NCBI RefSeq assembly: GCF_000971135.1
Contig: NZ_BBLW01000003.1
Location: 186,001 to 250,000, forward strand
Reading direction: 5' to 3'
Source of the DNA: Demequina phytophila
Lineage (GTDB): Bacteria; Actinomycetota; Actinomycetes; Actinomycetales; Demequinaceae
Length of the DNA: 64,000 nucleotides
Below are positions 1 to 64,000 of the stretch, piece after piece. Positions within the stretch are counted from its first letter, which is position 1, and each line of letters begins with the position of its first letter. A program made the translations under genes and the position numbers. The notes below the pieces were generated by a model. It saw nothing but the letters and a program-made list of their open reading frames with translations, did no database searches and was not told the DNA's origin.

Positions 1-903
1 GAGGGCGAGCGCTTCTGGGTGAAGTACCACTTCAAGTCCCAGCAGGGCGTGCACGGCCTCAGCATCGAGGAGGCGGGTCAGCTCGCGGGCTCGGACGGCG
101 ACCACCACATCCGCGACCTCTACGAGCACATCGAGGCCGGCGACTTCCCGCGCTGGGACCTCCACGTGCAGGTCATGCCGTACGAGGATGCCAAGACGTA
201 CCGCTTCAACCCGTTCGACCTCACCAAGGTGTGGCCGCACGGCGACTACCCGCTGATCCCGGTGGGCGTGATGGAGCTCAACAAGAACCCCGAGAACTAC
301 TTCGCGCAGATCGAGCAGGCGACCTTCGCCCCCTCGAACTTCGTGCCCGGTATCGGCGCCTCGCCGGACAAGATGCTGATGGCGCGCATCTTCTCCTACG
401 CGGACGCGCACCGCTACCGCGTGGGCACCAACCACGCCGACCTCCCCGTCAACTCCCCGCACGCCGCGGACGCCAACGGCCACTCGTACGCGAAGGACGG
501 CGCGATGCGCTACTCCTTCTCCTCGCCCTCGACGCCTGTCTACGCGCCCAACTCGCTGGGCGGCGCGCACGCCGACGCCGAGCGTGCCGGTGACGCGGGC
601 AACTGGGAGTCCGACGGCGAGCTGGTCCGTGCGGCCGCGACCCTCCACGCCGAGGACGACGACTTCGGCCAGGCCGGCACCATGTACCGCGAGGTCTTCG
701 ACGACGCGGGCAAGGCCCACATCCTCGAGCAGATCACCGGCCACGTCGGCGCGGTGCAGTCGGACGAGATCCGCGAGCGTGCGATCCAGTACTGGACCAA
801 CGTCGACGCGGGCCTCGGCGCGAAGCTGCGCGCCAACCTCGCAGGCGAGACGCCGGTCGAGGCCGGCGAGCCCGGCACCGGAGTGGAGCCCGTCACCGTC
901 TGA
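1..903 (+). CDS. Catalase, C-terminal part (5' end outside window)
   Basis: Heme catalase that breaks down hydrogen peroxide; cytosolic. The frame is open from base 1 (reads E-G-E-R-F-W-V-K-Y-H-F-K), so the true start lies upstream. The visible 300 residues hold the catalase core strand KYHFKSQQG, the HVQVMP and FNPFDLTKVWP blocks, and the proximal heme-ligand signature RIFSYADAHRYR, with the ligand tyrosine encoded at 397-399. The C-terminal immune-responsive helical domain follows. There is no flavodoxin-like extension, so this is a small-subunit clade enzyme rather than a KatE-type large one. A perfect stem-loop follows the stop codon. Family certain; the exact symbol (katA) cannot be decided from a fragment. 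Confidence 0.96.
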   Translation, partial: EGERFWVKYHFKSQQGVHGLSIEEAGQLAGSDGDHHIRDLYEHIEAGDFPRWDLHVQVMPYEDAKTYRFNPFDLTKVWPHGDYPLIPVGVMELNKNPENYFAQIEQATFAPSNFVPGIGASPDKMLMARIFSYADAHRYRVGTNHADLPVNSPHAADANGHSYAKDGAMRYSFSSPSTPVYAPNSLGGAHADAERAGDAGNWESDGELVRAAATLHAEDDDFGQAGTMYREVFDDAGKAHILEQITGHVGAVQSDEIRERAIQYWTNVDAGLGAKLRANLAGETPVEAGEPGTGVEPVTV

Positions 904-922
904 TCGATCGCGTCAACTGAAT

Positions 923-965
923 CCGAGGGCCCGGTCCCGCTCGATGAGCGGGTTCGGGCCCTCGG
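923..965 (+). terminator. Long stem-loop after catalase
   Basis: Two nested perfect stems: an outer 11-bp arm CCGAGGGCCCG pairs with CGGGCCCTCGG and an inner 7-bp arm CCCGCTC pairs with GAGCGGG around a 3-nt loop. No T-run follows, as is common for actinobacterial terminators. It separates catalase from the promoter of the next gene. Confidence 0.75.
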
Positions 966-1019
966 CGCGTCCGCGGCTACCATGGCCGCGCCCCCACCTG
1001 CCCCGGACGGAGACCCTCC

Positions 1020-2531
1020 ATGCCCACCGACGCCCGCACCGCGACCGGAGTGCCCGAGGCGACCACCGCATCGTCCTGGCGCGCGGCGCTGAAGCCGCGC
1101 ACGCTACGCGTGGAACTGGTCTCCGGCCTCATGGTCGCGCTCGCGCTCATCCCCGAGGCGATCAGCTTCTCGATCATCGCGGGCGTGGACCCGCGGGTGG
1201 GTCTGTTCGCGTCCTTCACCATGGCCGTGTCGATCGCTTTCCTGGGCGGGCGTCCCGCGATGATCTCGGCCGCGACGGCCGCGGTCGCGCTCGTGGTCGC
1301 ACCCCTCGCCAAGGAGCACGGCCTCGACTACCTGGTGGTCGCGGTGGTCCTCGGCGGGCTCATCCAGGTCGCGCTGGGACTGCTGGGCGTCGCGAAGCTC
1401 ATGCGCTTCATCCCGCGCTCCGTCATGGTCGGGTTCGTCAACTCGCTCGCGATCCTCATCGCGATGGCGCAGCTGCCGCACCTCACCGGCAAGCCCTGGG
1501 TCGTGTACGTCCTGGTCGCCGCCGGGCTCGGAGTGATCGCGCTGTGGCCGCGGCTGACCAAGGCGGTGCCGGCGCCGCTCGTCGCGATCGTGCTGCTCAC
1601 GGTGGTGACGGTCGCGGCGGGCATCGCGGTCCCGACCGTGGGCGACGAGGGCGCGCTGCCCGAGGGACTCCCCGGGCTGTTCCTTCCCGACGTGCCGCTC
1701 ACCCTCGAGACCCTGCGGATCGTCGCGCCGTACGCGCTCGGCCTCGCGCTCGTGGGTCTGCTCGAGTCGCTCATGACCGCGAAGCTGGTCGACGACATCA
1801 CCGACACCCACTCCGACAAGACCCGCGAGGCCTGGGGACAGGGCGCCGCCAACGTGATCACCGGCCTGTTCGGCGGCATGGGCGGCTGCGCGATGATCGG
1901 CCAGACCATGATCAACGTGAAGGCCGGCGGCGCGCGAACCCGACTGTCGACGTTGAGCGCGGGCGTGTTCCTGCTGATCCTCATCCTGCTGCTGGGCGAC
2001 GTGGTCGCGATCATCCCGATGGCGGCGCTCGTGGCGGTCATGCTGTTCGTCGCGTGGGCGACCTTCGACTGGCATTCGATCCGCCCGTCGACGCTGCGCC
2101 GCATGCCGCGTTCGGAGACGTCGGTGATGCTGCTCACCGTCGCCGTCGTGGTCGCGACGCACAACCTCGCGTACGGCGTGGTCGCGGGCGTGCTGCTCGC
2201 GAGCGTGCTCTTCGCGCGTCGGGTCGCGCACCTCGCGCAGGTCACCGCCACGCCCGCGGAGGACGGTGTGCGCCGCTACACCGTCACCGGGGAGCTGTTC
2301 TTCGCCAGCTCGAACGACCTCTACAGCCAGTTCGACTACGCGGGCGACCCCGCGAAGGTCGTGATCGACATGAGCGCGTCGCACGTGTGGGACGCCTCGA
2401 CCGTCGCGGCGCTCGACGCCGTCGAGCACAAGTACGCCGCGCATGGGATCGAGGTCGAGATCGTGGGTCTCAACGAGGCCTCGCGCGCGCTCCACGGCCG
2501 CATGACCGGGCACCTCGGGGCCGGCCACTAG
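1020..2531 (+). CDS. SulP family inorganic anion transporter with STAS domain
   Basis: Integral membrane transporter of the SulP/SLC26 family, moving sulfate, bicarbonate or a related anion. The 503-residue protein has a run of about ten to twelve hydrophobic segments starting near residue 30 (LVSGLMVALALIPEAISFSIIAGVDP is the family entry motif) and a C-terminal cytoplasmic STAS domain from about residue 410 (VVIDMSASHVWDASTVAALD). The ATG is preceded by GGAG at 1009-1012 with a 7-nt spacer, and a TACCAT hexamer at 978-983 fits a -10 box. The short STAS domain and the GMGGCAMIGQTMINV block are typical of actinobacterial SulP proteins. The substrate cannot be read from sequence. It converges on the mprF-like gene with 45 bp between them. 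Confidence 0.93.
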   Translation: MPTDARTATGVPEATTASSWRAALKPRTLRVELVSGLMVALALIPEAISFSIIAGVDPRVGLFASFTMAVSIAFLGGRPAMISAATAAVALVVAPLAKEHGLDYLVVAVVLGGLIQVALGLLGVAKLMRFIPRSVMVGFVNSLAILIAMAQLPHLTGKPWVVYVLVAAGLGVIALWPRLTKAVPAPLVAIVLLTVVTVAAGIAVPTVGDEGALPEGLPGLFLPDVPLTLETLRIVAPYALGLALVGLLESLMTAKLVDDITDTHSDKTREAWGQGAANVITGLFGGMGGCAMIGQTMINVKAGGARTRLSTLSAGVFLLILILLLGDVVAIIPMAALVAVMLFVAWATFDWHSIRPSTLRRMPRSETSVMLLTVAVVVATHNLAYGVVAGVLLASVLFARRVAHLAQVTATPAEDGVRRYTVTGELFFASSNDLYSQFDYAGDPAKVVIDMSASHVWDASTVAALDAVEHKYAAHGIEVEIVGLNEASRALHGRMTGHLGAGH

Positions 2532-2576
2532 GGACGATGCGCGGGCCGGCGGCGCGGGCGGGTTCGCCGGCGCCGG

Positions 2577-4931
2577 TCAGTCGGGTCGCGTCACCGCGGC
2601 CTTGACCAGGTCCGTCGCCGTCGCGTCGGGCAGGTAGGCCCGCAGGATCGCGAGGGCGATGGCGGGCAGCTGCGCCTCGTCGGGGTACATGAGGAACAGC
2701 GGGTGGTGCTCCGGCTTGAACTTGGCCTTGTACCGCTCGAGGCTCGCGAACCCGTAGTAGGGCTCCATCTTGTCCGCGAGGATGTCGAGGAGCCGCTCGA
2801 CCGTGCCCTCGACCTCGCCGGAGTAGCTCAGGGGTGCCGCCGAGAGCGAGATGAACTCGTAGCCGGCCTCCTTGTACGCGACCGCGGACTCGGCGATGAG
2901 GAACTCCATCACGCCGTTCATCACCCCGTCGTCCAGGCGGCGCTTCATGATGTCGATGGTCCAGCCGACCACGTCGCCGTCGCGGTAGACCGGCATCCAG
3001 CTGGTCATGCCGTGGACGGTGCCGTCCTCGTCGACGGCGACGTGCATCTCGACGTTCGGGTCGTCGGCCTCGGGCAGGTCGCCCAGGGTGAAGCCCATCT
3101 CGGGCAGCGACTTGTCCCCCGCCCACTGAGCGGAGATGGCCTCGAGCTGATCCTTCATGCCGCGGGGCGCGTCGGCGAACCGCACCGAGCGCATGGTCAC
3201 GCCCTCGCGCTTCGCCCGGTTGATGGCGGAGCGCACGTCCTGCCAGGCCTTGCCGGTGAACGCCAGCTCGGGCAGGCGGACCACCGTGTCCTCGGCGACC
3301 TGGATGGCTCGCCACCCGAGGTCCTCGAGCGTGGCCTTCGCGTCGACGCTCATCCCGAAGTAGGCGACCCGCCACCCGCGCGAGCGGCAGAAGTCCGCGA
3401 ACTCGACGTAGGCGGCGGGCAGGTCCGCGGCGCGCCCCACGGGATCGGACAGGACCACGACGGTGCTGCCGACCTGCTTGAAGCCCAGGCCGACCGTCCC
3501 CTCCTCGGAGATCCAGTGGTCGATCCCGTCCCAACGTGTCATGTAGCCGATGCTGGTCATCGAGTCCGTGCCGTGCTGGAGGGCGAGGAAGCGGTCGCGG
3601 ACCGATTCGTCGGTGCGGTGCTGGCGCGAGACCAGCAGCAGGCTGATGAGGAAGATCGCGAACGCGGTGAACCAGATGACGCCGATGCTGTTGAGCAGCC
3701 CGCGCGCGAGCGGCGTGGTGCCCTCGACGCCGGTGGTGCCGCCGAAGATGCGGACGATCGCCTCGCCGATGGCGGTTCCCAGCGTCGGCTCGGGGTCGAA
3801 CTGGCTCTGGAGCGCCATGATCGAGACGACGGTGAAGAGCATGAGGCCCGCGATCGTCAGGAGGCCCCGCCGCCACACCCGACCTCGGCTCGACCTGTCG
3901 CCCTTGACGCCGAAGTGCCTGCGCCATCCGAAGATCAGCGTGAGCAGCGCGAGGTCGAGGACCAGGTCGAGCGTGCCCGAGGCGGTGAGCCCGCCCACGA
4001 TCCCGTCGGCGACGACGCCGATCACCGTTCCGGTGGTGACGATCGCGACGTACCACCACGCGCCGCGTCGCCCGCGGTGCAGGGCGTACGCGAACGCGAG
4101 CGACACGACCGCCCCGCCGACGAGCGCGAGCGTGGTGACGCCTGCCTGATCGGCGTTCTCGCCGTAACTGAGGATCCCGCCCGATCCCGGCCAGATCCGC
4201 GTGAGCAGCTGGTGCAGGCTGCCGAACGCGAGCAGCACCGCGGCGGTGTCGCGCACCTCCTGGGGGCCGAACCTCCAGTCGAAGGGTTCGCGCGCACGGC
4301 CGACGATCCAGGGCCCGATGAAGATGCCCGCCAGGAAGGCCATCCCGTGCGTGAAGTCCCAGATCTCGGCGGCGTAGAGGATCATCGCGGAGCAGTAGAG
4401 GAGCCCGACCAGACGGACGCGTCGCCGCCAGAGCAGCGGCATGCCGGCCGTCGCCGCTCCCACCGCGCCGAAGCCCGCGTTGCTCAGGCCCACGTCGGGC
4501 ACGTGGGCGAGGGCCTCCGCCCATCCGACGCCCGCCGCGCCGAGGCCGAGCAGCAGCACGGCGGTGCCGAGAACCGCGATCACGTGGGTGCCGATCACGG
4601 CGATGAGCATGCGCAGCGTCCCATAGCGCAGCTCGAGGAACCCGCCGCCGAGGCAGAACGTCGCGAGGATCAGCGCGTACATCCACGGCTCCGGCGCGAT
4701 CGCCGCGCCGGCGAGGATGTTGATCCAGTGGCCGTCGGCGAACTCGTCGACACCCCAGCCCCAGCGGTCCACCAGGCCCGACTCCTCGGCCGTGCTCCAC
4801 AGCGCGCCGGTGAGCGCACCCACGACCAGGACCACGACGGTGATGACGATGGTGCCCGGCACGCGGCCTGCGAACTCGAGCGCGCGGGCGAGGGACGATG
4901 CGGAGGTCGAAGCGGGGGACTCGGTCGCCAT
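2577..4931 (-). CDS. MprF-like phosphatidylglycerol lysyltransferase (rhomboid-like N-terminus, DUF2156 C-terminus)
   Basis: Probable bifunctional membrane protein that aminoacylates phosphatidylglycerol, lowering surface charge and giving resistance to cationic peptides. 784 residues. The N-terminal 240 residues form a rhomboid-like membrane bundle (FLELRYGT, LSNAGFGAVGA, FTHGMAFLAGI) without a rhomboid GxSG serine. More transmembrane segments run to about residue 425. The C-terminal 340 residues are a DUF2156 synthetase domain (DSMTSIGYMTRWDG, VVLSDPVG, INRAKREGV, MGFTLGDL, GFASLERYKAKFKP). TAGCGT at 4943-4938, 6 nt before the ATG, with GGGACA 17 bp further upstream, suggests leaderless transcription. 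No tRNA-synthetase domain is fused. The amino acid transferred (Lys, Ala or Arg) is unknown. Confidence 0.88.
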   Translation of the reverse strand: MATESPASTSASSLARALEFAGRVPGTIVITVVVLVVGALTGALWSTAEESGLVDRWGWGVDEFADGHWINILAGAAIAPEPWMYALILATFCLGGGFLELRYGTLRMLIAVIGTHVIAVLGTAVLLLGLGAAGVGWAEALAHVPDVGLSNAGFGAVGAATAGMPLLWRRRVRLVGLLYCSAMILYAAEIWDFTHGMAFLAGIFIGPWIVGRAREPFDWRFGPQEVRDTAAVLLAFGSLHQLLTRIWPGSGGILSYGENADQAGVTTLALVGGAVVSLAFAYALHRGRRGAWWYVAIVTTGTVIGVVADGIVGGLTASGTLDLVLDLALLTLIFGWRRHFGVKGDRSSRGRVWRRGLLTIAGLMLFTVVSIMALQSQFDPEPTLGTAIGEAIVRIFGGTTGVEGTTPLARGLLNSIGVIWFTAFAIFLISLLLVSRQHRTDESVRDRFLALQHGTDSMTSIGYMTRWDGIDHWISEEGTVGLGFKQVGSTVVVLSDPVGRAADLPAAYVEFADFCRSRGWRVAYFGMSVDAKATLEDLGWRAIQVAEDTVVRLPELAFTGKAWQDVRSAINRAKREGVTMRSVRFADAPRGMKDQLEAISAQWAGDKSLPEMGFTLGDLPEADDPNVEMHVAVDEDGTVHGMTSWMPVYRDGDVVGWTIDIMKRRLDDGVMNGVMEFLIAESAVAYKEAGYEFISLSAAPLSYSGEVEGTVERLLDILADKMEPYYGFASLERYKAKFKPEHHPLFLMYPDEAQLPAIALAILRAYLPDATATDLVKAAVTRPD

Positions 4932-4937
4932 AGGCCC

Positions 4938-4966
4938 ACGCTAGCCATGCGGGCGGCGCGTGTCCC
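4938..4966 (-). promoter_or_regulatory. Putative promoter of the mprF-like gene
   Basis: On the minus strand GGGACA is followed after 17 bp by TAGCGT, and the ATG lies exactly 6 nt beyond, so the transcript would start at or next to the start codon. Confidence 0.5.
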
Positions 4967-4994
4967 GGGATTCCGCGCCGCGGGACCAGGAAGA

Positions 4995-5023
4995 ATGACC
5001 TTCCGAGCCGCCTCGGTTACCCT
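4995..5023 (+). promoter_or_regulatory. Putative promoter for the uORF-DUF3566 unit
   Basis: ATGACC (4995-5000), 17-bp spacer, TACCCT (5018-5023), then 6 nt to the ATG of a short ORF at 5030. It is divergent from the mprF-like promoter. Confidence 0.55.
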
Positions 5024-5029
5024 TGGGAG

Positions 5030-5095
5030 ATGCCCGCGCAGCCATGCGTGGACCACAGGACCGCCTCGCGCGCGTCTGACGACAGGGAGCATTGA
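5030..5095 (+). CDS. Leaderless 21-residue upstream ORF coupled to the DUF3566 gene
   Basis: ATG lies 6 nt after the TACCCT hexamer, so it would be the first codon of a leaderless transcript. It encodes 21 residues (begins MPAQPCVDHR) and ends in TGA at 5093-5095, overlapping the ATG of the DUF3566 gene by one base (TGATG). AGGGAG at 5084-5089, inside the uORF, is the likely ribosome site for the next gene. No known peptide is recognised. The arrangement predicts translational coupling; it could also be a fortuitous frame. Confidence 0.45.
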   Translation: MPAQPCVDHRTASRASDDREH

Positions 5096-5877
5096 TGAAC
5101 GCGGACGACCGCACCACCACGTCGACCCGCGGCCTCTACGCGCCGCGCGGTGCCGAGCCGACCACCGGTCAGGTCCCCGCGCGCCGGGCGTTCATGCCCG
5201 TCGACAACGCGACCACCGCATCGTCCCCCTCGACCGGCTCCATCCCGCAGCGCACCGCGCTGCGGCCGCAGAGCGAGCCCGAGGGCATCCCGACCACGCA
5301 GCAGCCGCAGGCGTTCTCGCCCACCGGCGCCCCCGCCCCCACGGCCCCCACCGCGCCGGCGCCCGCCTCGGACGAGCCGTCGCGCCTCGAGGGTGCCGTC
5401 GGCGCAGGCACCGCGGCGATCGGCGCGGGTGCCGCCAAGGTCAAGGGCTTCGCGGGCCGTGCCGCCGAGAGCTTCAAGGCGGGCGACGACCTGGGCACCC
5501 CCACCGCGAAGGGCGGCCCGCGCAAGGCCCGCGTGCTGCTGTCGCGGATCGACCCGTGGTCGGCGCTCAAGCTCGGCTTCCTGCTGTCGATCGCGCTCGG
5601 CATCATGTTCGTGGTCGCGGTGTTCGTGGTGTGGAACGTCGCCAACGGCATGGGCACGTTCGCCCTCATCAACGAGTGGGTCGTGAAGCTGTTCGCGCAG
5701 GACTCCGAGGTCGACATCATGCAGTTCTTCGACCGCAACCGGGTCATGAGCGCGGCGATCCTCATCTCGGTGGTCAACGTGGTGCTGTTGACGGCGCTCG
5801 CGACCATCGGCGCGTTCCTCTACAACGTGGTCTCCTCGGTGGTCGGCGGTGTCTACGTCACCCTCACCGACGACTGA
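5095..5877 (+). CDS. DUF3566 domain membrane protein
   Basis: Conserved actinobacterial membrane protein normally encoded just upstream of tRNA-Ile near gyrA; function unknown. 260 residues: a Pro/Ala/Thr-rich disordered N-terminus to about residue 130, then DUF3566 (RIDPWSALKLGFLLSIALGIMF, NEWVVKLF, two transmembrane helices about residues 158-182 and 218-245). I chose ATG 5095, which is 5 nt after AGGGAG, over TTG 5092. Here it is not adjacent to gyrA; the mprF-like gene lies upstream, so it depends on its own promoter through the uORF. The stem-loop at 5897 closes the unit. Confidence 0.9.
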   Translation: MNADDRTTTSTRGLYAPRGAEPTTGQVPARRAFMPVDNATTASSPSTGSIPQRTALRPQSEPEGIPTTQQPQAFSPTGAPAPTAPTAPAPASDEPSRLEGAVGAGTAAIGAGAAKVKGFAGRAAESFKAGDDLGTPTAKGGPRKARVLLSRIDPWSALKLGFLLSIALGIMFVVAVFVVWNVANGMGTFALINEWVVKLFAQDSEVDIMQFFDRNRVMSAAILISVVNVVLLTALATIGAFLYNVVSSVVGGVYVTLTDD

Positions 5878-5896
5878 ACGGCCTGCTAGACGGACC

Positions 5897-5930
5897 CCGC
5901 CGCCGCGATTTTGTCCCACGGCGGCGGTTT
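5897..5930 (+). terminator. Terminator after DUF3566
   Basis: Perfect 9-bp stem CCGCCGCCG / CGGCGGCGG with a 13-nt loop followed by TTT. A second inverted repeat, CCGCGGCG-ctga-CGCCGCGG at 5945-5964, sits immediately upstream of tRNA-Ile. Confidence 0.7.
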
Positions 5931-5967
5931 GGTATCGTTTAACGCCGCGGCGCTGACGCCGCGGAAG

Positions 5968-6041
5968 GGGCCCATAGCTCAGGCGGTTAGAGCGCTTCGC
6001 TGATAACGAAGAGGTCGGAGGTTCAAGTCCTCCTGGGCCCA
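5968..6041 (+). tRNA. tRNA-Ile (anticodon GAT)
   Basis: Full cloverleaf: acceptor GGGCCCA pairs with TGGGCCC, D-arm AGCTCAGGCGGTTAGAGC, anticodon stem CTTCG/CGAAG with anticodon GAT at 6002-6004, T-arm GGAGGTTCAAGTCCTCC. Discriminator A6041. CCA is not encoded (ACCG follows). Confidence 0.98.
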
Positions 6042-6052
6042 CCGAGGTGAAC

Positions 6053-6169
6053 ATGAAGAATGTGCTGTTCCTCGCAGCCGCCGTCGTGGCAGGCGCGATC
6101 GCTTACGTCCTCATCACCGAGAACTCCAACCGCGACGTGTGGGACGATGTCCACTACCCGGTTCGGTGA
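6053..6169 (+). CDS. DLW-39 family small membrane protein
   Basis: A 38-residue protein between tRNA-Ile and tRNA-Ala, the position and length that define the actinobacterial DLW-39 family (function unknown). It has a single N-terminal hydrophobic helix (VLFLAAAVVAGAIAYVLI) followed by a polar tail RDVWDDVHY carrying the family's D-[LV]-W signature. GAGGTGAAC just before the ATG gives a ribosome site. It must be transcribed with, or directly after, the tRNA-Ile gene. Confidence 0.88.
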   Translation: MKNVLFLAAAVVAGAIAYVLITENSNRDVWDDVHYPVR

Positions 6170-6189
6170 CCACCCGGTCTGCTGACCAC

Positions 6190-6262
6190 GGGGCCTTGGC
6201 GCAATTGGTAGCGCACCTGCTTTGCAAGCAGGGGGTTAGGGGTTCGAGTCCCCTAGGCTCCA
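6190..6262 (+). tRNA. tRNA-Ala (anticodon TGC)
   Basis: Acceptor GGGGCCT pairs with AGGCTCC (one G-T), anticodon stem CCTGC/GCAGG with loop TTTGCAA and anticodon TGC at 6223-6225, T-arm GGGGTTCGAGTCCCC. Discriminator A6262. CCA is not encoded. Confidence 0.98.
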
Positions 6263-6270
6263 CTCTCGAG

Positions 6271-6304
6271 AAGACCCTCGCCGGTTGCGGCGGGGGTCTT
6301 TCTG
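6271..6304 (+). terminator. Intrinsic terminator after tRNA-Ala
   Basis: 13-bp stem (one G-T) starting AAGACCC and ending GGGTCTT with a 4-nt loop, followed by TCTGCTTTT. Confidence 0.85.
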
Positions 6305-6564
6305 CTTTTCGAGGGGCTGCTTCCCGGTGGCACCCTGGTGTCCGCACAGCGGCTGTGCGAACGTCAATGTGACGGTGGAGCGCATCTGGAGCGCACCTGG
6401 CGGGCGGTCATCTCCCCATTGATCCGATCGAGCAGAATTCCGCGGACTTTTCTGCGCTCGCCTATCACCGCGACCTGACCGACACCGCGAGCGCTCCGCG
6501 GGAGGGACGATGCCCCGGCCGGCAGGGCGTCGCGGTCCCGTTCGCGCGCGGTTACCATCGACCC
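6305..6564. other. Non-coding stretch upstream of GH127
   Basis: No gene seen. It holds a palindrome CGCACAGC-g-GCTGTGCG (6343-6359), a tandem TGGAGCGCA pair at about 6375-6393, and one exact GGGACGATGC at 6504-6513. TACCAT at 6553-6558 stands 6 nt before the GH127 ATG and is the likely -10 of a leaderless promoter; no -35 box is evident. The palindrome could be an operator, but no regulator is adjacent. Confidence 0.5.
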
Positions 6565-8877
6565 ATGGGTGATTTCCAACGTTGTAACGACCCCGAGACG
6601 GCCGCGGACCGCGACCCCGCTCCCCGCAGCTTCCCCCGTGGCACGATCACGCTGACCGGCGGACCGCTCCAGGCCGCGCTCGACCGCTCCGTCGCCACGG
6701 TCCTCGCCCACGACCCCGATCGCCTCCTCGCCCCGTACCGCCGCGAGGCCGGCCTCCCCGCGGTCGCGGAGGCCTACGGCGACTGGGAGTCGCGCGGCCT
6801 CGACGGGCACATCGGCGGCCACTACCTCTCCGCGCTCGCCCACCTGTACGCGGCGACCGGCCGCGAGGACATCCGCGCGCGCCTGCGCCGCATGCTCGAC
6901 GGCTTCCAGGAATGCCAGGACGCGGTCGGCACCGGCTACCTCGGCGGCACCCCGCGCGGCGTCGCGCTCGGCGAGGAGCTCCGCGCCGGCACCATCGAGG
7001 CCGAGCCCTTCGCGCTCAACGGCCGCTGGGTCCCCATGTACAACCTCCACAAGGTGCTCAACGGCCTGATCGACGCCTACGAGGTCGCGGTTCAACCCGA
7101 CGCGCTCGCCATGGCGGAACGCTGGGCCGCGTGGTGGCTCGACATCTCCGGCCACCTCACCGACGCCCGGCTCGAGACCATCCTCATCGCCGAGTTCGGT
7201 GGCATGAACGATGCCTTCTTCCGCCTCGCCGCCCTCACGGCAGACCCCGATCTGGCCGCGCGCCTCCACGCCGAGGGCCGCCGCTGGTCCCACCGCCTGC
7301 TGCTGGATCCGCTCCTCCACCACGAGGACCGGCTCGACGGACTGCACGCCAACACCCAGGTGCCCAAGGTGGTCGGTTACGCGCGCTCCGGCGACGAGGA
7401 CCTGGTCGACGCCGCGCGCTCCTTCTGGGACCACGTGGTCCACGAGCGCACCGTCTCGATCGGCGGCCACGGGGTCCGCGAGCACTTCCACCCCAAGGAC
7501 GACTTCCGGGCGATAGTCCTCGACCCGCTCGGCCCCGAGTCCTGCAACACCTTCAACATGCTCGCCATCACGGACCTGTTCCGTGCGACCAGCCCCGACC
7601 TCGAGCTGGTCGAGTTCGCCGAGCGCGCGATCTACAACCACGCCCTGACCGTCCAGCACCCCGGGCACGGCGGGTTCGTCTACTTCTCGCCGCTGCGCCC
7701 CGCGCACTACCGCGTCTACTCGAGCCACGGCGAGTCCATGTGGTGCTGCGTGGGCTCCGGCCTCGAGGGCCACGGCCGCTACGACCGGTTCCTCTTCTCC
7801 CGCGACGGCGACAGCCCCCGCGTCGAGATCTACGAGCCCGCCACTCTCGACTGGGACGGCATCCGGCTCGACGTCCGCGCGGACCTCACCGCGTCCTGGC
7901 GCGTCGAGATCGACGTGACGGCCGGGGAGAGCCACCGGCGCATCGTCCGCCTGCGCATCCCGGAATGGTCGGACGGGGCGACCGTGACCGTCGCCGGCCT
8001 CGCCATCGAGGCGGGCCCCGGCGAGCATGCTCTGGACCGGGAGTGGGAGGGGACCACGCGCATCGTCCTCGACCTGCGCCCGCGCCTCGCGCTCGAGGGC
8101 CTGCCCGACGGGTCGCCGTGGGCGTCGCTCCGCTACGGGCCGTTCGTGCTCGCGCACCGCGACGGCGCCGAGGCGCTCGAGGGCGCGATCGCGACGGGCG
8201 AGGGTGCGCCGCACATCGCCCTGGGCCCCAAGCGCCGCATGATCGAGACGCCCGCACTGGTGGGCGACGAGCTGGACATCGAGGTGCGGGGCACCACCGC
8301 GACCCTCGCCGCGTGGCGTCTCGACGGCGACGCCCCCGCCCGGGTCTCGCTCGCGCTCGAGCCCTACCGGGGCATCCATGACGAGCGTTGCACCGTCTAC
8401 TTCCCCGTGGGCGCGGACGCCGCCGCGGTGCGCGCGATGCTCGCCGACCTCGACGAGGCCGAGCTCGAGGACGCCTCCGTGGTCGACGTGGTCGCACCCG
8501 GCGAGCAGCAGTCCGAGATGGACCACGGCTACGCGTCGCACGCCTCGCGGATCGCGTGGATCAACGCGCGCAGCTGGCGCATGGCGGAGGACTGGTTCTC
8601 GTACGTGCTCAAGCCCAGGGTCGCCGGGCCGCACCTCCTCCGGGTGCGCACACTCGCGGGCCTGCCGGCGGGAGGGGACGATGCCGTGGTCCGGATCGCG
8701 GGCGCCGTCGCCTCTCCCGTGCGCACCGAGGAGCGCGACCTCCCCCTCTATGGCGACGTCCTCGAGTCCGTCTACGAGGTCGACGCCCCGCTGGACGGGC
8801 TCGAGGTGCGCTTCGAGGCAGGCCCCGGGGGCGCCACCGCCGGGGTGGTCGCGGTGGCGCTCATGACCAGGGAGTGA
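6565..8877 (+). CDS. GH127 beta-L-arabinofuranosidase
   Basis: Cytosolic glycoside hydrolase (no signal peptide) removing beta-L-arabinofuranose from plant hydroxyproline-rich glycoprotein or arabinan fragments. 770 residues. The (alpha/alpha)6 barrel domain begins near residue 25 (ESRGLDGHIGGHYLSALA). The zinc/thiolate site of GH127 is complete: E325-x-C327 in PESCNTF and the C394-C395 pair in SMWCCVGSG, matching the Glu/Cys/Cys/Cys ligands of HypBA1. Beta-sandwich domains follow, ending in a DUF4986-type region (ARIAWINARSWRMAEDWF). The ATG lies 6 nt after TACCAT. No sugar transporter or other arabinose gene is near; the next genes are a polyamine-type ABC system on the other strand. Family certain; natural substrate inferred. 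Confidence 0.95.
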   Translation: MGDFQRCNDPETAADRDPAPRSFPRGTITLTGGPLQAALDRSVATVLAHDPDRLLAPYRREAGLPAVAEAYGDWESRGLDGHIGGHYLSALAHLYAATGREDIRARLRRMLDGFQECQDAVGTGYLGGTPRGVALGEELRAGTIEAEPFALNGRWVPMYNLHKVLNGLIDAYEVAVQPDALAMAERWAAWWLDISGHLTDARLETILIAEFGGMNDAFFRLAALTADPDLAARLHAEGRRWSHRLLLDPLLHHEDRLDGLHANTQVPKVVGYARSGDEDLVDAARSFWDHVVHERTVSIGGHGVREHFHPKDDFRAIVLDPLGPESCNTFNMLAITDLFRATSPDLELVEFAERAIYNHALTVQHPGHGGFVYFSPLRPAHYRVYSSHGESMWCCVGSGLEGHGRYDRFLFSRDGDSPRVEIYEPATLDWDGIRLDVRADLTASWRVEIDVTAGESHRRIVRLRIPEWSDGATVTVAGLAIEAGPGEHALDREWEGTTRIVLDLRPRLALEGLPDGSPWASLRYGPFVLAHRDGAEALEGAIATGEGAPHIALGPKRRMIETPALVGDELDIEVRGTTATLAAWRLDGDAPARVSLALEPYRGIHDERCTVYFPVGADAAAVRAMLADLDEAELEDASVVDVVAPGEQQSEMDHGYASHASRIAWINARSWRMAEDWFSYVLKPRVAGPHLLRVRTLAGLPAGGDDAVVRIAGAVASPVRTEERDLPLYGDVLESVYEVDAPLDGLEVRFEAGPGGATAGVVAVALMTRE

Positions 8878-8886
8878 GGGCGAGCC

Positions 8887-9693
8887 TCACCGCGACACGG
8901 CCTCCGCGTCCTTCGCGGTGAGGCGCTGCGCGATCGCGAGCGGCACCACGGACAGCACCGCGAGGATCACGGCGATCACCGCGACCACCGGCGCCTGGTT
9001 GGGGCGGAACATGTTCTGCAGGATCCACAGCGGCAGCGTGGTGACGCCGGGGCCGGCGGTGAACGTGGTGACGATGATCTCGTCGAAGCTCAGCGCGAAC
9101 GCGAGCAGGCCGCCGGCCAGCAGCGCGGACTTGAGGTGCGGGAACGTCACCAGGCGGAACGTGGTGAACAGCCCGGCGCCCAGGTCCTGCGACGCCTCCT
9201 CGAGCCGCGTGCCCGACGCGTTGAGCCGCGCGAACGCGTTGTTGTAGACGGTCACGATGCAGAACGTGGCGTGCGCGACGATCAACGTCCACACGCCCAG
9301 CTGCACGCCCATGAGCGTGCGGAACGCGTTGTTGAGCGCGATGCCGGTGACGATTCCGGGCAGCGCGATGGGCAGCACGATCAGCAGGTTGACGGACTCC
9401 TTGCCGAAGAACCGGTAGCGCGACAGCGCCATCGCCGCGAGGGTGCCGAGCACCAGTGCGATGGTCGACGCCGCTACCGCGACCATGACCGACATGCCGA
9501 GGGCCTCGAACGCGCCCTCGGAATGCAGCGCCTTGCCCCACCACTCGAGCGTGAAGCCCGGCGGCGGCCAGGACAGCGTCTCGGAGGTGCTGATCGAGTT
9601 GAGGAACACCACGCCCAGCGGCAGGTAGATGAGCCCGAGCACCACCAGCGTGATGGTGCCGAGGACGTAGCGGGCGACGCGGCCGATCTGCAT
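8887..9693 (-). CDS. ABC transporter permease, PotC type (spermidine/putrescine family)
   Basis: Second membrane subunit of the pot-like importer. 268 residues with about six transmembrane helices and the EAA loop (EEASQDLGAGLFTTFRLVTFPHLKSALLAG, residues about 175-204) that docks on the ATPase. The start ATG overlaps the potB stop by one base (TGATG), showing translational coupling; the longer open frame upstream is not coding. Its stop lies 9 bp from the end of the convergent GH127 gene, and no terminator is visible between them. Substrate assigned from the operon as a whole. Confidence 0.92.
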   Translation of the reverse strand: MQIGRVARYVLGTITLVVLGLIYLPLGVVFLNSISTSETLSWPPPGFTLEWWGKALHSEGAFEALGMSVMVAVAASTIALVLGTLAAMALSRYRFFGKESVNLLIVLPIALPGIVTGIALNNAFRTLMGVQLGVWTLIVAHATFCIVTVYNNAFARLNASGTRLEEASQDLGAGLFTTFRLVTFPHLKSALLAGGLLAFALSFDEIIVTTFTAGPGVTTLPLWILQNMFRPNQAPVVAVIAVILAVLSVVPLAIAQRLTAKDAEAVSR

Positions 9694-10559
9694 CAGAGGC
9701 TCCTGAGGGCGCCGGTCCGGCGGACCGCGGCGAGGTAGAGAAGGATGATCCCGATCGGGATGAGGGAGATCGCGGCGGCGAGCGGCAGGTTGTTCGCCGC
9801 GCCCACGTTCGCGTAGACCAGGTTGCCCAGCATCTGGGTGGTGCCGCCCACGATCCCGGTGGTGATGTAGTCGCCGAGGCTGAGCGAGAACGCGAAGATC
9901 GACCCGGCGATGATCGCGGGCCGGATCATCGGCATGACCACCGCGATCAGGGTGGTCCATCCCTTCGCTCCCAGGTCGGCGGAGGCCTCGAGCAGGCGGT
10001 CGGGGACGCGGTCGAACCCGGCGTAGATGGGCATGATCACGTACGGCAGCCACAGGTAGGACAGCGTGAGCACCACGCCCACGATCCCGTAGCCGGGGGT
10101 GTCGAGGCCGAAAGGCGACACCGCCCACTCGATCAGGCCCTCGGAGGACAGCAGCGCGCGCCACGCGTAGACCTTGACCAGGTACGAGGCCCACAGCGGC
10201 GCCAGCACGGCGATGACCAGGAGGTGGCGCATCCGCGGGCGGGCGATCTTGGCCATGAAGAACGCGACCGGCACGGCCACGATGATGTCGAGGACGGTGA
10301 CCAGCACCGCGATGCCCAGCGTGCGCAGCGTGACGGTCCGGTACAGCGCCTCCGTGAGGACCTCGACCACGTTGTCCGTGGTCCACTCGATCTGCACCTG
10401 CCCGGTGAGCTCGTCGACGGTCCAGAACGCCGTGACCAGCAGCGCCGCGAGCGCGACCACGTAGACCAGGCCGAGCCAGAGGACGGGCGGGGTGAGGAGG
10501 CCGGCGAGCTGCAGGCGGCGGCGGGGTGCCAGGAAGGCGGAGACGCTGCGTGTGGTCAT
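9693..10559 (-). CDS. ABC transporter permease, PotB type
   Basis: First membrane subunit of the pot-like importer. 288 residues: one N-terminal helix after LQLAGLLTPPVLWLGLVYVVALAALL and a BPD_transp_1 core. The EAA loop reads LEASADLGAKGWTTLIAVVMPMIRPAI (about residues 190-216). It lies downstream of the solute-binding protein gene across a 93-bp gap that can fold into a 12-bp stem built from two inverted GGGACGATGC motifs, which may dampen expression of the permeases relative to the binding protein. Confidence 0.92.
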   Translation of the reverse strand: MTTRSVSAFLAPRRRLQLAGLLTPPVLWLGLVYVVALAALLVTAFWTVDELTGQVQIEWTTDNVVEVLTEALYRTVTLRTLGIAVLVTVLDIIVAVPVAFFMAKIARPRMRHLLVIAVLAPLWASYLVKVYAWRALLSSEGLIEWAVSPFGLDTPGYGIVGVVLTLSYLWLPYVIMPIYAGFDRVPDRLLEASADLGAKGWTTLIAVVMPMIRPAIIAGSIFAFSLSLGDYITTGIVGGTTQMLGNLVYANVGAANNLPLAAAISLIPIGIILLYLAAVRRTGALRSL

Positions 10560-10568
10560 GATTCCTTC

Positions 10569-10640
10569 GGGGGACGATGCGGGGGGTGCGCCGCGCGCGA
10601 GGCGACGGCGCCGGCGCGGGGGGACGGAGCATCGTCCCCC
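10569..10640 (-). terminator. Intercistronic hairpin built from inverted GGGACGATGC motifs
   Basis: GGGGGACGATGC (10569-10580) and GCATCGTCCCCC (10629-10640) pair perfectly for 12 bp across a 48-nt G+C-rich loop. It lies between potD and potB within the operon, where a stem would either attenuate transcription or protect the potD mRNA 3' end. No T-run. Confidence 0.55.
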
Positions 10641-10652
10641 CGCGCCCGGGCG

Positions 10653-11816
10653 TCAGCCCTTGATCTCCTGCCAGGCCTTGGTCCACTCGGAGTAGTCGAC
10701 GCACTCGACGTCGGTGCGGCCGTCGACGCAGTCGCTCACGGGGGTGGTCCAGTACCAGATCTGCTCCGCGTACTCGGCGTCACCGGCGTGGTACGCCTCG
10801 CAGTCGTCGCGGAAGTCGCAGGCCTCCTGCGAGGACGGCGCCTCGCCGAAGTAGGCGGTGGCCTGCGCGTTGGCCTCGGGGCTCGCGATGTAGTCGAGCC
10901 ATGCGTACGCGCAGTTGGGGGCCTCGGAGTCGGAGGCGACCATCCAGGTGTCCGACCAGCCGGTCGCGCCCTCGTCGGGGAGCACCACCTCGGTGTTGCC
11001 GGACGTGATGGAGTTCTGGATGACCTGCCACGTGGTGCCGACCACGGAGTCGCCGGTCTCGAAGGCCTGGATCTCCTTGAGGTAGTCGGACCAGTACTCG
11101 CCCACGGAGTCGCGCTGGGTCTTGAGGAGCTCGACGGCGGCGTCGAACTGGTCCTGGTCGAGCGCGTAGGGGTTCTCGATGCCCAGGTCGGGGTTGTGGG
11201 TCATGAGGTACATCGCGGCGTCGGCGATGTAGATCGGCGAGTCGTAGGCCGTGACCTTGCCCGAGTAGTCGGACGCCTTGTCGAACACCACGTCCCAGCT
11301 GGTGGGGGCGGGCGTGACCTCGTCCGTGTTGTACATGAGGAGGTTGGCGCCGTAGCCGTGCGGGACGCCGTAGCTCACGCCGTCGACGGAGTTCCACTCC
11401 TTGTCCTTGAGGAAGTCGAAGATGCCGTCGTAGTTCTCGAGCAGGTCGGTGTTGACCGGCTGGACCAGGTCGCCGGCGATGAGGCGGAGCGTGAGGTCGC
11501 CGGAGGCGGCCACGACGTCGTAGCCGCCGCTCTGCATGAGCTGGTAGGCCTCGTCGGAGGTGCCGTAGGTCTTGGAGGTGACCATGCAGCCCGTGGACTC
11601 CTCGAACGCGGAGACCCAGTCGACCTCGGGGTCGTTGCTGCCGTCCTCGACGTAGCCGGGCCACGCCAGGATGGAGACGGTGCCCTCGGCGGCGCCGAGC
11701 GAGGCGGCGGCCTCGGAGCCGGAGCCCGAGTCGCTGGTGCCGCACGCGGCGAGTGAGGCGACCGCTGCGGTCGCGATGCCGGCCCGGAGGGCCGTGCGGG
11801 ACGGGGACTTCGACAC
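10653..11816 (-). CDS. Extracellular solute-binding lipoprotein, PotD type
   Basis: Substrate receptor of the pot-like importer, lipid-anchored outside the membrane. 387 residues: basic start MSKSPSRTALRAG, hydrophobic stretch, lipobox SLAAC with C25 as the lipidated residue, and a Ser/Gly linker. A periplasmic-binding fold follows (EGTVSILAWPGYVEDGSNDPEVDWVSAFEE; YDVVAASGD; VSYGVPHGYGANLLMYNTDEV), as in PotD/PotF. Several cysteines near the C-terminus (about residues 320-380) may form disulfides. Polyamines are the default ligand for the family, but related actinobacterial proteins may bind other amines, so the ligand is open. Confidence 0.93.
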   Translation of the reverse strand: MSKSPSRTALRAGIATAAVASLAACGTSDSGSGSEAAASLGAAEGTVSILAWPGYVEDGSNDPEVDWVSAFEESTGCMVTSKTYGTSDEAYQLMQSGGYDVVAASGDLTLRLIAGDLVQPVNTDLLENYDGIFDFLKDKEWNSVDGVSYGVPHGYGANLLMYNTDEVTPAPTSWDVVFDKASDYSGKVTAYDSPIYIADAAMYLMTHNPDLGIENPYALDQDQFDAAVELLKTQRDSVGEYWSDYLKEIQAFETGDSVVGTTWQVIQNSITSGNTEVVLPDEGATGWSDTWMVASDSEAPNCAYAWLDYIASPEANAQATAYFGEAPSSQEACDFRDDCEAYHAGDAEYAEQIWYWTTPVSDCVDGRTDVECVDYSEWTKAWQEIKG

Positions 11817-11850
11817 GGGGACTTCCTTTCGTTGGGGTGGTGCGGGTCAC

Positions 11851-12864
11851 TCAGGCCGCGTCGGGCTCCGCCTCGAGCGGCGCCGCGGCGGCGGGCTCGA
11901 CGGAGACGGTGACGCGGTCGCCGCGGGAGCGGCTGTTCTGGGCGCCCATGTTGGGCTCCAAGGCGGTGATGCGGGCGCCGAGGCCGTCGAGGTCGACGAC
12001 GATCCGGTGCTCGGGGCCCGTGTAGATGACCTCGGCGATGGTGCCGGGCACGCCGCCGGTGGCGGCGTCGAGGGTGACGCGCTCGGGGCGCACGGCCATG
12101 GCCTGCGAGCCCAGGCCGAGAGCGGCGGAGACGGCGGGCTCGAGCAGCGTCGAGGACCCCACGAACGAGGCGATGAAGCGGTTGCGCGGGTGGTCGTAGA
12201 CGTCGCGCGGGGTGCCCAGCTGCACCACCTCGCCCGCGTCGAACACGGCCACACGGTCGCTCAGGGTGAGCGCCTCGTCCTGGTCGTGGGTCACGAACAC
12301 GAACGTGATGCCGAGCGCGCGCTGCAGCTCCTTGAGCTCGACCTGCATCTGCTCGCGCAGCTTGAGGTCGAGCGCGCCCAGCGGCTCGTCGAGGAGCAGC
12401 GCCTGGGGGCGCAGCACGATCGCGCGGGCGAGCGCGACGCGCTGGCGCTGGCCGCCGGAGAGCTCGTGGGGGCGGCGCGCCTCGAAGCCCGCGAGGCGGA
12501 CCTGGCCGAGCGCCTCCTCGGCGCGGGCGCGGCGCTCCTTGCGACCCACGCCGGCGACGCGCAGCCCGTACTCGACGTTCGCGATCACGCTGAGGTGCGG
12601 AAACAGCGCGTAGTCCTGGAAGACGGTGTTGACGGGGCGCGCGAACGGGGCGAGCGCGGTGACGTCCGTGCCGAACAGCGCGACGGTGCCGCGCGTGGGC
12701 TGCTCGAAGCCGGCGATGCAGCGCAGCACCGTGGTCTTGCCCGAGCCCGACGGGCCGAGCATCGAGAAGAACTCCCCCGGCTCGATGTCGAGGTCGAGAT
12801 CGGCGACCGCGATGGTGTCGCCGTAGCGCTTGTGCAGGCCGCGGAGGCGGATGGCTGAATCCAT
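11851..12864 (-). CDS. ABC transporter ATP-binding protein, PotA type
   Basis: Energising subunit of the importer; first gene of the operon potA-potD-potB-potC. 337 residues: Walker A GPSGSGKTT (about 38-46), Q-loop in NTVFQDYALFPH, signature LSGGQRQRVALARAI, Walker B LLLDEPLGALD, H-loop FVTHDQDEA, and a C-terminal TOBE domain (about 235-330). The ATG lies 7 nt after an ATGAAT hexamer with TTGAAA 17 bp upstream, a convincing leaderless promoter. The spacer of that promoter carries an inverted repeat that may be the GntR operator. Confidence 0.95.
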   Translation of the reverse strand: MDSAIRLRGLHKRYGDTIAVADLDLDIEPGEFFSMLGPSGSGKTTVLRCIAGFEQPTRGTVALFGTDVTALAPFARPVNTVFQDYALFPHLSVIANVEYGLRVAGVGRKERRARAEEALGQVRLAGFEARRPHELSGGQRQRVALARAIVLRPQALLLDEPLGALDLKLREQMQVELKELQRALGITFVFVTHDQDEALTLSDRVAVFDAGEVVQLGTPRDVYDHPRNRFIASFVGSSTLLEPAVSAALGLGSQAMAVRPERVTLDAATGGVPGTIAEVIYTGPEHRIVVDLDGLGARITALEPNMGAQNSRSRGDRVTVSVEPAAAAPLEAEPDAA

Positions 12865-12871
12865 GCGGGCT

Positions 12872-12900
12872 ATTCATCTACTTCCAGATGTCTTTTTCAA
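12872..12900 (-). promoter_or_regulatory. potA promoter with embedded palindrome (putative GntR operator)
   Basis: Minus strand TTGAAA (12900-12895), 17 bp, ATGAAT (12877-12872), 7 nt, ATG. An inverted repeat CATCT-acttcc-AGATG occupies 12875-12890, inside the spacer and -10, where a bound repressor would block polymerase. The divergent GntR regulator is the obvious candidate. This AT-richer patch stands out from its surroundings. Confidence 0.6.
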
Positions 12901-12994
12901 GACCCGCGATGTAACAACTCGATTAAATCTCTGGACCCAGACCTTTGCGGAGGGCGCGCGGGGCGCGACAATGGCCGCCACGGGAGGGAGCGCG

Positions 12995-13756
12995 ATGGGA
13001 ATGTCCTGGGGTCCGGGAGCCGCGGCGGCGCGATCGGCCACGCATGCGGCGATCTTCGCGCCGCTCGCGCCCGCGGGACGCGCCGACGCCGTCGCGCAGC
13101 GCCTCGCCGACGCGATCCAGCTGGGGCTCCTCGACCAGGGAGAGCGCCTTCCCACCGAGCAGGAGCTCGGGCGCCAGTTCGGTGTCGCCACCGTCACCGC
13201 ACGCGAGGCGCTGGAGACGCTCCGCTCCGCGGGGCTCATCGAGACGCGCCGCGGCCGCGCGGGCGGCAGCTTCGTGTGCGGCAGCGGGGACGATGCCCGG
13301 GTCGCCCTGGAGTCGCGCCTCGCCGCGCTGTCGCGGGTCGAGCTGCGCGACAAGGCGCTGATCTACGGACTCGTGGCCGCGGGCGCGGCCGAGCGGGCCG
13401 CGCTGTTCGCCACCCCGGACGAGGTCGAGTCGCTGTCGCTGCTGGTGGAGCACGGCGTCACGGCGAGCGGGGCGGCCGCGCGGCGTGCCGAGAACGGGAT
13501 CCGCCTCGAGGTCGCCGCGCTCTCCCGGTCCGCGCGGCTGGTGAGCGAGCAGGTGCGCCTGCAGGCCGAGTTCGGCCCGCTGCTGTGGATCGCGCTCCAC
13601 GAGCGCACCGTGGTCGCCGGGAACGCGGCGCGTCACCGGAGGCTGGTCGAGGCGATCGGCGCGGAGAGCCCCGAGCAGGCGCGCGCCGTCGTGGTCGAGC
13701 AGGTCGGATGGCTGACCGACCGGCTGCTCGCGATCCGCGAGACGGTGGAGCGATGA
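12995..13756 (+). CDS. GntR/FadR-family transcriptional regulator
   Basis: DNA-binding regulator divergent from the pot operon. 253 residues from ATG 12995, chosen because GGAGG (12983-12987) lies 7 nt upstream; in-frame ATGs at 12971 and 13001 are alternatives. N-terminal winged helix (ADAVAQRLADAIQLGLLDQGERLPTEQELGRQFGVATVTAREALETLRSAGLIETRRGRAGGSFV split over residues about 28-95 is the GntR signature). An all-helical C-terminal effector domain follows. Its stop overlaps the next gene's start (ATGA), so regulator and Cache protein are made together. Probably controls potADBC in response to the transported amine. Confidence 0.9.
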   Translation: MGMSWGPGAAAARSATHAAIFAPLAPAGRADAVAQRLADAIQLGLLDQGERLPTEQELGRQFGVATVTAREALETLRSAGLIETRRGRAGGSFVCGSGDDARVALESRLAALSRVELRDKALIYGLVAAGAAERAALFATPDEVESLSLLVEHGVTASGAAARRAENGIRLEVAALSRSARLVSEQVRLQAEFGPLLWIALHERTVVAGNAARHRRLVEAIGAESPEQARAVVVEQVGWLTDRLLAIRETVER

Positions 13757-14469
13757 TCGCCGAGGCCATCCTCGAGATGGCGGACGTGCTGGGCGCCTCG
13801 TTGGCGCCCGTGTTCGCGCAGGTGTCCGACTGGCGCGACCGGCTCGAGGCGGTGCTCGCCGGGGGCTCCGCTCACGCCGGCGACGTGGACGACGCGGTCG
13901 AGTGGCTGGTGGCTCCGTCGCTCGCCGACACTGGCCCCGCGATCGGCGCCGGGTTCGTCGCCGCTCCCGGATTCCTCGAGGACGCGCCGTGGCACCTCGC
14001 GTGGTGGGTGAGCGCGGCGAACGGCGTGGGGCTCGCGGGGCGCGAGGGAACGCTGCGCCGCCTCGCGTCGATCGAGGACCCGCTCGACGAGTCCTTCCAT
14101 GACTACACGCGCCTCGAGTGGTGGCGCGGTGCGGTCGACGGGCGCGACGCCTACCTGGCGGGTCCGTACATCGACTACCTGTGCACCGACGAGCTCACGC
14201 TCACGCTCACCATGCCCGTCGAGGTCGACGGACGCGTCGCCGGGGTGGTGGGGGCGGACCTCTCGGTCGCCGGTCTCGAGCTGCTGACCGACGGCGTGAT
14301 CGGGGCCGCCTCCGTGCCCGCGATCCTCGGCACCGCGGCCGGACGCGTGGTCGCGGCCACGGACGCCACGCTCGAGCCGGGCACGCCCGCGCGCCGGCTG
14401 GGGCTCGCATGCGAGTGGCATCCCGTCCCAGGGTGCCGCGGCACGCTCAAGGTCGCGCGCGCAGCCTGA
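13753..14469 (+). CDS. Soluble Cache-domain ligand-sensor protein
   Basis: 238 residues with a single Cache-like fold, recognised by WHLAWWVSAANGVGLAGREGTLRRL, the DYTRLEWWRGAVDGRDAYLAGPYIDYLCTDE-type block (positions about 115-145) and TMPVEVDGRVAGVVGADLSVAGLE. These match the ligand pocket and PYxD region of dCache/PDC sensors. It has no signal peptide or transmembrane helix and no output domain, so it is a cytoplasmic stand-alone sensor, translationally coupled (ATGA) to the GntR regulator. The family frequently binds amines or amino acids, which would fit the pot operon. That it is a co-sensor or partner of GntR is inference. Confidence 0.78.
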   Translation: MIAEAILEMADVLGASLAPVFAQVSDWRDRLEAVLAGGSAHAGDVDDAVEWLVAPSLADTGPAIGAGFVAAPGFLEDAPWHLAWWVSAANGVGLAGREGTLRRLASIEDPLDESFHDYTRLEWWRGAVDGRDAYLAGPYIDYLCTDELTLTLTMPVEVDGRVAGVVGADLSVAGLELLTDGVIGAASVPAILGTAAGRVVAATDATLEPGTPARRLGLACEWHPVPGCRGTLKVARAA

Positions 14470-14673
14470 GCCGGCGCTGCGCCCTGGTGACACATCGGTG
14501 TACGCACACACGTGTGCGGGCACTCATGTGACGAGCAGACGCATCGCACGAGAATGTGACGCGCTCCGCTGATACATCCGTGCAGAAATCGGCCCGTTGT
14601 GCTGCGCTCGTGTATCAGCGGGCGCGGAACGCCCGCCGGGAGCGCCTAGGGGCAGCTCAGTGCGAGTCGTGCC
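14470..14673. repeat. Intergenic inverted repeats between convergent Cache and copper-chaperone genes
   Basis: Two elements: CGCACAC-ac-GTGTGCG at 14503-14518, and a perfect 11-bp inverted repeat CCGCTGATACA (14566-14576) / TGTATCAGCGG (14611-14621) separated by 34 nt. They may act as bidirectional terminators; no T-run. No gene seen. Confidence 0.55.
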
Positions 14674-14991
14674 TCAGTGCGAGCAGCCGCACGCCCCGCC
14701 GCCGCCGCAGCCGCCGCCGGACTTCGGCGCGCGCTCGGGTCGGGCCTGGGCGCCCTCGAGGGTGTAGCCCTCGTCGTGGATCGCGGCGTCGGCGTCGAAC
14801 GCGAAGTCCTCCGCGCTGGCTCCGGCCGCGAGCAGCACCACCGCGCGACCCGTCGCGTGATCCACCGAGGCGGACTTGACGCCGGCGAGACCCGTGAGGG
14901 CCTTCTCGACCGAGGACGAGCAGCCGTCGCACGTCATGCCGGACACGGCCAGCTCGACGACGGTCCCGGGAACGTGAGTCATGATCTCCAT
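14674..14991 (-). CDS. CopZ-like heavy-metal-associated (HMA) copper chaperone
   Basis: Small cytosolic metallochaperone of about 105 residues. The metal-binding loop GMTCDGC and the HMA fold follow the start (VVELAVSGMTCDGCSSSVEKAL, LAGVKSASVDHATGRAVV). The C-terminus ends in a Gly/Cys-rich tail (SGGGCGGGGACGCSH) that could bind extra metal. I chose ATG 14991 because TACGCT lies 7 nt upstream, giving a leaderless start. ATG 14982 (after GGAG) and ATG 15009 are alternatives. The promoter looks like a MerR/CueR-type metal promoter. No copper ATPase or CueR gene is in the window, so the chaperone stands alone here. Confidence 0.85.
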   Translation of the reverse strand: MEIMTHVPGTVVELAVSGMTCDGCSSSVEKALTGLAGVKSASVDHATGRAVVLLAAGASAEDFAFDADAAIHDEGYTLEGAQARPERAPKSGGGCGGGGACGCSH

Positions 14992-14998
14992 GTCTTCG

Positions 14999-15030
14999 AG
15001 CGTAGACATTCCAGTGGAGGGGAGGGTCAA
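14999..15030 (-). promoter_or_regulatory. MerR/CueR-type metal-responsive promoter of copZ-like gene
   Basis: Minus strand TTGACC (15030-15025), a 20-bp spacer, TACGCT (15004-14999). The overlong 19-20-bp spacer containing an imperfect dyad (CCTCCCC...CACTGGAATG) is the hallmark of promoters untwisted by MerR-family activators such as CueR. The promoter overlaps the end of benE. Confidence 0.5.
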
Positions 15031-16235
15031 CCCTTGGTCCCGGGTGTTGCCCGCGCAGGCTCGGCCGCACGCCCCTCCGCCACCTTGCTCACGTGTGGCC
15101 GCAGCAGTGCGCGCACCGCGAGCCCCGCCACCAGCGCCCAGAAGGCCGATCCGATCCCGGCGAGGGTCGCGCCGCTCGCCGCCAGCATGAACGCGACCGC
15201 GGCCGGCAGCCGGTCCCCCTCGGATACGAACGCGCCCGCGAGCGACGCGGCGAGCGTGGGCAGGAGCGCGAGGCCGGCCACCACCGCGAGGATCTCGGTG
15301 GTGCCCGCCTGCGCGAGCGCCACCAGGGTCGCGCCGGTCGCGGCGAGCACCACGTAGGAGGCGCCGGCGGCGAAGGCGGCGATCCACCGGCGCCGCGGGT
15401 CCGGGTCGGCGTCAGGGGACGCGGGGAGCGCGGCGGTGATCGCGGCCAGGTTGATCGCGTGCCCGCCCGCGGCCGCCCCCAGCGCGGTGCCCGCCCCGGT
15501 GATCAGCATCGTCCCGCGCCAGGGGACCCGGTAGCCGGCGCTCGCGAGCACCGCGACTCCCGGCACGTTCTGCGACGCCATGGTCACCACGGTGAGCGGC
15601 AGCGCGATGCCGGCCGCCGCGGCCCACGTGAACGAGGGTGAGGCGATGGTCAGGGACGGCGCGGTGATCGCCGCGACCGCGTCACCGCCCGCCTGCAGCA
15701 CGATCACGACGAGCCCGGCGGCGAAGGCGACGGGCGTCGCCCACCGCGGGGCGTACCGCTGGAGGATCAGCCACAGGGCCACCACGGGTGCCACCCAGGC
15801 CGGCGACGCCGCGAGCCCCGTCACGGGCGCGAGGCACAGCGGCACGAGGACCCCGCCGAGCATGCCCTGCGCGAGAGGCGCGGGGATCGAGGCGACCAGC
15901 CGGCCCAGGCGCGGCCACATGCCGACGGCCGCGATGAGCACTCCCGTGAGCAGGAATGCGCCGACGGCCGCGGGCCACCCGAGCGACGCCTGGGTCGCGA
16001 GCAGCGCCGCCCCGGGAGTCGACCACGCGAGCGTGATCGGGAGGCGGTGGCGCCTGGAGAGCACCATGGTGCCCACGCCGACGGTGAGGCACAGGGCGAG
16101 CAGGCCGGACGATGCCTGGGCCGGGTTCGCGCCGGCGGCCGTCAGCCCCGCGATGAGCACCGCCACGGAGCTGGTGAACCCCACGAGGGCGGTGGTCACG
16201 CCCACCGACACGGGCCTCGCCCACGACTGTTCCAT
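15027..16235 (-). CDS. benE: BenE-family benzoate/aromatic-acid transporter
   Basis: Integral membrane protein importing benzoate or a related acid. 402 residues with about eleven to twelve hydrophobic segments. Family blocks are ALVGFTSSVAVLIAGLTAAGA at the N-terminus, LAWSTPGAALLAT, and TMASQNVPGVAVLASAGYRVPW. Divergent from an XRE-cupin regulator, and the ATG lies inside a 16-bp inverted repeat shared with that gene. TACCGT stands 7 nt before the ATG with TTCCAT 17 bp further, giving a leaderless promoter within the operator. No benzoate catabolic gene is present, so the substrate is assigned by family only. Confidence 0.9.
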   Translation of the reverse strand: MEQSWARPVSVGVTTALVGFTSSVAVLIAGLTAAGANPAQASSGLLALCLTVGVGTMVLSRRHRLPITLAWSTPGAALLATQASLGWPAAVGAFLLTGVLIAAVGMWPRLGRLVASIPAPLAQGMLGGVLVPLCLAPVTGLAASPAWVAPVVALWLILQRYAPRWATPVAFAAGLVVIVLQAGGDAVAAITAPSLTIASPSFTWAAAAGIALPLTVVTMASQNVPGVAVLASAGYRVPWRGTMLITGAGTALGAAAGGHAINLAAITAALPASPDADPDPRRRWIAAFAAGASYVVLAATGATLVALAQAGTTEILAVVAGLALLPTLAASLAGAFVSEGDRLPAAVAFMLAASGATLAGIGSAFWALVAGLAVRALLRPHVSKVAEGRAAEPARATPGTKG

Positions 16236-16272
16236 GAACAGAACGGTAGCACCGGTGTTCTGTTCATGGAAC
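16229..16272. promoter_or_regulatory. Perfect 16-bp inverted repeat: shared operator of benE and XRE regulator
   Basis: GTTCCATGAACAGAAC (16229-16244) and GTTCTGTTCATGGAAC (16257-16272) are perfect reverse complements separated by 12 nt. Each arm itself holds a TGTTC-N3-GAAC dyad, so there are two regulator sites. The benE start codon lies in one arm and the first possible XRE start codon in the other; occupancy would block both leaderless starts. Confidence 0.8.
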
Positions 16273-16820
16273 GGATGCGTATGCTCGGGGGCGTGACCAC
16301 GGAGGAGTTCGCGCAGATCATCGGCGCGCGGGTGCGTGCCGCGCGGTCCGCACGCGGCCTGAGCCTCGGCGCGCTCGCCCGCGCCTCCGGCGTGGGCAAG
16401 GGGTCGCTCTCCGAGATCGAGCACGGGTCGCGCAATCCCAACCTGTCGACGCTCTACGCGCTCGCGGGCGCGCTCGACATCCCGCTCGCGGCGCTGCTCG
16501 CGGAGACGGCGGGCGCGGAAGCGGCGGCGGACGGGATCATCGCCCGCCTGCTGGACGTCGAACGGGGCGACGACGGCGTGGTCGAGGTCTACCGGCTCGA
16601 GCTCGCCGGCGGCGTCGAGCACCGGTCGGGCGCGCACGGCGACGGCGTGGTCGAGCGGCTGCTGGTGCTGCGCGGGACGGTGACCGCGGGGCGGGTGGGC
16701 GCGGCGACCACGGCGGGCGCGGGCGGGCTCCTCACCTGGGTGAGCGATGCCGAGCACTCCTACCTCGCGGCGGAGCCGGGCGCGACCGCGCTGCTCACCG
16801 TGACAACGCCGCGACGCTGA
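16266..16820 (+). CDS. XRE-family regulator with C-terminal cupin sensor domain
   Basis: Helix-turn-helix repressor/activator of the SutR/XRE-cupin type. 184 residues from ATG 16266; ATG 16281 and GTG 16293 are in frame and would put the operator wholly upstream, and no strong ribosome site decides between them. HTH at about residues 17-75 (RVRAARSARGLSLGALARASGVGKGSL, IEHGSRNPNLSTLYALAGAL). Cupin-like beta segment at about 115-180 (GDGVVERLLVLRGTVTAGRV, LLTWVSDAEHSYLAAEPGATALL), a probable ligand pocket. Divergent from benE with a shared palindrome, so it very likely controls benE and itself. Confidence 0.88.
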   Translation: MERMRMLGGVTTEEFAQIIGARVRAARSARGLSLGALARASGVGKGSLSEIEHGSRNPNLSTLYALAGALDIPLAALLAETAGAEAAADGIIARLLDVERGDDGVVEVYRLELAGGVEHRSGAHGDGVVERLLVLRGTVTAGRVGAATTAGAGGLLTWVSDAEHSYLAAEPGATALLTVTTPRR

Positions 16821-16854
16821 CCATGCCGCGACGCTGAGCGCGGGGAGGGCCGGA

Positions 16855-16898
16855 GACGCGAAGCGGGGCCCGCCTGTGGGCGGGCCCCGCTTCGCGTC
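16855..16898. terminator. Perfect 20-bp bidirectional hairpin terminator
   Basis: A 20-bp perfect stem (arms 16855-16874 and 16879-16898) with a 4-nt TGTG loop, placed between the convergent XRE gene and the apolipoprotein-like gene. It can terminate both. Confidence 0.85.
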
Positions 16899-16904
16899 CG
16901 GGCG

Positions 16905-17798
16905 CTACTTGTCCTCGGGCTTGATCTCCTCGACCGCGTCGTCCCACACGTCCTCGGCGCCGTCGATGGTGGAGACGACCTCCTCGGTGGCACGGGCGCG
17001 GGCCTCGTCGGCGGCCTCCTTGACCTTCTTCGCCTCGCTGATCGCGGTGTCCTTGACCTTGGTGAAGGCGGGTCCGGCGACGTCGGCGACCTTCTTGGCC
17101 TCCGTCACGGCGGTCTCGCGGATCTGCTCGGCGGCGGGGCCGGCGGCCTCGCGCACCTTCTCGTAGGTGGGTCCGGCCTTGTCGTTGATGACCTCGGCGG
17201 CTGCGGTGGCGGCTGCCGTGGCGGCGTCCGCGGCCTTGCGCGCCGCGTCCGCGGCGGCGTCGACGGCCTTGTTCACGCCACGACGAAGGTTGTCCTTGAA
17301 GTCGTCCTCGGACGCGAACTCCCACTCCTCGTCCTCGCCGGCCCACGGGTCGCGGCCCCGGTCGCGTCGCGCCCACACCACCACCGCGGCACCGGCCGCG
17401 GCCGCGAGGGCGAGCGGCACCAGGACCTTGCCCCAGGAGCCCCGCGACTTCTCGTCCTCGGTGCGTGCGGCATCGTCCACCGCGGCGAGCACGGCGGGGA
17501 TCGCGGCGCCCACGATCGCGGCGTGCGCGACGTCGACCCACTGCTCGGCGGTGTCGCCGGCCTTGTGCACGTAGGGGGAGGCCTTCTTCGCACCCTTGTG
17601 ATAGGCCTCCTTGGCACGCGGAGCGGCCCACTCCTTCGCGTGCTCGTACTGAGGCTCGGCCCACTCCTTCGCGCGCTTGGCGGCCTTCCGGGCGGCGATG
17701 GACGCCTCGCGTGCAGCCTCACGCGCCTGCTGTGCCGCGTCTGCCGCCTGATCGCGCGCCTTGTCGGCGTCGAAGCCCTGGAAAGAAACCTTGCTCAT
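16905..17798 (-). CDS. Ala/Lys-rich coiled-coil membrane protein (apolipoprotein-like)
   Basis: Function unknown. 297 residues from ATG 17798, chosen for the GGAGGAG site just upstream; the frame stays open further 5' but without such a signal. Composition is dominated by Ala, Lys, Glu and Asp in heptad-like repeats. Residues about 12-95 are amphipathic helix (DKARDQAADAAQQAREAAREA), one transmembrane helix lies near 145-165 (VLVPLALAAAAGAAVVVWARR), and a second long helical region fills 190-297 (DAAADAARKAADAATAAA, TEAKKV repeats). Similar proteins resemble stress, LEA or PspA-like surface scaffolds, but I do not assign one. Divergent from ppiA. Confidence 0.7.
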   Translation of the reverse strand: MSKVSFQGFDADKARDQAADAAQQAREAAREASIAARKAAKRAKEWAEPQYEHAKEWAAPRAKEAYHKGAKKASPYVHKAGDTAEQWVDVAHAAIVGAAIPAVLAAVDDAARTEDEKSRGSWGKVLVPLALAAAAGAAVVVWARRDRGRDPWAGEDEEWEFASEDDFKDNLRRGVNKAVDAAADAARKAADAATAAATAAAEVINDKAGPTYEKVREAAGPAAEQIRETAVTEAKKVADVAGPAFTKVKDTAISEAKKVKEAADEARARATEEVVSTIDGAEDVWDDAVEEIKPEDK

Positions 17799-17925
17799 GC
17801 TGCGCTCCTCCTGGTTCGTGGGGACTTGGCCCTCGTACATCGGCAACGCGCCCATGCCCGAGTCCGTTCCGTCCATCGTGCCACTTGCGGCGCGCGGTGG
17901 CGAGGGCCATGGAACAATGGCGACC

Positions 17926-18465
17926 ATGATCGCAACCCTTCAGACCACCGCCGGGGACATCCGCATCGAGCTGTTCCCGAACCACGCTCCCGTCACCGTC
18001 AAGAACTTCGTGGGCCTCGCCACCGGCGAGAAGGAGTGGAAGAACCCCGCGACCGGCGAGAAGAGCAACGACCCGTTCTACGACGGCCTCGTGTTCCACC
18101 GCGTCATCTCCGGCTTCATGATCCAGGGCGGCTGCCCGCTCGGCACCGGCACCGGCGGCCCCGGCTACAACTTCGACGACGAGATCCACCCGGAGCTCCA
18201 GTTCAACGAGCCCTACCTGCTCGCGATGGCGAACGCCGGCCAGCGCCTCAACCCCATCACCGGCCGTCCGGGCGGCACCAACGGCTCGCAGTTCTTCATC
18301 ACCGTGGACAAGCCGAGCTGGCTCAACGGCAAGCACACCATCTTCGGCAAGGTCGCCGACGACGAGTCGCGCGCGGTGGTCGACGCCATCGCCGCCGCTC
18401 CCACCGATGGCCGTGACCGTCCCCTCGAGGACGTCATGATCACCGGCGTCTCGATCTCCGAGTAA
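17926..18465 (+). CDS. ppiA: Cyclophilin-type peptidyl-prolyl cis-trans isomerase
   Basis: Cytosolic protein-folding isomerase; no signal peptide. About 179 residues, the usual length. Cyclophilin signature FYDGLVFHRVISGFMIQGG (catalytic Arg in FHR), GGTNGSQFFITV and LNGKHTIFGKV are all intact. I chose ATG 17926 because AACAAT lies 7 nt upstream in the leaderless geometry used by other genes here; ATG 17917, three codons earlier, is possible. Part of the conserved actinobacterial origin-proximal series ppiA - rhomboid - crgA - pabA - pknB. Confidence 0.95.
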   Translation: MIATLQTTAGDIRIELFPNHAPVTVKNFVGLATGEKEWKNPATGEKSNDPFYDGLVFHRVISGFMIQGGCPLGTGTGGPGYNFDDEIHPELQFNEPYLLAMANAGQRLNPITGRPGGTNGSQFFITVDKPSWLNGKHTIFGKVADDESRAVVDAIAAAPTDGRDRPLEDVMITGVSISE

Positions 18466-18471
18466 CACCGC

Positions 18472-19257
18472 ATGACCCAGGATCCGGGTGCCGCTGCGCC
18501 CACGTGCCCGCGGCACCCGGACCGGGTGTCCTACGTCCGCTGCCAGCGCTGCGGACGTCCCGCCTGCCCCGAGTGCCAGCGCCCGGCCGCGGTGGGCATC
18601 CAGTGCGTCGACTGCGTGCGCGAGGCGAAGGCCACCGCGCGACCCATGGTCAACCGCCTGGGATTCGTCAGCGCGATGGGCACGCCCGTCGTCACCTACA
18701 CGCTCGTGGGCCTCAACGTGCTCGCGTACCTGTACGGCACCTTCGTCATGGGCGCGCAGGCGTGGCAGGACGCGTGGGGCCTGTGGACCGGCGTGGGCCC
18801 GGTCGAGGCGGCCATGTACTCGAACGTCGGCACCGAGTGGTACCGCTGGGTGACCTCCGGGTTCGTGCACTTCAACCTGCTGCACATCGCGATGAACATG
18901 CTGGTGCTGGTCCAGTTCGGCACGCAGCTCGAACCCATCCTGGGGCGCCTGCGCTTCCTGGGCCTCTACATGGCCTCGCTCCTGGGAGGCTCGCTCGCCG
19001 CGGTGCTCATCTCCCCCGAGATCGCCCTTCACGGCGGCGCGTCCGGCGCGATCTTCGGCCTCATCACCGCGTACGCGGTGGTGCTCGCGAAGCTCAAACT
19101 CGACTACCGGTCGCTGCTCACCACCGCCGGCATCTGGCTGGCGATCGGCTTCCTGCCGGGCATGAACATCTCGTGGCAGGGCCACCTGGGCGGCGCCGTC
19201 GTCGGCGCGCTCACCATGCTCGCCATGCTGCGCTGGGTGGACCGCAAGCCCGTCTAG
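18472..19257 (+). CDS. Rhomboid family intramembrane serine protease with B-box-like zinc finger
   Basis: Membrane protease cleaving transmembrane substrates. 261 residues: an N-terminal Cys/His-rich zinc-binding module (CPRHPDRVSYVRCQRCGRPACPEC, then GIQCVDC; residues about 12-48), then six transmembrane helices. Rhomboid motifs include the WYRWVTSGFVHFNLLHIAMNM block, the nucleophile GASGAIFG (S191) and GHLGGAVVG (H238), so the catalytic dyad is complete. It starts 6 bp after ppiA and is probably co-transcribed. Substrates unknown; the position beside cell-division genes is conserved. Confidence 0.95.
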   Translation: MTQDPGAAAPTCPRHPDRVSYVRCQRCGRPACPECQRPAAVGIQCVDCVREAKATARPMVNRLGFVSAMGTPVVTYTLVGLNVLAYLYGTFVMGAQAWQDAWGLWTGVGPVEAAMYSNVGTEWYRWVTSGFVHFNLLHIAMNMLVLVQFGTQLEPILGRLRFLGLYMASLLGGSLAAVLISPEIALHGGASGAIFGLITAYAVVLAKLKLDYRSLLTTAGIWLAIGFLPGMNISWQGHLGGAVVGALTMLAMLRWVDRKPV

Positions 19258-19467
19258 CGAGCGCGCACCGTCCCGACTCACGGCCTCACCGCGTCATCGC
19301 GGTGGGGCCGTCCGCGTCCGGGGCTGGCGACCGGGGGACGATGCCCGGGTCGGGTCGCGCGACCGCGGTCACCCGTCGTCGGGGGTCTCCCGCGGGTCCC
19401 CCGGCCGGGACCGCTCACCCGGCCGCGGCATCGTCCACGGAGGTCCACCCACAGGGGTCTGCCCGTT
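19258..19467. other. Intergenic DNA after rhomboid
   Basis: No gene seen. It holds an exact GGGACGATGC at 19335-19344, an inverted core GCATCGTCC at 19428-19436, and a possible terminator arm pair CTCACCGCG-tcat-CGCGGTGGG about 19285-19308 after the rhomboid gene. Confidence 0.5.
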
Positions 19468-19635
19468 TTCTCCACAGACCGGATCTGTGGACAAGTACGG
19501 CGCGATCCCGCGATTTCCCCACAGTCATCCACAGGTGTGAATGACATCCGTGTAGTTATCCCCACCGTTGTGCACAGTTCGGGGATAACTACACCGGTGT
19601 GGTTTCTCCACCGCTGTGGACGGCCGTGGGGATAA
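19468..19635. other. Cluster of DnaA-box-like 9-mers (possible oriC-type or DnaA-titration site)
   Basis: One perfect actinobacterial DnaA box, TTGTCCACA, lies on the minus strand at 19486-19494. Near matches with one difference are TTCTCCACA 19468, TCATCCACA 19525, TTATCCCCA 19556, TTGTGCACA 19568 and TTATCCCCA (minus) 19627-19635. Weaker ones are at 19515, 19580, 19604 and 19615. A perfect 14-bp inverted repeat GTGTAGTTATCCCC (19550-19563) / GGGGATAACTACAC (19581-19594) encloses TTGTGCACA. In Actinobacteria oriC is normally between dnaA and dnaN, neither of which is here, so an auxiliary DnaA-binding locus is as likely as the origin. Confidence 0.6.
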
Positions 19636-19650
19636 CTACAGCAGTGTGAT

Positions 19651-19908
19651 TCAGCGCCAGCGGGTGAGGAGGACCATGCCCCCCGCCATCAGCACGAAGC
19701 CGACGCCGAGGTTCCAGTCGCCGATCCCCGGGATCGGGTAGTTCGCCTTGGTCACGTAGTAGACGACGATCCAGGTGGGCCCCAGGATCAGCAGGGTGAG
19801 CGCCGTGGGCAGGAGCCACTTGGGGTTGTCGCTCTGAGCCTTGCCCAGGTTGCGGGGGGCCTTGTAGACCTGCTGGCCGTTGGTGTCGCGCTTCTTCGAG
19901 AGTGCCAC
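19651..19908 (-). CDS. crgA: Cell division protein CrgA
   Basis: Small membrane protein that coordinates septation and peptidoglycan synthesis in Actinobacteria. 85 residues: basic cytosolic N-terminus (ALSKKRDTNGQQVYKAPRN), two transmembrane helices (about 32-52, WLLPTALTLLILGPTWIVVYYVT; and 66-82, LGVGFVLMAGGMVLLTR) joined by the family linker NYPIPGIGDWN. Start is GTG 19908, with GGAG 6 nt upstream. A TACCCT hexamer at 19963-19958 may be its -10. Divergent from the sortase gene. Confidence 0.94.
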   Translation of the reverse strand: MALSKKRDTNGQQVYKAPRNLGKAQSDNPKWLLPTALTLLILGPTWIVVYYVTKANYPIPGIGDWNLGVGFVLMAGGMVLLTRWR

Positions 19909-20026
19909 TGTCTGCTCCGTGCATCCTTCGCCCGCGCACGCGCGCGGGGTGTGCGCCCAGGGTACCGAGTGGGGGTGCTCGAGCGGGATTCCCGCTGGTG
20001 CGGGGCTCCCGTAGGCTGGTCGCATC

Positions 20027-20827
20027 ATGCAGGCTCCCGCGCAGGTCCCCACCGAGCCGGGCGCCCCCGCGCCCCGGCGTGCGGGGTTCGGCAACCGGCT
20101 GGTGTCGCTGGTGGGCGAGCTGCTCATCATCGCGGGCGCCGTGATCGGGCTGTACGTGGTGTGGCAGCTGTTCTACACGGACGTGATCGCCGGCAAGGAG
20201 CAGGAGCACGTGCTCGAGACGCTCGACTGGGCGTACACGGAGCCCGTCACCGCCGCCTCCACCGCGGACGAGGGCCCCGAGGTCATCCCGGTGGGTGCCC
20301 ACATGCCGCCCGAGACCGCGCCCGTCATGGAGGAGCCGGACTTCACGACCACGTTCGCGACCTTCTATGTACCGCGCTGGGGAACGGACTACGTCAAGCC
20401 GATCTCCGAGGGCGTGACCCGCACCGAGGTGCTCGACGTGCTCGGGATCGGCCACTACCCGGGCACCGGGATGCCGGGCGCGCTGGGCAACTTCGCGATC
20501 TCCGCGCACCGCACCACGTACGCGAAGCCCTTCAACCGCATCGCGGAGCTTGAGCGGGGCGACGCGCTGGTGGTGCAGACGGAGGGGGCCTGGTACGTCT
20601 ACCGCGTGACCGACGACCTCATCGTCTACCCGAACCAGGTCGAGGTGATCGCGCCCAAGCCCGGCGACCTCGACGCCGCGCCGGACGGCCGCTACATCAC
20701 GCTCACCACCTGCCACCCGATGTACTCCGCCGCCGAGCGCTACGTGGTGCACGGCGAGCTCGAGTACTGGGCGCCCACCGGCATCGGCGTGCCGGCCGAG
20801 ATCCTCGAGGAGATCCCGCAGCCATGA
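20027..20827 (+). CDS. Class E sortase
   Basis: Membrane-anchored transpeptidase attaching proteins (LAXTG-type signals) to peptidoglycan or assembling pili. 266 residues: Pro-rich cytosolic N-terminus, one transmembrane helix about residues 28-48, then the sortase domain. The catalytic triad is complete: H161 in SAHRTTY, C229 in TTCHPMYS and R238 in AAERY. TAGGCT 9 nt before the ATG gives an almost leaderless start. The gene overlaps the next one by 4 bp (ATGA). The position between crgA and pabA is conserved in Micrococcales. Confidence 0.93.
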   Translation: MQAPAQVPTEPGAPAPRRAGFGNRLVSLVGELLIIAGAVIGLYVVWQLFYTDVIAGKEQEHVLETLDWAYTEPVTAASTADEGPEVIPVGAHMPPETAPVMEEPDFTTTFATFYVPRWGTDYVKPISEGVTRTEVLDVLGIGHYPGTGMPGALGNFAISAHRTTYAKPFNRIAELERGDALVVQTEGAWYVYRVTDDLIVYPNQVEVIAPKPGDLDAAPDGRYITLTTCHPMYSAAERYVVHGELEYWAPTGIGVPAEILEEIPQP

Positions 20828-20991
20828 TCTTCCCGTTCGTCTGGCGCGTGCTGCCCGGCCCCGCGTGGGTCAAGGTGGTGCTGCTCGTGCTGCTGCTCGC
20901 CGCCGTGGTGGCGGTGCTCTTCCAGTGGGTGTACCCGTGGTTCTCGGTCACCTTCGACATCCAGGACCAGAATGTGGAGGCCGTGCCATGA
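20824..20991 (+). CDS. Small single-pass membrane protein between sortase and pabA
   Basis: 55 residues beginning MIFPFVWRVLPGPAWVK, with one hydrophobic helix (VVLLVLLLAAVVAVLFQWVYPWF) and an acidic tail. It overlaps the sortase stop (ATGA) and the pabA start (ATGA), so all three are translationally coupled. A comparable small membrane protein occupies this slot in many Actinobacteria. Function unknown. Confidence 0.82.
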   Translation: MIFPFVWRVLPGPAWVKVVLLVLLLAAVVAVLFQWVYPWFSVTFDIQDQNVEAVP

Positions 20992-21614
20992 CCCGGATCC
21001 TCGTCGTCGACAACTACGACTCGTTCGTCTACACGATCGTCGGATACCTGCGGCAGATGGGTGCCGAGACCGTGGTGGTGAGGAACGATGCCGTGACCAC
21101 GGCGGGCGACGTGGCGGGCTACGACGGCGTCCTCATCTCGCCCGGACCGGGCACGCCGGCCGAGGCAGGCTCCTCGATGGACGTGATCCGCCAGTGCGCC
21201 GACGCAGGGGTGCCCATGCTGGGCATCTGCCTCGGGCATCAGGCGCTCGCGGAGGTCTACGGCGGCGTGGTGTCGCACGCGCCCGAGCTCATGCACGGCA
21301 AGACCTCGGCGGTGACGCACTCCGGCGAGTCGGTGCTGGACGGACTGCCGTCTCCGTTCACCGCGACGCGCTACCACTCGCTCGCGGTGGAGAACCCCAC
21401 GGTGCCCGACGAGCTCGAGGTGACCGCCTCGACCGCGAACGGCATCATCATGGGGCTCAAGCACCGGGCGCTGCCGCTCCACGGCGTGCAGTTCCACCCC
21501 GAGTCCGTGCTGACGGAGGGCGGCCACCGCCTGCTCGCCAACTGGCTCGAGGTGTGCGGCATGCCCGACCCCGAGGGGCGGGCGGCGGGGCTGAGCCCGC
21601 TCGTGCGGAGGTAG
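20988..21614 (+). CDS. pabA: Aminodeoxychorismate/anthranilate synthase component II (glutamine amidotransferase)
   Basis: Supplies ammonia from glutamine to chorismate-using synthases for folate (PabB) or tryptophan (TrpE). 208 residues of class I GATase: VVDNYDSFVYTIVGYL start, oxyanion strand ISPGPGTP, nucleophile C81 in GICLGHQ, and H170/E172 in QFHPES. The gene sits in the conserved crgA-pabA-pknB neighbourhood where it is usually named pabA/trpG. PabA versus TrpG cannot be separated from this sequence alone. Confidence 0.93.
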   Translation: MTRILVVDNYDSFVYTIVGYLRQMGAETVVVRNDAVTTAGDVAGYDGVLISPGPGTPAEAGSSMDVIRQCADAGVPMLGICLGHQALAEVYGGVVSHAPELMHGKTSAVTHSGESVLDGLPSPFTATRYHSLAVENPTVPDELEVTASTANGIIMGLKHRALPLHGVQFHPESVLTEGGHRLLANWLEVCGMPDPEGRAAGLSPLVRR

Positions 21615-21660
21615 TGGGAGCGCTCGCTCCGCCTGCTCTACCCCTGCTGCGCGGTTCGAC

Positions 21661-21731
21661 CCGGTCCTGCATGCAGGATCACCGGTTCAACAATCCTGCA
21701 TGCGGGCCGTGCCGACCCGTATGCAGGACCG
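21661..21731. repeat. TGCATGC palindromic repeat between convergent pabA and MFS genes
   Basis: A 14-bp perfect palindrome TCCTGCATGCAGGA (21665-21678), then TCCTGCATGCGGG (about 21694-21706), then CGACCCGTATGCAGGACCG (21713-21731). The last 19-mer is found exactly again at 47904-47922, also between convergent genes. It may be a bidirectional terminator or REP-like element. Confidence 0.75.
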
Positions 21732-21772
21732 AGTCGAGGCTCATCCTGCGGAGCGCGAGCGAGGGTCCGCGC

Positions 21773-23017
21773 TCAGCCGCGTCGGACCGTCACCATGAGT
21801 GCGCCGGTCGCGACCACCGCGCACGCCGTCATGACGAGCGCGAGCGGCGCGGCTGTCGCGGTTCCGCCCACGCTCACGAGGGGCGACACCAGCGCCGCGA
21901 GGCCGAACTGCGCCGCGCCCAGCACCGCGGAGGCGGCTCCGGCCCCAGCCGGGACCGCGCCTAGGGCCAGCGCTGTGGCGTTGCCGAACACCAGGCCCAG
22001 GCTGCCCACCCCGACGAACAGCGGCAGCGCGAGCCAGCCCGCGGGCGCGCCGAGCGCGACCAGCGTGCCGAACACCAGCGTCGACGCCAGCAGCACCGCG
22101 ATGCCCGTGACGAGCAGCCGGCGGACGTCGTGGGTCGCCGCGAGCTTCGCCGACACGGCGCTCACCACCATGAGGGCGAGCGCGTTGGCGCCGAACGCCA
22201 GGCCGTAGCCGGTCGTGTCGAGCCCCATCATGTCCTGGTACAGGAACGGCGACGCGGAGATGTACGCCATCATCACGCCGAACGCGAAGGTGAAGACCGC
22301 GGTGTACCCGAGGAACGCGCGCGAGCGCAGCGCACGCAGCGGCGAACCGGTGGCGAGGCGCTCGGCGCGGTCCGCGAGGCGCCGGTCTGCGGGGTAGGAC
22401 TCCCGCACCACCGCGATCACGGCGACGAGCATCACCACGGAGAGCGCCAGCACCACGGCGAGGATGCCGCGCCAGCCGATCGGCTCGACCAGGAATCCAC
22501 CCACCACGGGCGCGATCACGGGCGCGACGCCGCCGACGATCATCATGAGGCTGAACGCGCGCGCCGCCGCCTTCCCGGTCGCGAGGTCCGAGATGATCGC
22601 GCGGCCGATCACCATGCCGGCGGCTCCGCCGAGGCCCTGGAGCAGCCGCGCGCCGATCAGCACGGCGGGGCTGGGGGCGAGCACGGTGGCGATGCCGGCG
22701 ACCACCATGAGCAGGCAGCCGGCGAGCAGCGGGGGCACTCGACCGAACCGGTCGGACAGCGGCCCGAACACCAGCTGACCCGCGGTCACGCCCACGAGGA
22801 ACGCGGTGAGGGTGAGCTGCACGGCGGTCGCGCCGGTCCCCAGCTCCGCGGCCATCTGCGGGAACGCCGGGAGGTACAGATCCGTCGCGAACGGCGCGAT
22901 GGCGGACAGCAGGCCGAGCACCGCGAGCAGGGCGGCGGTGATGGCGGCGCCGGTGGACGATGCGGCGGTCGCCCTGGCCTCGGAGGTGGCGGCCTGGGGG
23001 TGCGCGGGCGCGGACAT
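21773..23017 (-). CDS. Bcr/CflA-type multidrug efflux MFS transporter
   Basis: Twelve-helix drug/proton antiporter. 414 residues from ATG 23017, with GAGGAG upstream; the longer open frame reaching into the regulator is not coding. Family marks are LGLLSAIAPFATDLYLPAFPQM in helix 1, FGPLSDRFGRVPPLLAG in loop 2-3, GLGGAAGMVIGRAII (motif C region) and GWRGILAVVLALS. Divergent from a MarR regulator across 70 bp that carries a palindrome, so it is likely repressed by that MarR and induced by its ligand. Confidence 0.9.
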   Translation of the reverse strand: MSAPAHPQAATSEARATAASSTGAAITAALLAVLGLLSAIAPFATDLYLPAFPQMAAELGTGATAVQLTLTAFLVGVTAGQLVFGPLSDRFGRVPPLLAGCLLMVVAGIATVLAPSPAVLIGARLLQGLGGAAGMVIGRAIISDLATGKAAARAFSLMMIVGGVAPVIAPVVGGFLVEPIGWRGILAVVLALSVVMLVAVIAVVRESYPADRRLADRAERLATGSPLRALRSRAFLGYTAVFTFAFGVMMAYISASPFLYQDMMGLDTTGYGLAFGANALALMVVSAVSAKLAATHDVRRLLVTGIAVLLASTLVFGTLVALGAPAGWLALPLFVGVGSLGLVFGNATALALGAVPAGAGAASAVLGAAQFGLAALVSPLVSVGGTATAAPLALVMTACAVVATGALMVTVRRG

Positions 23018-23040
23018 AGGGACTCCTCGCGGTGAATTGA

Positions 23041-23054
23041 TTATGAAATCATAA
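23041..23054. promoter_or_regulatory. MarR operator palindrome
   Basis: TTATGA-aa-TCATAA, a perfect dyad in an AT-rich patch between the divergent MFS and marR genes. It covers the -35 side of the marR promoter (TACCCT at 23075-23080, 7 nt before the ATG), and its minus-strand CATAAT could be the -10 of the MFS gene. Confidence 0.7.
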
Positions 23055-23087
23055 CTGAACGGGCCTCGCGACGGTACCCTCGGACGC

Positions 23088-23528
23088 ATGGTTGAGGACG
23101 ACCCCACCGACCGCGAGCTCGCGGAGTTCGCCGAGTCCATCCTGCGGATCGCGCGCGAGCTGGATCCCCATGCGGCCGGCGTGGACGTGGTCCCGCTGAC
23201 GGGCACGGAGACCGCCGTCCTGCGATGGATCCACCACCACCCGGGGGCGTCGCCCAGCGCGGTCGCGGACGCGACGGGCCTGCGCCGGCCCAACCTCTCC
23301 GCGGCGGTCCGCAGCCTCGAGGACAAGGGGCTGGTGCGCCGGTCGCCCGACCCCGCGGATCATCGGCAGCAGCACCTCGAGGCCACCGCGCTCGCGGACG
23401 AGGGCGTCGAGCGGCTGCACGCCTACTGGTCGTCGCGGGTTCGCGAGGCGCTCGGCGGCGCGGTGGGCGGGGCATCCGCGGCGGCGGGGCTGCTCGACCG
23501 CCTCGAGTCGGGCCTGCGCGCGCGCTGA
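23088..23528 (+). CDS. MarR-family transcriptional regulator
   Basis: Winged-helix repressor. 146 residues, the usual MarR length: N-terminal dimer helices, recognition region ETAVLRWIHHHPGASPSAVADATGLRRPNLSAAVRSLEDKGLV (about 41-83) and wing RSPDPADHRQQHLEATA. The ATG lies 7 nt after TACCCT, a leaderless start. It probably represses itself and the divergent MFS exporter through the palindrome at 23041. It converges on the carotenoid operon. Confidence 0.9.
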   Translation: MVEDDPTDRELAEFAESILRIARELDPHAAGVDVVPLTGTETAVLRWIHHHPGASPSAVADATGLRRPNLSAAVRSLEDKGLVRRSPDPADHRQQHLEATALADEGVERLHAYWSSRVREALGGAVGGASAAAGLLDRLESGLRAR

Positions 23529-23666
23529 CCGCCGGCGCCGTTGACTTCCAATGACGGATGTGACGCGAATGCACCCGTGGTGCAGGTGAGGCAGCCCCAT
23601 CCTTCACGCGGCAACACACCTGTCACAAGTGTCATGGGGAATCGACGCGCCAGCTGACCCGACACC

Positions 23667-24539
23667 TCACCAGGCGGCGATCACCAGCAGCGTGACCGCG
23701 AACCCGACCGGCTGATTGAGCCACAGGAAGGTGCGCCAGCCGCGGTTCGCGTCCTCGCACGTCTCGTCGGTGACGCCCACGAACCGCGCGACCGAGACCA
23801 CGTACGCGAGCGGGAGGAGCGCCGCGAGCAGCGCGGGCCACGGCAGCGCCAGCAGCACCAGCGCGGAGGCGACGTAGAGCGCGATGGAGAACCACACCGT
23901 GGCGCGCGCCCCGATCACCGTCGCGACCGAGCCGATCGCGCCCTCGCGGTCGGCGCGCACGTCCTGCACCGCGCCGAACGCGTGACTGGCCATGCCCCAC
24001 ATGATGAACGCCACCCACACCGGCCACGCGCCCGGGTCGAGCAGCGACTCCCCCGCCAGCACCAGCGCATAGACCAGGGGCCCCGCGAAGTGCAGCGCGG
24101 ACGTCAGCGAGTCGAGGAACGGCCGCTCCTTGAACCGCAGCCCCGGCGCCGAGTACGCCACCACCCCGAACAGCACCAGCACCAGCGTGACACCCGCCGC
24201 CACCGACCCCTGCAGCACCAGCCACACGAACGGCGGGATCACGGTGATCGCGCATGCCCACAGGATCGCGCGGTGCACGCGCCGCGCCTCCGTCCGGTCG
24301 CGGATCACGTCCCCCTCGATGCCGCCCTTGCGGGGGTTCGCGAGGTCGGACTCGTAGTCGAAGACGTCGTTGATGCCGTACATCAGCAGGTTGTACGGGA
24401 TGAGGAAGAACAGCGTCCCCACCACCAGCACCGCGTCCACCTGATGCGTCACCAGCAGGTACGCGGCGGCGAACGGGAACGCGGTGTTGATCCAGGACAC
24501 CGGGCGCGAGGCCCGCACCAGCGCGGCGAGCGTGCTCAC
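23667..24539 (-). CDS. crtEb: UbiA-family prenyltransferase (lycopene elongase, CrtEb type)
   Basis: Last gene of the C50 carotenoid operon; adds dimethylallyl units to lycopene to give flavuxanthin-like C50 products. 290 residues, multi-pass membrane. The first Asp-rich motif is NDVFDYESD (about residue 68), and the second region GAVQDVRADREGAIGSVATVIGAR is present as in CrtEb/UbiA. GTG 24539 is chosen because it overlaps the crtYf stop by 4 bp (GTGA), as for every junction in this operon. The function rests on the crtYe/crtYf neighbours; UbiA homology alone would be ambiguous. Confidence 0.87.
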   Translation of the reverse strand: MSTLAALVRASRPVSWINTAFPFAAAYLLVTHQVDAVLVVGTLFFLIPYNLLMYGINDVFDYESDLANPRKGGIEGDVIRDRTEARRVHRAILWACAITVIPPFVWLVLQGSVAAGVTLVLVLFGVVAYSAPGLRFKERPFLDSLTSALHFAGPLVYALVLAGESLLDPGAWPVWVAFIMWGMASHAFGAVQDVRADREGAIGSVATVIGARATVWFSIALYVASALVLLALPWPALLAALLPLAYVVSVARFVGVTDETCEDANRGWRTFLWLNQPVGFAVTLLVIAAW

Positions 24540-24820
24540 TCGCGCGCCAGCCACGTCCACAGCGCGGGCACCAGCATCACGGCTCCCAGCGTGTAGGAGA
24601 AGTCCTCGAGGGGCGCGGATCCCACGCGGACGCCGGAGATGAGCGACTCGTCGTATGCCACGATCCCGAGGCCCACGATGACGTTGTCGAAGATCGTGGT
24701 GAGGGCGATGAGCACCAGTCCGGTGAGCAGCAGGGGACGATGCGGCAGTCGCCTCAGCGTGGGCACGGTCACCGCGGCGATGAGCGCCAGGACGGCGACG
24801 GAGAGGAGCGCGTAGGTCAT
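24536..24820 (-). CDS. crtYf: C50 carotenoid epsilon-cyclase subunit CrtYf
   Basis: One half of the heterodimeric lycopene-type cyclase. 94 residues with three transmembrane helices and the cyclase-domain motif TIFDNVIVGLGIVAYDESLISG ... APLEDFSYTLGAV, which carries the conserved acidic PLEDF. It starts within the crtYe stop (ATGA) and its own stop overlaps crtEb. The assignment of Yf versus Ye follows the Corynebacterium order Ye-Yf-Eb. Confidence 0.87.
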   Translation of the reverse strand: MTYALLSVAVLALIAAVTVPTLRRLPHRPLLLTGLVLIALTTIFDNVIVGLGIVAYDESLISGVRVGSAPLEDFSYTLGAVMLVPALWTWLARE

Positions 24821-25143
24821 GCGGGCTCCTGCGCGCGGTGGCTGCGGTGAAGCCAGCGCCACAGCAGCAGCGTCTGATACACGAGCAGGACGAGGAAGAA
24901 CAGCTCCTCGAGGGGCACCTCGGGCGCGAGGAGCACGCCGGTGAGGTAGGGCGCGTCGCCGATGAAGAAGATCCCCAGCCCCACCCCGACCGCGTCCCAC
25001 GCGAGGAAGAACGCGACCGCGATCGCCACGGTGAGCAGCGCGGGTCGGGGACGGTCGAACACCGCGACGCGATACCGCCGGTCCAGCAGGACCAGCCCTG
25101 CGATCGACACGAGCAGCGCGCCCAGGTAGGCGAAGGACGTCAC
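24817..25143 (-). CDS. crtYe: C50 carotenoid epsilon-cyclase subunit CrtYe
   Basis: Other half of the cyclase. 108 residues, three transmembrane helices, with the lycopene cyclase-domain blocks LAWDAVGVGLGIFFIGDAPYLTGVLLAPEVPLEELFFL (acidic PLEELFF motif at about 77-83). GTG 25143 overlaps the crtI stop by 4 bp. The long frame upstream in the same phase is a shadow of crtI. Confidence 0.87.
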   Translation of the reverse strand: MTSFAYLGALLVSIAGLVLLDRRYRVAVFDRPRPALLTVAIAVAFFLAWDAVGVGLGIFFIGDAPYLTGVLLAPEVPLEELFFLVLLVYQTLLLWRWLHRSHRAQEPA

Positions 25144-26756
25144 GCGCCGGCCCGCCGCGCGAGGTTGCCCAGGATCCCGCGGTCGCGCGAGCGTGCGAGG
25201 AAGCCCGGCGGGGCGGGCGCGGGCAGCGGACCCACGTCGACCGCGCCGAGCAGCCGCTTCGCCACGAGCTCCGCAGAGATCAGGCACAGCGGCACCCCGA
25301 TCCCGGGCACCGTGGACGCCCCGGCGTACAGGAGGTTGGGCACCTTCGAGGAGACGTTCGCGGGCCGGAACAGCGCGGACTGCGTGAGGGTGTGCTCGAG
25401 TCCGAGCGCGCCGCCCTCCCAGGCGCCCATCTGCGTCGCGAAGTCGGAGGGGGTGGTGACGCGCAGCACGGTGGAGCGGTCGGCGAGATCCGGCACCCCC
25501 GCCCAGGTCCCCACCTGCGCGAGGTAGCGCCGGCCCAGCGCCATGAGCGCCGCACGCGACTCGGGCGTCTCCCCGAGCGTGGTGTCCGCGGGGAACGGCA
25601 CCAGCATGAACAGCGAGTCCTTGCCCGGGGGCGACACCGCAGGGTCCGTGGCGCCCACCCGGGACACGTAGATGGACGCGGGCACGGGCGGCAGGTCGCG
25701 CGCGAGGATCGCGTCGAAGTGGGCGTCCCAGTCGCGCGTGAACAGCAGGTTGTGGTGCGCGAGCTCGGGCACGGAGCCGTCGACCTCGGCCATCACCAGC
25801 AGCGCGCTCACGCCGGGCTTGCGCCGCCGCCACGTCTTCTCGGGATGAGCTCGCCACTCCTCGGGTACCAGCGCCGTCTCCAGGTGGTGGAGGTCCGCTG
25901 CGCCCACCACGGCATCGGCCCGCACCACCTCGCCCGACTCGAGGGTGACGCCGGTCGCGAAGCCGCGATCGTCCACCAGCACCCGCGCGACGGGCGAGCC
26001 GGTGCGCAGGTCCGCTCCCGCGTCGCGTGCCACGCGCGCGATGGCCTCCGTGACCGCGTACATGCCGCCGCGGGGGTAGCGCACGCCGTCGGTGAGGTCC
26101 AGGTGGCTCATCAGCGAGAACAGTCCCGGCGCGCGGTCGGGCGAGGATCCCAGGAACACCGCGTGGAAGCCGAGGATCTGGCGAAGCCGGGGGTCGCGGA
26201 CGCGTAACGCGATGCGCGCGCCGAGCGAGCGCGCGAGCAGCCCGGCGAGCAGCGGCAGGCGGCGCATCACCTCGCCGTTCACCACCGCTTGGGGCCGCGC
26301 GAACGTGGTGTAGAGGAAGCGTTCGAGAGCGAAGCGGTAGAGGACCCCTGCCTCCTCGGCGTAGGCGCGCATCGCGTCGCCCTCGCCGGGGCTCAATGAG
26401 TCGAAGCGTCGCCAGTTCTTCTCGGGATCCGCGGACACGTCGAGGGTCGACGCCGTTTCCCACGGGTCGTCGCCCTCGAAGAACACGCGGTAGCGCGGGT
26501 CGAGGTCGACCAGGTCGAGCTCCTGCTCGACGTCCCGGCCCATGAGCGCGAACCATTGCGCGAACGCCTCGGGCATGAGGTACCAGGAGGGGCCCGAGTC
26601 GAACGTGTGGCCGGCCACCTCCACACGCCCCATGCGTCCGCCCAACGTCGCGTGCTTCTCGAGCAGCACCACGTCGGCGCCGCCGCGCGCGAGCAGGCCC
26701 GCGGACGCGAGCCCCGCGACGCCGCCGCCGATCACCACGACCCGCGGGCCGGTCAT
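25140..26756 (-). CDS. crtI: Phytoene desaturase
   Basis: FAD-dependent enzyme converting phytoene to lycopene. 538 residues: N-terminal dinucleotide-binding motif VVVIGGGVAGLASAGLLARGGADVVLLEKHATLGGRMG, the DSGPSWYLMPEAF block, GGMYAVTEAIARVARDAGADL, and the C-terminal CrtI signature NLLYAGASTVPGIGVPLCLISAELVAKRLL. Full length for the family. ATG overlaps the crtB stop (ATGA). Confidence 0.96.
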   Translation of the reverse strand: MTGPRVVVIGGGVAGLASAGLLARGGADVVLLEKHATLGGRMGRVEVAGHTFDSGPSWYLMPEAFAQWFALMGRDVEQELDLVDLDPRYRVFFEGDDPWETASTLDVSADPEKNWRRFDSLSPGEGDAMRAYAEEAGVLYRFALERFLYTTFARPQAVVNGEVMRRLPLLAGLLARSLGARIALRVRDPRLRQILGFHAVFLGSSPDRAPGLFSLMSHLDLTDGVRYPRGGMYAVTEAIARVARDAGADLRTGSPVARVLVDDRGFATGVTLESGEVVRADAVVGAADLHHLETALVPEEWRAHPEKTWRRRKPGVSALLVMAEVDGSVPELAHHNLLFTRDWDAHFDAILARDLPPVPASIYVSRVGATDPAVSPPGKDSLFMLVPFPADTTLGETPESRAALMALGRRYLAQVGTWAGVPDLADRSTVLRVTTPSDFATQMGAWEGGALGLEHTLTQSALFRPANVSSKVPNLLYAGASTVPGIGVPLCLISAELVAKRLLGAVDVGPLPAPAPPGFLARSRDRGILGNLARRAGA

Positions 26757-27646
26757 GCGGTGCTCCAGGGGCGGAGGGCGGCCAGGTTGCGCGCCGCCAG
26801 CGACGCCTTGACCGGGTTGGGGACCCGCACCCGACGGGTGACGAGCCTCCGCGCGGGGGTCTCCGCGATCTGGTCGAGCAGCCGCGCGTAGATGTCGATG
26901 GTGGTGCCCACCGCCGCCCGCGCGCGTGGGGGGAGCGCCCCCAGCACCTCCTGCGCCGCCGCGATGTCCCCCCGGCACTCCTCGACGAGGCCCGCGAGCC
27001 GCGCATCGTCCAGCGTTGCGGCCGTGACGCCGGGGAAGTAGCTGCGCCCCAGCTCGCCGTCGTCCGTCGCGAGATCCCGCAGGAAGTTCACCTTCTGATA
27101 CGCGGCGCCGAGGCGCCGCGCGCCCGCGCGGACCTCGGGGTCGAGCGGTCGCGGCCCGGCGCCGGTGTTGACGAAGACGGCGAGGCACATCTCCCCCACC
27201 ACCTCCGCGGAGCCGAAGATGTACCGCGCGAGCGAGTCGGCGTCGTGTGCCGTCGCGGTCAGGTCCATGCGCATGGACGCGAAGAACGGCTCGGTCTGCT
27301 CGTGCGTGATCCCGACCTCGCGCGCGGTGAGCGCGAACGCGTGCGCGACCAGGTCGGTGCTGAAGCCGCGGTCCATCGCGGCGTGGACCTCGGCCTCGAA
27401 CGCGTCGAGCAGCTCGCCCGCATCGGGCCCGCGGTAGGTGTCGACGATCTCGTCGGCGACGCGCACCATCGCGTACACGTTCCTGATGTGGGTGCGCTGC
27501 GCACGGGCCAGCAGCCGCGTGCCGAGCCCGAAGGACGTCGAGTAGCGGGCGATCACGCGCGCGGCGGCGTCGCGTGCCGCGGCGTCGTAGAGGGCGAGGC
27601 TGGCGGCGCCGTCGTCGTGCCGTCGCCGTCGCGAGCGGCGGCTCAC
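26753..27646 (-). CDS. crtB: Phytoene synthase
   Basis: Condenses two GGPP to phytoene. 297 residues. Squalene/phytoene synthase motifs: YSTSFGLGTRLL, first Asp-rich motif VRVADEIVDTYRG (DEIVD), and second motif YQKVNFLRDLATDDGELGRSYFP (RDLATDDGELGR). GTG 27646 overlaps the crtE stop (GTGA). It begins with an Arg-rich stretch, SRRSRRRRH. Confidence 0.96.
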   Translation of the reverse strand: MSRRSRRRRHDDGAASLALYDAAARDAAARVIARYSTSFGLGTRLLARAQRTHIRNVYAMVRVADEIVDTYRGPDAGELLDAFEAEVHAAMDRGFSTDLVAHAFALTAREVGITHEQTEPFFASMRMDLTATAHDADSLARYIFGSAEVVGEMCLAVFVNTGAGPRPLDPEVRAGARRLGAAYQKVNFLRDLATDDGELGRSYFPGVTAATLDDARLAGLVEECRGDIAAAQEVLGALPPRARAAVGTTIDIYARLLDQIAETPARRLVTRRVRVPNPVKASLAARNLAALRPWSTA

Positions 27647-28725
27647 GAGAGCCGGTCCGCGAGGCTGTCGATGAGGTCCACCAGGTAGCCCGACAGCGGC
27701 GCCGGGATCCGCTCGGAGGCGATGCGTCGCGCGAGGCGGCCGTGCTGACGCGCCGTGCGGAGCGCATGCTCCCGGGCCCCCGACGCGATGAGCACCTCTC
27801 GCACGCGAGCGGCCCCGTCCTCGTCCAGGCGAGGGTCGCCGACGGAGGCCTCGAGCACGGCCCTGCCCGCGGCATCGGCCCGTTGGAAGCCCAGGCGCAG
27901 CAGCTCGGTGCGCTTGCCGGCGCGCAGATCCGACAGGACGGACTTGCCGGTGACGGCGGGGTCGCCGAACACGCCCAGGTCGTCGTCCACCAGCTGGAAG
28001 CTCAGGCCCAGCGAGGCGCCCAGCTTCTCGAGGTGGCTCACCATGGTCGGGTCGCCGCCCGCGAGCTGCGCGCCGGCCAGCAGCGGCACGATGCACGAGT
28101 AGGTGGCCGTCTTGAGCTCCGCGACCACCAGCGAGTCCGCCTGCTCGGGGGCCACCATGCCGCCGTACATGTCGAGCAGCTCGCCCGCGATGGTGGTGCG
28201 GATCGCGCGGGTGATGAGGTCGAGGCACGCGATGCGGTGGTGGGCGGGCAGCTTCGCGCGGGAGATCAGGTCGTAGGACGATGCGAGGGCCAGGTCGCCT
28301 CCCAGGAGGGCGGCGGACAGGACGTGGGACTCGACCTGCGCGGGCGGGAGGCCGCTGGTCGCCAGCGCGGCACGCCGGGTGCCGGCGACGTTGGGACGGC
28401 CGCGGCGCACCTCGTCGCCGTCGAGCAGGTCGTCGTGGATGAGCATCGCGGTGTGGAGCATCTCCATCGCCGCGGCGACGGGCACGGCCGCCTCGGCGTC
28501 CTCGCCGCCCAGGCCCGCGTAGGCCGCGAGCGTGAGCGAGGGTCGCAGGTCCTTGCCGCCCAGGTACTGGTCGCCGATGGACGCCCACAGGTCGCGGTAG
28601 TCGGCGCCCGCGGAGGGCAGCTCGAGCATCGCACGCTCGACGTGGCGGTCGAGCGTGGCACGTACGTCGTCGAGATTGGCCTCGACGAAGTCGCGTACCC
28701 CGGCAACGGTCCCCAGCGGCGTCAT
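27643..28725 (-). CDS. crtE: Geranylgeranyl diphosphate synthase
   Basis: First gene of the carotenoid operon crtE-B-I-Ye-Yf-Eb; makes the C20 precursor. About 360 residues. Polyprenyl synthetase motifs: FARM HDDLLDGDEVRRGRP, LLGGDLALASSY, and SARM FQLVDDDLGVFGD. ATG 28725 lies 6 nt after TATCCT (28737-28732), giving a leaderless start; GTG 28728 is the alternative. No idi or MmpL-type gene accompanies the cluster. Expected end product is decaprenoxanthin or a related C50 pigment. Confidence 0.94.
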   Translation of the reverse strand: MTPLGTVAGVRDFVEANLDDVRATLDRHVERAMLELPSAGADYRDLWASIGDQYLGGKDLRPSLTLAAYAGLGGEDAEAAVPVAAAMEMLHTAMLIHDDLLDGDEVRRGRPNVAGTRRAALATSGLPPAQVESHVLSAALLGGDLALASSYDLISRAKLPAHHRIACLDLITRAIRTTIAGELLDMYGGMVAPEQADSLVVAELKTATYSCIVPLLAGAQLAGGDPTMVSHLEKLGASLGLSFQLVDDDLGVFGDPAVTGKSVLSDLRAGKRTELLRLGFQRADAAGRAVLEASVGDPRLDEDGAARVREVLIASGAREHALRTARQHGRLARRIASERIPAPLSGYLVDLIDSLADRLS

Positions 28726-28745
28726 CACGACAGGATAGACAGCAC

Positions 28746-28773
28746 GACCCCCGGGGGTATTCCCCCAGGGGTC
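28746..28773 (-). terminator. Hairpin between pknB and crtE
   Basis: Arms GACCCCCGGGGG and CCCCCAGGGGTC pair for 12 bp with one mismatch and a 4-nt loop. It lies after the pknB stop and before the crtE -10 box, so it probably insulates the carotenoid operon from the kinase operon. No T-run. Confidence 0.65.
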
Positions 28774-28792
28774 GGCTGTTCTCGAAAAGTGA

Positions 28793-30916
28793 TCAGCGGC
28801 AGACGTACTGCTGCTCGGTCGCGTCGGGCTGCCCCGGGTCCGGGGTGACGAGGACGGACCGCACGTCGCACCACATGGTGAGCGAGACCACGGTGCCGGG
28901 CGCCACCTGGGTGCCGGCGTTCGGGTTGGTGGCCTTGACCGTGCCGGCCAGGTCGACGTTCGCCTCGGTGTTGTCGACCGTGACGTCGCCGAGCGACAGG
29001 CCCTCGCCCTCGAGGTCCGCCTTCGCGGCGTTCTGCGACTTGCCGAGGACGTCGGGCACCGCCACCGTGGACGGCGCCGTCGCGACCACGAGGCTCACGG
29101 TGGAGCCGCGCTCGACGCGCCCCTCGCCCGGGTCCTGGCGCAGCACCGTGCCGTCCGCGGCATCGGTGGTCTCCTCCTCCGACTCCGACACCACGAGCGA
29201 GAGCTTGCCCAGCTTCTGGCGCGCCTCCTCGATGCTCAGCCCGGTGAGGTCGGGCAGCTTGACGAGGCCCGAGGCGAGGTACAGGGTGACCGTCGAGTCG
29301 TTCGGCACCTCCTCGCCCGCCTTGGGGTCCGTCTTCGACGCGCGGCCCTCGTCCAGGCTCGCATCGTCGACCGTGTCCCGCGCGACCACGCGTAGCCCGG
29401 CCGCCTCGAGCGCCTTGATGGCGTCGTCCTCGGTGTAGCCCTTGACGTCCGGGACGGTGACCACGTCGGGGCCGGTCGAGAGGAACACCGTGATCGTGGC
29501 ACCCTCGTCGACGTTGCGCCCCGCCTTGGGACTGGTGCGCGTGACCAGGTCCTTCTCGATCGTGTCGGACGCCTCGGTCTGGAAGTCTCCCGCGAGGCCG
29601 AGCCTGTCGAGCTCCGCCTGCGCCTCCGCCTGCGTCATGCCCTCGAGGTCGGTGATCTCGACGCGGGCCGCGGACGGGCTGGGCTCGGCGCCGGGGGCGT
29701 CGCGGTTGATCATGAACAGCGCGGCGATCACGAGCGCGACGGCGATGAGCGCCGCGGCGAGCAGCGACCACTGGATGATGCGCTTCTTGCGCAGCGCCGC
29801 CTCGTCCTCCTCGTCGTCGAGCGTGTCGACCGGGGCGGTGGTGGGAGCACCGCCGGACACCGGCTGACCCTCCGGACCCCAGGCGCCCGCCGGCATGACG
29901 GCCGTCTGGCCGGCGACGGTGGCCTCCGGCATGATCTCGGTGGCGCCCGTGACCGGGGCGCCGTCGTCACCGGCCATCGCGGCGGCGGCCACGCCCGCGG
30001 CCCCCGCGCCCAGCGCGGCTGAGCCGAGCGCGATCGCGCCGGTCGTGGGCGACACGCCGTCGCCCGCCATCACGCTCCGGAGGTCCGCGAGGAACTCCTG
30101 TGCGCTCGAGTAGCGCTCGTCGCGGTTCTTCGACAGCGCCCGCCCGACCACCTGGTCGAGCTCGGCGGGCACGTCGGACGCGAACTGCGACGGCTTCGGC
30201 GCGGGCTCGCGCACGTGCTGGTAGGCGACGGAGACGGGCGAGTCGCCGATGAACGGCGGCCGGCCGGTGAGGAGCTCGAACAGCACACAGCCCGTCGAGT
30301 ACAGGTCCGAGCGGGCGTCGACGTTCTCGCCGCGCGCCTGCTCGGGCGACAGGTACTGCGCGGTGCCCACCACGGCCTGGGTCTGCGTCATGGTCTGCCC
30401 GGCGTCGGCGAGGGCGCGCGCGATGCCGAAGTCCATCACCTTCACCGCGCCGGTGGGGGTGAGCATGATGTTCGCGGGCTTGATGTCGCGGTGGACCAGC
30501 CCGGCGTGGTGCGAGTAGTCGAGCGCGGCAAGCACGCCCGCGGTGATCTCCACCGCCTCGTCGATGGGTGCGGCGACGTCGCCCTTGAGGATCTCGCGGA
30601 CCGTGTGCCCCTCGACGTACTCCATCACGATGAAGGGCACGGCCTGGGGGTTGCCGTCGGGGTTGACGAAGGTGTCCTCGCCCGTGTCGTACACGGCGAC
30701 GATGCTGGGGTGGTTGAGGCCGGCGGCGGCCTGGGCCTCGCGACGGAAGCGGGTCTGGAACGACGGGTCGCGCGCGAGGTCGGCGCGGAGGATCTTGATC
30801 GCGACCGTGCGTCCGAGCCGCGTGTCGTATCCGACATGCACCTCGGCCATCCCACCCCGGCCGATGAGGTCGCCGACCTCATACCGTCCGGCGAGGATCT
30901 TCGGTTCGTCGTTCAT
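28793..30916 (-). CDS. pknB: PASTA-domain Ser/Thr protein kinase PknB
   Basis: Transmembrane kinase that senses muropeptides or lipid II and controls cell-wall growth. 707 residues: kinase domain 10-275 (GRGGMAEV P-loop, K41 in VAIKIL, HRDIKPAN with D144, DFGIA, SPEQARGE), Ala-rich juxtamembrane stretch, one transmembrane helix about residues 385-406, then four extracellular PASTA repeats (starts near VEITDLEGM, VVTVPDVKGY, LVKLPDLTG and TVAVPDVLG). AAGGAAGAG precedes the ATG. Last gene of the fhaA-to-pknB operon. Confidence 0.97.
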   Translation of the reverse strand: MNDEPKILAGRYEVGDLIGRGGMAEVHVGYDTRLGRTVAIKILRADLARDPSFQTRFRREAQAAAGLNHPSIVAVYDTGEDTFVNPDGNPQAVPFIVMEYVEGHTVREILKGDVAAPIDEAVEITAGVLAALDYSHHAGLVHRDIKPANIMLTPTGAVKVMDFGIARALADAGQTMTQTQAVVGTAQYLSPEQARGENVDARSDLYSTGCVLFELLTGRPPFIGDSPVSVAYQHVREPAPKPSQFASDVPAELDQVVGRALSKNRDERYSSAQEFLADLRSVMAGDGVSPTTGAIALGSAALGAGAAGVAAAAMAGDDGAPVTGATEIMPEATVAGQTAVMPAGAWGPEGQPVSGGAPTTAPVDTLDDEEDEAALRKKRIIQWSLLAAALIAVALVIAALFMINRDAPGAEPSPSAARVEITDLEGMTQAEAQAELDRLGLAGDFQTEASDTIEKDLVTRTSPKAGRNVDEGATITVFLSTGPDVVTVPDVKGYTEDDAIKALEAAGLRVVARDTVDDASLDEGRASKTDPKAGEEVPNDSTVTLYLASGLVKLPDLTGLSIEEARQKLGKLSLVVSESEEETTDAADGTVLRQDPGEGRVERGSTVSLVVATAPSTVAVPDVLGKSQNAAKADLEGEGLSLGDVTVDNTEANVDLAGTVKATNPNAGTQVAPGTVVSLTMWCDVRSVLVTPDPGQPDATEQQYVCR

Positions 30917-30959
30917 TCACTCTTCCTTAGTGGTCCGTGTTCGGGGGCCATTGTCGCAC

Positions 30960-31916
30960 CTACCGGGTTCCCGGCCGCCGACGCTCGACGTCGGGGCGCG
31001 GACGGTACTCGCGCGGGGCGATGCTCGGCGGCATGGCGCGGCGGGGCGGTGACGCGGGCAGGGATGCCTCGACGGGGACCCGTGCTCCGGTGCCCGGCTC
31101 GAGCAGCGTGAGCTCGGCGAGGAGGCGGTCGAGCTCGAGGGCCGAGGCGGGCCGGCGGCGGGGGTTCTTCTCCAGCAGGCGGACGATGAGGGAGGCCAGC
31201 TCCGGAGACACGTCGCCCGGCAGCGGGGGCACCGGGTCGTTCACCTGAGAGATCGCGATGTCGACCGCGCTCGCGGCCGTGAAGGGCCTCTTCCCCGCGA
31301 CCGCCTCGAACGCGATGATGCCGAGCGCGTACAGGTCGGAGGCCGGGGTGGCAGGCTTGCCGAGCGCGAGCTCCGGTGCGAGGTACTGCGCGGTGCCCAT
31401 CACCATGCCGGTGGCGGTCAGCGTGGTCTGGTCGGTGCCGCGGCTCACCCCGAAGTCGGTGATCTTCACCCGGTCGCCGTCCTGGACCAGCAGGTTGCCC
31501 GGCTTGATGTCGCGATGCATGATCCCGGCCGCGTGCGCGGCGTCGAGGCCGCGGCACGTGTGGCGCAGGATCGTGACGAGGCGCGCCTCGTCGAGCGTGC
31601 GCTCACGTTCGAGGATCGAGGACAGCGGCTCGCCCTCGACCAGCTCCATCACGATGTACGGCGTGCCGTCGTGCTCGCCGAAGTCGAACACCTGGGCGAT
31701 GTTGCCGTGCAGCAGGCCCGCGGCGTTCTTCGCCTCGTTGCGGAACCGCTTGAGGAACGTCTCGTTCTCCGCCGCGCCGTCCTTGAGGACCTTGATCGCG
31801 ACCTCTCGATCGAGGTCCGCATCGGTGCCCCGCCACACCTCGCCCATGCCCCCGACGGCCAGGAGGGAGCGCAGGACGTAGCGCCCGCCCAGGGTGGTGC
31901 CCGCGTGGATCGCCAT
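30960..31916 (-). CDS. pknA: Ser/Thr protein kinase PknA
   Basis: Partner kinase of PknB in regulating cell shape and division. 318 residues: P-loop AVGGMGEVW, K42 in VAIKVL, HRDIKPGN with D136, DFGVSR and APELALG. The C-terminal 50 residues are Pro/Arg-rich. Unlike M. tuberculosis PknA, no transmembrane helix or sensor domain follows, so this copy appears cytosolic. The start is 1 bp from the pbpA stop. Confidence 0.94.
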   Translation of the reverse strand: MAIHAGTTLGGRYVLRSLLAVGGMGEVWRGTDADLDREVAIKVLKDGAAENETFLKRFRNEAKNAAGLLHGNIAQVFDFGEHDGTPYIVMELVEGEPLSSILERERTLDEARLVTILRHTCRGLDAAHAAGIMHRDIKPGNLLVQDGDRVKITDFGVSRGTDQTTLTATGMVMGTAQYLAPELALGKPATPASDLYALGIIAFEAVAGKRPFTAASAVDIAISQVNDPVPPLPGDVSPELASLIVRLLEKNPRRRPASALELDRLLAELTLLEPGTGARVPVEASLPASPPRRAMPPSIAPREYRPRPDVERRRPGTR

Positions 31917-31917
31917 G

Positions 31918-33381
31918 TCAGCTGCCTCCCTGGGCCGCGATCGCGGCCTCCATCACGGTGCGGGCGATGGGCGCCGCGACGCGCCCGCCGGTGACCTCGC
32001 CCTCGGCGGAGCCGCCGTTCTCGACGAGCACCGCGACCGCCACCACCGGGTTGTCCGCGGGGGCGAACCCGACGAACCAGGTGTGCGGCTTGTCGCCCGT
32101 GCCCGTCTCCGCGGTGCCGGTCTTGCCGGCCACGTCGATGCCCGAGATCTGGGCCGCGGTGCCCGTGCCCGACTGCACCACCGCGACCATCATGTCGGTG
32201 AGCTCGTTCGCGTCCGACCGCGTCATGGGCGTGGACATCTCCTCCGGCTCGTACTCCTCGATGACCCGGAGGTCCGCGTCGCGGACGTTGTCCACCAGGT
32301 ACGGGCGCATGAGCACGCCGTCGTTCGCGATGCCCGCGGCGACCATCGCCATCTGCAGCGGCGTCGCGCGGTCGTCGTACTGGCCGATCGACGCCATGGC
32401 CGTCTGCGCCTCGTCCGGGTCCTCGGGGAGCCTCGAGGGCGTGACCGCGAGCGGGATCGACAGCTGCTCGCCCCAGCCGAACTCGGCGGCCTTGCGCTCC
32501 ACCACTCCCCACCCGAGCTGCATGCCCAGGTTCGCGAAGGACGTGTTGCAGCTCATCGCGAGGGAGTCCTCGAGGGTCTGACGCTCGTTGGCCGAGCACG
32601 ACTCGCCGCCGTAGTTCTCGATGGTCGTGGTGGTGAGGGGCAGCTCGAGCTCGTCCGGCGCGTAGAGCTCGGAGTCGGCGTCGTAGCCCGCCTCGAGCGC
32701 GGCCGCTGACACGATGAGCTTGAACGTCGAGCCCGGCGGGTAGGTGTCGCCCGCGATGGCCCGGTTGACCAGCGGGCCGTCCTCCTGCGCGAGCAGGTCC
32801 CGGTAGTTCTCGTCGACCTCGGCCGTGTTGTGGCCCGCGAGGAGTGCCGGGTCGTACGTGGGGCTCGTCACCATGGCGAGCACCTCCCCGGTGGACGGGT
32901 CGAGCGCGACCACCGCCCCGGCATCGTCCCCCAGCGCCTCCGCCGCCGCCTGCTGAACCTCCGCGTCGAGCGTCAGCTCGACGCTCGCGCCACGCTGCGT
33001 CTCCCCGGACACCAGGTTGCTGAGCCGGGTCCAGAAGAGCGAGTCGGCGGTGCCGGAGAGAAGGTCGTTCTCCGTCTGCTCGATCGCGGTGCGCCCGAAG
33101 ACGATGCTGTAGTAGCCCGTCGCGGCGGCGTACAGCGGGCCGTCGGCGTAGGTGCGCTGGTAGTTGAACGGGTCGTCGACGGGCTTGGACCACACCACGG
33201 ACTCGCCGTCGACCACGATGGGCCCGCGGAACGTGCCGTACTCGCGGTACAGCGTCCGGACGTTCCGGGCGTCGGCGTTGAGGTCGCCCGCGGCGATCAC
33301 CTGGATGTAGGACGCCGCGATCATCAGCGTGAGGAACATCGCGAGGACGATCACGGAGAGGCGGCGGACGGGCTCGTTCAC
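31918..33381 (-). CDS. pbpA: Penicillin-binding protein 2-type transpeptidase PbpA
   Basis: Class B PBP cross-linking peptidoglycan, partner of RodA. 487 residues: N-terminal membrane anchor about residues 8-28, PBP dimer-like domain, then transpeptidase with nucleophile S218 in PPGSTFK, SxN motif SCNTSF and KTG motif AGKTGTAE. GTG 33381 overlaps the rodA stop by 4 bp (GTGA). The lack of a long N-terminal module is typical of actinobacterial PbpA. Confidence 0.96.
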   Translation of the reverse strand: MNEPVRRLSVIVLAMFLTLMIAASYIQVIAAGDLNADARNVRTLYREYGTFRGPIVVDGESVVWSKPVDDPFNYQRTYADGPLYAAATGYYSIVFGRTAIEQTENDLLSGTADSLFWTRLSNLVSGETQRGASVELTLDAEVQQAAAEALGDDAGAVVALDPSTGEVLAMVTSPTYDPALLAGHNTAEVDENYRDLLAQEDGPLVNRAIAGDTYPPGSTFKLIVSAAALEAGYDADSELYAPDELELPLTTTTIENYGGESCSANERQTLEDSLAMSCNTSFANLGMQLGWGVVERKAAEFGWGEQLSIPLAVTPSRLPEDPDEAQTAMASIGQYDDRATPLQMAMVAAGIANDGVLMRPYLVDNVRDADLRVIEEYEPEEMSTPMTRSDANELTDMMVAVVQSGTGTAAQISGIDVAGKTGTAETGTGDKPHTWFVGFAPADNPVVAVAVLVENGGSAEGEVTGGRVAAPIARTVMEAAIAAQGGS

Positions 33382-34721
33382 GGCGTCATCACCTCCGGGC
33401 GGCGGGCCTGGTCGGAGATGCGCAGCAGGAGGCCCACGATCAGCCAGTTCGCGAGCATGGAGGAGCCGCCGTACGCGAGGAACGGCGTGGTGAGACCCGT
33501 GAGGGGGATCACGCGGGTGACGCCGCCGACCACGATGAACACCTGCAGCGCGATCGCGAAGCCCAGGCCGGCGGCGAGCAGCTTGCCGAAGCCGTGGCGG
33601 ACTCCGATCGCGGTGCGCATGGCGCGCTGCACGATGATGACGTAGAGCGTGAGGATCGCCATGAGGCCCGTGAGGCCCAGCTCCTCGCCGATCGACGCGA
33701 CGATGAAGTCCGACTCCGCGTAGGGGACCAGGTCGGGGCGTCCCTCGCCCAACCCGGTGCCGAACAGGCCTCCCGAGGCCATGCCGAACAGGCCGCGCAC
33801 CAGCTGCTCGGACGCGCCGGAGCTGTAGACGTCCGCGTCGAGCGCATGGAGCCACGCGGTGTAGCGCGAGCCCACGTGGCTGAACAGCGAGCCCGCGAGG
33901 ACCGCGCCGACGGCGAACATGCCGAGGCCGACCACCACCCAGCTGAGCCGCTCGGTGGCGACGTAGAGCATGGCGACGAAGATCCCGAACAGCAGCAGCG
34001 ACGTGCCGAGGTCGCGCTCGTAGATCTGGACGAGCATCGCGGCGGCCCAGACGAGCGCGAGCGGGCCCATGTCGCGGGGGCGCGGGAAGCGCATCCCTAG
34101 GATCTTGGGGCCGGCGAGCGCGAGGGTGTCGCGGTTGGACACCAGGAAACCGGCGAAGAAGATGACGAACGCGATCTTCGCGAACTCGCCCGGCTGGAGC
34201 GACTTGCCGAACACGCTGATCCAGATGCGCGCGCCGTTGATCTGCGAGCCGAGCCCGGGGACGAGCGGCAGCAGGAGCCCCACGAGGCCCAGGATCCCGG
34301 CGGTGTAGGTGAAGCGGCGCAGCAGCCGGTAGTCGCGGATCAGCAGGATCACCAGGAGCGCGAGCCCGATCCCGAGCAGCGTCCAGAGGGTCTGGATCTC
34401 GCCGAAGTTCGTGTCGCGGCCACGGCCCGCGTAGGCGAAGTCCATGCGGCGGATCACGGCGAGGCCGATGCCGTTGAGCGCGAGCACGGCCGGGACCAGC
34501 ACCGGGTCCGCGAACGGCGCCCAGCGGCGGATCGCGAGGTGGATCCCGAGCGCGACGATGGTCCAGCCGCCGGCGTAGAGGGCGAGCTCGTCGAGCTCGA
34601 GGAAGTCCGCGTGATAGTCGACCAGGCCGCGCGCGAGCACGGCGATCGCGACGGCGAGCCCCAGGAGCGCGAGCTCGCCGCGGCGGCCGGTGCGGACCTG
34701 GACGTCGGTGACGGTCGCCAC
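33378..34721 (-). CDS. rodA: FtsW/RodA/SpoVE-family glycosyltransferase RodA
   Basis: SEDS peptidoglycan polymerase acting with PbpA in elongation. 447 residues, about twelve transmembrane helices. Motifs: GLAVIRRMDFAY, INGARIWISVFGKSLQPGEFAKIAFVIFFAGFL (SEDS signature around residue 165), ALVWAAAMLVQIYERDLGTSLLLFGIF with the catalytic-type Asp in RDLG, and GVTRVIPLTGLTTPFLAYGGSSML near the C-terminus. GTG start shares one base with the pstP stop (TAGTG). Confidence 0.96.
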   Translation of the reverse strand: MATVTDVQVRTGRRGELALLGLAVAIAVLARGLVDYHADFLELDELALYAGGWTIVALGIHLAIRRWAPFADPVLVPAVLALNGIGLAVIRRMDFAYAGRGRDTNFGEIQTLWTLLGIGLALLVILLIRDYRLLRRFTYTAGILGLVGLLLPLVPGLGSQINGARIWISVFGKSLQPGEFAKIAFVIFFAGFLVSNRDTLALAGPKILGMRFPRPRDMGPLALVWAAAMLVQIYERDLGTSLLLFGIFVAMLYVATERLSWVVVGLGMFAVGAVLAGSLFSHVGSRYTAWLHALDADVYSSGASEQLVRGLFGMASGGLFGTGLGEGRPDLVPYAESDFIVASIGEELGLTGLMAILTLYVIIVQRAMRTAIGVRHGFGKLLAAGLGFAIALQVFIVVGGVTRVIPLTGLTTPFLAYGGSSMLANWLIVGLLLRISDQARRPEVMTP

Positions 34722-35920
34722 TACGCGTCCGCCTCCAACGAGCTCACGACCCCGGCGGCCTCCTCGAGGGTGGGTACCCGGATCGCTCCGGTGACGCGTT
34801 CGCGCTGGTAGGGGGCGAGCTCATCGACGAGGATCTCGGTCTTCTCCACCACGTGGGAGAGCTCCCAGGTGCCGATGGTCGCGGGGATGCCGCGGTAGAT
34901 GGTGACGAAGCCCTCGTCCGCGCCCACGTAGTACTGCTGCTGGGACCACCAGTAGCCGCCCCACGCCGCTCCGACCAGCACCAGCAGGGTCACGAAGGGC
35001 AGGATCCAGGGGCGCAGCCGCTGCCAGCCCTCTCGGGAGGGCTCCTCGTCGTCGTCCGGCTCCTCGCGGGCGGCGAGACGCGCGGCCTTGCCCGCGGGCG
35101 AGTCGCCGCCCGCGGACGGCTTGCGCCGGTCGCGGGCCGCGGAGCCGACGATCTGCGACGTGGTCGCCGGGCCCACGCCGTCCGGCGAGGCGTCGATGTC
35201 GACGATGTCGCCGATGACGCACGTGACGTTGTCGGGCGCGCCCGCGGCGAGCGCGAGCCCCACCAGCGCGTCGGCGCAGTCGCCCGGGTCCTCGACCTCG
35301 AGCAGCGTCTTCTGCATGGTGTCCTTGCTCACCACGCCGGACAGGCCGTCGGAGCACAGGAGCCAGCGGTCGCCCGCGCGGGTCTCGCGCACGGAGATGT
35401 CGACGGGCACGTCCGCGTCGATGTCACCGAGCACGCGCAGCAGCATCGAGCGCTTGGGGTGGTGCTCGGCGTCCGCCACGGAGAGGCGGCCGGTGTCGAC
35501 CAGGTGCTGGACGAAGCTGTGGTCCGTGGTGATCTGGTTGAGCTCGCCGTCGCGCAGCAGGTAGGCGCGCGAGTCGCCGATGTGCGCCATCGACAGCGTC
35601 GAGCCCGAGCGCAGCAGCGCGGTGACCGTGGTGCCCAGACCGGAGAGCTCCGGATCGTTGCGGGCGCGGTCGACGATTTGCGCGTGAGCGTCGGAGATCG
35701 CCTCCTTGAGCTCGTCGAGCGCGTCGTCGGGCCCGTGGGACTCGCCCTCGAGCGCCGCGAGGCGCGCGATCGCGATGGAGGAGGCGATGTCGCCGCCCGC
35801 CGCGCCGCCCATGCCGTCCGCGACCGCGAGGAGGTGGGGGCCCGCGAAGCCGGAGTCCTGGTTGTTGGAGCGCACGAGACCGACATCGGACCGCGCGGCG
35901 AAGTGGATGCCCAGGTACAT
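34721..35920 (-). CDS. pstP: PP2C-family Ser/Thr phosphatase PstP
   Basis: Metal-dependent phosphatase reversing PknA/PknB phosphorylation. 399 residues: PP2C domain 1-235 (ARSDVGLVRSNNQDSG, LLAVADGMGGAAGG, HIGDSRAYLLRDG, LLCSDGLSGVV, GAPDNVTCVIGD, carrying the metal-binding Asp residues). A disordered linker, one transmembrane helix about residues 303-325 and an extracellular C-terminal domain of about 70 residues follow. The start overlaps the fhaB stop by one base (TGATG). Confidence 0.96.
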   Translation of the reverse strand: MYLGIHFAARSDVGLVRSNNQDSGFAGPHLLAVADGMGGAAGGDIASSIAIARLAALEGESHGPDDALDELKEAISDAHAQIVDRARNDPELSGLGTTVTALLRSGSTLSMAHIGDSRAYLLRDGELNQITTDHSFVQHLVDTGRLSVADAEHHPKRSMLLRVLGDIDADVPVDISVRETRAGDRWLLCSDGLSGVVSKDTMQKTLLEVEDPGDCADALVGLALAAGAPDNVTCVIGDIVDIDASPDGVGPATTSQIVGSAARDRRKPSAGGDSPAGKAARLAAREEPDDDEEPSREGWQRLRPWILPFVTLLVLVGAAWGGYWWSQQQYYVGADEGFVTIYRGIPATIGTWELSHVVEKTEILVDELAPYQRERVTGAIRVPTLEEAAGVVSSLEADA

Positions 35921-36438
35921 CAGCCGCGCAGCTCCAGGGCGGTCGCGCCGATGCGGATGACGTCGCCGCCGCGGAACGGCACGGGGTCCGTCACCTTCTG
36001 GTTGCCGAGGTACGTGCCGTTCGTCGAGCCGAGGTCCTCGACCATCCAGCGGTCTCCTTCGGGGTAGATGCGGCAGTGGCGTGCCGAGCAGTAGTCGTCG
36101 TCGATCACGAGCGTGCACGTGCTCGCGCGCCCCACCAGCACCGGCGCGGCGCCGAGTGGGATGGTGGTGCCCTTGAGCGGCCCCGCCGTCACCGCGAGGT
36201 GACCGGCCGAGGGGTCCTTGGTCGAGATCGACCCGGTGCGCAGGCCCGTGGCCGCCCGGCTGGGCGACGCGACCTTCTCAGCCCGGGCATCGTCCTTCTT
36301 CGACTCCCTGCCGCGGCCGCGCGCGGTGACGCGCGTGCCGTACAGGTCCGCGCGCAGCACCGCGATGGCGGACAGCACGAGCGCCCACAGCAGGACCAGG
36401 AAGCCCATGCGCAGGAGGGTGATCGACAGCTGGCTCAC
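35920..36438 (-). CDS. fhaB: FHA-domain membrane protein FhaB (FipA)
   Basis: Phosphothreonine-binding adaptor linking the kinases to division and elongation. 172 residues: N-terminal transmembrane helix (about 10-30), basic linker with candidate phosphosites, C-terminal FHA domain (VLVGRASTCTLVIDDDYCSARHCRIYPEGDRWMVEDLGSTNGTYLG split over about 98-145, with the GR, SxxH and NGT core). GTG 36438 start, 1 bp after fhaA. Confidence 0.94.
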   Translation of the reverse strand: MSQLSITLLRMGFLVLLWALVLSAIAVLRADLYGTRVTARGRGRESKKDDARAEKVASPSRAATGLRTGSISTKDPSAGHLAVTAGPLKGTTIPLGAAPVLVGRASTCTLVIDDDYCSARHCRIYPEGDRWMVEDLGSTNGTYLGNQKVTDPVPFRGGDVIRIGATALELRG

Positions 36439-36439
36439 G

Positions 36440-37147
36440 TCAGTAGTCCTCGTCCCCGTCGACGGCGTCCCAGTACATGAGGGTGGTGCGGCCGATCGTG
36501 ATGGCGTTGCCGTCCAGCAGCGTCGCCTCGCTCACCCGCTGGTCCTCGACCATGGTGCCGTTGGTGGAGCCGAGGTCCGTGAGGATGGTGCCGTGGTCCG
36601 TCACCTCGAGGCGGACGTGCTTGCGGCTCACGCCCGTGTCATCCACCACGATGTCCGCCTCCGAGCCGCGGCCGATGGTGGTCGACTCGCCCGTGAGGTA
36701 GTAGCGCGTGCCGTCGATGTCGAGCAGCGGGTAGCGCGAGCTGGTGTTCGTGCCGGTGGCCGGGGCAACGGGGCCGCGGGTGGTGCGGGACACCACGGCG
36801 TAGCGGCCGGTCGCGAGGGTCTCGTCGACGTCGAAGGCGACGTCCACGGCGCCCACGAAGGAGTAGCGCTGGCGCTCGGCGTGCGCGCGTACGGAGTCGA
36901 CCAGCTCGTGGCGGAGGGCGTCCGCGCCCCACTGCTCGACCGTCTCCATGTCCGCGGGCGCGAGCGCGATCCCGTATTCATTAGGGGCGACCGTGCGGCC
37001 GCGGTCCACGACCGCCGCGCGGGCGTCGCACTCGCGCTTCACGGCGGCGGCCAGCTCGACCGGCTTGACCCCCGCCTTGAAGGTGCGCGCGAACGCGTTC
37101 TGCATCACGTTCTCTACTCCGCGCTCGAAGCGGTCCAGCACACCCAT
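36440..37147 (-). CDS. fhaA: FHA-domain protein FhaA (DUF3662 plus FHA)
   Basis: First gene of the envelope-growth operon; a phosphothreonine adaptor that in mycobacteria binds the MviN/MurJ system and PbpA. 235 residues: DUF3662 N-terminal domain (MGVLDRFERGVENVMQNAFARTFK ... PNEYGIALAP) and C-terminal FHA domain (TTIGRGSEADIVVDDTGVSRKHVRLEV, DLGSTNGTMV). I chose ATG 37147, since MGVLDRFERG is the conserved start; ATG 37156 is possible. Transcription starts opposite the tRNA-Leu gene. Confidence 0.95.
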   Translation of the reverse strand: MGVLDRFERGVENVMQNAFARTFKAGVKPVELAAAVKRECDARAAVVDRGRTVAPNEYGIALAPADMETVEQWGADALRHELVDSVRAHAERQRYSFVGAVDVAFDVDETLATGRYAVVSRTTRGPVAPATGTNTSSRYPLLDIDGTRYYLTGESTTIGRGSEADIVVDDTGVSRKHVRLEVTDHGTILTDLGSTNGTMVEDQRVSEATLLDGNAITIGRTTLMYWDAVDGDEDY

Positions 37148-37195
37148 GCCCGCCATCGTATAGGCCTCTGAAACCGTGCTAGAGTTACCCGGCGC

Positions 37196-37282
37196 GCGCG
37201 AGTGGCGGAATAGGCAGACGCGCACGGTTCAGGTCCGTGTGCCCGAAAGGGCGTGGGGGTTCAACTCCCCCCTCGCGCACCA
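37196..37282 (+). tRNA. tRNA-Leu (anticodon CAG)
   Basis: Class II tRNA with a long variable arm. Acceptor GCGCGAG pairs with CTCGCGC, anticodon stem CACGG/CCGTG with anticodon CAG at 37230-37232, variable arm GTGCCCGAAAGGGCGT, T-arm GGGGGTTCAACTCCCCC, discriminator A37279. CCA is encoded (37280-37282), unlike the other two tRNAs here. Confidence 0.98.
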
Positions 37283-37287
37283 TATGA

Positions 37288-37322
37288 GAAGGCCCCCGGG
37301 GTATCCCCGGGGGCCTTCTTCC
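37288..37322 (+). terminator. Terminator after tRNA-Leu
   Basis: 14-bp perfect stem GAAGGCCCCCGGGG / CCCCGGGGGCCTTC with a TAT loop, followed by TTCCTT. It probably also serves the convergent PCMT gene. Confidence 0.88.
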
Positions 37323-37342
37323 TTGTCCGCGCGGCGCGCGCC

Positions 37343-37933
37343 TCACCCTCCGACGAGCGGGACGAACTGGTAGGAGCCGTGCTCGGTCACCCGAGCCTCG
37401 CCGGGGGCGTCGCGCGGCGGGAACCCGCGCACGACGCGGAGCATGGTCCCGGCGACGGGCGCGACCATGACCCCGCCGGGAGCGAGCTGCGCCACCAGCG
37501 ACAGGGGCAGCTCGCTGGCCATGGCCGAGACGAGGATCCTGTCGAACGGCGCCTCGTCGGGCGCGCCGAGCGCGCCTTGCCCCGCGCGGACCAGCCGCAC
37601 GCACGGCACGCCCGCCGCCTCGACGTTCGCGGCGCCGAACGCGGCGAGCTCCGGAACGATCTCAAGCGCGAGCACCCAGCCGTCCGGCCCCGTCAGCTCG
37701 CCCAGCAGCGCCGAGGTCCACCCGGAGCCGGCGCCCACGTCGAGCACGCGCATCCCCGGTGCGACGTCGAGCAGCACCAGCATGTCGCCGACGGTGTGAG
37801 GCTGGCTGTTGGTCTGGCCGTAGCCGATCGCCAGCGGCGCGTCCCATGCGGCCGACCCTCGCACGTCCGGGGGTAGGAACCGACGGCGCGGCTGGGCGGC
37901 GAAGGCGGCGGCGACCCGATCGGCGGGATCCAT
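37343..37933 (-). CDS. Protein-L-isoaspartate O-methyltransferase-like methyltransferase
   Basis: SAM-dependent methyltransferase of the PCMT family, repairing isoaspartyl residues. 196 residues: N-terminal RRRFLPPDVRGSAAWDAPLAIGYGQTNSQPHTVGDM (the GxGQTxSxPxxV substrate-side motif), SAM site VLDVGAGSGWTSALLGELTG, and post-I region LVSAMASELPLSLVAQLAPGG. Slightly shorter than the usual 210 residues. Divergent from the NlpC/P60 gene. Confidence 0.88.
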   Translation of the reverse strand: MDPADRVAAAFAAQPRRRFLPPDVRGSAAWDAPLAIGYGQTNSQPHTVGDMLVLLDVAPGMRVLDVGAGSGWTSALLGELTGPDGWVLALEIVPELAAFGAANVEAAGVPCVRLVRAGQGALGAPDEAPFDRILVSAMASELPLSLVAQLAPGGVMVAPVAGTMLRVVRGFPPRDAPGEARVTEHGSYQFVPLVGG

Positions 37934-38187
37934 GCCTCCAGCACATCACCGCTGGCGCCAGGCGCGCGTGTCCGGCTCAGCGGCGAGGCGGGACTCACTC
38001 CTCACCCGGGCCGGGTGCTCGCCAGCAAAATCGCTGTTATTCGGCTACATTGCGACGCGCAAGAGTCCCCTCCCCAGCGATCGCGGCACCTGACGCGCGC
38101 GTCGGGCCCGAGGTCCGGGAGCGGGACGGGTGAGGGCGTGCGACCGGTTCGGCGGGCGTGCGCGGGTGACGGCTGGGGGGCCACGTG
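37934..38187. other. Leader region upstream of the NlpC/P60 gene
   Basis: No gene seen. It holds the palindrome CTGGCGCCAG (37952-37961) and a candidate -10 TACATT at 38046-38051. A G+C-rich stretch of about 130 nt follows before GTG 38188, long enough to be a structured 5' leader. I could not match it to the c-di-AMP (ydaO) riboswitch often found before such genes. Confidence 0.35.
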
Positions 38188-39813
38188 GTGAACGTCGTGC
38201 GTGCTGGGGCGAGTGTGGACGACGGCCGTCGGAGGACGCGGTCGGGGCCTGCCGCGCGAGCGGCGATCGCCCCCCTCGCGGTGGTCGCGGTCCTCGCCGC
38301 ACTCGTGCTCGTTCCGGCGACGCCCGCTCTGGCCGAGGAAGGTGCCCCTGCACCGGAGCCGGGCGTGGGTTCGTCCGCGGACCCCGCCGAGCTGCCGGAC
38401 GGCACGGACCCCGCGGCACCGGACCCAGACCCGGTGGTGGTGAGCGGTGGCAGGGTCGCCGCGACGACGGCCGGGGCCTCCGCCAACGCGCTCCACCTCA
38501 CGGGCGAGGCGACCTTCACCGCGACCGGTGACCCCGACTCTCTCGGCGGGGACCCGTTCATGGCGGCGGTCACCTACACCCTCGATACCGGCCGCACGGT
38601 GACCGAGCGCCGCGCCGCCACCGTCACGCGCGTGACCGCCGCCGGACACGCGTGGGCGGTGCCGTTCGACCGCACCGTGGGCAGCAGCGGACGGGTGACC
38701 GTCGCGCTCGGCGGGGTCACGGCCGCGGCGCGCTTCGGCAAGGTGGACTCGAGCACCTCACGCTGGGCGGTCACGGGCACCACCAAGGAGATCAAGGCCG
38801 GTACGACCTGGAGCCGCCGCGCGACCGTCACCCCCGCATACGGCCGCGTGGTCCACCTGCAGGCCTATCGCGACGGACGGTGGACCACGGTCAAGAGAGC
38901 CCGCACGGCGAACGCGCGCACCGCCACCGTGGCGTTCACCTTCGACGGCGATGACTCCCGTTGGTACGCGACCGGGCGCTCGACGTACCGGTACCGCGTG
39001 GTCGCACCGGCGACGCGCGCGCTGCGGGCCGCCACCAGCCCCGCGCTCACGGTCCGTCCCACCATGGCGTACCGGGCGCGGACCCGGCACATCCAACCGG
39101 TGCTGTCGATCGCCCAGAAGCCCGGTGGCTACTCGCTCGAGCCGGGCCGGAACGGCAACAAGGTCAAGGCCGTGCAGCGCGCGCTCGGAATGGGGAGCCG
39201 CTGGGAGACCATGGACGCCGCCACGGTGGACCGTGTCCGGCGGTTCCAGCGGAGCCGCGGCATCCCGTCGACAGGCGTGGTGAACGAGCGCACCTGGCGC
39301 GCACTCGGCCTCAGCGCCGCGTCCTGGACCGAACTGGGCGGCTACACGCACCCGGTGGTGGCCGACCGCTCGTCCACCCGCGCCGAGCGCATCGAGATCA
39401 TGATCTCGACGGCCATGACCTACGTGGGATCCGAGTACGTGTGGGGCGGCTCCGGCACGCCGCGCGAGGGCGCCGACTGCTCGGGGCTCGTCATGCAGGC
39501 GATGTACGCGGCGGGCATGCCCACCGGCGGCACGGACGTGGTGCGGCACACCGATCCGGGCTTCCGCACCACGCGTGCGCTCTACGGTGCGAACTACGAG
39601 CATGTGCCGCTGTCGCGGGCCAAGCGTGGCGACCTCATCTTCTTCACGTCGAACGGCGGCACCGCGTCCGGGATCATCCACATGGGCATCTATCTGGGCG
39701 GCGGCCGCATGGTCGACATGTCGACCACCAGCAACACCACCCAGGCCCGGTCGATCCACGCGCTGGACCGCTACACGGACATCGTCCCCGAGGTGGTGCG
39801 CGTCTTCTCCTGA
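38188..39813 (+). CDS. Secreted NlpC/P60 peptidoglycan hydrolase with PG-binding domain
   Basis: Exported endopeptidase cleaving peptidoglycan stem peptides. About 541 residues: signal peptide (basic GRRRTRSGPAARAA, hydrophobic core, cleavage near TPALAEE), a Thr/Arg-rich beta region of about 250 residues of unknown fold, a PG_binding_1 domain (about 315-372, GRNGNKVKAVQRALGMG ... GIPSTGVVNERTWRAL), and C-terminal NlpC/P60 (YVWGGSGTPREGADCSGLVMQAMYAAG with nucleophile Cys in DCSG; HMGIYLGGGRMVDM with His). GTG 38188 is 7 nt from GGGGGG; GTG 38185 is also possible. Preceded by a long G+C-rich leader. Confidence 0.93.
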   Translation: MNVVRAGASVDDGRRRTRSGPAARAAIAPLAVVAVLAALVLVPATPALAEEGAPAPEPGVGSSADPAELPDGTDPAAPDPDPVVVSGGRVAATTAGASANALHLTGEATFTATGDPDSLGGDPFMAAVTYTLDTGRTVTERRAATVTRVTAAGHAWAVPFDRTVGSSGRVTVALGGVTAAARFGKVDSSTSRWAVTGTTKEIKAGTTWSRRATVTPAYGRVVHLQAYRDGRWTTVKRARTANARTATVAFTFDGDDSRWYATGRSTYRYRVVAPATRALRAATSPALTVRPTMAYRARTRHIQPVLSIAQKPGGYSLEPGRNGNKVKAVQRALGMGSRWETMDAATVDRVRRFQRSRGIPSTGVVNERTWRALGLSAASWTELGGYTHPVVADRSSTRAERIEIMISTAMTYVGSEYVWGGSGTPREGADCSGLVMQAMYAAGMPTGGTDVVRHTDPGFRTTRALYGANYEHVPLSRAKRGDLIFFTSNGGTASGIIHMGIYLGGGRMVDMSTTSNTTQARSIHALDRYTDIVPEVVRVFS

Positions 39814-39944
39814 GCGTGCGGGCCGCGCTGCCCGCCGGTGCTGTACCTTGCGATCGGTGAGTACGAGGAGGGGCGATGCATCCGACCGGCGAAGGCCGAT
39901 TCCGCGCGCGTGCCCAATCGCCGGCCCACGTGAGGGGCGAGTAG

Positions 39945-40676
39945 GTGCTTCCCGAGCTCTCCGCAGCGGCATGGGTGCTGCTCGCCGTCGCGGCGGCGGT
40001 GGTCGGCATCTCCAAGACCGCGCTGCCGGGCGCGTCCACCCTGGCGATCGCCGCGTTCGCGGCGGTGCTGCCCGCGCGTCAGTCGACGGGCACCCTGCTG
40101 GTGCTGCTCATCGTTGGCGACATGTTCGCGCTGTGGGCGTACCGCCGCCACGCCGACTGGCACGCGCTGGTCCGCCTGGCGCCCGCGGTGATCGCCGGCG
40201 TCGTGGCGGGTGCGGGATTCCTGGCGCTCGCGAACGATGGCGCGGTCCGCCGCGTGATCGGCGTGATCCTTCTGCTGCTCATCGCGTTCACGCTGTGGAG
40301 GCGCCGAGCCGGCGCGCAGAGCACGCCTCACGGAGGGCGGATCCTCTACGGCACGCTGGGCGGCTTCACCACGATGGTCGCGAACGCCGGCGGTCCCGTC
40401 ATGTCGATGTACTTCCTCGCGGCTCGGCTGCCGGTCAAGACCTTCCTGGGCACCGCTGCGTGGTTCTTCGCGATCGTGAACATCGTGAAGCTGCCGTTCT
40501 CGATCTCGCTCGGCCTGCTCACGTCGGCGGGGGTGCTGCTGGACCTGGTGCTCGTCCCCGCAGTGCTCGTGGGCGCGGTCTGCGGCAGGATGCTCGCCGA
40601 ACGGATCGATCAGGCGCTGTTCGACCGTGTGGTCATCGTCCTCACCGTCATCGGGGCCCTCTACCTGGTGATCTGA
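39945..40676 (+). CDS. TSUP family (TauE/SafE) membrane transporter
   Basis: Seven- to eight-helix transporter of sulfite, sulfonates or other organic anions. 243 residues with two TauE repeats (VVGISKTALPGASTLAIAAFAAVLPARQSTG in the first; GTLGGFTTMVANAGGPVMSMYFLAARLPVKTFLGT in the second). GTG 39945 is preceded by GAGGGG with a 7-nt spacer. It ends 12 bp from the convergent GNAT gene. Substrate unknown. Confidence 0.9.
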   Translation: MLPELSAAAWVLLAVAAAVVGISKTALPGASTLAIAAFAAVLPARQSTGTLLVLLIVGDMFALWAYRRHADWHALVRLAPAVIAGVVAGAGFLALANDGAVRRVIGVILLLLIAFTLWRRRAGAQSTPHGGRILYGTLGGFTTMVANAGGPVMSMYFLAARLPVKTFLGTAAWFFAIVNIVKLPFSISLGLLTSAGVLLDLVLVPAVLVGAVCGRMLAERIDQALFDRVVIVLTVIGALYLVI

Positions 40677-40688
40677 GGCGCGCCGGCG

Positions 40689-41240
40689 TCACCGTCGCAG
40701 CATCACCACGTCGAAGTGCTCCTGCCCACCCACCAGGTAGGTGCGCTGCCCGACCACCTCGAACCCGGCCTTCGCGTAGAAGGCCTGCGCCCGCGCGTTC
40801 GCGACATTCGTGCCCAGCCACGTGGGCAGGTCGCCGTGGGTGGACGATGCGCGGGCCAGGGCGGCCTCGAGCAGCGTGCGGGCCCCGCCGCCTCCCTGGG
40901 CGGCGGCGCGCACGTAGATCTTCGACAGCTCGTGGACGCGCGCGGTGTCCACCCCGACCCCCGCCAGCGTCTCGGAGGCCCCGGCGTCGTCGCATCGTCC
41001 CGTGAGGATCAGTGCGTAGCCCTGGACCCCGGCATCGTCCTCCGCGACCACCGCGGTGGCCGCGGGGTCCGCGACCCAGCCCGCGAACGCGGGCACGCCC
41101 AGCCGGTCGCGCACATGGATGCGGATGGCCTCCGGGTCGGTATCAGGCGGGCAGGCCAGCGGGAAGGTCTCGGCGGCGACGGCGACCAGCGCGGGCACGT
41201 CCGCGGCGGTGGCCTCGCGGGCGGTCAGGACCGCGCCCAA
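40689..41240 (-). CDS. GNAT-family N-acetyltransferase
   Basis: Acetyl-CoA-dependent acetyltransferase, substrate unknown. 183 residues: GNAT core TAREATAADVPALVAVAAETF, YALILTGRC strand, acetyl-CoA loop HELSKIYVRAAAQGGGGARTLLEAAL and LGTNVANARAQAFYAKAGFEVVGQRTYLVGG. The start is probably TTG 41240, 4 bp after the preceding small gene's stop, so it would be the third gene of a pit operon. The gene carries three copies of the GGACGATGC core. Confidence 0.85.
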   Translation of the reverse strand: MGAVLTAREATAADVPALVAVAAETFPLACPPDTDPEAIRIHVRDRLGVPAFAGWVADPAATAVVAEDDAGVQGYALILTGRCDDAGASETLAGVGVDTARVHELSKIYVRAAAQGGGGARTLLEAALARASSTHGDLPTWLGTNVANARAQAFYAKAGFEVVGQRTYLVGGQEHFDVVMLRR

Positions 41241-41244
41241 GGGC

Positions 41245-41481
41245 TCAGTGCCCGCCGGCGGCGATGTACGCGATCGCGCCCACCACGGCGAGCGCCGCGA
41301 TCCCGAAGCACAGTCCGCCCAGGATCTTGCGGAAGGTGGGGATGTGCCCCTCCTCGTCGCGGGCGCCCGGGCCCTCGACGGCGCGGACGCCCAGCGCGAA
41401 CAGCGTCGGCAGGCCGGCGCCCACGATCAGGCCCCACAGGACGATGTTGCCCAGCGCGTCCCATTCGATGTACTGGCTCAT
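41245..41481 (-). CDS. Small two-helix membrane protein co-transcribed with PiT
   Basis: 78 residues, MSQYIEWDALGNIVLWGLIVGAGLPTLFALGVRAVEG, with transmembrane helices about 10-31 and 55-75 separated by a polar loop. The ATG overlaps the pit stop (ATGA), so it is translated with the phosphate transporter. Such small proteins often follow actinobacterial pit genes and may be accessory subunits. Function unknown. Confidence 0.78.
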   Translation of the reverse strand: MSQYIEWDALGNIVLWGLIVGAGLPTLFALGVRAVEGPGARDEEGHIPTFRKILGGLCFGIAALAVVGAIAYIAAGGH

Positions 41482-42704
41482 CGCATGCCCTCCACCTTGC
41501 GGCGCTTGCCCTTCTTGGACACGCGCATGAGCTTCATGTTGTGGTCGACCACGGACTCCGCGAGGATCGACTCGTTGTCGGCCTTCGGCTTCCACTCGTC
41601 GTTGACGTTGTGGTGCCCCACCGGCTCCCGCTTGGACAGGTACCAGATGGCGCCGGACACCGCGATGAGCGCGCCGAACACCACGAACGACCCGACGCCC
41701 CCGCCGACCACGGCGCCCAGGCCGTACGCCGCGGCGCCCACCAGGCCCGCGCACGGGACCGTGATGAGCCACGCGAGGAACATGCGGCCCGCGACGGACC
41801 AGCGCACCGAGGCGCCCTTCATGCCCACGCCCGAGCCGAGGATCGACCCGGTCGCGACGTGGGTGGTCGACAGCGAGTAGCCGAAGTGGCTCGACAGCAG
41901 GATGACGGCGGCGGAGGACGTCTCCGCGGCCATGCCCTGGCGGGACTCCAGCTCGACCAGGCCCTTGCCGAGCGTGCGGATCACGCGCCAGCCGCCCAGG
42001 TACGTGCCGAGCGCCATCGCGAGGGCGCACGACAGGATCACCCAGAACGGGACGCCCGAGTCCTCGGGGACGGCGCCCGCGGCGATCAGCGCGAGCAGGA
42101 TGATGCCCATCGACTTCTGGGCGTCGTTGGTGCCGTGCGCGAGCGAGACCAGCGAGGCGGAACCGATCTGACCCCAGCGGAACAGGCGGTCGTTGTCGTC
42201 CTGCTCGACATCCTGCGTGAAGCGGGTCACCAGTCGCGTGCCCACCGAGGCGACCGCGATCGCGACGATCGGGGCGATCAGGGCGGGGATGAGGACCTTC
42301 GAGATGAGGCCGTCCCACAGCACGCCCTGGCTGCCCGCGGCGGCGAGCACCGCGCCCACGACACCGCCGATCAGCGCATGGGAGGAGCTCGATGGCAGAC
42401 CGAGCAGCCATGTCACGAGGTTCCAGATGATGCCGCCCGCGAGTCCGGCGAGGACCACGCCGAGCGTCACCACGTCGGCGTCGACGATCCCGGTCGCGAT
42501 GGTCGCCGCCACCGTGAGCGACAGGAACGCGCCCACGAGGTTGAGCGAGGCGGACAGGAGGACGGCCTGCTTGGGCTTGAGCGCACGGGTCGCGATGGAC
42601 GTCGCCATCGCGTTTCCGGTGTCGTGAAAGCCGTTGGTGAAGTCGAACGCGAGGGCGGTCGCGACGACCACGACGAGGAGAAGGGACTCGGTCACGGGCT
42701 CCAT
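41478..42704 (-). CDS. pit: PiT-family inorganic phosphate transporter
   Basis: Low-affinity proton/metal-phosphate symporter. 408 residues, two homologous PHO4 halves. The first reads DFTNGFHDTGNAMATSIATRAL and LLGLPSSSSHALIGGVVGA; the second SLAHGTNDAQKSMG and YSLSTTHVATGSILGSG. It lies downstream of a PHO-box-like array (42806-42849) and a 13-bp hairpin, so PhoP control is likely. Start of the pit - small membrane protein - GNAT unit. Confidence 0.95.
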   Translation of the reverse strand: MEPVTESLLLVVVVATALAFDFTNGFHDTGNAMATSIATRALKPKQAVLLSASLNLVGAFLSLTVAATIATGIVDADVVTLGVVLAGLAGGIIWNLVTWLLGLPSSSSHALIGGVVGAVLAAAGSQGVLWDGLISKVLIPALIAPIVAIAVASVGTRLVTRFTQDVEQDDNDRLFRWGQIGSASLVSLAHGTNDAQKSMGIILLALIAAGAVPEDSGVPFWVILSCALAMALGTYLGGWRVIRTLGKGLVELESRQGMAAETSSAAVILLSSHFGYSLSTTHVATGSILGSGVGMKGASVRWSVAGRMFLAWLITVPCAGLVGAAAYGLGAVVGGGVGSFVVFGALIAVSGAIWYLSKREPVGHHNVNDEWKPKADNESILAESVVDHNMKLMRVSKKGKRRKVEGMR

Positions 42705-42742
42705 TGTGACGGTTTCTCAGGGGTGGTGTGTGGGCACATCGT

Positions 42743-42770
42743 CACAGGGTGCCCCTGGGGGCACCCTGTG
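42743..42770. terminator. Perfect 13-bp hairpin upstream of pit
   Basis: CACAGGGTGCCCC / GGGGCACCCTGTG with a 2-nt centre. It lies between the YchJ stop and the pit start, both on the minus strand; probably the terminator of the ychJ unit, or an operator dyad of pit. Confidence 0.7.
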
Positions 42771-42805
42771 AGGCTTGTCGCGGCACCCCGTGCCGCGTTC
42801 GTTCG

Positions 42806-42849
42806 GTTCACTACCAGGTAAGTTGTTGTTCACCGAGAGTTAACCGAGA
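42806..42849. promoter_or_regulatory. PHO-box-like array (PhoP site) upstream of pit
   Basis: Four 11-bp units in exact register: GTTCACTACCA, GGTAAGTTGTT, GTTCACCGAGA, GTTAACCGAGA. Units 1, 3 and 4 match the Streptomyces PhoP direct-repeat core GTTCACC; unit 2 is degenerate. The array ends across the ychJ stop codon. Confidence 0.6.
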
Positions 42850-43226
42850 TCTCCCTCAAGATACGTCCAGCGTCCGTCCAGACGGATGAAACGGCTGGTC
42901 TCGCGCAGCGCGTCCATCGCGAGCACGCCCGCCGCGTGGTGCGCGACGAAGGTGACGGTCCCGGCATCGTCCCCCGCGAGGCCGCCCGTGGTGGCGAGAA
43001 CCTCCAGGCCGCGCCACTCGACGTCCTCGAGCCCGGCGGCGAGGTCGAGCGGTCGGGTCGACGGGTGCCACGTCCGTGTGAGGTAGTCCGCGTCGCGGCG
43101 CACGTAGGCCGTGTAGCGCGAGCGCATGAGCGCCTCCGCGGTGGGGGCGTCCGCCTCCCCGCGCAGGTACGGGCGGCAGCACTCGGCGTACGGCGCGCCC
43201 GAGCCGCACGGGCAGGCGGCGGCCAT
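42840..43226 (-). CDS. YchJ family (UPF0225) SEC-C zinc-finger protein
   Basis: 128 residues: N-terminal SEC-C motif CPCGSGAPYAECCRPYL, a zinc-binding module, then the YchJ domain (APTAEALMRSRYTAYVRRDADYLTRTWHPSTRP ... FVAHHA ... FIRLDGRWTYLEGD). Function unknown. It overlaps the threonine aldolase stop by one base (TGATG), so the two are co-translated. Confidence 0.88.
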   Translation of the reverse strand: MAAACPCGSGAPYAECCRPYLRGEADAPTAEALMRSRYTAYVRRDADYLTRTWHPSTRPLDLAAGLEDVEWRGLEVLATTGGLAGDDAGTVTFVAHHAAGVLAMDALRETSRFIRLDGRWTYLEGDLG

Positions 43227-44323
43227 CAGCGGGACCCCGCCGGCACGCCCTCGAGCGCGCGGCTGACCGCCGCGGTGAAGCCGTCGACGTCCTCGGCGGT
43301 GGTGTCCCACGCGCACATCCAGCGCGCCTCGACGGTGCCGGGCGTGGCGCCGGGCTGCCAGTCGTAGAAGCGGAAGTCGGCGCGCACGGCGTCGGCCGAG
43401 GCCTGCGGCAGCTCGACGAACACCGCGTTGGACTCGGTGTCCTGCGTGAAGCGCAGCGCGCCCGCGGCCTCGAGCGGCGCGAGCGCGGCCCGCAGGCGGG
43501 TCGCCATCGCGTTGGCGTGGCGCGCGTTGCGCAGCCACAGCGCGTCGCCCGCGAGGTCCGTGGCGGCGAGCAGGGTGGTGAGCTGCGTGGAGACGTAGCG
43601 CATCTTCGAGCCGAGCTGCATGGTCTGCTTGCGCAGGTACGGCAGGTCGTGCGCGAGGGAGTCGCGCAGGTCCTCCGCGAGCACCACGACGGCCTCGCCG
43701 AGCATGGCGCCGTTCTTGGTGCCGCCGAAGGACAGCACGTCCGCGCCCGCGGTGGCCTCGCGCAGGCTCACGCCCAGCGCGGCGGCGGCGTTCGCGATGC
43801 GCGCGCCGTCGAGGTGGACGCGCATGCCGAGCTCGTGAGCGGCGTAGGTGAGCTCCGCCATCTGCTCGAGCGAGTAGACCGTGCCGAGCTCCGTGGACTG
43901 GGTGACGGAGAGCACCACGGGCTGGGCGCGGTGCTCGTCGCCCAGGTCGCCGGCGTAGCGCGCGAGCTGGTCCGCGGAGATGCGGCCGTCCGTCGAGGGC
44001 AGCGGCAGGATCTTGAGCCCGCCGACACGCTCGGGGGCGCCGTTCTCGTCGACGTTGATGTGGGCGTGCTCCGACGCGACGATCCCGCCCCAGCGGGGGC
44101 TGAGCGCCATGAGGGACACGATGTTCGCGCCGGTGCCGTTGAACACCGGGAAGCCGAGCGCGTGATCGCCGAAGGTGGAGGCGATGGCCGCGTCGAAGGC
44201 CGCGGTGGCGGCGTCGGCGCCGTAGGCCACGTCATGGCCGGCGTTGGCCTCGGCCAGGGCCGCCATGATCTCGGGGTGGACGGAGGCGTAGTTGTCGGAC
44301 GCGAAATGGACGGTGCGGTTCAC
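43226..44323 (-). CDS. Low-specificity L-threonine aldolase
   Basis: PLP enzyme splitting threonine or allo-threonine to glycine and acetaldehyde. 365 residues: HFASDNYASVHPEIMAALAEANAGHDVAYGAD start, VFNGTGANI, HINVDENGAPE, and the PLP-lysine motif DVLSFGGTKNGAMLGEAVV. AGAGGTG lies before the ATG. The glycine it makes could feed the glycine cleavage system, of which only gcvP is in the window. Confidence 0.92.
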   Translation of the reverse strand: MNRTVHFASDNYASVHPEIMAALAEANAGHDVAYGADAATAAFDAAIASTFGDHALGFPVFNGTGANIVSLMALSPRWGGIVASEHAHINVDENGAPERVGGLKILPLPSTDGRISADQLARYAGDLGDEHRAQPVVLSVTQSTELGTVYSLEQMAELTYAAHELGMRVHLDGARIANAAAALGVSLREATAGADVLSFGGTKNGAMLGEAVVVLAEDLRDSLAHDLPYLRKQTMQLGSKMRYVSTQLTTLLAATDLAGDALWLRNARHANAMATRLRAALAPLEAAGALRFTQDTESNAVFVELPQASADAVRADFRFYDWQPGATPGTVEARWMCAWDTTAEDVDGFTAAVSRALEGVPAGSR

Positions 44324-44364
44324 CTCTGAAGTCTGTCACGACGGGGTCGCGTCCTGCGGCCGGA

Positions 44365-44466
44365 CGCCTATCCACACGGGCGACCGTCGCATCGTCCCGT
44401 TGCGATCATCTGAGGCCGCAATCCGGCGGTTCTGGTGGATCAGCGACGAAACTGTGTGGATAGGCG
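44365..44466. repeat. Inverted-repeat element with 76-nt core
   Basis: Perfect 13-bp arms CGCCTATCCACAC (44365-44377) and GTGTGGATAGGCG (44454-44466). The core contains an exact GCATCGTCCC (44389-44398). A similar element with the same 76-nt spacing lies at 52523-52630. No clear target duplication. Confidence 0.6.
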
Positions 44467-44482
44467 CACGGGGCGGAGGCGG

Positions 44483-45109
44483 TCAGAGGTCCCGCACCCA
44501 GCGCTTCCCCTGCGTGCGGAAGCCCACCTTGCGGATGTACTCGCGGTCGAGCGCCTCGTGGGTGTCGATCTCCACGCGCCGGAAGCCGGCTGCGGTGAGC
44601 ACGCCCGAGTCGCGGTACACGAACTCCCCCGGCGTGAAGTCGCGGAAGCGAGGCTTCACCCAGTCGAGCTCGACCAGCCCGGTGCCGCCGCCCTCGTCGC
44701 GCACGGCGACCACGCCCACGGCCTCGTCGCCGCGGGTCACCAGGAACGTCGCGCGCCGCGCCGCCCCCAGGGCCCGCGCCGTGAAATCGGGCTGGTGGGC
44801 CGCGATGTCCTTCGCGTGCACCGCGAGGACGTGCTGGAGGAACGGGTCCTCCGGGTCCATCGGGATGACCTTGTACACGCCCGGATCGTGGCGCTCGCGG
44901 TTGAGCCGGATGATCCAGTACGTGTTGATCAGGCTGATCGCGAGGTTCATCGCGAAGAACGGCCAGATCCCGATCACGCCGTTGTAGACCGTCGCGAGCA
45001 GCGAGCCGATGAGGTTCATCCACCGGAAGCGCATCACGCGCGACTGCGTGAGCGACACCACCACCAGGATGGTGCCCGCCCAGCCGATGACCTCGAGCAC
45101 GGTGTCCAT
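44483..45109 (-). CDS. YgjV-like membrane protein with C-terminal soluble domain
   Basis: 208 residues. The N-terminal 75 residues (LEVIGWAGTILVVVSLTQSRVMRFRWMNLIGSLLATVYNGVIGIWPFFAMNLAISLINTYWI split over 5-67) match the YgjV inner-membrane family, with three helices. The remaining 130 residues (ATFLVTRGDEAVGVVAVRDEGGGTGLVELDWVKPRFRDFTPGEFVYRDSG, LTAAGFRRVEI) look like an acyltransferase (GNAT)-type domain with an added lid. Function unknown. ATG 7 nt after TAGGCT (45122-45117): leaderless. Confidence 0.75.
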   Translation of the reverse strand: MDTVLEVIGWAGTILVVVSLTQSRVMRFRWMNLIGSLLATVYNGVIGIWPFFAMNLAISLINTYWIIRLNRERHDPGVYKVIPMDPEDPFLQHVLAVHAKDIAAHQPDFTARALGAARRATFLVTRGDEAVGVVAVRDEGGGTGLVELDWVKPRFRDFTPGEFVYRDSGVLTAAGFRRVEIDTHEALDREYIRKVGFRTQGKRWVRDL

Positions 45110-45177
45110 GCCCCTCAGCCTAGGCGCCTTCCAGGGACGATGCGCCGGTTGCGACGGCGCGGGCGTACCCTCGCTGG

Positions 45178-45552
45178 ATGGCCGAGTCGGTGCGGGTGGA
45201 CGCGTGGGTGTGGGCGGTGCGCCTGTACAAGACGCGGTCGCAGGCGACCGCCGCGTGCCGCGCCGGCCACGTGCGCATCGACGGCGAGCGGGCCAAGCCC
45301 GCGCAGAAGGTGGGGGTGGGCAGCACGGTCGAGGTCCGTGGAGGCGAGCGGGTGCGCATCGTCGAGGTGCGGCAGCTGCTCACGAAACGCGTCGGCGCCC
45401 CCGTCGCGCAGGCCGCCTACCTGGACCACAGCCCGCCGCCGCCCCCCAAGGAGCTCGCCTCCGCGTTCGGCGTCCGCGACCGCGGAGCCGGCCGGCCCAC
45501 CAAGCGCGAGCGGCGTGAGATCGACAAGCTGCGCGGACGCCCGTCGCGCTGA
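45178..45552 (+). CDS. S4-domain RNA-binding protein (Hsp15 type)
   Basis: Ribosome-associated heat-shock RNA-binding protein of the Hsp15/HslR family, which recycles stalled 50S subunits with nascent chains. 124 residues: S4 domain at 3-65 (VRVDAWVWAVRLYKTRSQATAACRAGHVRIDGERAKPAQKV split), basic C-terminus (RPTKRERREIDKLRGRPSR). ATG 6 nt after TACCCT (45166-45171): leaderless. Confidence 0.9.
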   Translation: MAESVRVDAWVWAVRLYKTRSQATAACRAGHVRIDGERAKPAQKVGVGSTVEVRGGERVRIVEVRQLLTKRVGAPVAQAAYLDHSPPPPPKELASAFGVRDRGAGRPTKRERREIDKLRGRPSR

Positions 45553-45604
45553 CCTCGGGCCACCACGGTCGCGGTCGGCGGCACCGCGGCGGGATGATGA
45601 GCGC

Positions 45605-46111
45605 ATGAGCTCCCCGTACCGGATCATGACCGTCTGCACGGGCAACATCTGCCGCTCGCCCATGGCGGAGGTGGTGCTCAAGGCGCGGCTCGCAGACGCC
45701 GGCCTGGGCGACTCGGTCGAGGTGTGGTCCACCGGCGTGAGCTCGGAGGAGCACGGCAACCCGATCGACCGCCGCGCGGCGGCGGTGCTGCACGATGCGG
45801 GGTACATCGTGCCGCGCCGGGCCGCCCGTCGCGTCACCGCCGCGGACCTGGGCAGCGCCGACCTGGTGCTCGCCATGACGGCCGCGCACGCGCGTCGCCT
45901 GCGCGATCTCACGGACCGCCCGGTGGTCCGCATGTACCGGGCCTTCGACCCCGACGCCCCGTCCACGGCGGGCCTCGCCGACGAGCACCGGCTCGACATC
46001 GACGACCCCTGGTACGGCGGGATGGAGGACTTCCGCGTCACGCTCGCGCAGGTCGAGGCGGGCGCGGACGGCGTGATCGACGAGGTGCGCCGCGTGCTCG
46101 CGGCGCGCTGA
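45605..46111 (+). CDS. Low-molecular-weight protein-tyrosine phosphatase
   Basis: 168 residues. The P-loop CTGNICRS (C11 nucleophile, R17) and the acid Asp region DIDDPWYGG near residue 129 are both intact. It dephosphorylates tyrosine-phosphorylated proteins or acts on arsenate or small substrates. The start is preceded by a GATGAT hexamer 6 nt upstream. No tyrosine kinase is nearby. Confidence 0.92.
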   Translation: MSSPYRIMTVCTGNICRSPMAEVVLKARLADAGLGDSVEVWSTGVSSEEHGNPIDRRAAAVLHDAGYIVPRRAARRVTAADLGSADLVLAMTAAHARRLRDLTDRPVVRMYRAFDPDAPSTAGLADEHRLDIDDPWYGGMEDFRVTLAQVEAGADGVIDEVRRVLAAR

Positions 46112-46245
46112 GCGCCCGACCCGAGCCGCGCATCGTCCCTCGCAACGCGGCCATCGGTGCGCTCCGGTGGTGACGCCCCCGCGCCGGGTGTAGTCCGGAC
46201 CGCTGGAGGCGGCGCCGCACGCGTGCCGCGAGGGAGGGGGCGGAC

Positions 46246-47799
46246 ATGGCTCACGGCGACCACCCGATCGAGGCGCTCGCCCCGCGCTCGCGGATGTACC
46301 AGGGGCCGTTCGGGCGGCTGTTCCCCGACCTGCCGCCGTGGCCGCCCGTCGCGATGACGGACGCCGAGGCCGACGTCCGGTTCTCCGCGCTCGCTCGCAC
46401 CATGGTCGAACGGCCCGGCAGGAGTCCCGCAGCGATCGCGAACGCCGCGAAGGACCGCGACTCGTTCGACGGGACGCTCCCCGCGGGCTACACGTACTTC
46501 GGGCAGTTCGTGGATCACGACATCACGTTCGATCCGGCGTCGAGCCTGGTCCGTGCCAACGACCCGAACGGGCTGCTGAACTTCCGCACCCCGCGCCTGG
46601 ACCTCGACAACCTCTACGGACGCGGGCCCGTCGATCAGCCGTACCTGTTCCACCAGGGCCGGTTCATCACGGGCGCGATCGTGAACGCCAAGGGCAGGCC
46701 CATCCGCGTGCCGGGGCTCGGGACCGCGAAGGATCCCGTGTTCTTCGCGGACCTGCCCCGCAACCCGCACGGGCGCGCGATCATCGGCGACCCGCGCAAC
46801 GACGAGAACGTGATCGTCAGCCAGCTGCAGGCCGCGTTCCTGCTCGCGCACAACGCCCTGGTGGACCGCGCGGTCGACGCCGGCGCGAGCCAGCGTGCGG
46901 CGTTCGAGCAGGCGCGCCGGACCCTGCGGTGGCTGTACCAGTGGATCGTGTGGCACGACTACCTGCGCCGCATCTGCGAGCCCGCGGTGTGGGCGAGCGC
47001 CCTGCAGATCGGGGCGCCCGACGCGACGGGACGCCGGCCCGTCACGCTCGGCTTCAAGGATCTCTACGCGTGGAAGCAGCAGCCGTTCATGCCGGTCGAG
47101 TTCTCCGTCGCGGCGTACCGGTTCGGCCACTCGATGATCCGCACCGAGTACCGCACCAACCTCGCGCGGGGCATCGACAGGCACCTGCCCGTCTTCGCCC
47201 CCGGCGCCCGCGCCGACGACCTCCGCGGCGGCGGCCCCGTCCCGCTCGAGAACGCGATCGAGTGGGACTGGTTCCTGCCGATGGAGACGTCCGCCGGGGC
47301 GGCGGGCTTCCCGCAGCGCGCCCACCGGATCGACACCAAGGTGTCGAACTCGCTCGCCGCGCTCCCCGACGGCAACGCGCCCCTGCCGCAGCGCAACCTC
47401 AAGCGCGGCTGGCGGTTCGGGCTGCCGTCCGGCAGCGACGTGGCGCGGGCGCTGGGGGTCGCCCCGGTCGCGATCGACCCGGACCACGACGCGCTGTGGC
47501 TCTACATCCTCACGGAGGCGGAGACCACGGCGCGCGGGCGACGGCTGGGGACGGTCGGCTCGACCATCGTCGCCGCGACCATCGCGGGGCTCCTCAAGGG
47601 CGACCCCGGCTCGTGGCTCACGGTGAACGCCGCATGGACGCCCGACGACGACCCGCTCCTCAAGCCGCGCGACAACCGCGACGGCCGCGCCGACACCCCC
47701 GAGCACCCCTGGACGCTCGCATCCATCATCCGCATCGCCGGCGTGCCGTTCGACGCGGGCCCGTTCGGGGCCGCCGCCGGCCTTCCCGGAGGGGAGTAG
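46246..47799 (+). CDS. Animal-type heme peroxidase family protein
   Basis: Peroxidase-cyclooxygenase superfamily enzyme (PF03098), uncommon in bacteria. 517 residues. Distal site GYTYFGQFVDHDITFD (H91, with D90/D92 able to form heme ester links), NENV-like NDENVIVSQLQAAFLLAHNALV, proximal site EFSVAAYRFGHSMIRTEYR (H295), and RGWRFGLPSGSDVARALG. No signal peptide or calcium-EF module is visible. The GGGAGGGGG stretch before the ATG gives the ribosome site. Probable role is peroxide-driven oxidation of phenols or halides; substrate unknown. Confidence 0.88.
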   Translation: MAHGDHPIEALAPRSRMYQGPFGRLFPDLPPWPPVAMTDAEADVRFSALARTMVERPGRSPAAIANAAKDRDSFDGTLPAGYTYFGQFVDHDITFDPASSLVRANDPNGLLNFRTPRLDLDNLYGRGPVDQPYLFHQGRFITGAIVNAKGRPIRVPGLGTAKDPVFFADLPRNPHGRAIIGDPRNDENVIVSQLQAAFLLAHNALVDRAVDAGASQRAAFEQARRTLRWLYQWIVWHDYLRRICEPAVWASALQIGAPDATGRRPVTLGFKDLYAWKQQPFMPVEFSVAAYRFGHSMIRTEYRTNLARGIDRHLPVFAPGARADDLRGGGPVPLENAIEWDWFLPMETSAGAAGFPQRAHRIDTKVSNSLAALPDGNAPLPQRNLKRGWRFGLPSGSDVARALGVAPVAIDPDHDALWLYILTEAETTARGRRLGTVGSTIVAATIAGLLKGDPGSWLTVNAAWTPDDDPLLKPRDNRDGRADTPEHPWTLASIIRIAGVPFDAGPFGAAAGLPGGE

Positions 47800-47802
47800 G
47801 AG

Positions 47803-47829
47803 GCGGGCCGGGTGCAGCACCCGGCCCGC
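47803..47829 (+). terminator. Terminator after the peroxidase gene
   Basis: 12-bp perfect stem GCGGGCCGGGTG / CACCCGGCCCGC with a 3-nt loop, directly abutting an exact GCATCGTCCC at 47830-47839. Confidence 0.8.
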
Positions 47830-47880
47830 GCATCGTCCCTCCGCCGTCGAGGGCGACCCGCATGCAGGCTCATCCCCGGC

Positions 47881-47923
47881 CCGGTCCTGCATACGGGTCG
47901 CGGCGACCCGTATGCAGGACCGG
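47881..47923. repeat. Perfect 20-bp palindromic repeat between convergent peroxidase and glgP
   Basis: CCGGTCCTGCATACGGGTCG (47881-47900) and CGACCCGTATGCAGGACCGG (47904-47923) are exact reverse complements with a CGG loop. The element shares a 19-mer with 21713-21731. Related degraded copies (CGACCCGCATGCAGG, about 47849-47863; CGCATGCAGGACGG, about 47938-47951) flank it. Confidence 0.8.
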
Positions 47924-48006
47924 ACCCGGCGCCGTCGCGCATGCAGGACGGGGCGTACGGTGCTCGACGATCCGGAGGGACGATGCGCGGGTTCAGCCGG
48001 GCGGGT

Positions 48007-50466
48007 TCAGCCCGCCTGCCCGGGGTGCGCGCCCCAGATGCGGTCGAGGTAGTCGCGGATGGACCGGTCCGAGGAGAAGAAGCCGGAGCGGGCCACGTTG
48101 AGGACCGCGGAGCGGCTCCACGCCTCGGGGTCCGCGTAGGCCTCCTCGACGCGCGCCTGCGCGTCCATGTAGGCGCGGAAGTCCGCGAGGGCCATGAAGC
48201 GGTCGCGCTCCGTCAGGGACGAGAAGATCGACCCCGCCGCGCCGCCGCGGTCGCCGCCCGTGAACGCACCGGACACGATCATGTCGAGCGCGGCCTTGAG
48301 CTGCGGGTCCGCCTCGTAGTACGCGCCCGGGTCGTACCCCTTCGCCTGGAGCGCGGCCGCCTCCGGCTCGGTCATGCCGAACAGGAAGAAGTTGTCGTCG
48401 CCCACCAGCTGGCGGATCTCGACGTTCGCGCCGTCGTCCGTGCCGATGGTGAGGGCGCCGTTGAGCGCGAACTTCATGTTGCCCGTGCCGGACGCCTCCT
48501 TGCCGGCGAGCGAGATCTGCTCCGACAGGTCCGCGGCGGGGATGAGCCGTTCCGCGAGGGTGACGTTGTAGTTGGGCGGGAACACCACCTTGAGGCGGCC
48601 CTCGAGCGCCTTGTCCTCGTTGATGGTGCGGCCCACCGCGTTGATGAGCTCGATGGTCTCCTTGGCGCGCACGTAGCCGGGCGCCGCCTTCGCGCCGAAC
48701 ACGAAGGTCCTCGGCGTGACCGACTCGAGCGGCACGCGCCCCGAGGTGATGCCCTCGTACAGCGACACGATGTGGAGCAGCTTGAGCGACTGGCGCTTGT
48801 ACTCGTGGAGGCGCTTGACCATCGCGTCGACCATGGCGTCGCCGGCGAGCTCGAGGCCGTCGCGGGCCCACAGGGTCTCCGCGAACCGGGCCTTGTTGTG
48901 GCCCTTGACCTCGCGGAAGCGGCGGCGGAACTCCGGGTCCTCCGCGAGCGGCTCGAGGCCGCGGAGCTGCTCGAGGTCCGTCACCCAGCCGTCGCCGATC
49001 GCCTCGGTGATGAGACCCGACAGGCTCGGGTTGGCGAGCCGCACGAACCGGCGGGGCGTGACGCCGTTGGTGACGTTGGTGAACTTCTCCGGCCACAGCT
49101 CGGCGAAGTCGTGGAGGACCTTGTCCGCAAGCAGCTGCGAGTGCAGCTCCGCGACGCCGTTGACCTTCGAGCCGGCCACGGTCGCGAGGTGCGCCATGCG
49201 GATCGCCCGCTCGGGCTGCTCCGCCACGATCGACATGCGGCGCACGCGCAGCTCGTCCCCCGGGTACGCCTCGCGGACCTCCTCGAGGAACTCCTCGTTG
49301 ATCCGGTAGATGATCTCGAGGTGACGGGGCAGCAGGCGGCCCAGCAGGTCCACGGACCACACCTCGAGCGCCTCGGGCAGCAGCGTGTGGCACGTGTACG
49401 CGAACACCTTCTGCGTCACGGCCCATGCGGCGTCCCAGTCCCAGCCGCGCTCGTCGACCAGGAGCCGCATGAGCTCCGGCACCGCGATGACCGGGTGCGT
49501 GTCGTTGAGCTGGAAGATGATCCGCTCGGGCAGGCGCGTGAGGTCGAAGTCGTCGGGCAGGACGTTCTCGATGAAGTCGCGCAGCGAGCAGGCCACGAAG
49601 AAGTACTGCTGCTGCAGGCGCAGCTCCTTGCCCTGCGGCGTCGAGTCCTCGGGGTAGAGCACCTTGGAGATGTTCTCCGCGAACGTCTGCGCGCGGACCG
49701 CCTCCGCGTAGTCGCCCGCGTTGAAGATCTTGAGGTCGAACGCCTTGGTCGCCTCCGCGCTCCACAGGCGCAGCGTGTTGACGCGGCCGTTGAGGTAGCC
49801 GGGCACCATGTAGTTGTAGGGCACGCCGAGCACGGACCAGGCGGGCACCCAGGTGCGGTCGCCGTCCTCGTCCTCGACGTGGCCGCCGAAGCTGACCTCG
49901 ACGGCGTTCTCGGGGTGCGCGATCTCCCACGGTGAGCCCAGGCCCAGCCAGTTGTCGGGCTTCTCCACCTGCTTGCCGTCGACGAACGTCTGGCGGAAGA
50001 TCCCGTACTCGTAGCGGATGCCGTAGCCCACCGAGGTGACGTTGAGCGTCGCGAGCGAGTCGATGAAGCACGCCGCGAGGCGCCCCAGGCCACCGTTGCC
50101 CAGGCCGGGCTCGACCTCGAGGTCGCGCAGCTCGTCCAGGTCGATCCCGAGCTGGCTCAGCGACTGCGCCGCGATGTCCTCGAGCCCCGCGGCGAGCAGG
50201 TTGTTCTCCAGCTGCGGGCCCAGCAGGAACTCCGCGGACAGGTACGCGACGGACTTGTTCTGCTCGTTGAACTGCTGGCGCAGGTTCACCAGCCACCGCG
50301 CCGCCAGGTAGTGCCGCACGGTGCGGGCGAGCGCGAGGTACTTGTCGTTGGTCGAGGCGCGGTACAGGTCCACGCCCTGCCCGAAGTTGATCTCGTGGAG
50401 GAAGTGCCACGTGAAGGCCTCGACGGAGTGATCGGGGGCGGCCATGGGAGGCGGGAAGTCGTTCAC
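48007..50466 (-). CDS. glgP: Glycogen/starch/alpha-glucan phosphorylase
   Basis: PLP enzyme releasing glucose-1-phosphate from glycogen. 819 residues, the normal length: N-terminal TWHFLHEINFGQGVDLYRAS, GNGGLGRLAACFIDSLATL, QLNDTHPVIAVPELMRLLVDE, and the PLP-binding signature EASGTGNMKFALNGALTIGTDDGANVEI. GTG 50466 lies 7 nt after TACATT (50479-50474), a leaderless start; ATG 50445 has no ribosome site. A CGTTAACG palindrome (50482-50489) adjoins the -10 box. Its product is the substrate of the divergent rmlA. Confidence 0.95.
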   Translation of the reverse strand: MNDFPPPMAAPDHSVEAFTWHFLHEINFGQGVDLYRASTNDKYLALARTVRHYLAARWLVNLRQQFNEQNKSVAYLSAEFLLGPQLENNLLAAGLEDIAAQSLSQLGIDLDELRDLEVEPGLGNGGLGRLAACFIDSLATLNVTSVGYGIRYEYGIFRQTFVDGKQVEKPDNWLGLGSPWEIAHPENAVEVSFGGHVEDEDGDRTWVPAWSVLGVPYNYMVPGYLNGRVNTLRLWSAEATKAFDLKIFNAGDYAEAVRAQTFAENISKVLYPEDSTPQGKELRLQQQYFFVACSLRDFIENVLPDDFDLTRLPERIIFQLNDTHPVIAVPELMRLLVDERGWDWDAAWAVTQKVFAYTCHTLLPEALEVWSVDLLGRLLPRHLEIIYRINEEFLEEVREAYPGDELRVRRMSIVAEQPERAIRMAHLATVAGSKVNGVAELHSQLLADKVLHDFAELWPEKFTNVTNGVTPRRFVRLANPSLSGLITEAIGDGWVTDLEQLRGLEPLAEDPEFRRRFREVKGHNKARFAETLWARDGLELAGDAMVDAMVKRLHEYKRQSLKLLHIVSLYEGITSGRVPLESVTPRTFVFGAKAAPGYVRAKETIELINAVGRTINEDKALEGRLKVVFPPNYNVTLAERLIPAADLSEQISLAGKEASGTGNMKFALNGALTIGTDDGANVEIRQLVGDDNFFLFGMTEPEAAALQAKGYDPGAYYEADPQLKAALDMIVSGAFTGGDRGGAAGSIFSSLTERDRFMALADFRAYMDAQARVEEAYADPEAWSRSAVLNVARSGFFSSDRSIRDYLDRIWGAHPGQAG

Positions 50467-50473
50467 ACCCGCC

Positions 50474-50489
50474 AATGTAAGCGTTAACG
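50474..50489 (-). promoter_or_regulatory. glgP -10 box with adjoining CGTTAACG palindrome
   Basis: Minus strand TACATT (50479-50474), 7 nt from the GTG start. The 8-bp palindrome CGTTAACG at 50482-50489 sits in the spacer and could be a repressor site. Nearby, TTCGGGC-atcc-GCCCGAA (50525-50542) and an exact GGGACGATGC (50548-50557) lie between the divergent glgP and rmlA genes. Confidence 0.45.
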
Positions 50490-50618
50490 GTCCCGGGTGG
50501 CGGGCCCGTCGCACACATTTAACATTCGGGCATCCGCCCGAAACCCGGGGACGATGCCCGGGCCGGGTCGCGTACGGCCGGTGGCGCCGCACAGTCCCGG
50601 CACGGCAGACTGGCGCCC

Positions 50619-52510
<1,892 letters not shown>

Positions 52511-52522
52511 CGCCTCCCCGTC

Positions 52523-52630
52523 GACCGCTCTCCACACGGATTCTGCAACTTCACGTGTGCTGGTCGGGCGATGCGACGCGAGTGGCATCGCGGGAGCGCT
52601 CCCAGGCGGGTCGGCGTGTGGAGAGTGGTC
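52523..52630. repeat. Inverted-repeat element with 76-nt core between convergent rmlB and glycosyltransferase
   Basis: Arms GACCGCTCTCCACACG (52523-52538) and CGTGTGGAGAGTGGTC (52615-52630) pair at 15 of 16 positions across exactly 76 nt, the same core length as the element at 44365. Both arms share the inner CCACAC/GTGTGG. It may form a bidirectional terminator, or be a mobile-element remnant. Confidence 0.6.
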
Positions 52631-52655
52631 AGGGCCGGCCGGGCGGCGTCGCGCC

Positions 52656-53837
52656 TCAGCCCAGGATCCGGCGGAAAAGCTCGCGATAGCCCTCGCCCAC
52701 GGCCTCCACGGAGTACGCGCGGGACCGCATCCGCGCGGCCGCGCCCAGCGACGCGCGCAGCTCCTGATCCTCGGCGAGCACCTCGAGCGAGCGCGCCAGC
52801 GCGGCCGCGTCGCCCTCGGGCACCAGCACGCCGGAGCGACCCGCCTCGATCGCCTCGTTGAGGCCCGGCAGGTCGGACGCGATCACGGCGCAGCCCGCAC
52901 CCATCGCCTCGAGCATCGCGACCGGCAGACCGTCCTGGTCGCCCGTCGACGCGCGTCGCGAGGGGAACACCGCGATGCCCGCGCGGGACAGCACCTCGTC
53001 GAGCTCGACCCGGCTCAGCTGTCCCCGGAACGTCACGGGCAGCCCCTGGGCGAGCGCCTCGAGGCGCGCCCGCTCGGGCCCGTCGCCCACGATGGTGAGG
53101 TCCAGCCGCGCGCGCGACAGCCGCAGCGCCTCGAGCAGCACGTCGAAGCCCTTCTTCTCCACCAGGCGCCCTACCGCGAGCAGGTGCACGGGGTGCTTCC
53201 ACGTGGCGGGCTTGGACACCTGGCGGTCGTCGTGAGCGACCTGCACGAACCGCGCGCCCATGGGGATCACGTGCGTGGTCTCCGGGTCCGCCCCCAACGC
53301 CAGCACGCGCTCGCGCATGTCCGCGTTCATCACCGTGACCGCCGCGGCGGCGCGCACCACGCGTGACTTCGCCGCGCGCGCGGGACCGTTGTCGAGCGCG
53401 TACAGGTCGCCGCCGAGCGTGGTCACCACCGTCGGGACGCCCGCCATCGCGCGGCGCGCGATCATGCCCTGCGGGATGATCCAGAACGCGTGCATCGCAT
53501 CCGGCCGGAAGTCACGGATCTCGCGCCGCAGCGCGGTCGCGAGGCCGCCCAGGAGGAACGGCACCTGCGCCAGCCGCGACCGGCGCGCGCGCACGTTCTC
53601 GAGGATCGCGCCGTCCGCGAGGTCCTCCCACCGCGACGGGAAGTAGCGGTACCTCACCACCTCGACGGTCTCCGTGAGCCGCTCCCTCGCCGCGCCGCCG
53701 GGAACCGCGGGCGCGAGCACCCGAACCTCGAACTCCTCACCCAGCTCGCGCGCCAGATCCTCGACGAACGCCGGGGTCCCGTCGCCCGCCCGTGCCGGCA
53801 GCGTCGACGTCAGGACGAGCACGCGCGGCAGAGCCAT
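52656..53837 (-). CDS. GT4-family glycosyltransferase
   Basis: Retaining GT-B glycosyltransferase, probably for surface polysaccharide or glycolipid. 393 residues: N-domain VLVLTSTLPARAGDGTPAFVEDLARELGEEFEVRVLAP, HAFWIIPQGMIARRA. C-domain HLLAVGRLVEKKGFDVLLEALR, IVGDGPERARLEALA, and donor-site E-x7-E region PVAMLEAMGAGCAVIASDLPGLNEAI. Divergent, with 33 bp between, from an epimerase of the same pathway type. Confidence 0.9.
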   Translation of the reverse strand: MALPRVLVLTSTLPARAGDGTPAFVEDLARELGEEFEVRVLAPAVPGGAARERLTETVEVVRYRYFPSRWEDLADGAILENVRARRSRLAQVPFLLGGLATALRREIRDFRPDAMHAFWIIPQGMIARRAMAGVPTVVTTLGGDLYALDNGPARAAKSRVVRAAAAVTVMNADMRERVLALGADPETTHVIPMGARFVQVAHDDRQVSKPATWKHPVHLLAVGRLVEKKGFDVLLEALRLSRARLDLTIVGDGPERARLEALAQGLPVTFRGQLSRVELDEVLSRAGIAVFPSRRASTGDQDGLPVAMLEAMGAGCAVIASDLPGLNEAIEAGRSGVLVPEGDAAALARSLEVLAEDQELRASLGAAARMRSRAYSVEAVGEGYRELFRRILG

Positions 53838-53870
53838 AGGATGACATCCGATACCTGAAGGGGCTGGTGG

Positions 53871-54740
53871 GTGAGCACAGTGTATGACGCTGCGGTGGTC
53901 GGTTCCCGCGGCTTCCTCGGCTCCGCCATCGCCGCCGGGCTCGGCGCCCGCGGCCTCCGCATCACGGGGTTCACCAGGGATGATCCGGTCGTGGTGGACG
54001 ATGCCCTGGCCCCGCGCGCGGCCGACGTCCCCGTGATCGTGTGGGCGGCCGGGGGCATCACGCCGACCGTCGCGGCCGAGGACCCCGCCGCGGTCGAGGC
54101 CGAGCTCGACGCCTTCCGGACCTTCGCCCGAGCCGCGGCCGGGGCCCCCGCCGCGCCGCGCATCGTCCTGCTGTCCTCGGGCGGCGCGGTCTACGGCCCG
54201 CCGGCCCGGCCGCCCTACCGCGAGGCGGACGCGCCCGCCCCGCCCAACGCCTACGGCGCGTACAAGCTCGCGCAGGAGCGCATCCTCGCGGAGGCCGGGC
54301 TGCGGTCGACCGCGGTCCGCATCGCGAACGCGTACGGGCCCGGTCAGCGCGGCGCCCACGGCCAGGGCGTGCTCGCGATCTGGATGCGGGAGCTACGCGC
54401 CGGCGAGGCCGTCACGCTCCACGGGGACGGCGCCGTCGCGCGCGACTACGTCCACGCCGACGACGTGGTCGCCGCGGTCGCGCGGGTGATCGCGGCCGAT
54501 GAGCCGCCCGCCGTGGTCAACGTCGGCTCGGGCACGCCCACGTCGCTCGCCCAGCTGGTCGAGCTGCTCGGCGCCGCGGTGGGCCCGGACGCGATGCGCG
54601 TCGATCGTCTCCCCTCGCGCGGCGTCGACCCCGACTCGACATGGCTCGACGTGAGCCTCGCCCGCGAGACGCTCGGCTGGAAGCCGCGCGTGCCCCTGGC
54701 CGAGGGCATCTGCGACATGTGGAACCGGCAGGCGCGATGA
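53871..54740 (+). CDS. NAD(P)-dependent sugar epimerase/dehydratase
   Basis: Extended SDR acting on a nucleotide sugar. 289 residues: VVGSRGFLGSAIAAGL (variant GxxGxxG), LLSSGGAVYGPP, YGAYK catalytic motif (YxxxK), and RIANAYGPGQRGAHGQGVLAIWMREL. GTG 53871 is 7 nt from AAGGGG. It overlaps the next gene by 4 bp. Specific substrate (UDP-glucose, dTDP or GDP sugar) not resolvable. Confidence 0.88.
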   Translation: MSTVYDAAVVGSRGFLGSAIAAGLGARGLRITGFTRDDPVVVDDALAPRAADVPVIVWAAGGITPTVAAEDPAAVEAELDAFRTFARAAAGAPAAPRIVLLSSGGAVYGPPARPPYREADAPAPPNAYGAYKLAQERILAEAGLRSTAVRIANAYGPGQRGAHGQGVLAIWMRELRAGEAVTLHGDGAVARDYVHADDVVAAVARVIAADEPPAVVNVGSGTPTSLAQLVELLGAAVGPDAMRVDRLPSRGVDPDSTWLDVSLARETLGWKPRVPLAEGICDMWNRQAR

Positions 54741-55684
54741 AGCGGGCGCTGAGGTGGGGCTTCCTCGCGGTCGCGGTGGCGTTGCTCGCGTGGGCGGTCG
54801 CGTCCAGCTGGCCGGAGGTCTCCGCGGCGCTGCGGGACCTCACGTGGGGAGCGATCGCGGGCTCGCTGCTCGCGTGCGTGCTCGCGCTGGGAGTCAACGC
54901 GCTGTCCTGGCGCGCGGTGATGAGGGCGATCGGGCTCACCGCGACCGTGCCCGAGGCGCTGCGCGTGTTCCTCCTGTCGCAGGTGGGCAAGTACGTGCCC
55001 GGATCCGTGTGGCCCGTCCTCGCGCAGGCGGAGTTCGCGCGGGACCACGGCGTGAGCAGGCCGCGCGCGATGACGGGGTCGATCGTCGCGATGGTGGTGG
55101 GCGTGGTGACCGCCGGGGTGGTCGGATCCCTGGGGCTGCTGCTGTCGGTGCCGGGCGCGCTCGCCACCTACTGGTGGGTGCTGGTGGTCGCGGCCGCGTT
55201 GGCGGCCCTGCTGGTGCCGCCGGTGCTCGCGCGCGTGGTCGCGCTCGCGTTCCGTCTCACCCGACGCGACGAGGAGCCCGCCCGGATCGGGGGCCGCGCG
55301 TTGCTCGCCTCCGCGGCGTGGTCGACGCTCATGTGGCTGATCCTCGGCCTCCACGCCTGGCTCCTGCTGCGCGAGCTGGCGCCGGGCGCGGGCCTCCTGG
55401 TCGCGACCGGCGCGTTCGCGTTCGCGTGGCTGGTCGGATTCCTCGTGGTGATCGCACCCGCCGGGGTGGGCGCGCGGGAGGCCGCGCTGGTGCTCGCGCT
55501 CGGGCCCGTCGCGACCCCCGCGCAGGCGCTCAGCCTCGCGCTCGTGAGCCGCTTCCTCATGACCGCCGCGGACGCGATCGGCCTGGGGGCGGGGATCCTC
55601 ATCGGTGCGCGGCGTCCGGGCGGGGCACGTCCGGATCCCGCAGCAGCGCCTCGGGACCCTGGAGCAGCTCCTCCTCGGGGGTGA
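54737..55684 (+). CDS. UPF0104/lysylphosphatidylglycerol synthase TM-type membrane protein
   Basis: 315 residues, about eight transmembrane helices, related to the flippase half of MprF (family motifs WPEVSAALRDLTWGAIAGSLLACVLALGVNALSWRAVMRAIG, QVGKYVPGSVWPVLAQAEFARDHGVSRPRAM and APAGVGAREAALVLAL). It probably moves a glycolipid or polyprenyl-linked intermediate. Coupled to the epimerase (ATGA). Its last 86 bp overlap the 3' end of the convergent GT2 gene, leaving a Pro/Arg-rich tail that may be dispensable. Confidence 0.85.
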   Translation: MKRALRWGFLAVAVALLAWAVASSWPEVSAALRDLTWGAIAGSLLACVLALGVNALSWRAVMRAIGLTATVPEALRVFLLSQVGKYVPGSVWPVLAQAEFARDHGVSRPRAMTGSIVAMVVGVVTAGVVGSLGLLLSVPGALATYWWVLVVAAALAALLVPPVLARVVALAFRLTRRDEEPARIGGRALLASAAWSTLMWLILGLHAWLLLRELAPGAGLLVATGAFAFAWLVGFLVVIAPAGVGAREAALVLALGPVATPAQALSLALVSRFLMTAADAIGLGAGILIGARRPGGARPDPAAAPRDPGAAPPRG

Positions 55685-56642
55685 CCGCCGGCTCGATGCG
55701 GTGCACCGGGCCGTACTGCTGCTCCTTGAGACGTTCCAGCTGATCCTCCGCGAGCACGCGGTTGGTGCGCAGCAGGTCCGACAGCACCCCCAGCGCGATG
55801 GCGAGCAGCGCCGCGGAGACCAGCGCGCCGCCCAGGATGAGCGACTGGACGTGGTCTCCCGTGTCCCCGGTGAGGCGCAGCACCGCGAAGCGCACGAACG
55901 GGATCAGCCCGCCCACCCCGAACAGCGTCGCCAGCGCGGTGAACACGGCCCACGGGCGGAACATGATCGACGACCGCAGGATCGCCATTCCCGACTTCGC
56001 CATGTGCTCGAACATGTTGGAGAACAGGCGCGACTCGCGCGTCTTGGGGTTGGTGTCGATGGGCACCGAGGCGATCGCGAGGCGCTTGTTGCCCGCCTGG
56101 ATGATGGTCTCCATCGTGTAGCTGAACTGGGTGACGATGTTGAGCCGGTACAGCGCGAACCTCGAGTACGCGCGGAAGCCCGAGGCGGCGTCGGGCAGGT
56201 CCGTGCCCGCGGCCTTGTTCACCACCCACGACCCGAACCGCTGCATCGCCTTCTTGAACGGCGAGAAGTGCGCGATCGTGTGGGTCTGGCGGTCGCCGAT
56301 GACGATCTCGGCCTCGCCCGCCAGGATCGGCTGGACGAGGTCGCCGATCCGCTCCTGCGGGTACTGGTTGTCGCCGTCGGTGTTCACCACGATGTCCGCA
56401 CCCGACCGCAGGGCGTGATCCACGCCGTCGCGGAAGGACCGCGCGAGGCCCATGGTCCGCGCGTGACGGATCACGGTCGCCCCGTACGCCCGCGCGACCT
56501 CGGCCGTGCGATCGGTCGAGCCGTCGTCGATGACGAGCACCTCGACCTCGTCGACCCCGTCGATCGCGGCGGGGATGGACGCGAGGACGAGCGGCAGCGT
56601 CGTCTCCTCGTTGAGGCACGGGACCTGGATGACCACCTTCAC
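55599..56642 (-). CDS. GT2-family glycosyltransferase with C-terminal membrane segment
   Basis: Inverting GT-A transferase of the polyprenyl-phosphate sugar type. 347 residues: QVPCLNEETTLPLVLASIP, VLVIDDGSTDRTAEVARAYG, DxD-type NTDGDNQYPQERI, GFRAYSRFAL. Two transmembrane helices follow (about 240-262 and 275-300) and then a charged tail. It resembles DPM1/GtrB proteins that load sugars onto a lipid carrier, which fits the adjacent UPF0104 protein. GTG 56642 is 7 nt after TAGCCT (leaderless). The 3' end overlaps the neighbouring gene by 86 bp. Confidence 0.9.
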   Translation of the reverse strand: MKVVIQVPCLNEETTLPLVLASIPAAIDGVDEVEVLVIDDGSTDRTAEVARAYGATVIRHARTMGLARSFRDGVDHALRSGADIVVNTDGDNQYPQERIGDLVQPILAGEAEIVIGDRQTHTIAHFSPFKKAMQRFGSWVVNKAAGTDLPDAASGFRAYSRFALYRLNIVTQFSYTMETIIQAGNKRLAIASVPIDTNPKTRESRLFSNMFEHMAKSGMAILRSSIMFRPWAVFTALATLFGVGGLIPFVRFAVLRLTGDTGDHVQSLILGGALVSAALLAIALGVLSDLLRTNRVLAEDQLERLKEQQYGPVHRIEPAVTPEEELLQGPEALLRDPDVPRPDAAHR

Positions 56643-56758
56643 GCCCTCCAGGCTAGTGCGCGCTCGCGCGGTCCACGGTGCGCTCGCGGCCGCGTCGCGA
56701 CGCGTGGAGTGCGCCACACCCCGCCGAGGTACGCGGCACGATGCGCAAGAATGGGCCG

Positions 56759-59608
<2,850 letters not shown>

Positions 59609-59649
59609 GGCACGCCCGCGCGCACCGCCGCCCCCGCCTCCCGCATGGC

Positions 59650-59709
59650 TACGCTGTCGGCATGAGCCCGCTGACCTGCCGTCGCCACCCCGGGCTCGGC
59701 GGGCCATGA
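59650..59709 (+). promoter_or_regulatory. Leaderless promoter and 15-codon uORF ahead of the kinase
   Basis: TACGCT (59650-59655) is followed 6 nt later by ATG 59662, opening a 15-residue frame (MSPLTCRRHPGLGGP) that stops at TGA 59707-59709, overlapping the kinase ATG 59706 (ATGA). It predicts a leaderless mini-ORF translationally coupled to the kinase. Confidence 0.5.
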
Positions 59710-60785
59710 CACGTCAGGCCCTCCAGCCGCCGGTGCTGCCCGGGTACACGTACGTGCGCCCGCTCGGTCAGGGCGGGTTCGCCGACGTGTTCCTGTTCCA
59801 GCAGGACATGCCGAGGCGGCAGGTGGCGGTCAAGGTGCTGCACGCCAGGGTCGAGGCGTCCTCGGCACGCGCGCTCGGCGTCGAGGCGGACGTGATGGCC
59901 GCGCTCAGCGCGCACCCGTCGATCCTCACGGTGCACGAGGCCTCGGTGTCGGGCGACGGACGCCCGTTCATGGTGGTCGAGTACTGCCCCGGGTCGCTCG
60001 CGAACCGCTACCGCTCGGAGCGGATCCCCGTCGAGGACGTGCTGAGCGTCGGCGTGCAGATCGCATCCGCCGTCGAGGCGGCGCACCGCATCGGCATGCT
60101 GCACCGCGACATCAAGCCGTCGAACATCCTCGTGACGCAGTTCGGCCACCCCGTCCTGTCCGACTTCGGCGTGGCGACAGCGGTCATGGCGGGCGACGCC
60201 GACGACGTCGCGATGAGCCCCCCGTGGTCCGCCCCCGAGGTGATCGACCGCATGAGCTCGGGCACGGTCGCGTCCGACGTCTGGTCCCTCGCGGCGACCG
60301 TCTACACGCTGCTCGCGCAGCACAGCCCGTTCGACGACGCCGACAGGCGGCTCCCGCCCGAGCAGCTCAAGGCGCGGATCCTCAAGGCGCGCTACCGGCC
60401 CACGGGCCGCGACGACGTCCCGGCGTCCCTCGAGGCCGCGCTCGCGGGAGGCATGCGCCGCGATCCCGGCGACCGCTACCCCCACGCCCTCGCGCTGGGG
60501 CAGGCGCTCCAGGACGTCCAGCGTGAGCTGGGCCTGCCCGTCACGCCGCTCGAGGTGCCCACCGACGCGTGGGCCCAGGCCTCACGGGTGACGGTGGACG
60601 ATGCGCCGCGCGGCCCCGTGCGCTCGCACGTCCCGATCGCGGCGCGCCGCCGCGCCACCGCGACCGGCACGCTCGCGCGCCCGCCGCACGCGACGCCCCG
60701 CACGGTGGTCGCGTGGGCGCTCGGCGCCGCGGCCGCGGCGACGGTGACCACGCTGCTGATCGTCACGCTGTGGGGCGGCGGGTGA
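59706..60785 (+). CDS. Ser/Thr protein kinase with C-terminal membrane anchor
   Basis: 359 residues: kinase domain about 12-275 with P-loop GQGGFADVFLF, K43 in VAVKVL, HRDIKPSN (D135), DFGVATAV and SPPWSAPEVIDR. An Arg/Pro/Thr-rich linker and a C-terminal transmembrane helix (about 333-356, AWALGAAAAATVTTLLIVTLWGG) follow, with no extracellular sensor. It differs from PknA/PknB in activation loop and layout. Overlaps the giant Ig-like gene by 4 bp (GTGA), so the kinase and a large surface protein are made together. This pairing with an Ig-like protein, usually followed by MoxR/DUF58/transglutaminase genes, recurs in Actinobacteria. Confidence 0.93.
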   Translation: MTRQALQPPVLPGYTYVRPLGQGGFADVFLFQQDMPRRQVAVKVLHARVEASSARALGVEADVMAALSAHPSILTVHEASVSGDGRPFMVVEYCPGSLANRYRSERIPVEDVLSVGVQIASAVEAAHRIGMLHRDIKPSNILVTQFGHPVLSDFGVATAVMAGDADDVAMSPPWSAPEVIDRMSSGTVASDVWSLAATVYTLLAQHSPFDDADRRLPPEQLKARILKARYRPTGRDDVPASLEAALAGGMRRDPGDRYPHALALGQALQDVQRELGLPVTPLEVPTDAWAQASRVTVDDAPRGPVRSHVPIAARRRATATGTLARPPHATPRTVVAWALGAAAAATVTTLLIVTLWGGG

Positions 60786-63700
60786 CGGACGTCGGCCGAG
60801 CCACGGCCGCACGGCGCCGCCGAGCGGCGCGTATCGTCACGGGCGTGGTGCTCGCGGGCGCCGCGGTGGCCGCGGTGCTCGCACCCGGCTTCGACGAGCG
60901 TGAGGCCGTCGCCGTCGACCCGACCGTGTGGGCGCTGCAGACGGGCGCGGGGGAGCGGTACGCGCGGGTCAACACCGAGCTCGCCGAGGTCGACACGGTG
61001 AAGGACGTGGAGTCGCCGTCGGAGATCCTGCAGCACGACGACCGCCTGCTGGTGCTCTCGGCCGGCTACACCACCGCCACGGAGCTGGACGCGGGCCAGC
61101 CCGTCGACCTCGCCCTCGGCGCCTCCGGGACCGTCGAGACTCCCCCCGGCACCACCGCGATCGCGGCCGCTGGCGACGTGGTCGCGTACCTCGCGGAGGA
61201 CGGCGACGTGCTGGTCGGATCGTTCTCCGAGGGCACCGCGCTGGACCCGCACGAGCTCGCCCTCGACGGCGGCGACGGGATGCGCGCCGTCGCGGTCGCC
61301 GTGACGCAGGACGGCGACGTCGCCGCCTACTCGCCCGGTCTCGGCGGGGTGGTGCGGGCCGACGCGACGGCGGGCGTCCTCGGTGTCGACCCGGTGTCCG
61401 ACGTCCCCGACGACGGCACCTACCAGGTGTCCTTCGCCGCAGGTGAGTGGGTGCTGTTCGAGGCGGAGACCGGGGCGCTGTGGCGCGAGGGCGTCGAGGG
61501 CGCGGTGGCGACCGAGACCGACCCGGACGCGCGTCTGCAGAGCGCGACGACCGACGCGGCGGTACGGATCGCGGACGGACGCGGGCTCGTCATCATGCCG
61601 GGCGACGGCTCCGCCGCGATGCGCGTGTTCGGCTCGGACGCGAGCGCCGGCGTCCCGGCCGCGCCCACCGAGCTCGCGGGCGTCGTGTACGCCGCGTGGT
61701 TGCCCGAGGGCGAGTCCGGCGGGACGCTGTGGAGCTCGGCCGGACCCACCGTGCCGCTCGACTACGCGGGCGCCACGCTCGGCGAGCGCCGCGAGCCCGT
61801 GCTGCGTTCCAACGGCTCGCGCATGGTGCTCAACGAGTCACGCTCGGGATGGGTGTGGGAGGTGCCGACCGGGACGCTCGTCCGGTCGTCCCAGGACTGG
61901 GTGCCCGACGAGCAGACCACCACGGACACGCCGCAGGAGGACGTCACCACCGAGATCCGCGACCCGCGGCCGCCGGTCGCCGAGGACGACGACCTCGGCG
62001 TGCGCGCCGGACGGCAGGTCCGCCTGCCCGTGCTGCTCAACGACCACGACGCCAACGGCGACCTGCTCACCATCGACGCGGCGAGCCTCACCCAGCCGCC
62101 CCGCGACTTCGCGGCCATCACGATCGGCGACGACGGCCAGTCCCTGGTCGCCACGGTGGCGCCCGGGGCGACCGGCGTCGCGACCTTCCGGTACGCGGTC
62201 ACGGACGGCACCGGCGACCAGGGTCTGTCGGAGCCCGCGACGGTGACCCTCACGGTCGCGCGCGGCAACTCCGCGCCGGAGTGGTGCGGCGTCGACGGCT
62301 GCGTGACGGAGTGGCCCGCGCCGCAGATCGCGTCGGGGGGCTCGGTCACGGTCGACGTGCTCGACGGGTGGGTCGACCCCGAGGGTGACCCCGTGTACGT
62401 GCGGGACGCCGTCGCTCAGGATCCCGAGGTCGCCGTGGCGGCGTCGCCCGAGGGCGAGGTGGTGGTGCGCCACGGCGGCGACGCGGGCGAGATCGACGTC
62501 GCCGTGACCGTCGCGGACGCCGCGGGCGCCACCGCGACCAAGCGCCTGCGGATCTCCGTCGCAAGCGCGGCGCGCCTCAGCGTCGAGCCGCTGGCCGTCA
62601 CCGCGCTCGAGGGCGTGCGCACGGCGATCGACTTCGCGGACCGTGTCGTCGGAGGCGCCGGCGCCGCGCGCGTCACCGAGGCGAGCGTGGACCCCGCGGA
62701 CGGGGCGGCCGTCGAGGTCTCGCCCGACGCCGCGGGCGTCCTCTTCCGCGCCGATGCGCCGGGCACCTACGCGGTCGACGTCACCGTGGTGGACGGGTCG
62801 CTGCAGGCGCGGGGCACCGCCCGCGTCACCGTCCTCGCACCGCAGGACGAGGCGCTGGGGACCGTCCCGCTCACCGCGTTCGTCCGTCCACACGAGGACG
62901 TGACGGTCGACGTCCTCGACGCCGTCACGAACCCGGGCGGACGCGTCCTCCTCCTCTCTGACGCGTCCGTCGAGGCGAGCGACGGCGCCCGGGTGGCCGC
63001 ATCGGTGGTGGGCCACGGCGCGCTGCGGCTATCGGGCACCACCGGCGACGGGCAACCGGGCGAGCTCGGCGTGGTGTCCTACACGGTGTCCGACGGCTCG
63101 GGGCGAGCGGCCATGACGGTCCGCGGGGAGATCACGGTCATCCTGCTGGACGCGGCGGTGCCGACCGCGCCGCTCGCAGCCGACGATCCGATCACCGTGC
63201 GGGCCGGCGGGCAGGTCGACGTGCGTGTCCTCGACAACGACGTCGCCGCCGCCGGAGCCGTGGTCGCGCTCGACGCGGGTTCGGTCGAGGCTCCCGACGA
63301 GGGCGGGCTCGCGTTCGCCGCGGGCCCGCTGGTGCGGATCCTCGCACCCGACAGGCCCGGCACGTACCGGATCCCCTACTCGTCGTACGTGCTCGGATTC
63401 CCCGCCCAGCGAGCCGCCGCCGCGGTGGTGCTCACCGTCACCGACGGGACCGACAACGCCGCGCCCACCCCCCACGATCTCGCCGGCCGGGCGTCCTCCG
63501 GCGAGGAGGTGCGGCTCGAGTTCGACGGCACGGGGCTCGACCCCGACGGCGACGAGGTCCGCCTCGACGCGGTCACCTCGCAGCCCGCCTCCGGAGCGGC
63601 GCGGGTGAGCGTGGACGGCGCCGCCCTGGTCTACTCGTCGACCCCGGGCTTCGCCGGTCAGGACGAGTTCGAGTTCCGCGTGGTCGACGCGCGCGGCCGC

Positions 63701-64000
63701 GCAGCGACGGCGATCGCCCGCGTGGGCGTGGTCGCGGTGGAGGCGGACCCGGCCCCCGTCACCTACACGGACTTCGTGCAGGCGCAGGCCGCGTCGGGAC
63801 GCAAGGTGGTGGTCCAGCCGCTGGCCAACGACGTCGACCTCACCGGCGGCACGCTCGAGCTCGTCGAGGTGCGCCCCGACGCCGCCGAGGGCACCGACGA
63901 GTACGCGGCGCTGGCCGCGCTCATGCCCGCCGCCGACAACCGGGAGGCCGCCCTCGCCGACGGCCTCGTCACCTTCACGGTCGGCGACGAGGTCGGCACC
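60782..64000 (+). CDS. Giant Ig-like/cadherin-like repeat surface protein (3' end outside window)
   Basis: Open frame from GTG 60782 to the end of the window (1073 codons, no stop). N-terminus: basic RATAARRRRAARIV, then a hydrophobic anchor VTGVVLAGAAVAAVLAPGF. An eight-blade-like region of about 370 residues without Ig repeats follows (YARVNTELAEVDTV, VVAYLAEDGDVLVGSF). From about residue 395 come tandem Ig-like domains with the bacterial cadherin/Big-type signature APxAxDD ... RxGxxVxLPVLxNDxDxxGDxLTI (first at PPVAEDDDLGVRAGRQVRL and LLNDHDANGDLLTI, later SNGS/DPDGDEVRL). Strongly acidic. Acts outside the cell; role unknown. Coupled to the upstream kinase. Confidence 0.88.
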   Translation, partial: MTDVGRATAARRRRAARIVTGVVLAGAAVAAVLAPGFDEREAVAVDPTVWALQTGAGERYARVNTELAEVDTVKDVESPSEILQHDDRLLVLSAGYTTATELDAGQPVDLALGASGTVETPPGTTAIAAAGDVVAYLAEDGDVLVGSFSEGTALDPHELALDGGDGMRAVAVAVTQDGDVAAYSPGLGGVVRADATAGVLGVDPVSDVPDDGTYQVSFAAGEWVLFEAETGALWREGVEGAVATETDPDARLQSATTDAAVRIADGRGLVIMPGDGSAAMRVFGSDASAGVPAAPTELAGVVYAAWLPEGESGGTLWSSAGPTVPLDYAGATLGERREPVLRSNGSRMVLNESRSGWVWEVPTGTLVRSSQDWVPDEQTTTDTPQEDVTTEIRDPRPPVAEDDDLGVRAGRQVRLPVLLNDHDANGDLLTIDAASLTQPPRDFAAITIGDDGQSLVATVAPGATGVATFRYAVTDGTGDQGLSEPATVTLTVARGNSAPEWCGVDGCVTEWPAPQIASGGSVTVDVLDGWVDPEGDPVYVRDAVAQDPEVAVAASPEGEVVVRHGGDAGEIDVAVTVADAAGATATKRLRISVASAARLSVEPLAVTALEGVRTAIDFADRVVGGAGAARVTEASVDPADGAAVEVSPDAAGVLFRADAPGTYAVDVTVVDGSLQARGTARVTVLAPQDEALGTVPLTAFVRPHEDVTVDVLDAVTNPGGRVLLLSDASVEASDGARVAASVVGHGALRLSGTTGDGQPGELGVVSYTVSDGSGRAAMTVRGEITVILLDAAVPTAPLAADDPITVRAGGQVDVRVLDNDVAAAGAVVALDAGSVEAPDEGGLAFAAGPLVRILAPDRPGTYRIPYSSYVLGFPAQRAAAAVVLTVTDGTDNAAPTPHDLAGRASSGEEVRLEFDGTGLDPDGDEVRLDAVTSQPASGAARVSVDGAALVYSSTPGFAGQDEFEFRVVDARGRAATAIARVGVVAVEADPAPVTYTDFVQAQAASGRKVVVQPLANDVDLTGGTLELVEVRPDAAEGTDEYAALAALMPAADNREAALADGLVTFTVGDEVGT

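Follow-up and report, generated by a model that had tools for sequence, protein, structure and literature searches.

The Escherichia coli locus datA is an intergenic DnaA-box cluster outside oriC that is able to bind much DnaA; it requires IHF and promotes DnaA-ATP hydrolysis, and its loss leads to untimely initiation. DARS1 and DARS2 of the same species are compact DnaA-box arrays outside oriC, in which a three-box core of fixed arrangement, together with IHF and Fis sites, promotes ADP-to-ATP exchange. The DnaA-box clusters of Streptomyces coelicolor were reportedly described by Smulczyk-Krawczyszyn et al. in 2006, and one of them, H69, may lie at crgA, the gene that is Rv0011c in Mycobacterium tuberculosis. 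In S. coelicolor and Bacillus subtilis, untimely initiation is repressed by datA-like DnaA-box clusters close to oriC (PMC4585315, PMC5742627), and B. subtilis has eight intergenic regions with such clusters (PMC4451416). Hicks et al. (2020) used IDAP-seq in vitro for M. tuberculosis and ChIP-seq in vivo for M. smegmatis to map DnaA, and the top five mycobacterial sites were oriC, rpmH-dnaA, the region upstream of dnaB, Rv3843c-RVnc0040 and Rv0010c-Rv0011c (PMC7738170). Recurrent mutations at Rv0010c-Rv0011c fell in a palindrome of two box-like sequences and mimicked dnaA mutations; cells were longer, while the rate of initiation stayed the same. The authors saw no obvious counterpart of this site in other species (PMC7738170). 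We consider it likely that a DnaA-box cluster beside crgA of Demequina phytophila is such a counterpart and serves, outside oriC, as a control site that DnaA binds.

The window that we analysed, 64,000 nucleotides in length, comprises bases 186001-250000 of a 409-kb contig. The cluster as a whole (19431..19635, no strand assigned) contained 13 sites with at most two mismatches to TTRTCCACA, of which 6 had at most one; counted on both strands, there were one perfect box, five single-mismatch boxes and seven two-mismatch boxes, in agreement with an earlier, sequence-only reading of the window. It lies between a rhomboid-family membrane protein gene (18472..19257, + strand; an ORF with family matches at E 4e-13), whose 3' end adjoins it, and crgA (19651..19908, - strand; 85 aa, GTG start; NCBIfam CrgA E 5e-18, Pfam PF06781 above the cut-off), whose stop codon abuts it. 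The two genes are convergent, with their 3' ends facing each other. The cluster is thus downstream of the crgA stop codon, not upstream of the gene as that reading had placed it, and, being situated between two gene 3' ends, it is the promoter of neither gene. A sigma-70 promoter scan found nothing.

From the rhomboid side, the individual boxes were TTCTCCACA (19468..19476, +, 1 mismatch); the perfect box TTGTCCACA (19486..19494, -, 0 mismatches), which is one of 10 copies in the whole genome; TCATCCACA (19525..19533, +, 1 mismatch); TCATTCACA (19536..19544, -, 2 mismatches), which the genus conserves as [T/C][T/C]ATTCACA; TTATCCCCA (19556..19564, +, 1 mismatch), a variant with strong enrichment at this locus among relatives; TTGTGCACA (19568..19576, +, 1 mismatch), 12 bp from the preceding box; TTATCCCCG (19580..19588, -, 2 mismatches); CCGTCCACA (19615..19623, -, 2 mismatches), with the next box 12 bp away; and a second copy of TTATCCCCA (19627..19635, -, 1 mismatch). 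The perfect 14-bp inverted repeat that had been noticed around a box was also present (19550..19594, no strand assigned). Its arms, GTGTAGTTATCCCC (19550-19563) and GGGGATAACTACAC (19581-19594), enclose the box TTGTGCACA, and the right arm holds TTATCCCCG. Three palindrome-like copies, none with a strand, start exactly 47 bp apart: ACATCCGTGT (19544..19553), ACACCGGTGT (19591..19600), which is the form best conserved across families, and ACAGCAGTGT (19638..19647), which adjoins the crgA stop.

This density was exceptional. In 2000 dinucleotide shuffles of the 393-bp rhomboid-crgA intergenic region, sites with at most one mismatch numbered 0.12 ± 0.34 (maximum 3) against 6 observed, and sites with at most two mismatches numbered 1.3 (maximum 6) against 13 observed. 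When 200-bp stretches were ranked over 2.58 of the 2.98 Mb of the genome (86%), the crgA cluster came first with its 6 sites of at most one mismatch, compared with 3 in each of the next-ranked stretches; the Poisson expectation for such a cluster anywhere was about 1e-8. By an identical count it was also denser in boxes than the dnaA-dnaN oriC, a point in favor of a second or displaced replication origin. We regard an origin here as extremely improbable, because an oriC with its own boxes exists before dnaN (about 172.3-172.6 kb of the contig, with dnaA at 170487-171773), the core of the cluster has a G+C content of 56% and no strongly AT-rich stretch, and the corresponding mycobacterial region has not been described as an origin. 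An oriC is placed between dnaA and dnaN or beside dnaA, whereas the cluster lies 33 kb from the oriC boxes on the same contig; as the sequence-only reading had said, the window contains neither dnaA nor dnaN, which are found about 33 kb left of the cluster, and the suggestion that the cluster could be part of oriC was not supported. GC skew was flat across the 409-kb contig and at the cluster, giving no origin signal either way. Within the window, an MFS transporter, a MarR-like regulator and apparent carotenoid/prenyl genes (21773-28728) lie between a pabA/trpG-like gene and pknB and break up the usual origin-flank gene block.

The second-ranked cluster was located in the gap from the 3' end of rplI to the start of dnaB (G000:C10:137697-137847; L017:17697-17847); it has two perfect TTGTCCACA boxes and lies 35 kb from oriC, on the side opposite to the crgA cluster. 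The two leading clusters of this genome therefore occupy the crgA and dnaB positions, both of which are among the mycobacterial top five (PMC7738170), and D. phytophila shares with mycobacteria the presence of DnaA boxes clustered ahead of dnaB. With the Rv0010c-Rv0011c site, the crgA cluster shares its place beside the crgA 3' end, a box cluster, a palindrome of two box-like sequences and proximity to the origin. The two differ in that a co-directional Rv0010c stands next to crgA in M. tuberculosis, whereas the rhomboid gene here is convergent, and in that there are three palindrome-like copies with 47-bp spacing here; the comparison is one of position and layout. We infer orthology with the mycobacterial site and predict that DnaA binds the cluster in D. 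phytophila. Elsewhere in the scanned genome, just one further clear GTTATCCCC-type site was accompanied by boxes, at G000:C4:148071-148220 (L059:8071-8220). There TTATCCCCA, TTATCCACC and CTGTGGATT occur within about 150 bp, and the site precedes a 450-aa ORF that resembles HNH-nuclease (DUF222-type) proteins.

The cluster resembles datA in being an intergenic DnaA-box cluster outside oriC, and differs from it in position and box layout; with DARS1 and DARS2 it shares the compact array outside oriC. It resembles the S. coelicolor clusters in lying near oriC in an actinobacterium. The B. subtilis clusters, which bind DnaA and restrain initiation, are likewise intergenic, although they belong to another phylum and to other loci, and we know of no composite palindrome that they share with the present site. 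A search of the genome with an Hda model yielded DnaA plus other proteins only, all below the cut-off, and thus no Hda-type inactivator by the model's curated cut-off. An actinobacterial-type IHF gene is present; neither of these results has a direct bearing on the cluster.

The cluster was conserved within the genus. The sequence-only reading had taken absence of the boxes from close relatives as grounds for giving up its proposal; crgA was present in 44 of 44 genus genomes, and at least one box with at most one mismatch occurred in the 450 bp after crgA at 27 of 30 genus loci. The core of the inverted repeat, TGTAGTTNTCCCC - N16/17 - GGGGANAACTACA, was found at 29 of the 30; the search pattern fixes most bases, so that their invariance is by construction, which does not apply to the number of matching loci. 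Six genus loci (L151, L157, L163, L162, L166 and L168) had three TGTGAC direct repeats with a 9-bp period inside the cluster, about 150-190 bp past the crgA stop, which resemble the published MtrA motif; this triple repeat was not seen in the D. phytophila window.

The position of the cluster, precisely where two convergent genes end, would also suit a role at the RNA level, in which the palindromic array would be a 3' hairpin or bidirectional terminator common to the rhomboid and crgA transcripts. The strand gave a long hairpin fold (z = -6.8), and an imperfect palindrome of 116 bp occupies 19538-19653. A terminator scan, however, detected nothing resembling a terminator with a T run, and an Rfam search returned chance matches only, with no family. 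Box position 3 varied independently in the two arms, and the pair was broken in 12 of 26 distinct genus loci with zero compensating changes, whereas among the bases beyond the search pattern both arms retained A and ACA at set places. DnaA boxes are tolerant at position 3. The uncompensated breaks therefore favor a DNA site read by a protein rather than a hairpin in RNA, even though the single strand of this species' copy folds strongly. Moreover, loci with just one or two boxes still have them at this site, and the cluster leaves the crgA transcript where sequence is inserted beside crgA (see below). Taken together, an RNA-level role seems quite unlikely to us.

To survey other families, we used 80 named loci from a genome scan with a narrow CrgA alignment, which biased the sample toward Cellulomonas, Dermatophilaceae and Arthrobacter (the loci were mostly from these groups and Ruaniaceae). 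Over these loci, box density was 9.6, 10.3 and 6.3 per kb in the first, second and third 100-bp bins past the crgA stop, and the rest of the flanks had about 0.2 per kb. At least one box lay within 700 bp of crgA in 72 of the 80, and about half had at least three; no recognisable boxes were seen in L247, L255, L263 and L266. When 41 kb of site (genus included) was compared with 515 kb of flanks, the counts were 74 vs 0 for TTATCCACA, 42 vs 0 for TTGTCCACA, 36 vs 0 for TTATCCCCA, 27 vs 1 for TTGTCCCCA, 13 vs 0 for TTGTGCACA and 12 vs 0 for TTATTCACA. The commonest tolerated changes were at box positions 2, 3, 5 and 7, and also at position 1 when position 3 was G. Boxes in tandem preferred a spacing of 12 or 13 bp, and facing boxes one of 10 or 11 bp. 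Two Dermatophilaceae-like loci (L192 and L199) apparently have a small Flp-pilin-like gene that separates crgA from the box cluster. L272 (WNZI01000003.1), a record titled Vibrio cholerae strain 35D, has a crgA locus of Micrococcaceae type together with its box cluster and is probably a case of contamination or mislabelling.

The class-wide check was confined to the coordinates of exact boxes in the roughly 400 bp that follow crgA. By this measure, each of the four single-chromosome genomes listed for family f37, presumably Streptomyces, had exact boxes just downstream of crgA, as did five of eight genomes from other families (G583, G658 with five boxes, G514, G436 with two, and G418); none was found by exact-box coordinates in G555, G409 and G343. 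Of the Mycobacterium-like genomes, G583, which we take to be Mycobacterium, had one such box 116 bp beyond crgA, and G555 had none by the same exact-box measure. The conservation indicates that the mycobacterial crgA site is part of a common actinobacterial plan, and the cluster is probably an old, ancestral actinobacterial replication control site rather than a promoter or a second origin.

In four of the loci (L211, L241, L278 and L283), crgA and the cluster were separated by other sequence, and the cluster was at the rhomboid 3' end, 0.85-1.6 kb off. As the cluster stays with the rhomboid gene when crgA is displaced, the element is independent of the crgA transcript. Another possibility is that bound DnaA acts as a roadblock between the converging transcription units, or as a regulator of crgA or the rhomboid gene. 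A DnaA-DnaA-box complex is said to be able to end transcription (Schaefer and Messer, 1989), which, with the convergent gene position, would fit a roadblock. On the other hand, the cluster is at the 5' end of neither gene, the downstream gene depends on the lineage (rhomboid here, Rv0010c in M. tuberculosis) whereas the site is constant, and the expression of neither Rv0010c nor Rv0011c is changed in M. tuberculosis dnaA mutants (PMC7738170). We therefore hold transcriptional blocking or regulation to be distinctly improbable, and the crgA regulatory region envisaged in the sequence-only reading was not supported, given the 3' position, the persistence of the cluster beside the rhomboid gene and the unchanged expression.

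Across families, the most conserved arrangement was [TGTGGATAA]-CTACACCGGTGTAAT-[TCCACA], in which box-like sequence stands on both sides of a ACACNNGTGT palindrome, and within the genome this composite module is almost unique to the crgA locus. Clustered DnaA boxes and a palindrome whose two halves are box-like occur together at this locus, as they do in mycobacteria. The ACAYNNRTGT palindrome was present in 77 of 110 loci, a 68-fold enrichment, and ACACCGGTGT had 33 copies at the site and 1 in the flanks, a 230-fold enrichment. Such figures, the near confinement of the module to this locus, and the fact that the bases ahead of the box are as strictly kept in the genus as the box itself would all be expected if the locus were chiefly the site of another protein at ACACNNGTGT, with the DnaA boxes as partner sites or by-products. 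This explanation appears unlikely, given that the strongest enrichment is that of perfect boxes, that DnaA binding has been demonstrated at the mycobacterial counterpart (PMC7738170), and that boxes occur at many loci where no palindrome can be recognised, 33 of the 110 lacking it.

The palindrome by itself may nevertheless be the site of another protein. WhiA, which recognizes GACAC (PMC3781837), was considered as its binder and set aside, since many palindrome copies read TACAC. A HigA2 motif, ATCAC-N(4-7)-GTGAT, has been placed at the crgA-adjacent DnaA site of M. tuberculosis, which HigA2 reportedly binds at micromolar concentration (PMC11205783). The GAATCACACNNGTGTGATTC form of the palindrome and AATCACACNNGTGTGATT fit this motif. 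Judged from motif fit, this supports, without proving, the view that the palindrome here is the same as that at the M. tuberculosis site.

If the cluster is a DnaA-binding control site, several DnaA molecules would probably lie side by side on boxes 12-13 bp apart, about one helical turn, in an array organised around the ACACNNGTGT palindrome. The site would be replicated very soon after initiation because it is only 33 kb from oriC, and early copying would suit it to controlling the DnaA that is free for oriC. The newly copied site could draw DnaA from oriC or alter DnaA activity, and the level of free active DnaA would then influence the timing of the next round and the matching of replication to cell growth. 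The second DnaA-binding locus proposed in the sequence-only reading gained support from the conservation and from the mycobacterial binding data (PMC7738170); for the titration or reactivation role that came with it, we infer only a datA-like principle of titration or activity control. Plain titration fits poorly, because the mycobacterial mutants have long cells and an unchanged initiation rate (PMC7738170). More tentatively, the locus may represent a class-wide ancestral site of Actinobacteria at which DnaA and a putative partner on the ACACNNGTGT palindrome set DnaA availability or nucleotide state, replacing control of the Hda, datA or DARS type; we think this possible, though doubtful.

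The cluster is a conserved element predicted to bind DnaA, of a known kind, and the crgA locus itself is already known in mycobacteria (PMC7738170). In the open-access literature we found no description of its class-wide conservation or of the composite palindrome, and an earlier description elsewhere is possible. The conservation allows over 100 natural variants to be aligned, and it singles out the palindrome, so that a binding partner can be sought. Restraint of DnaA in Actinobacteria is not well understood, and the crgA locus is a concrete candidate for it.
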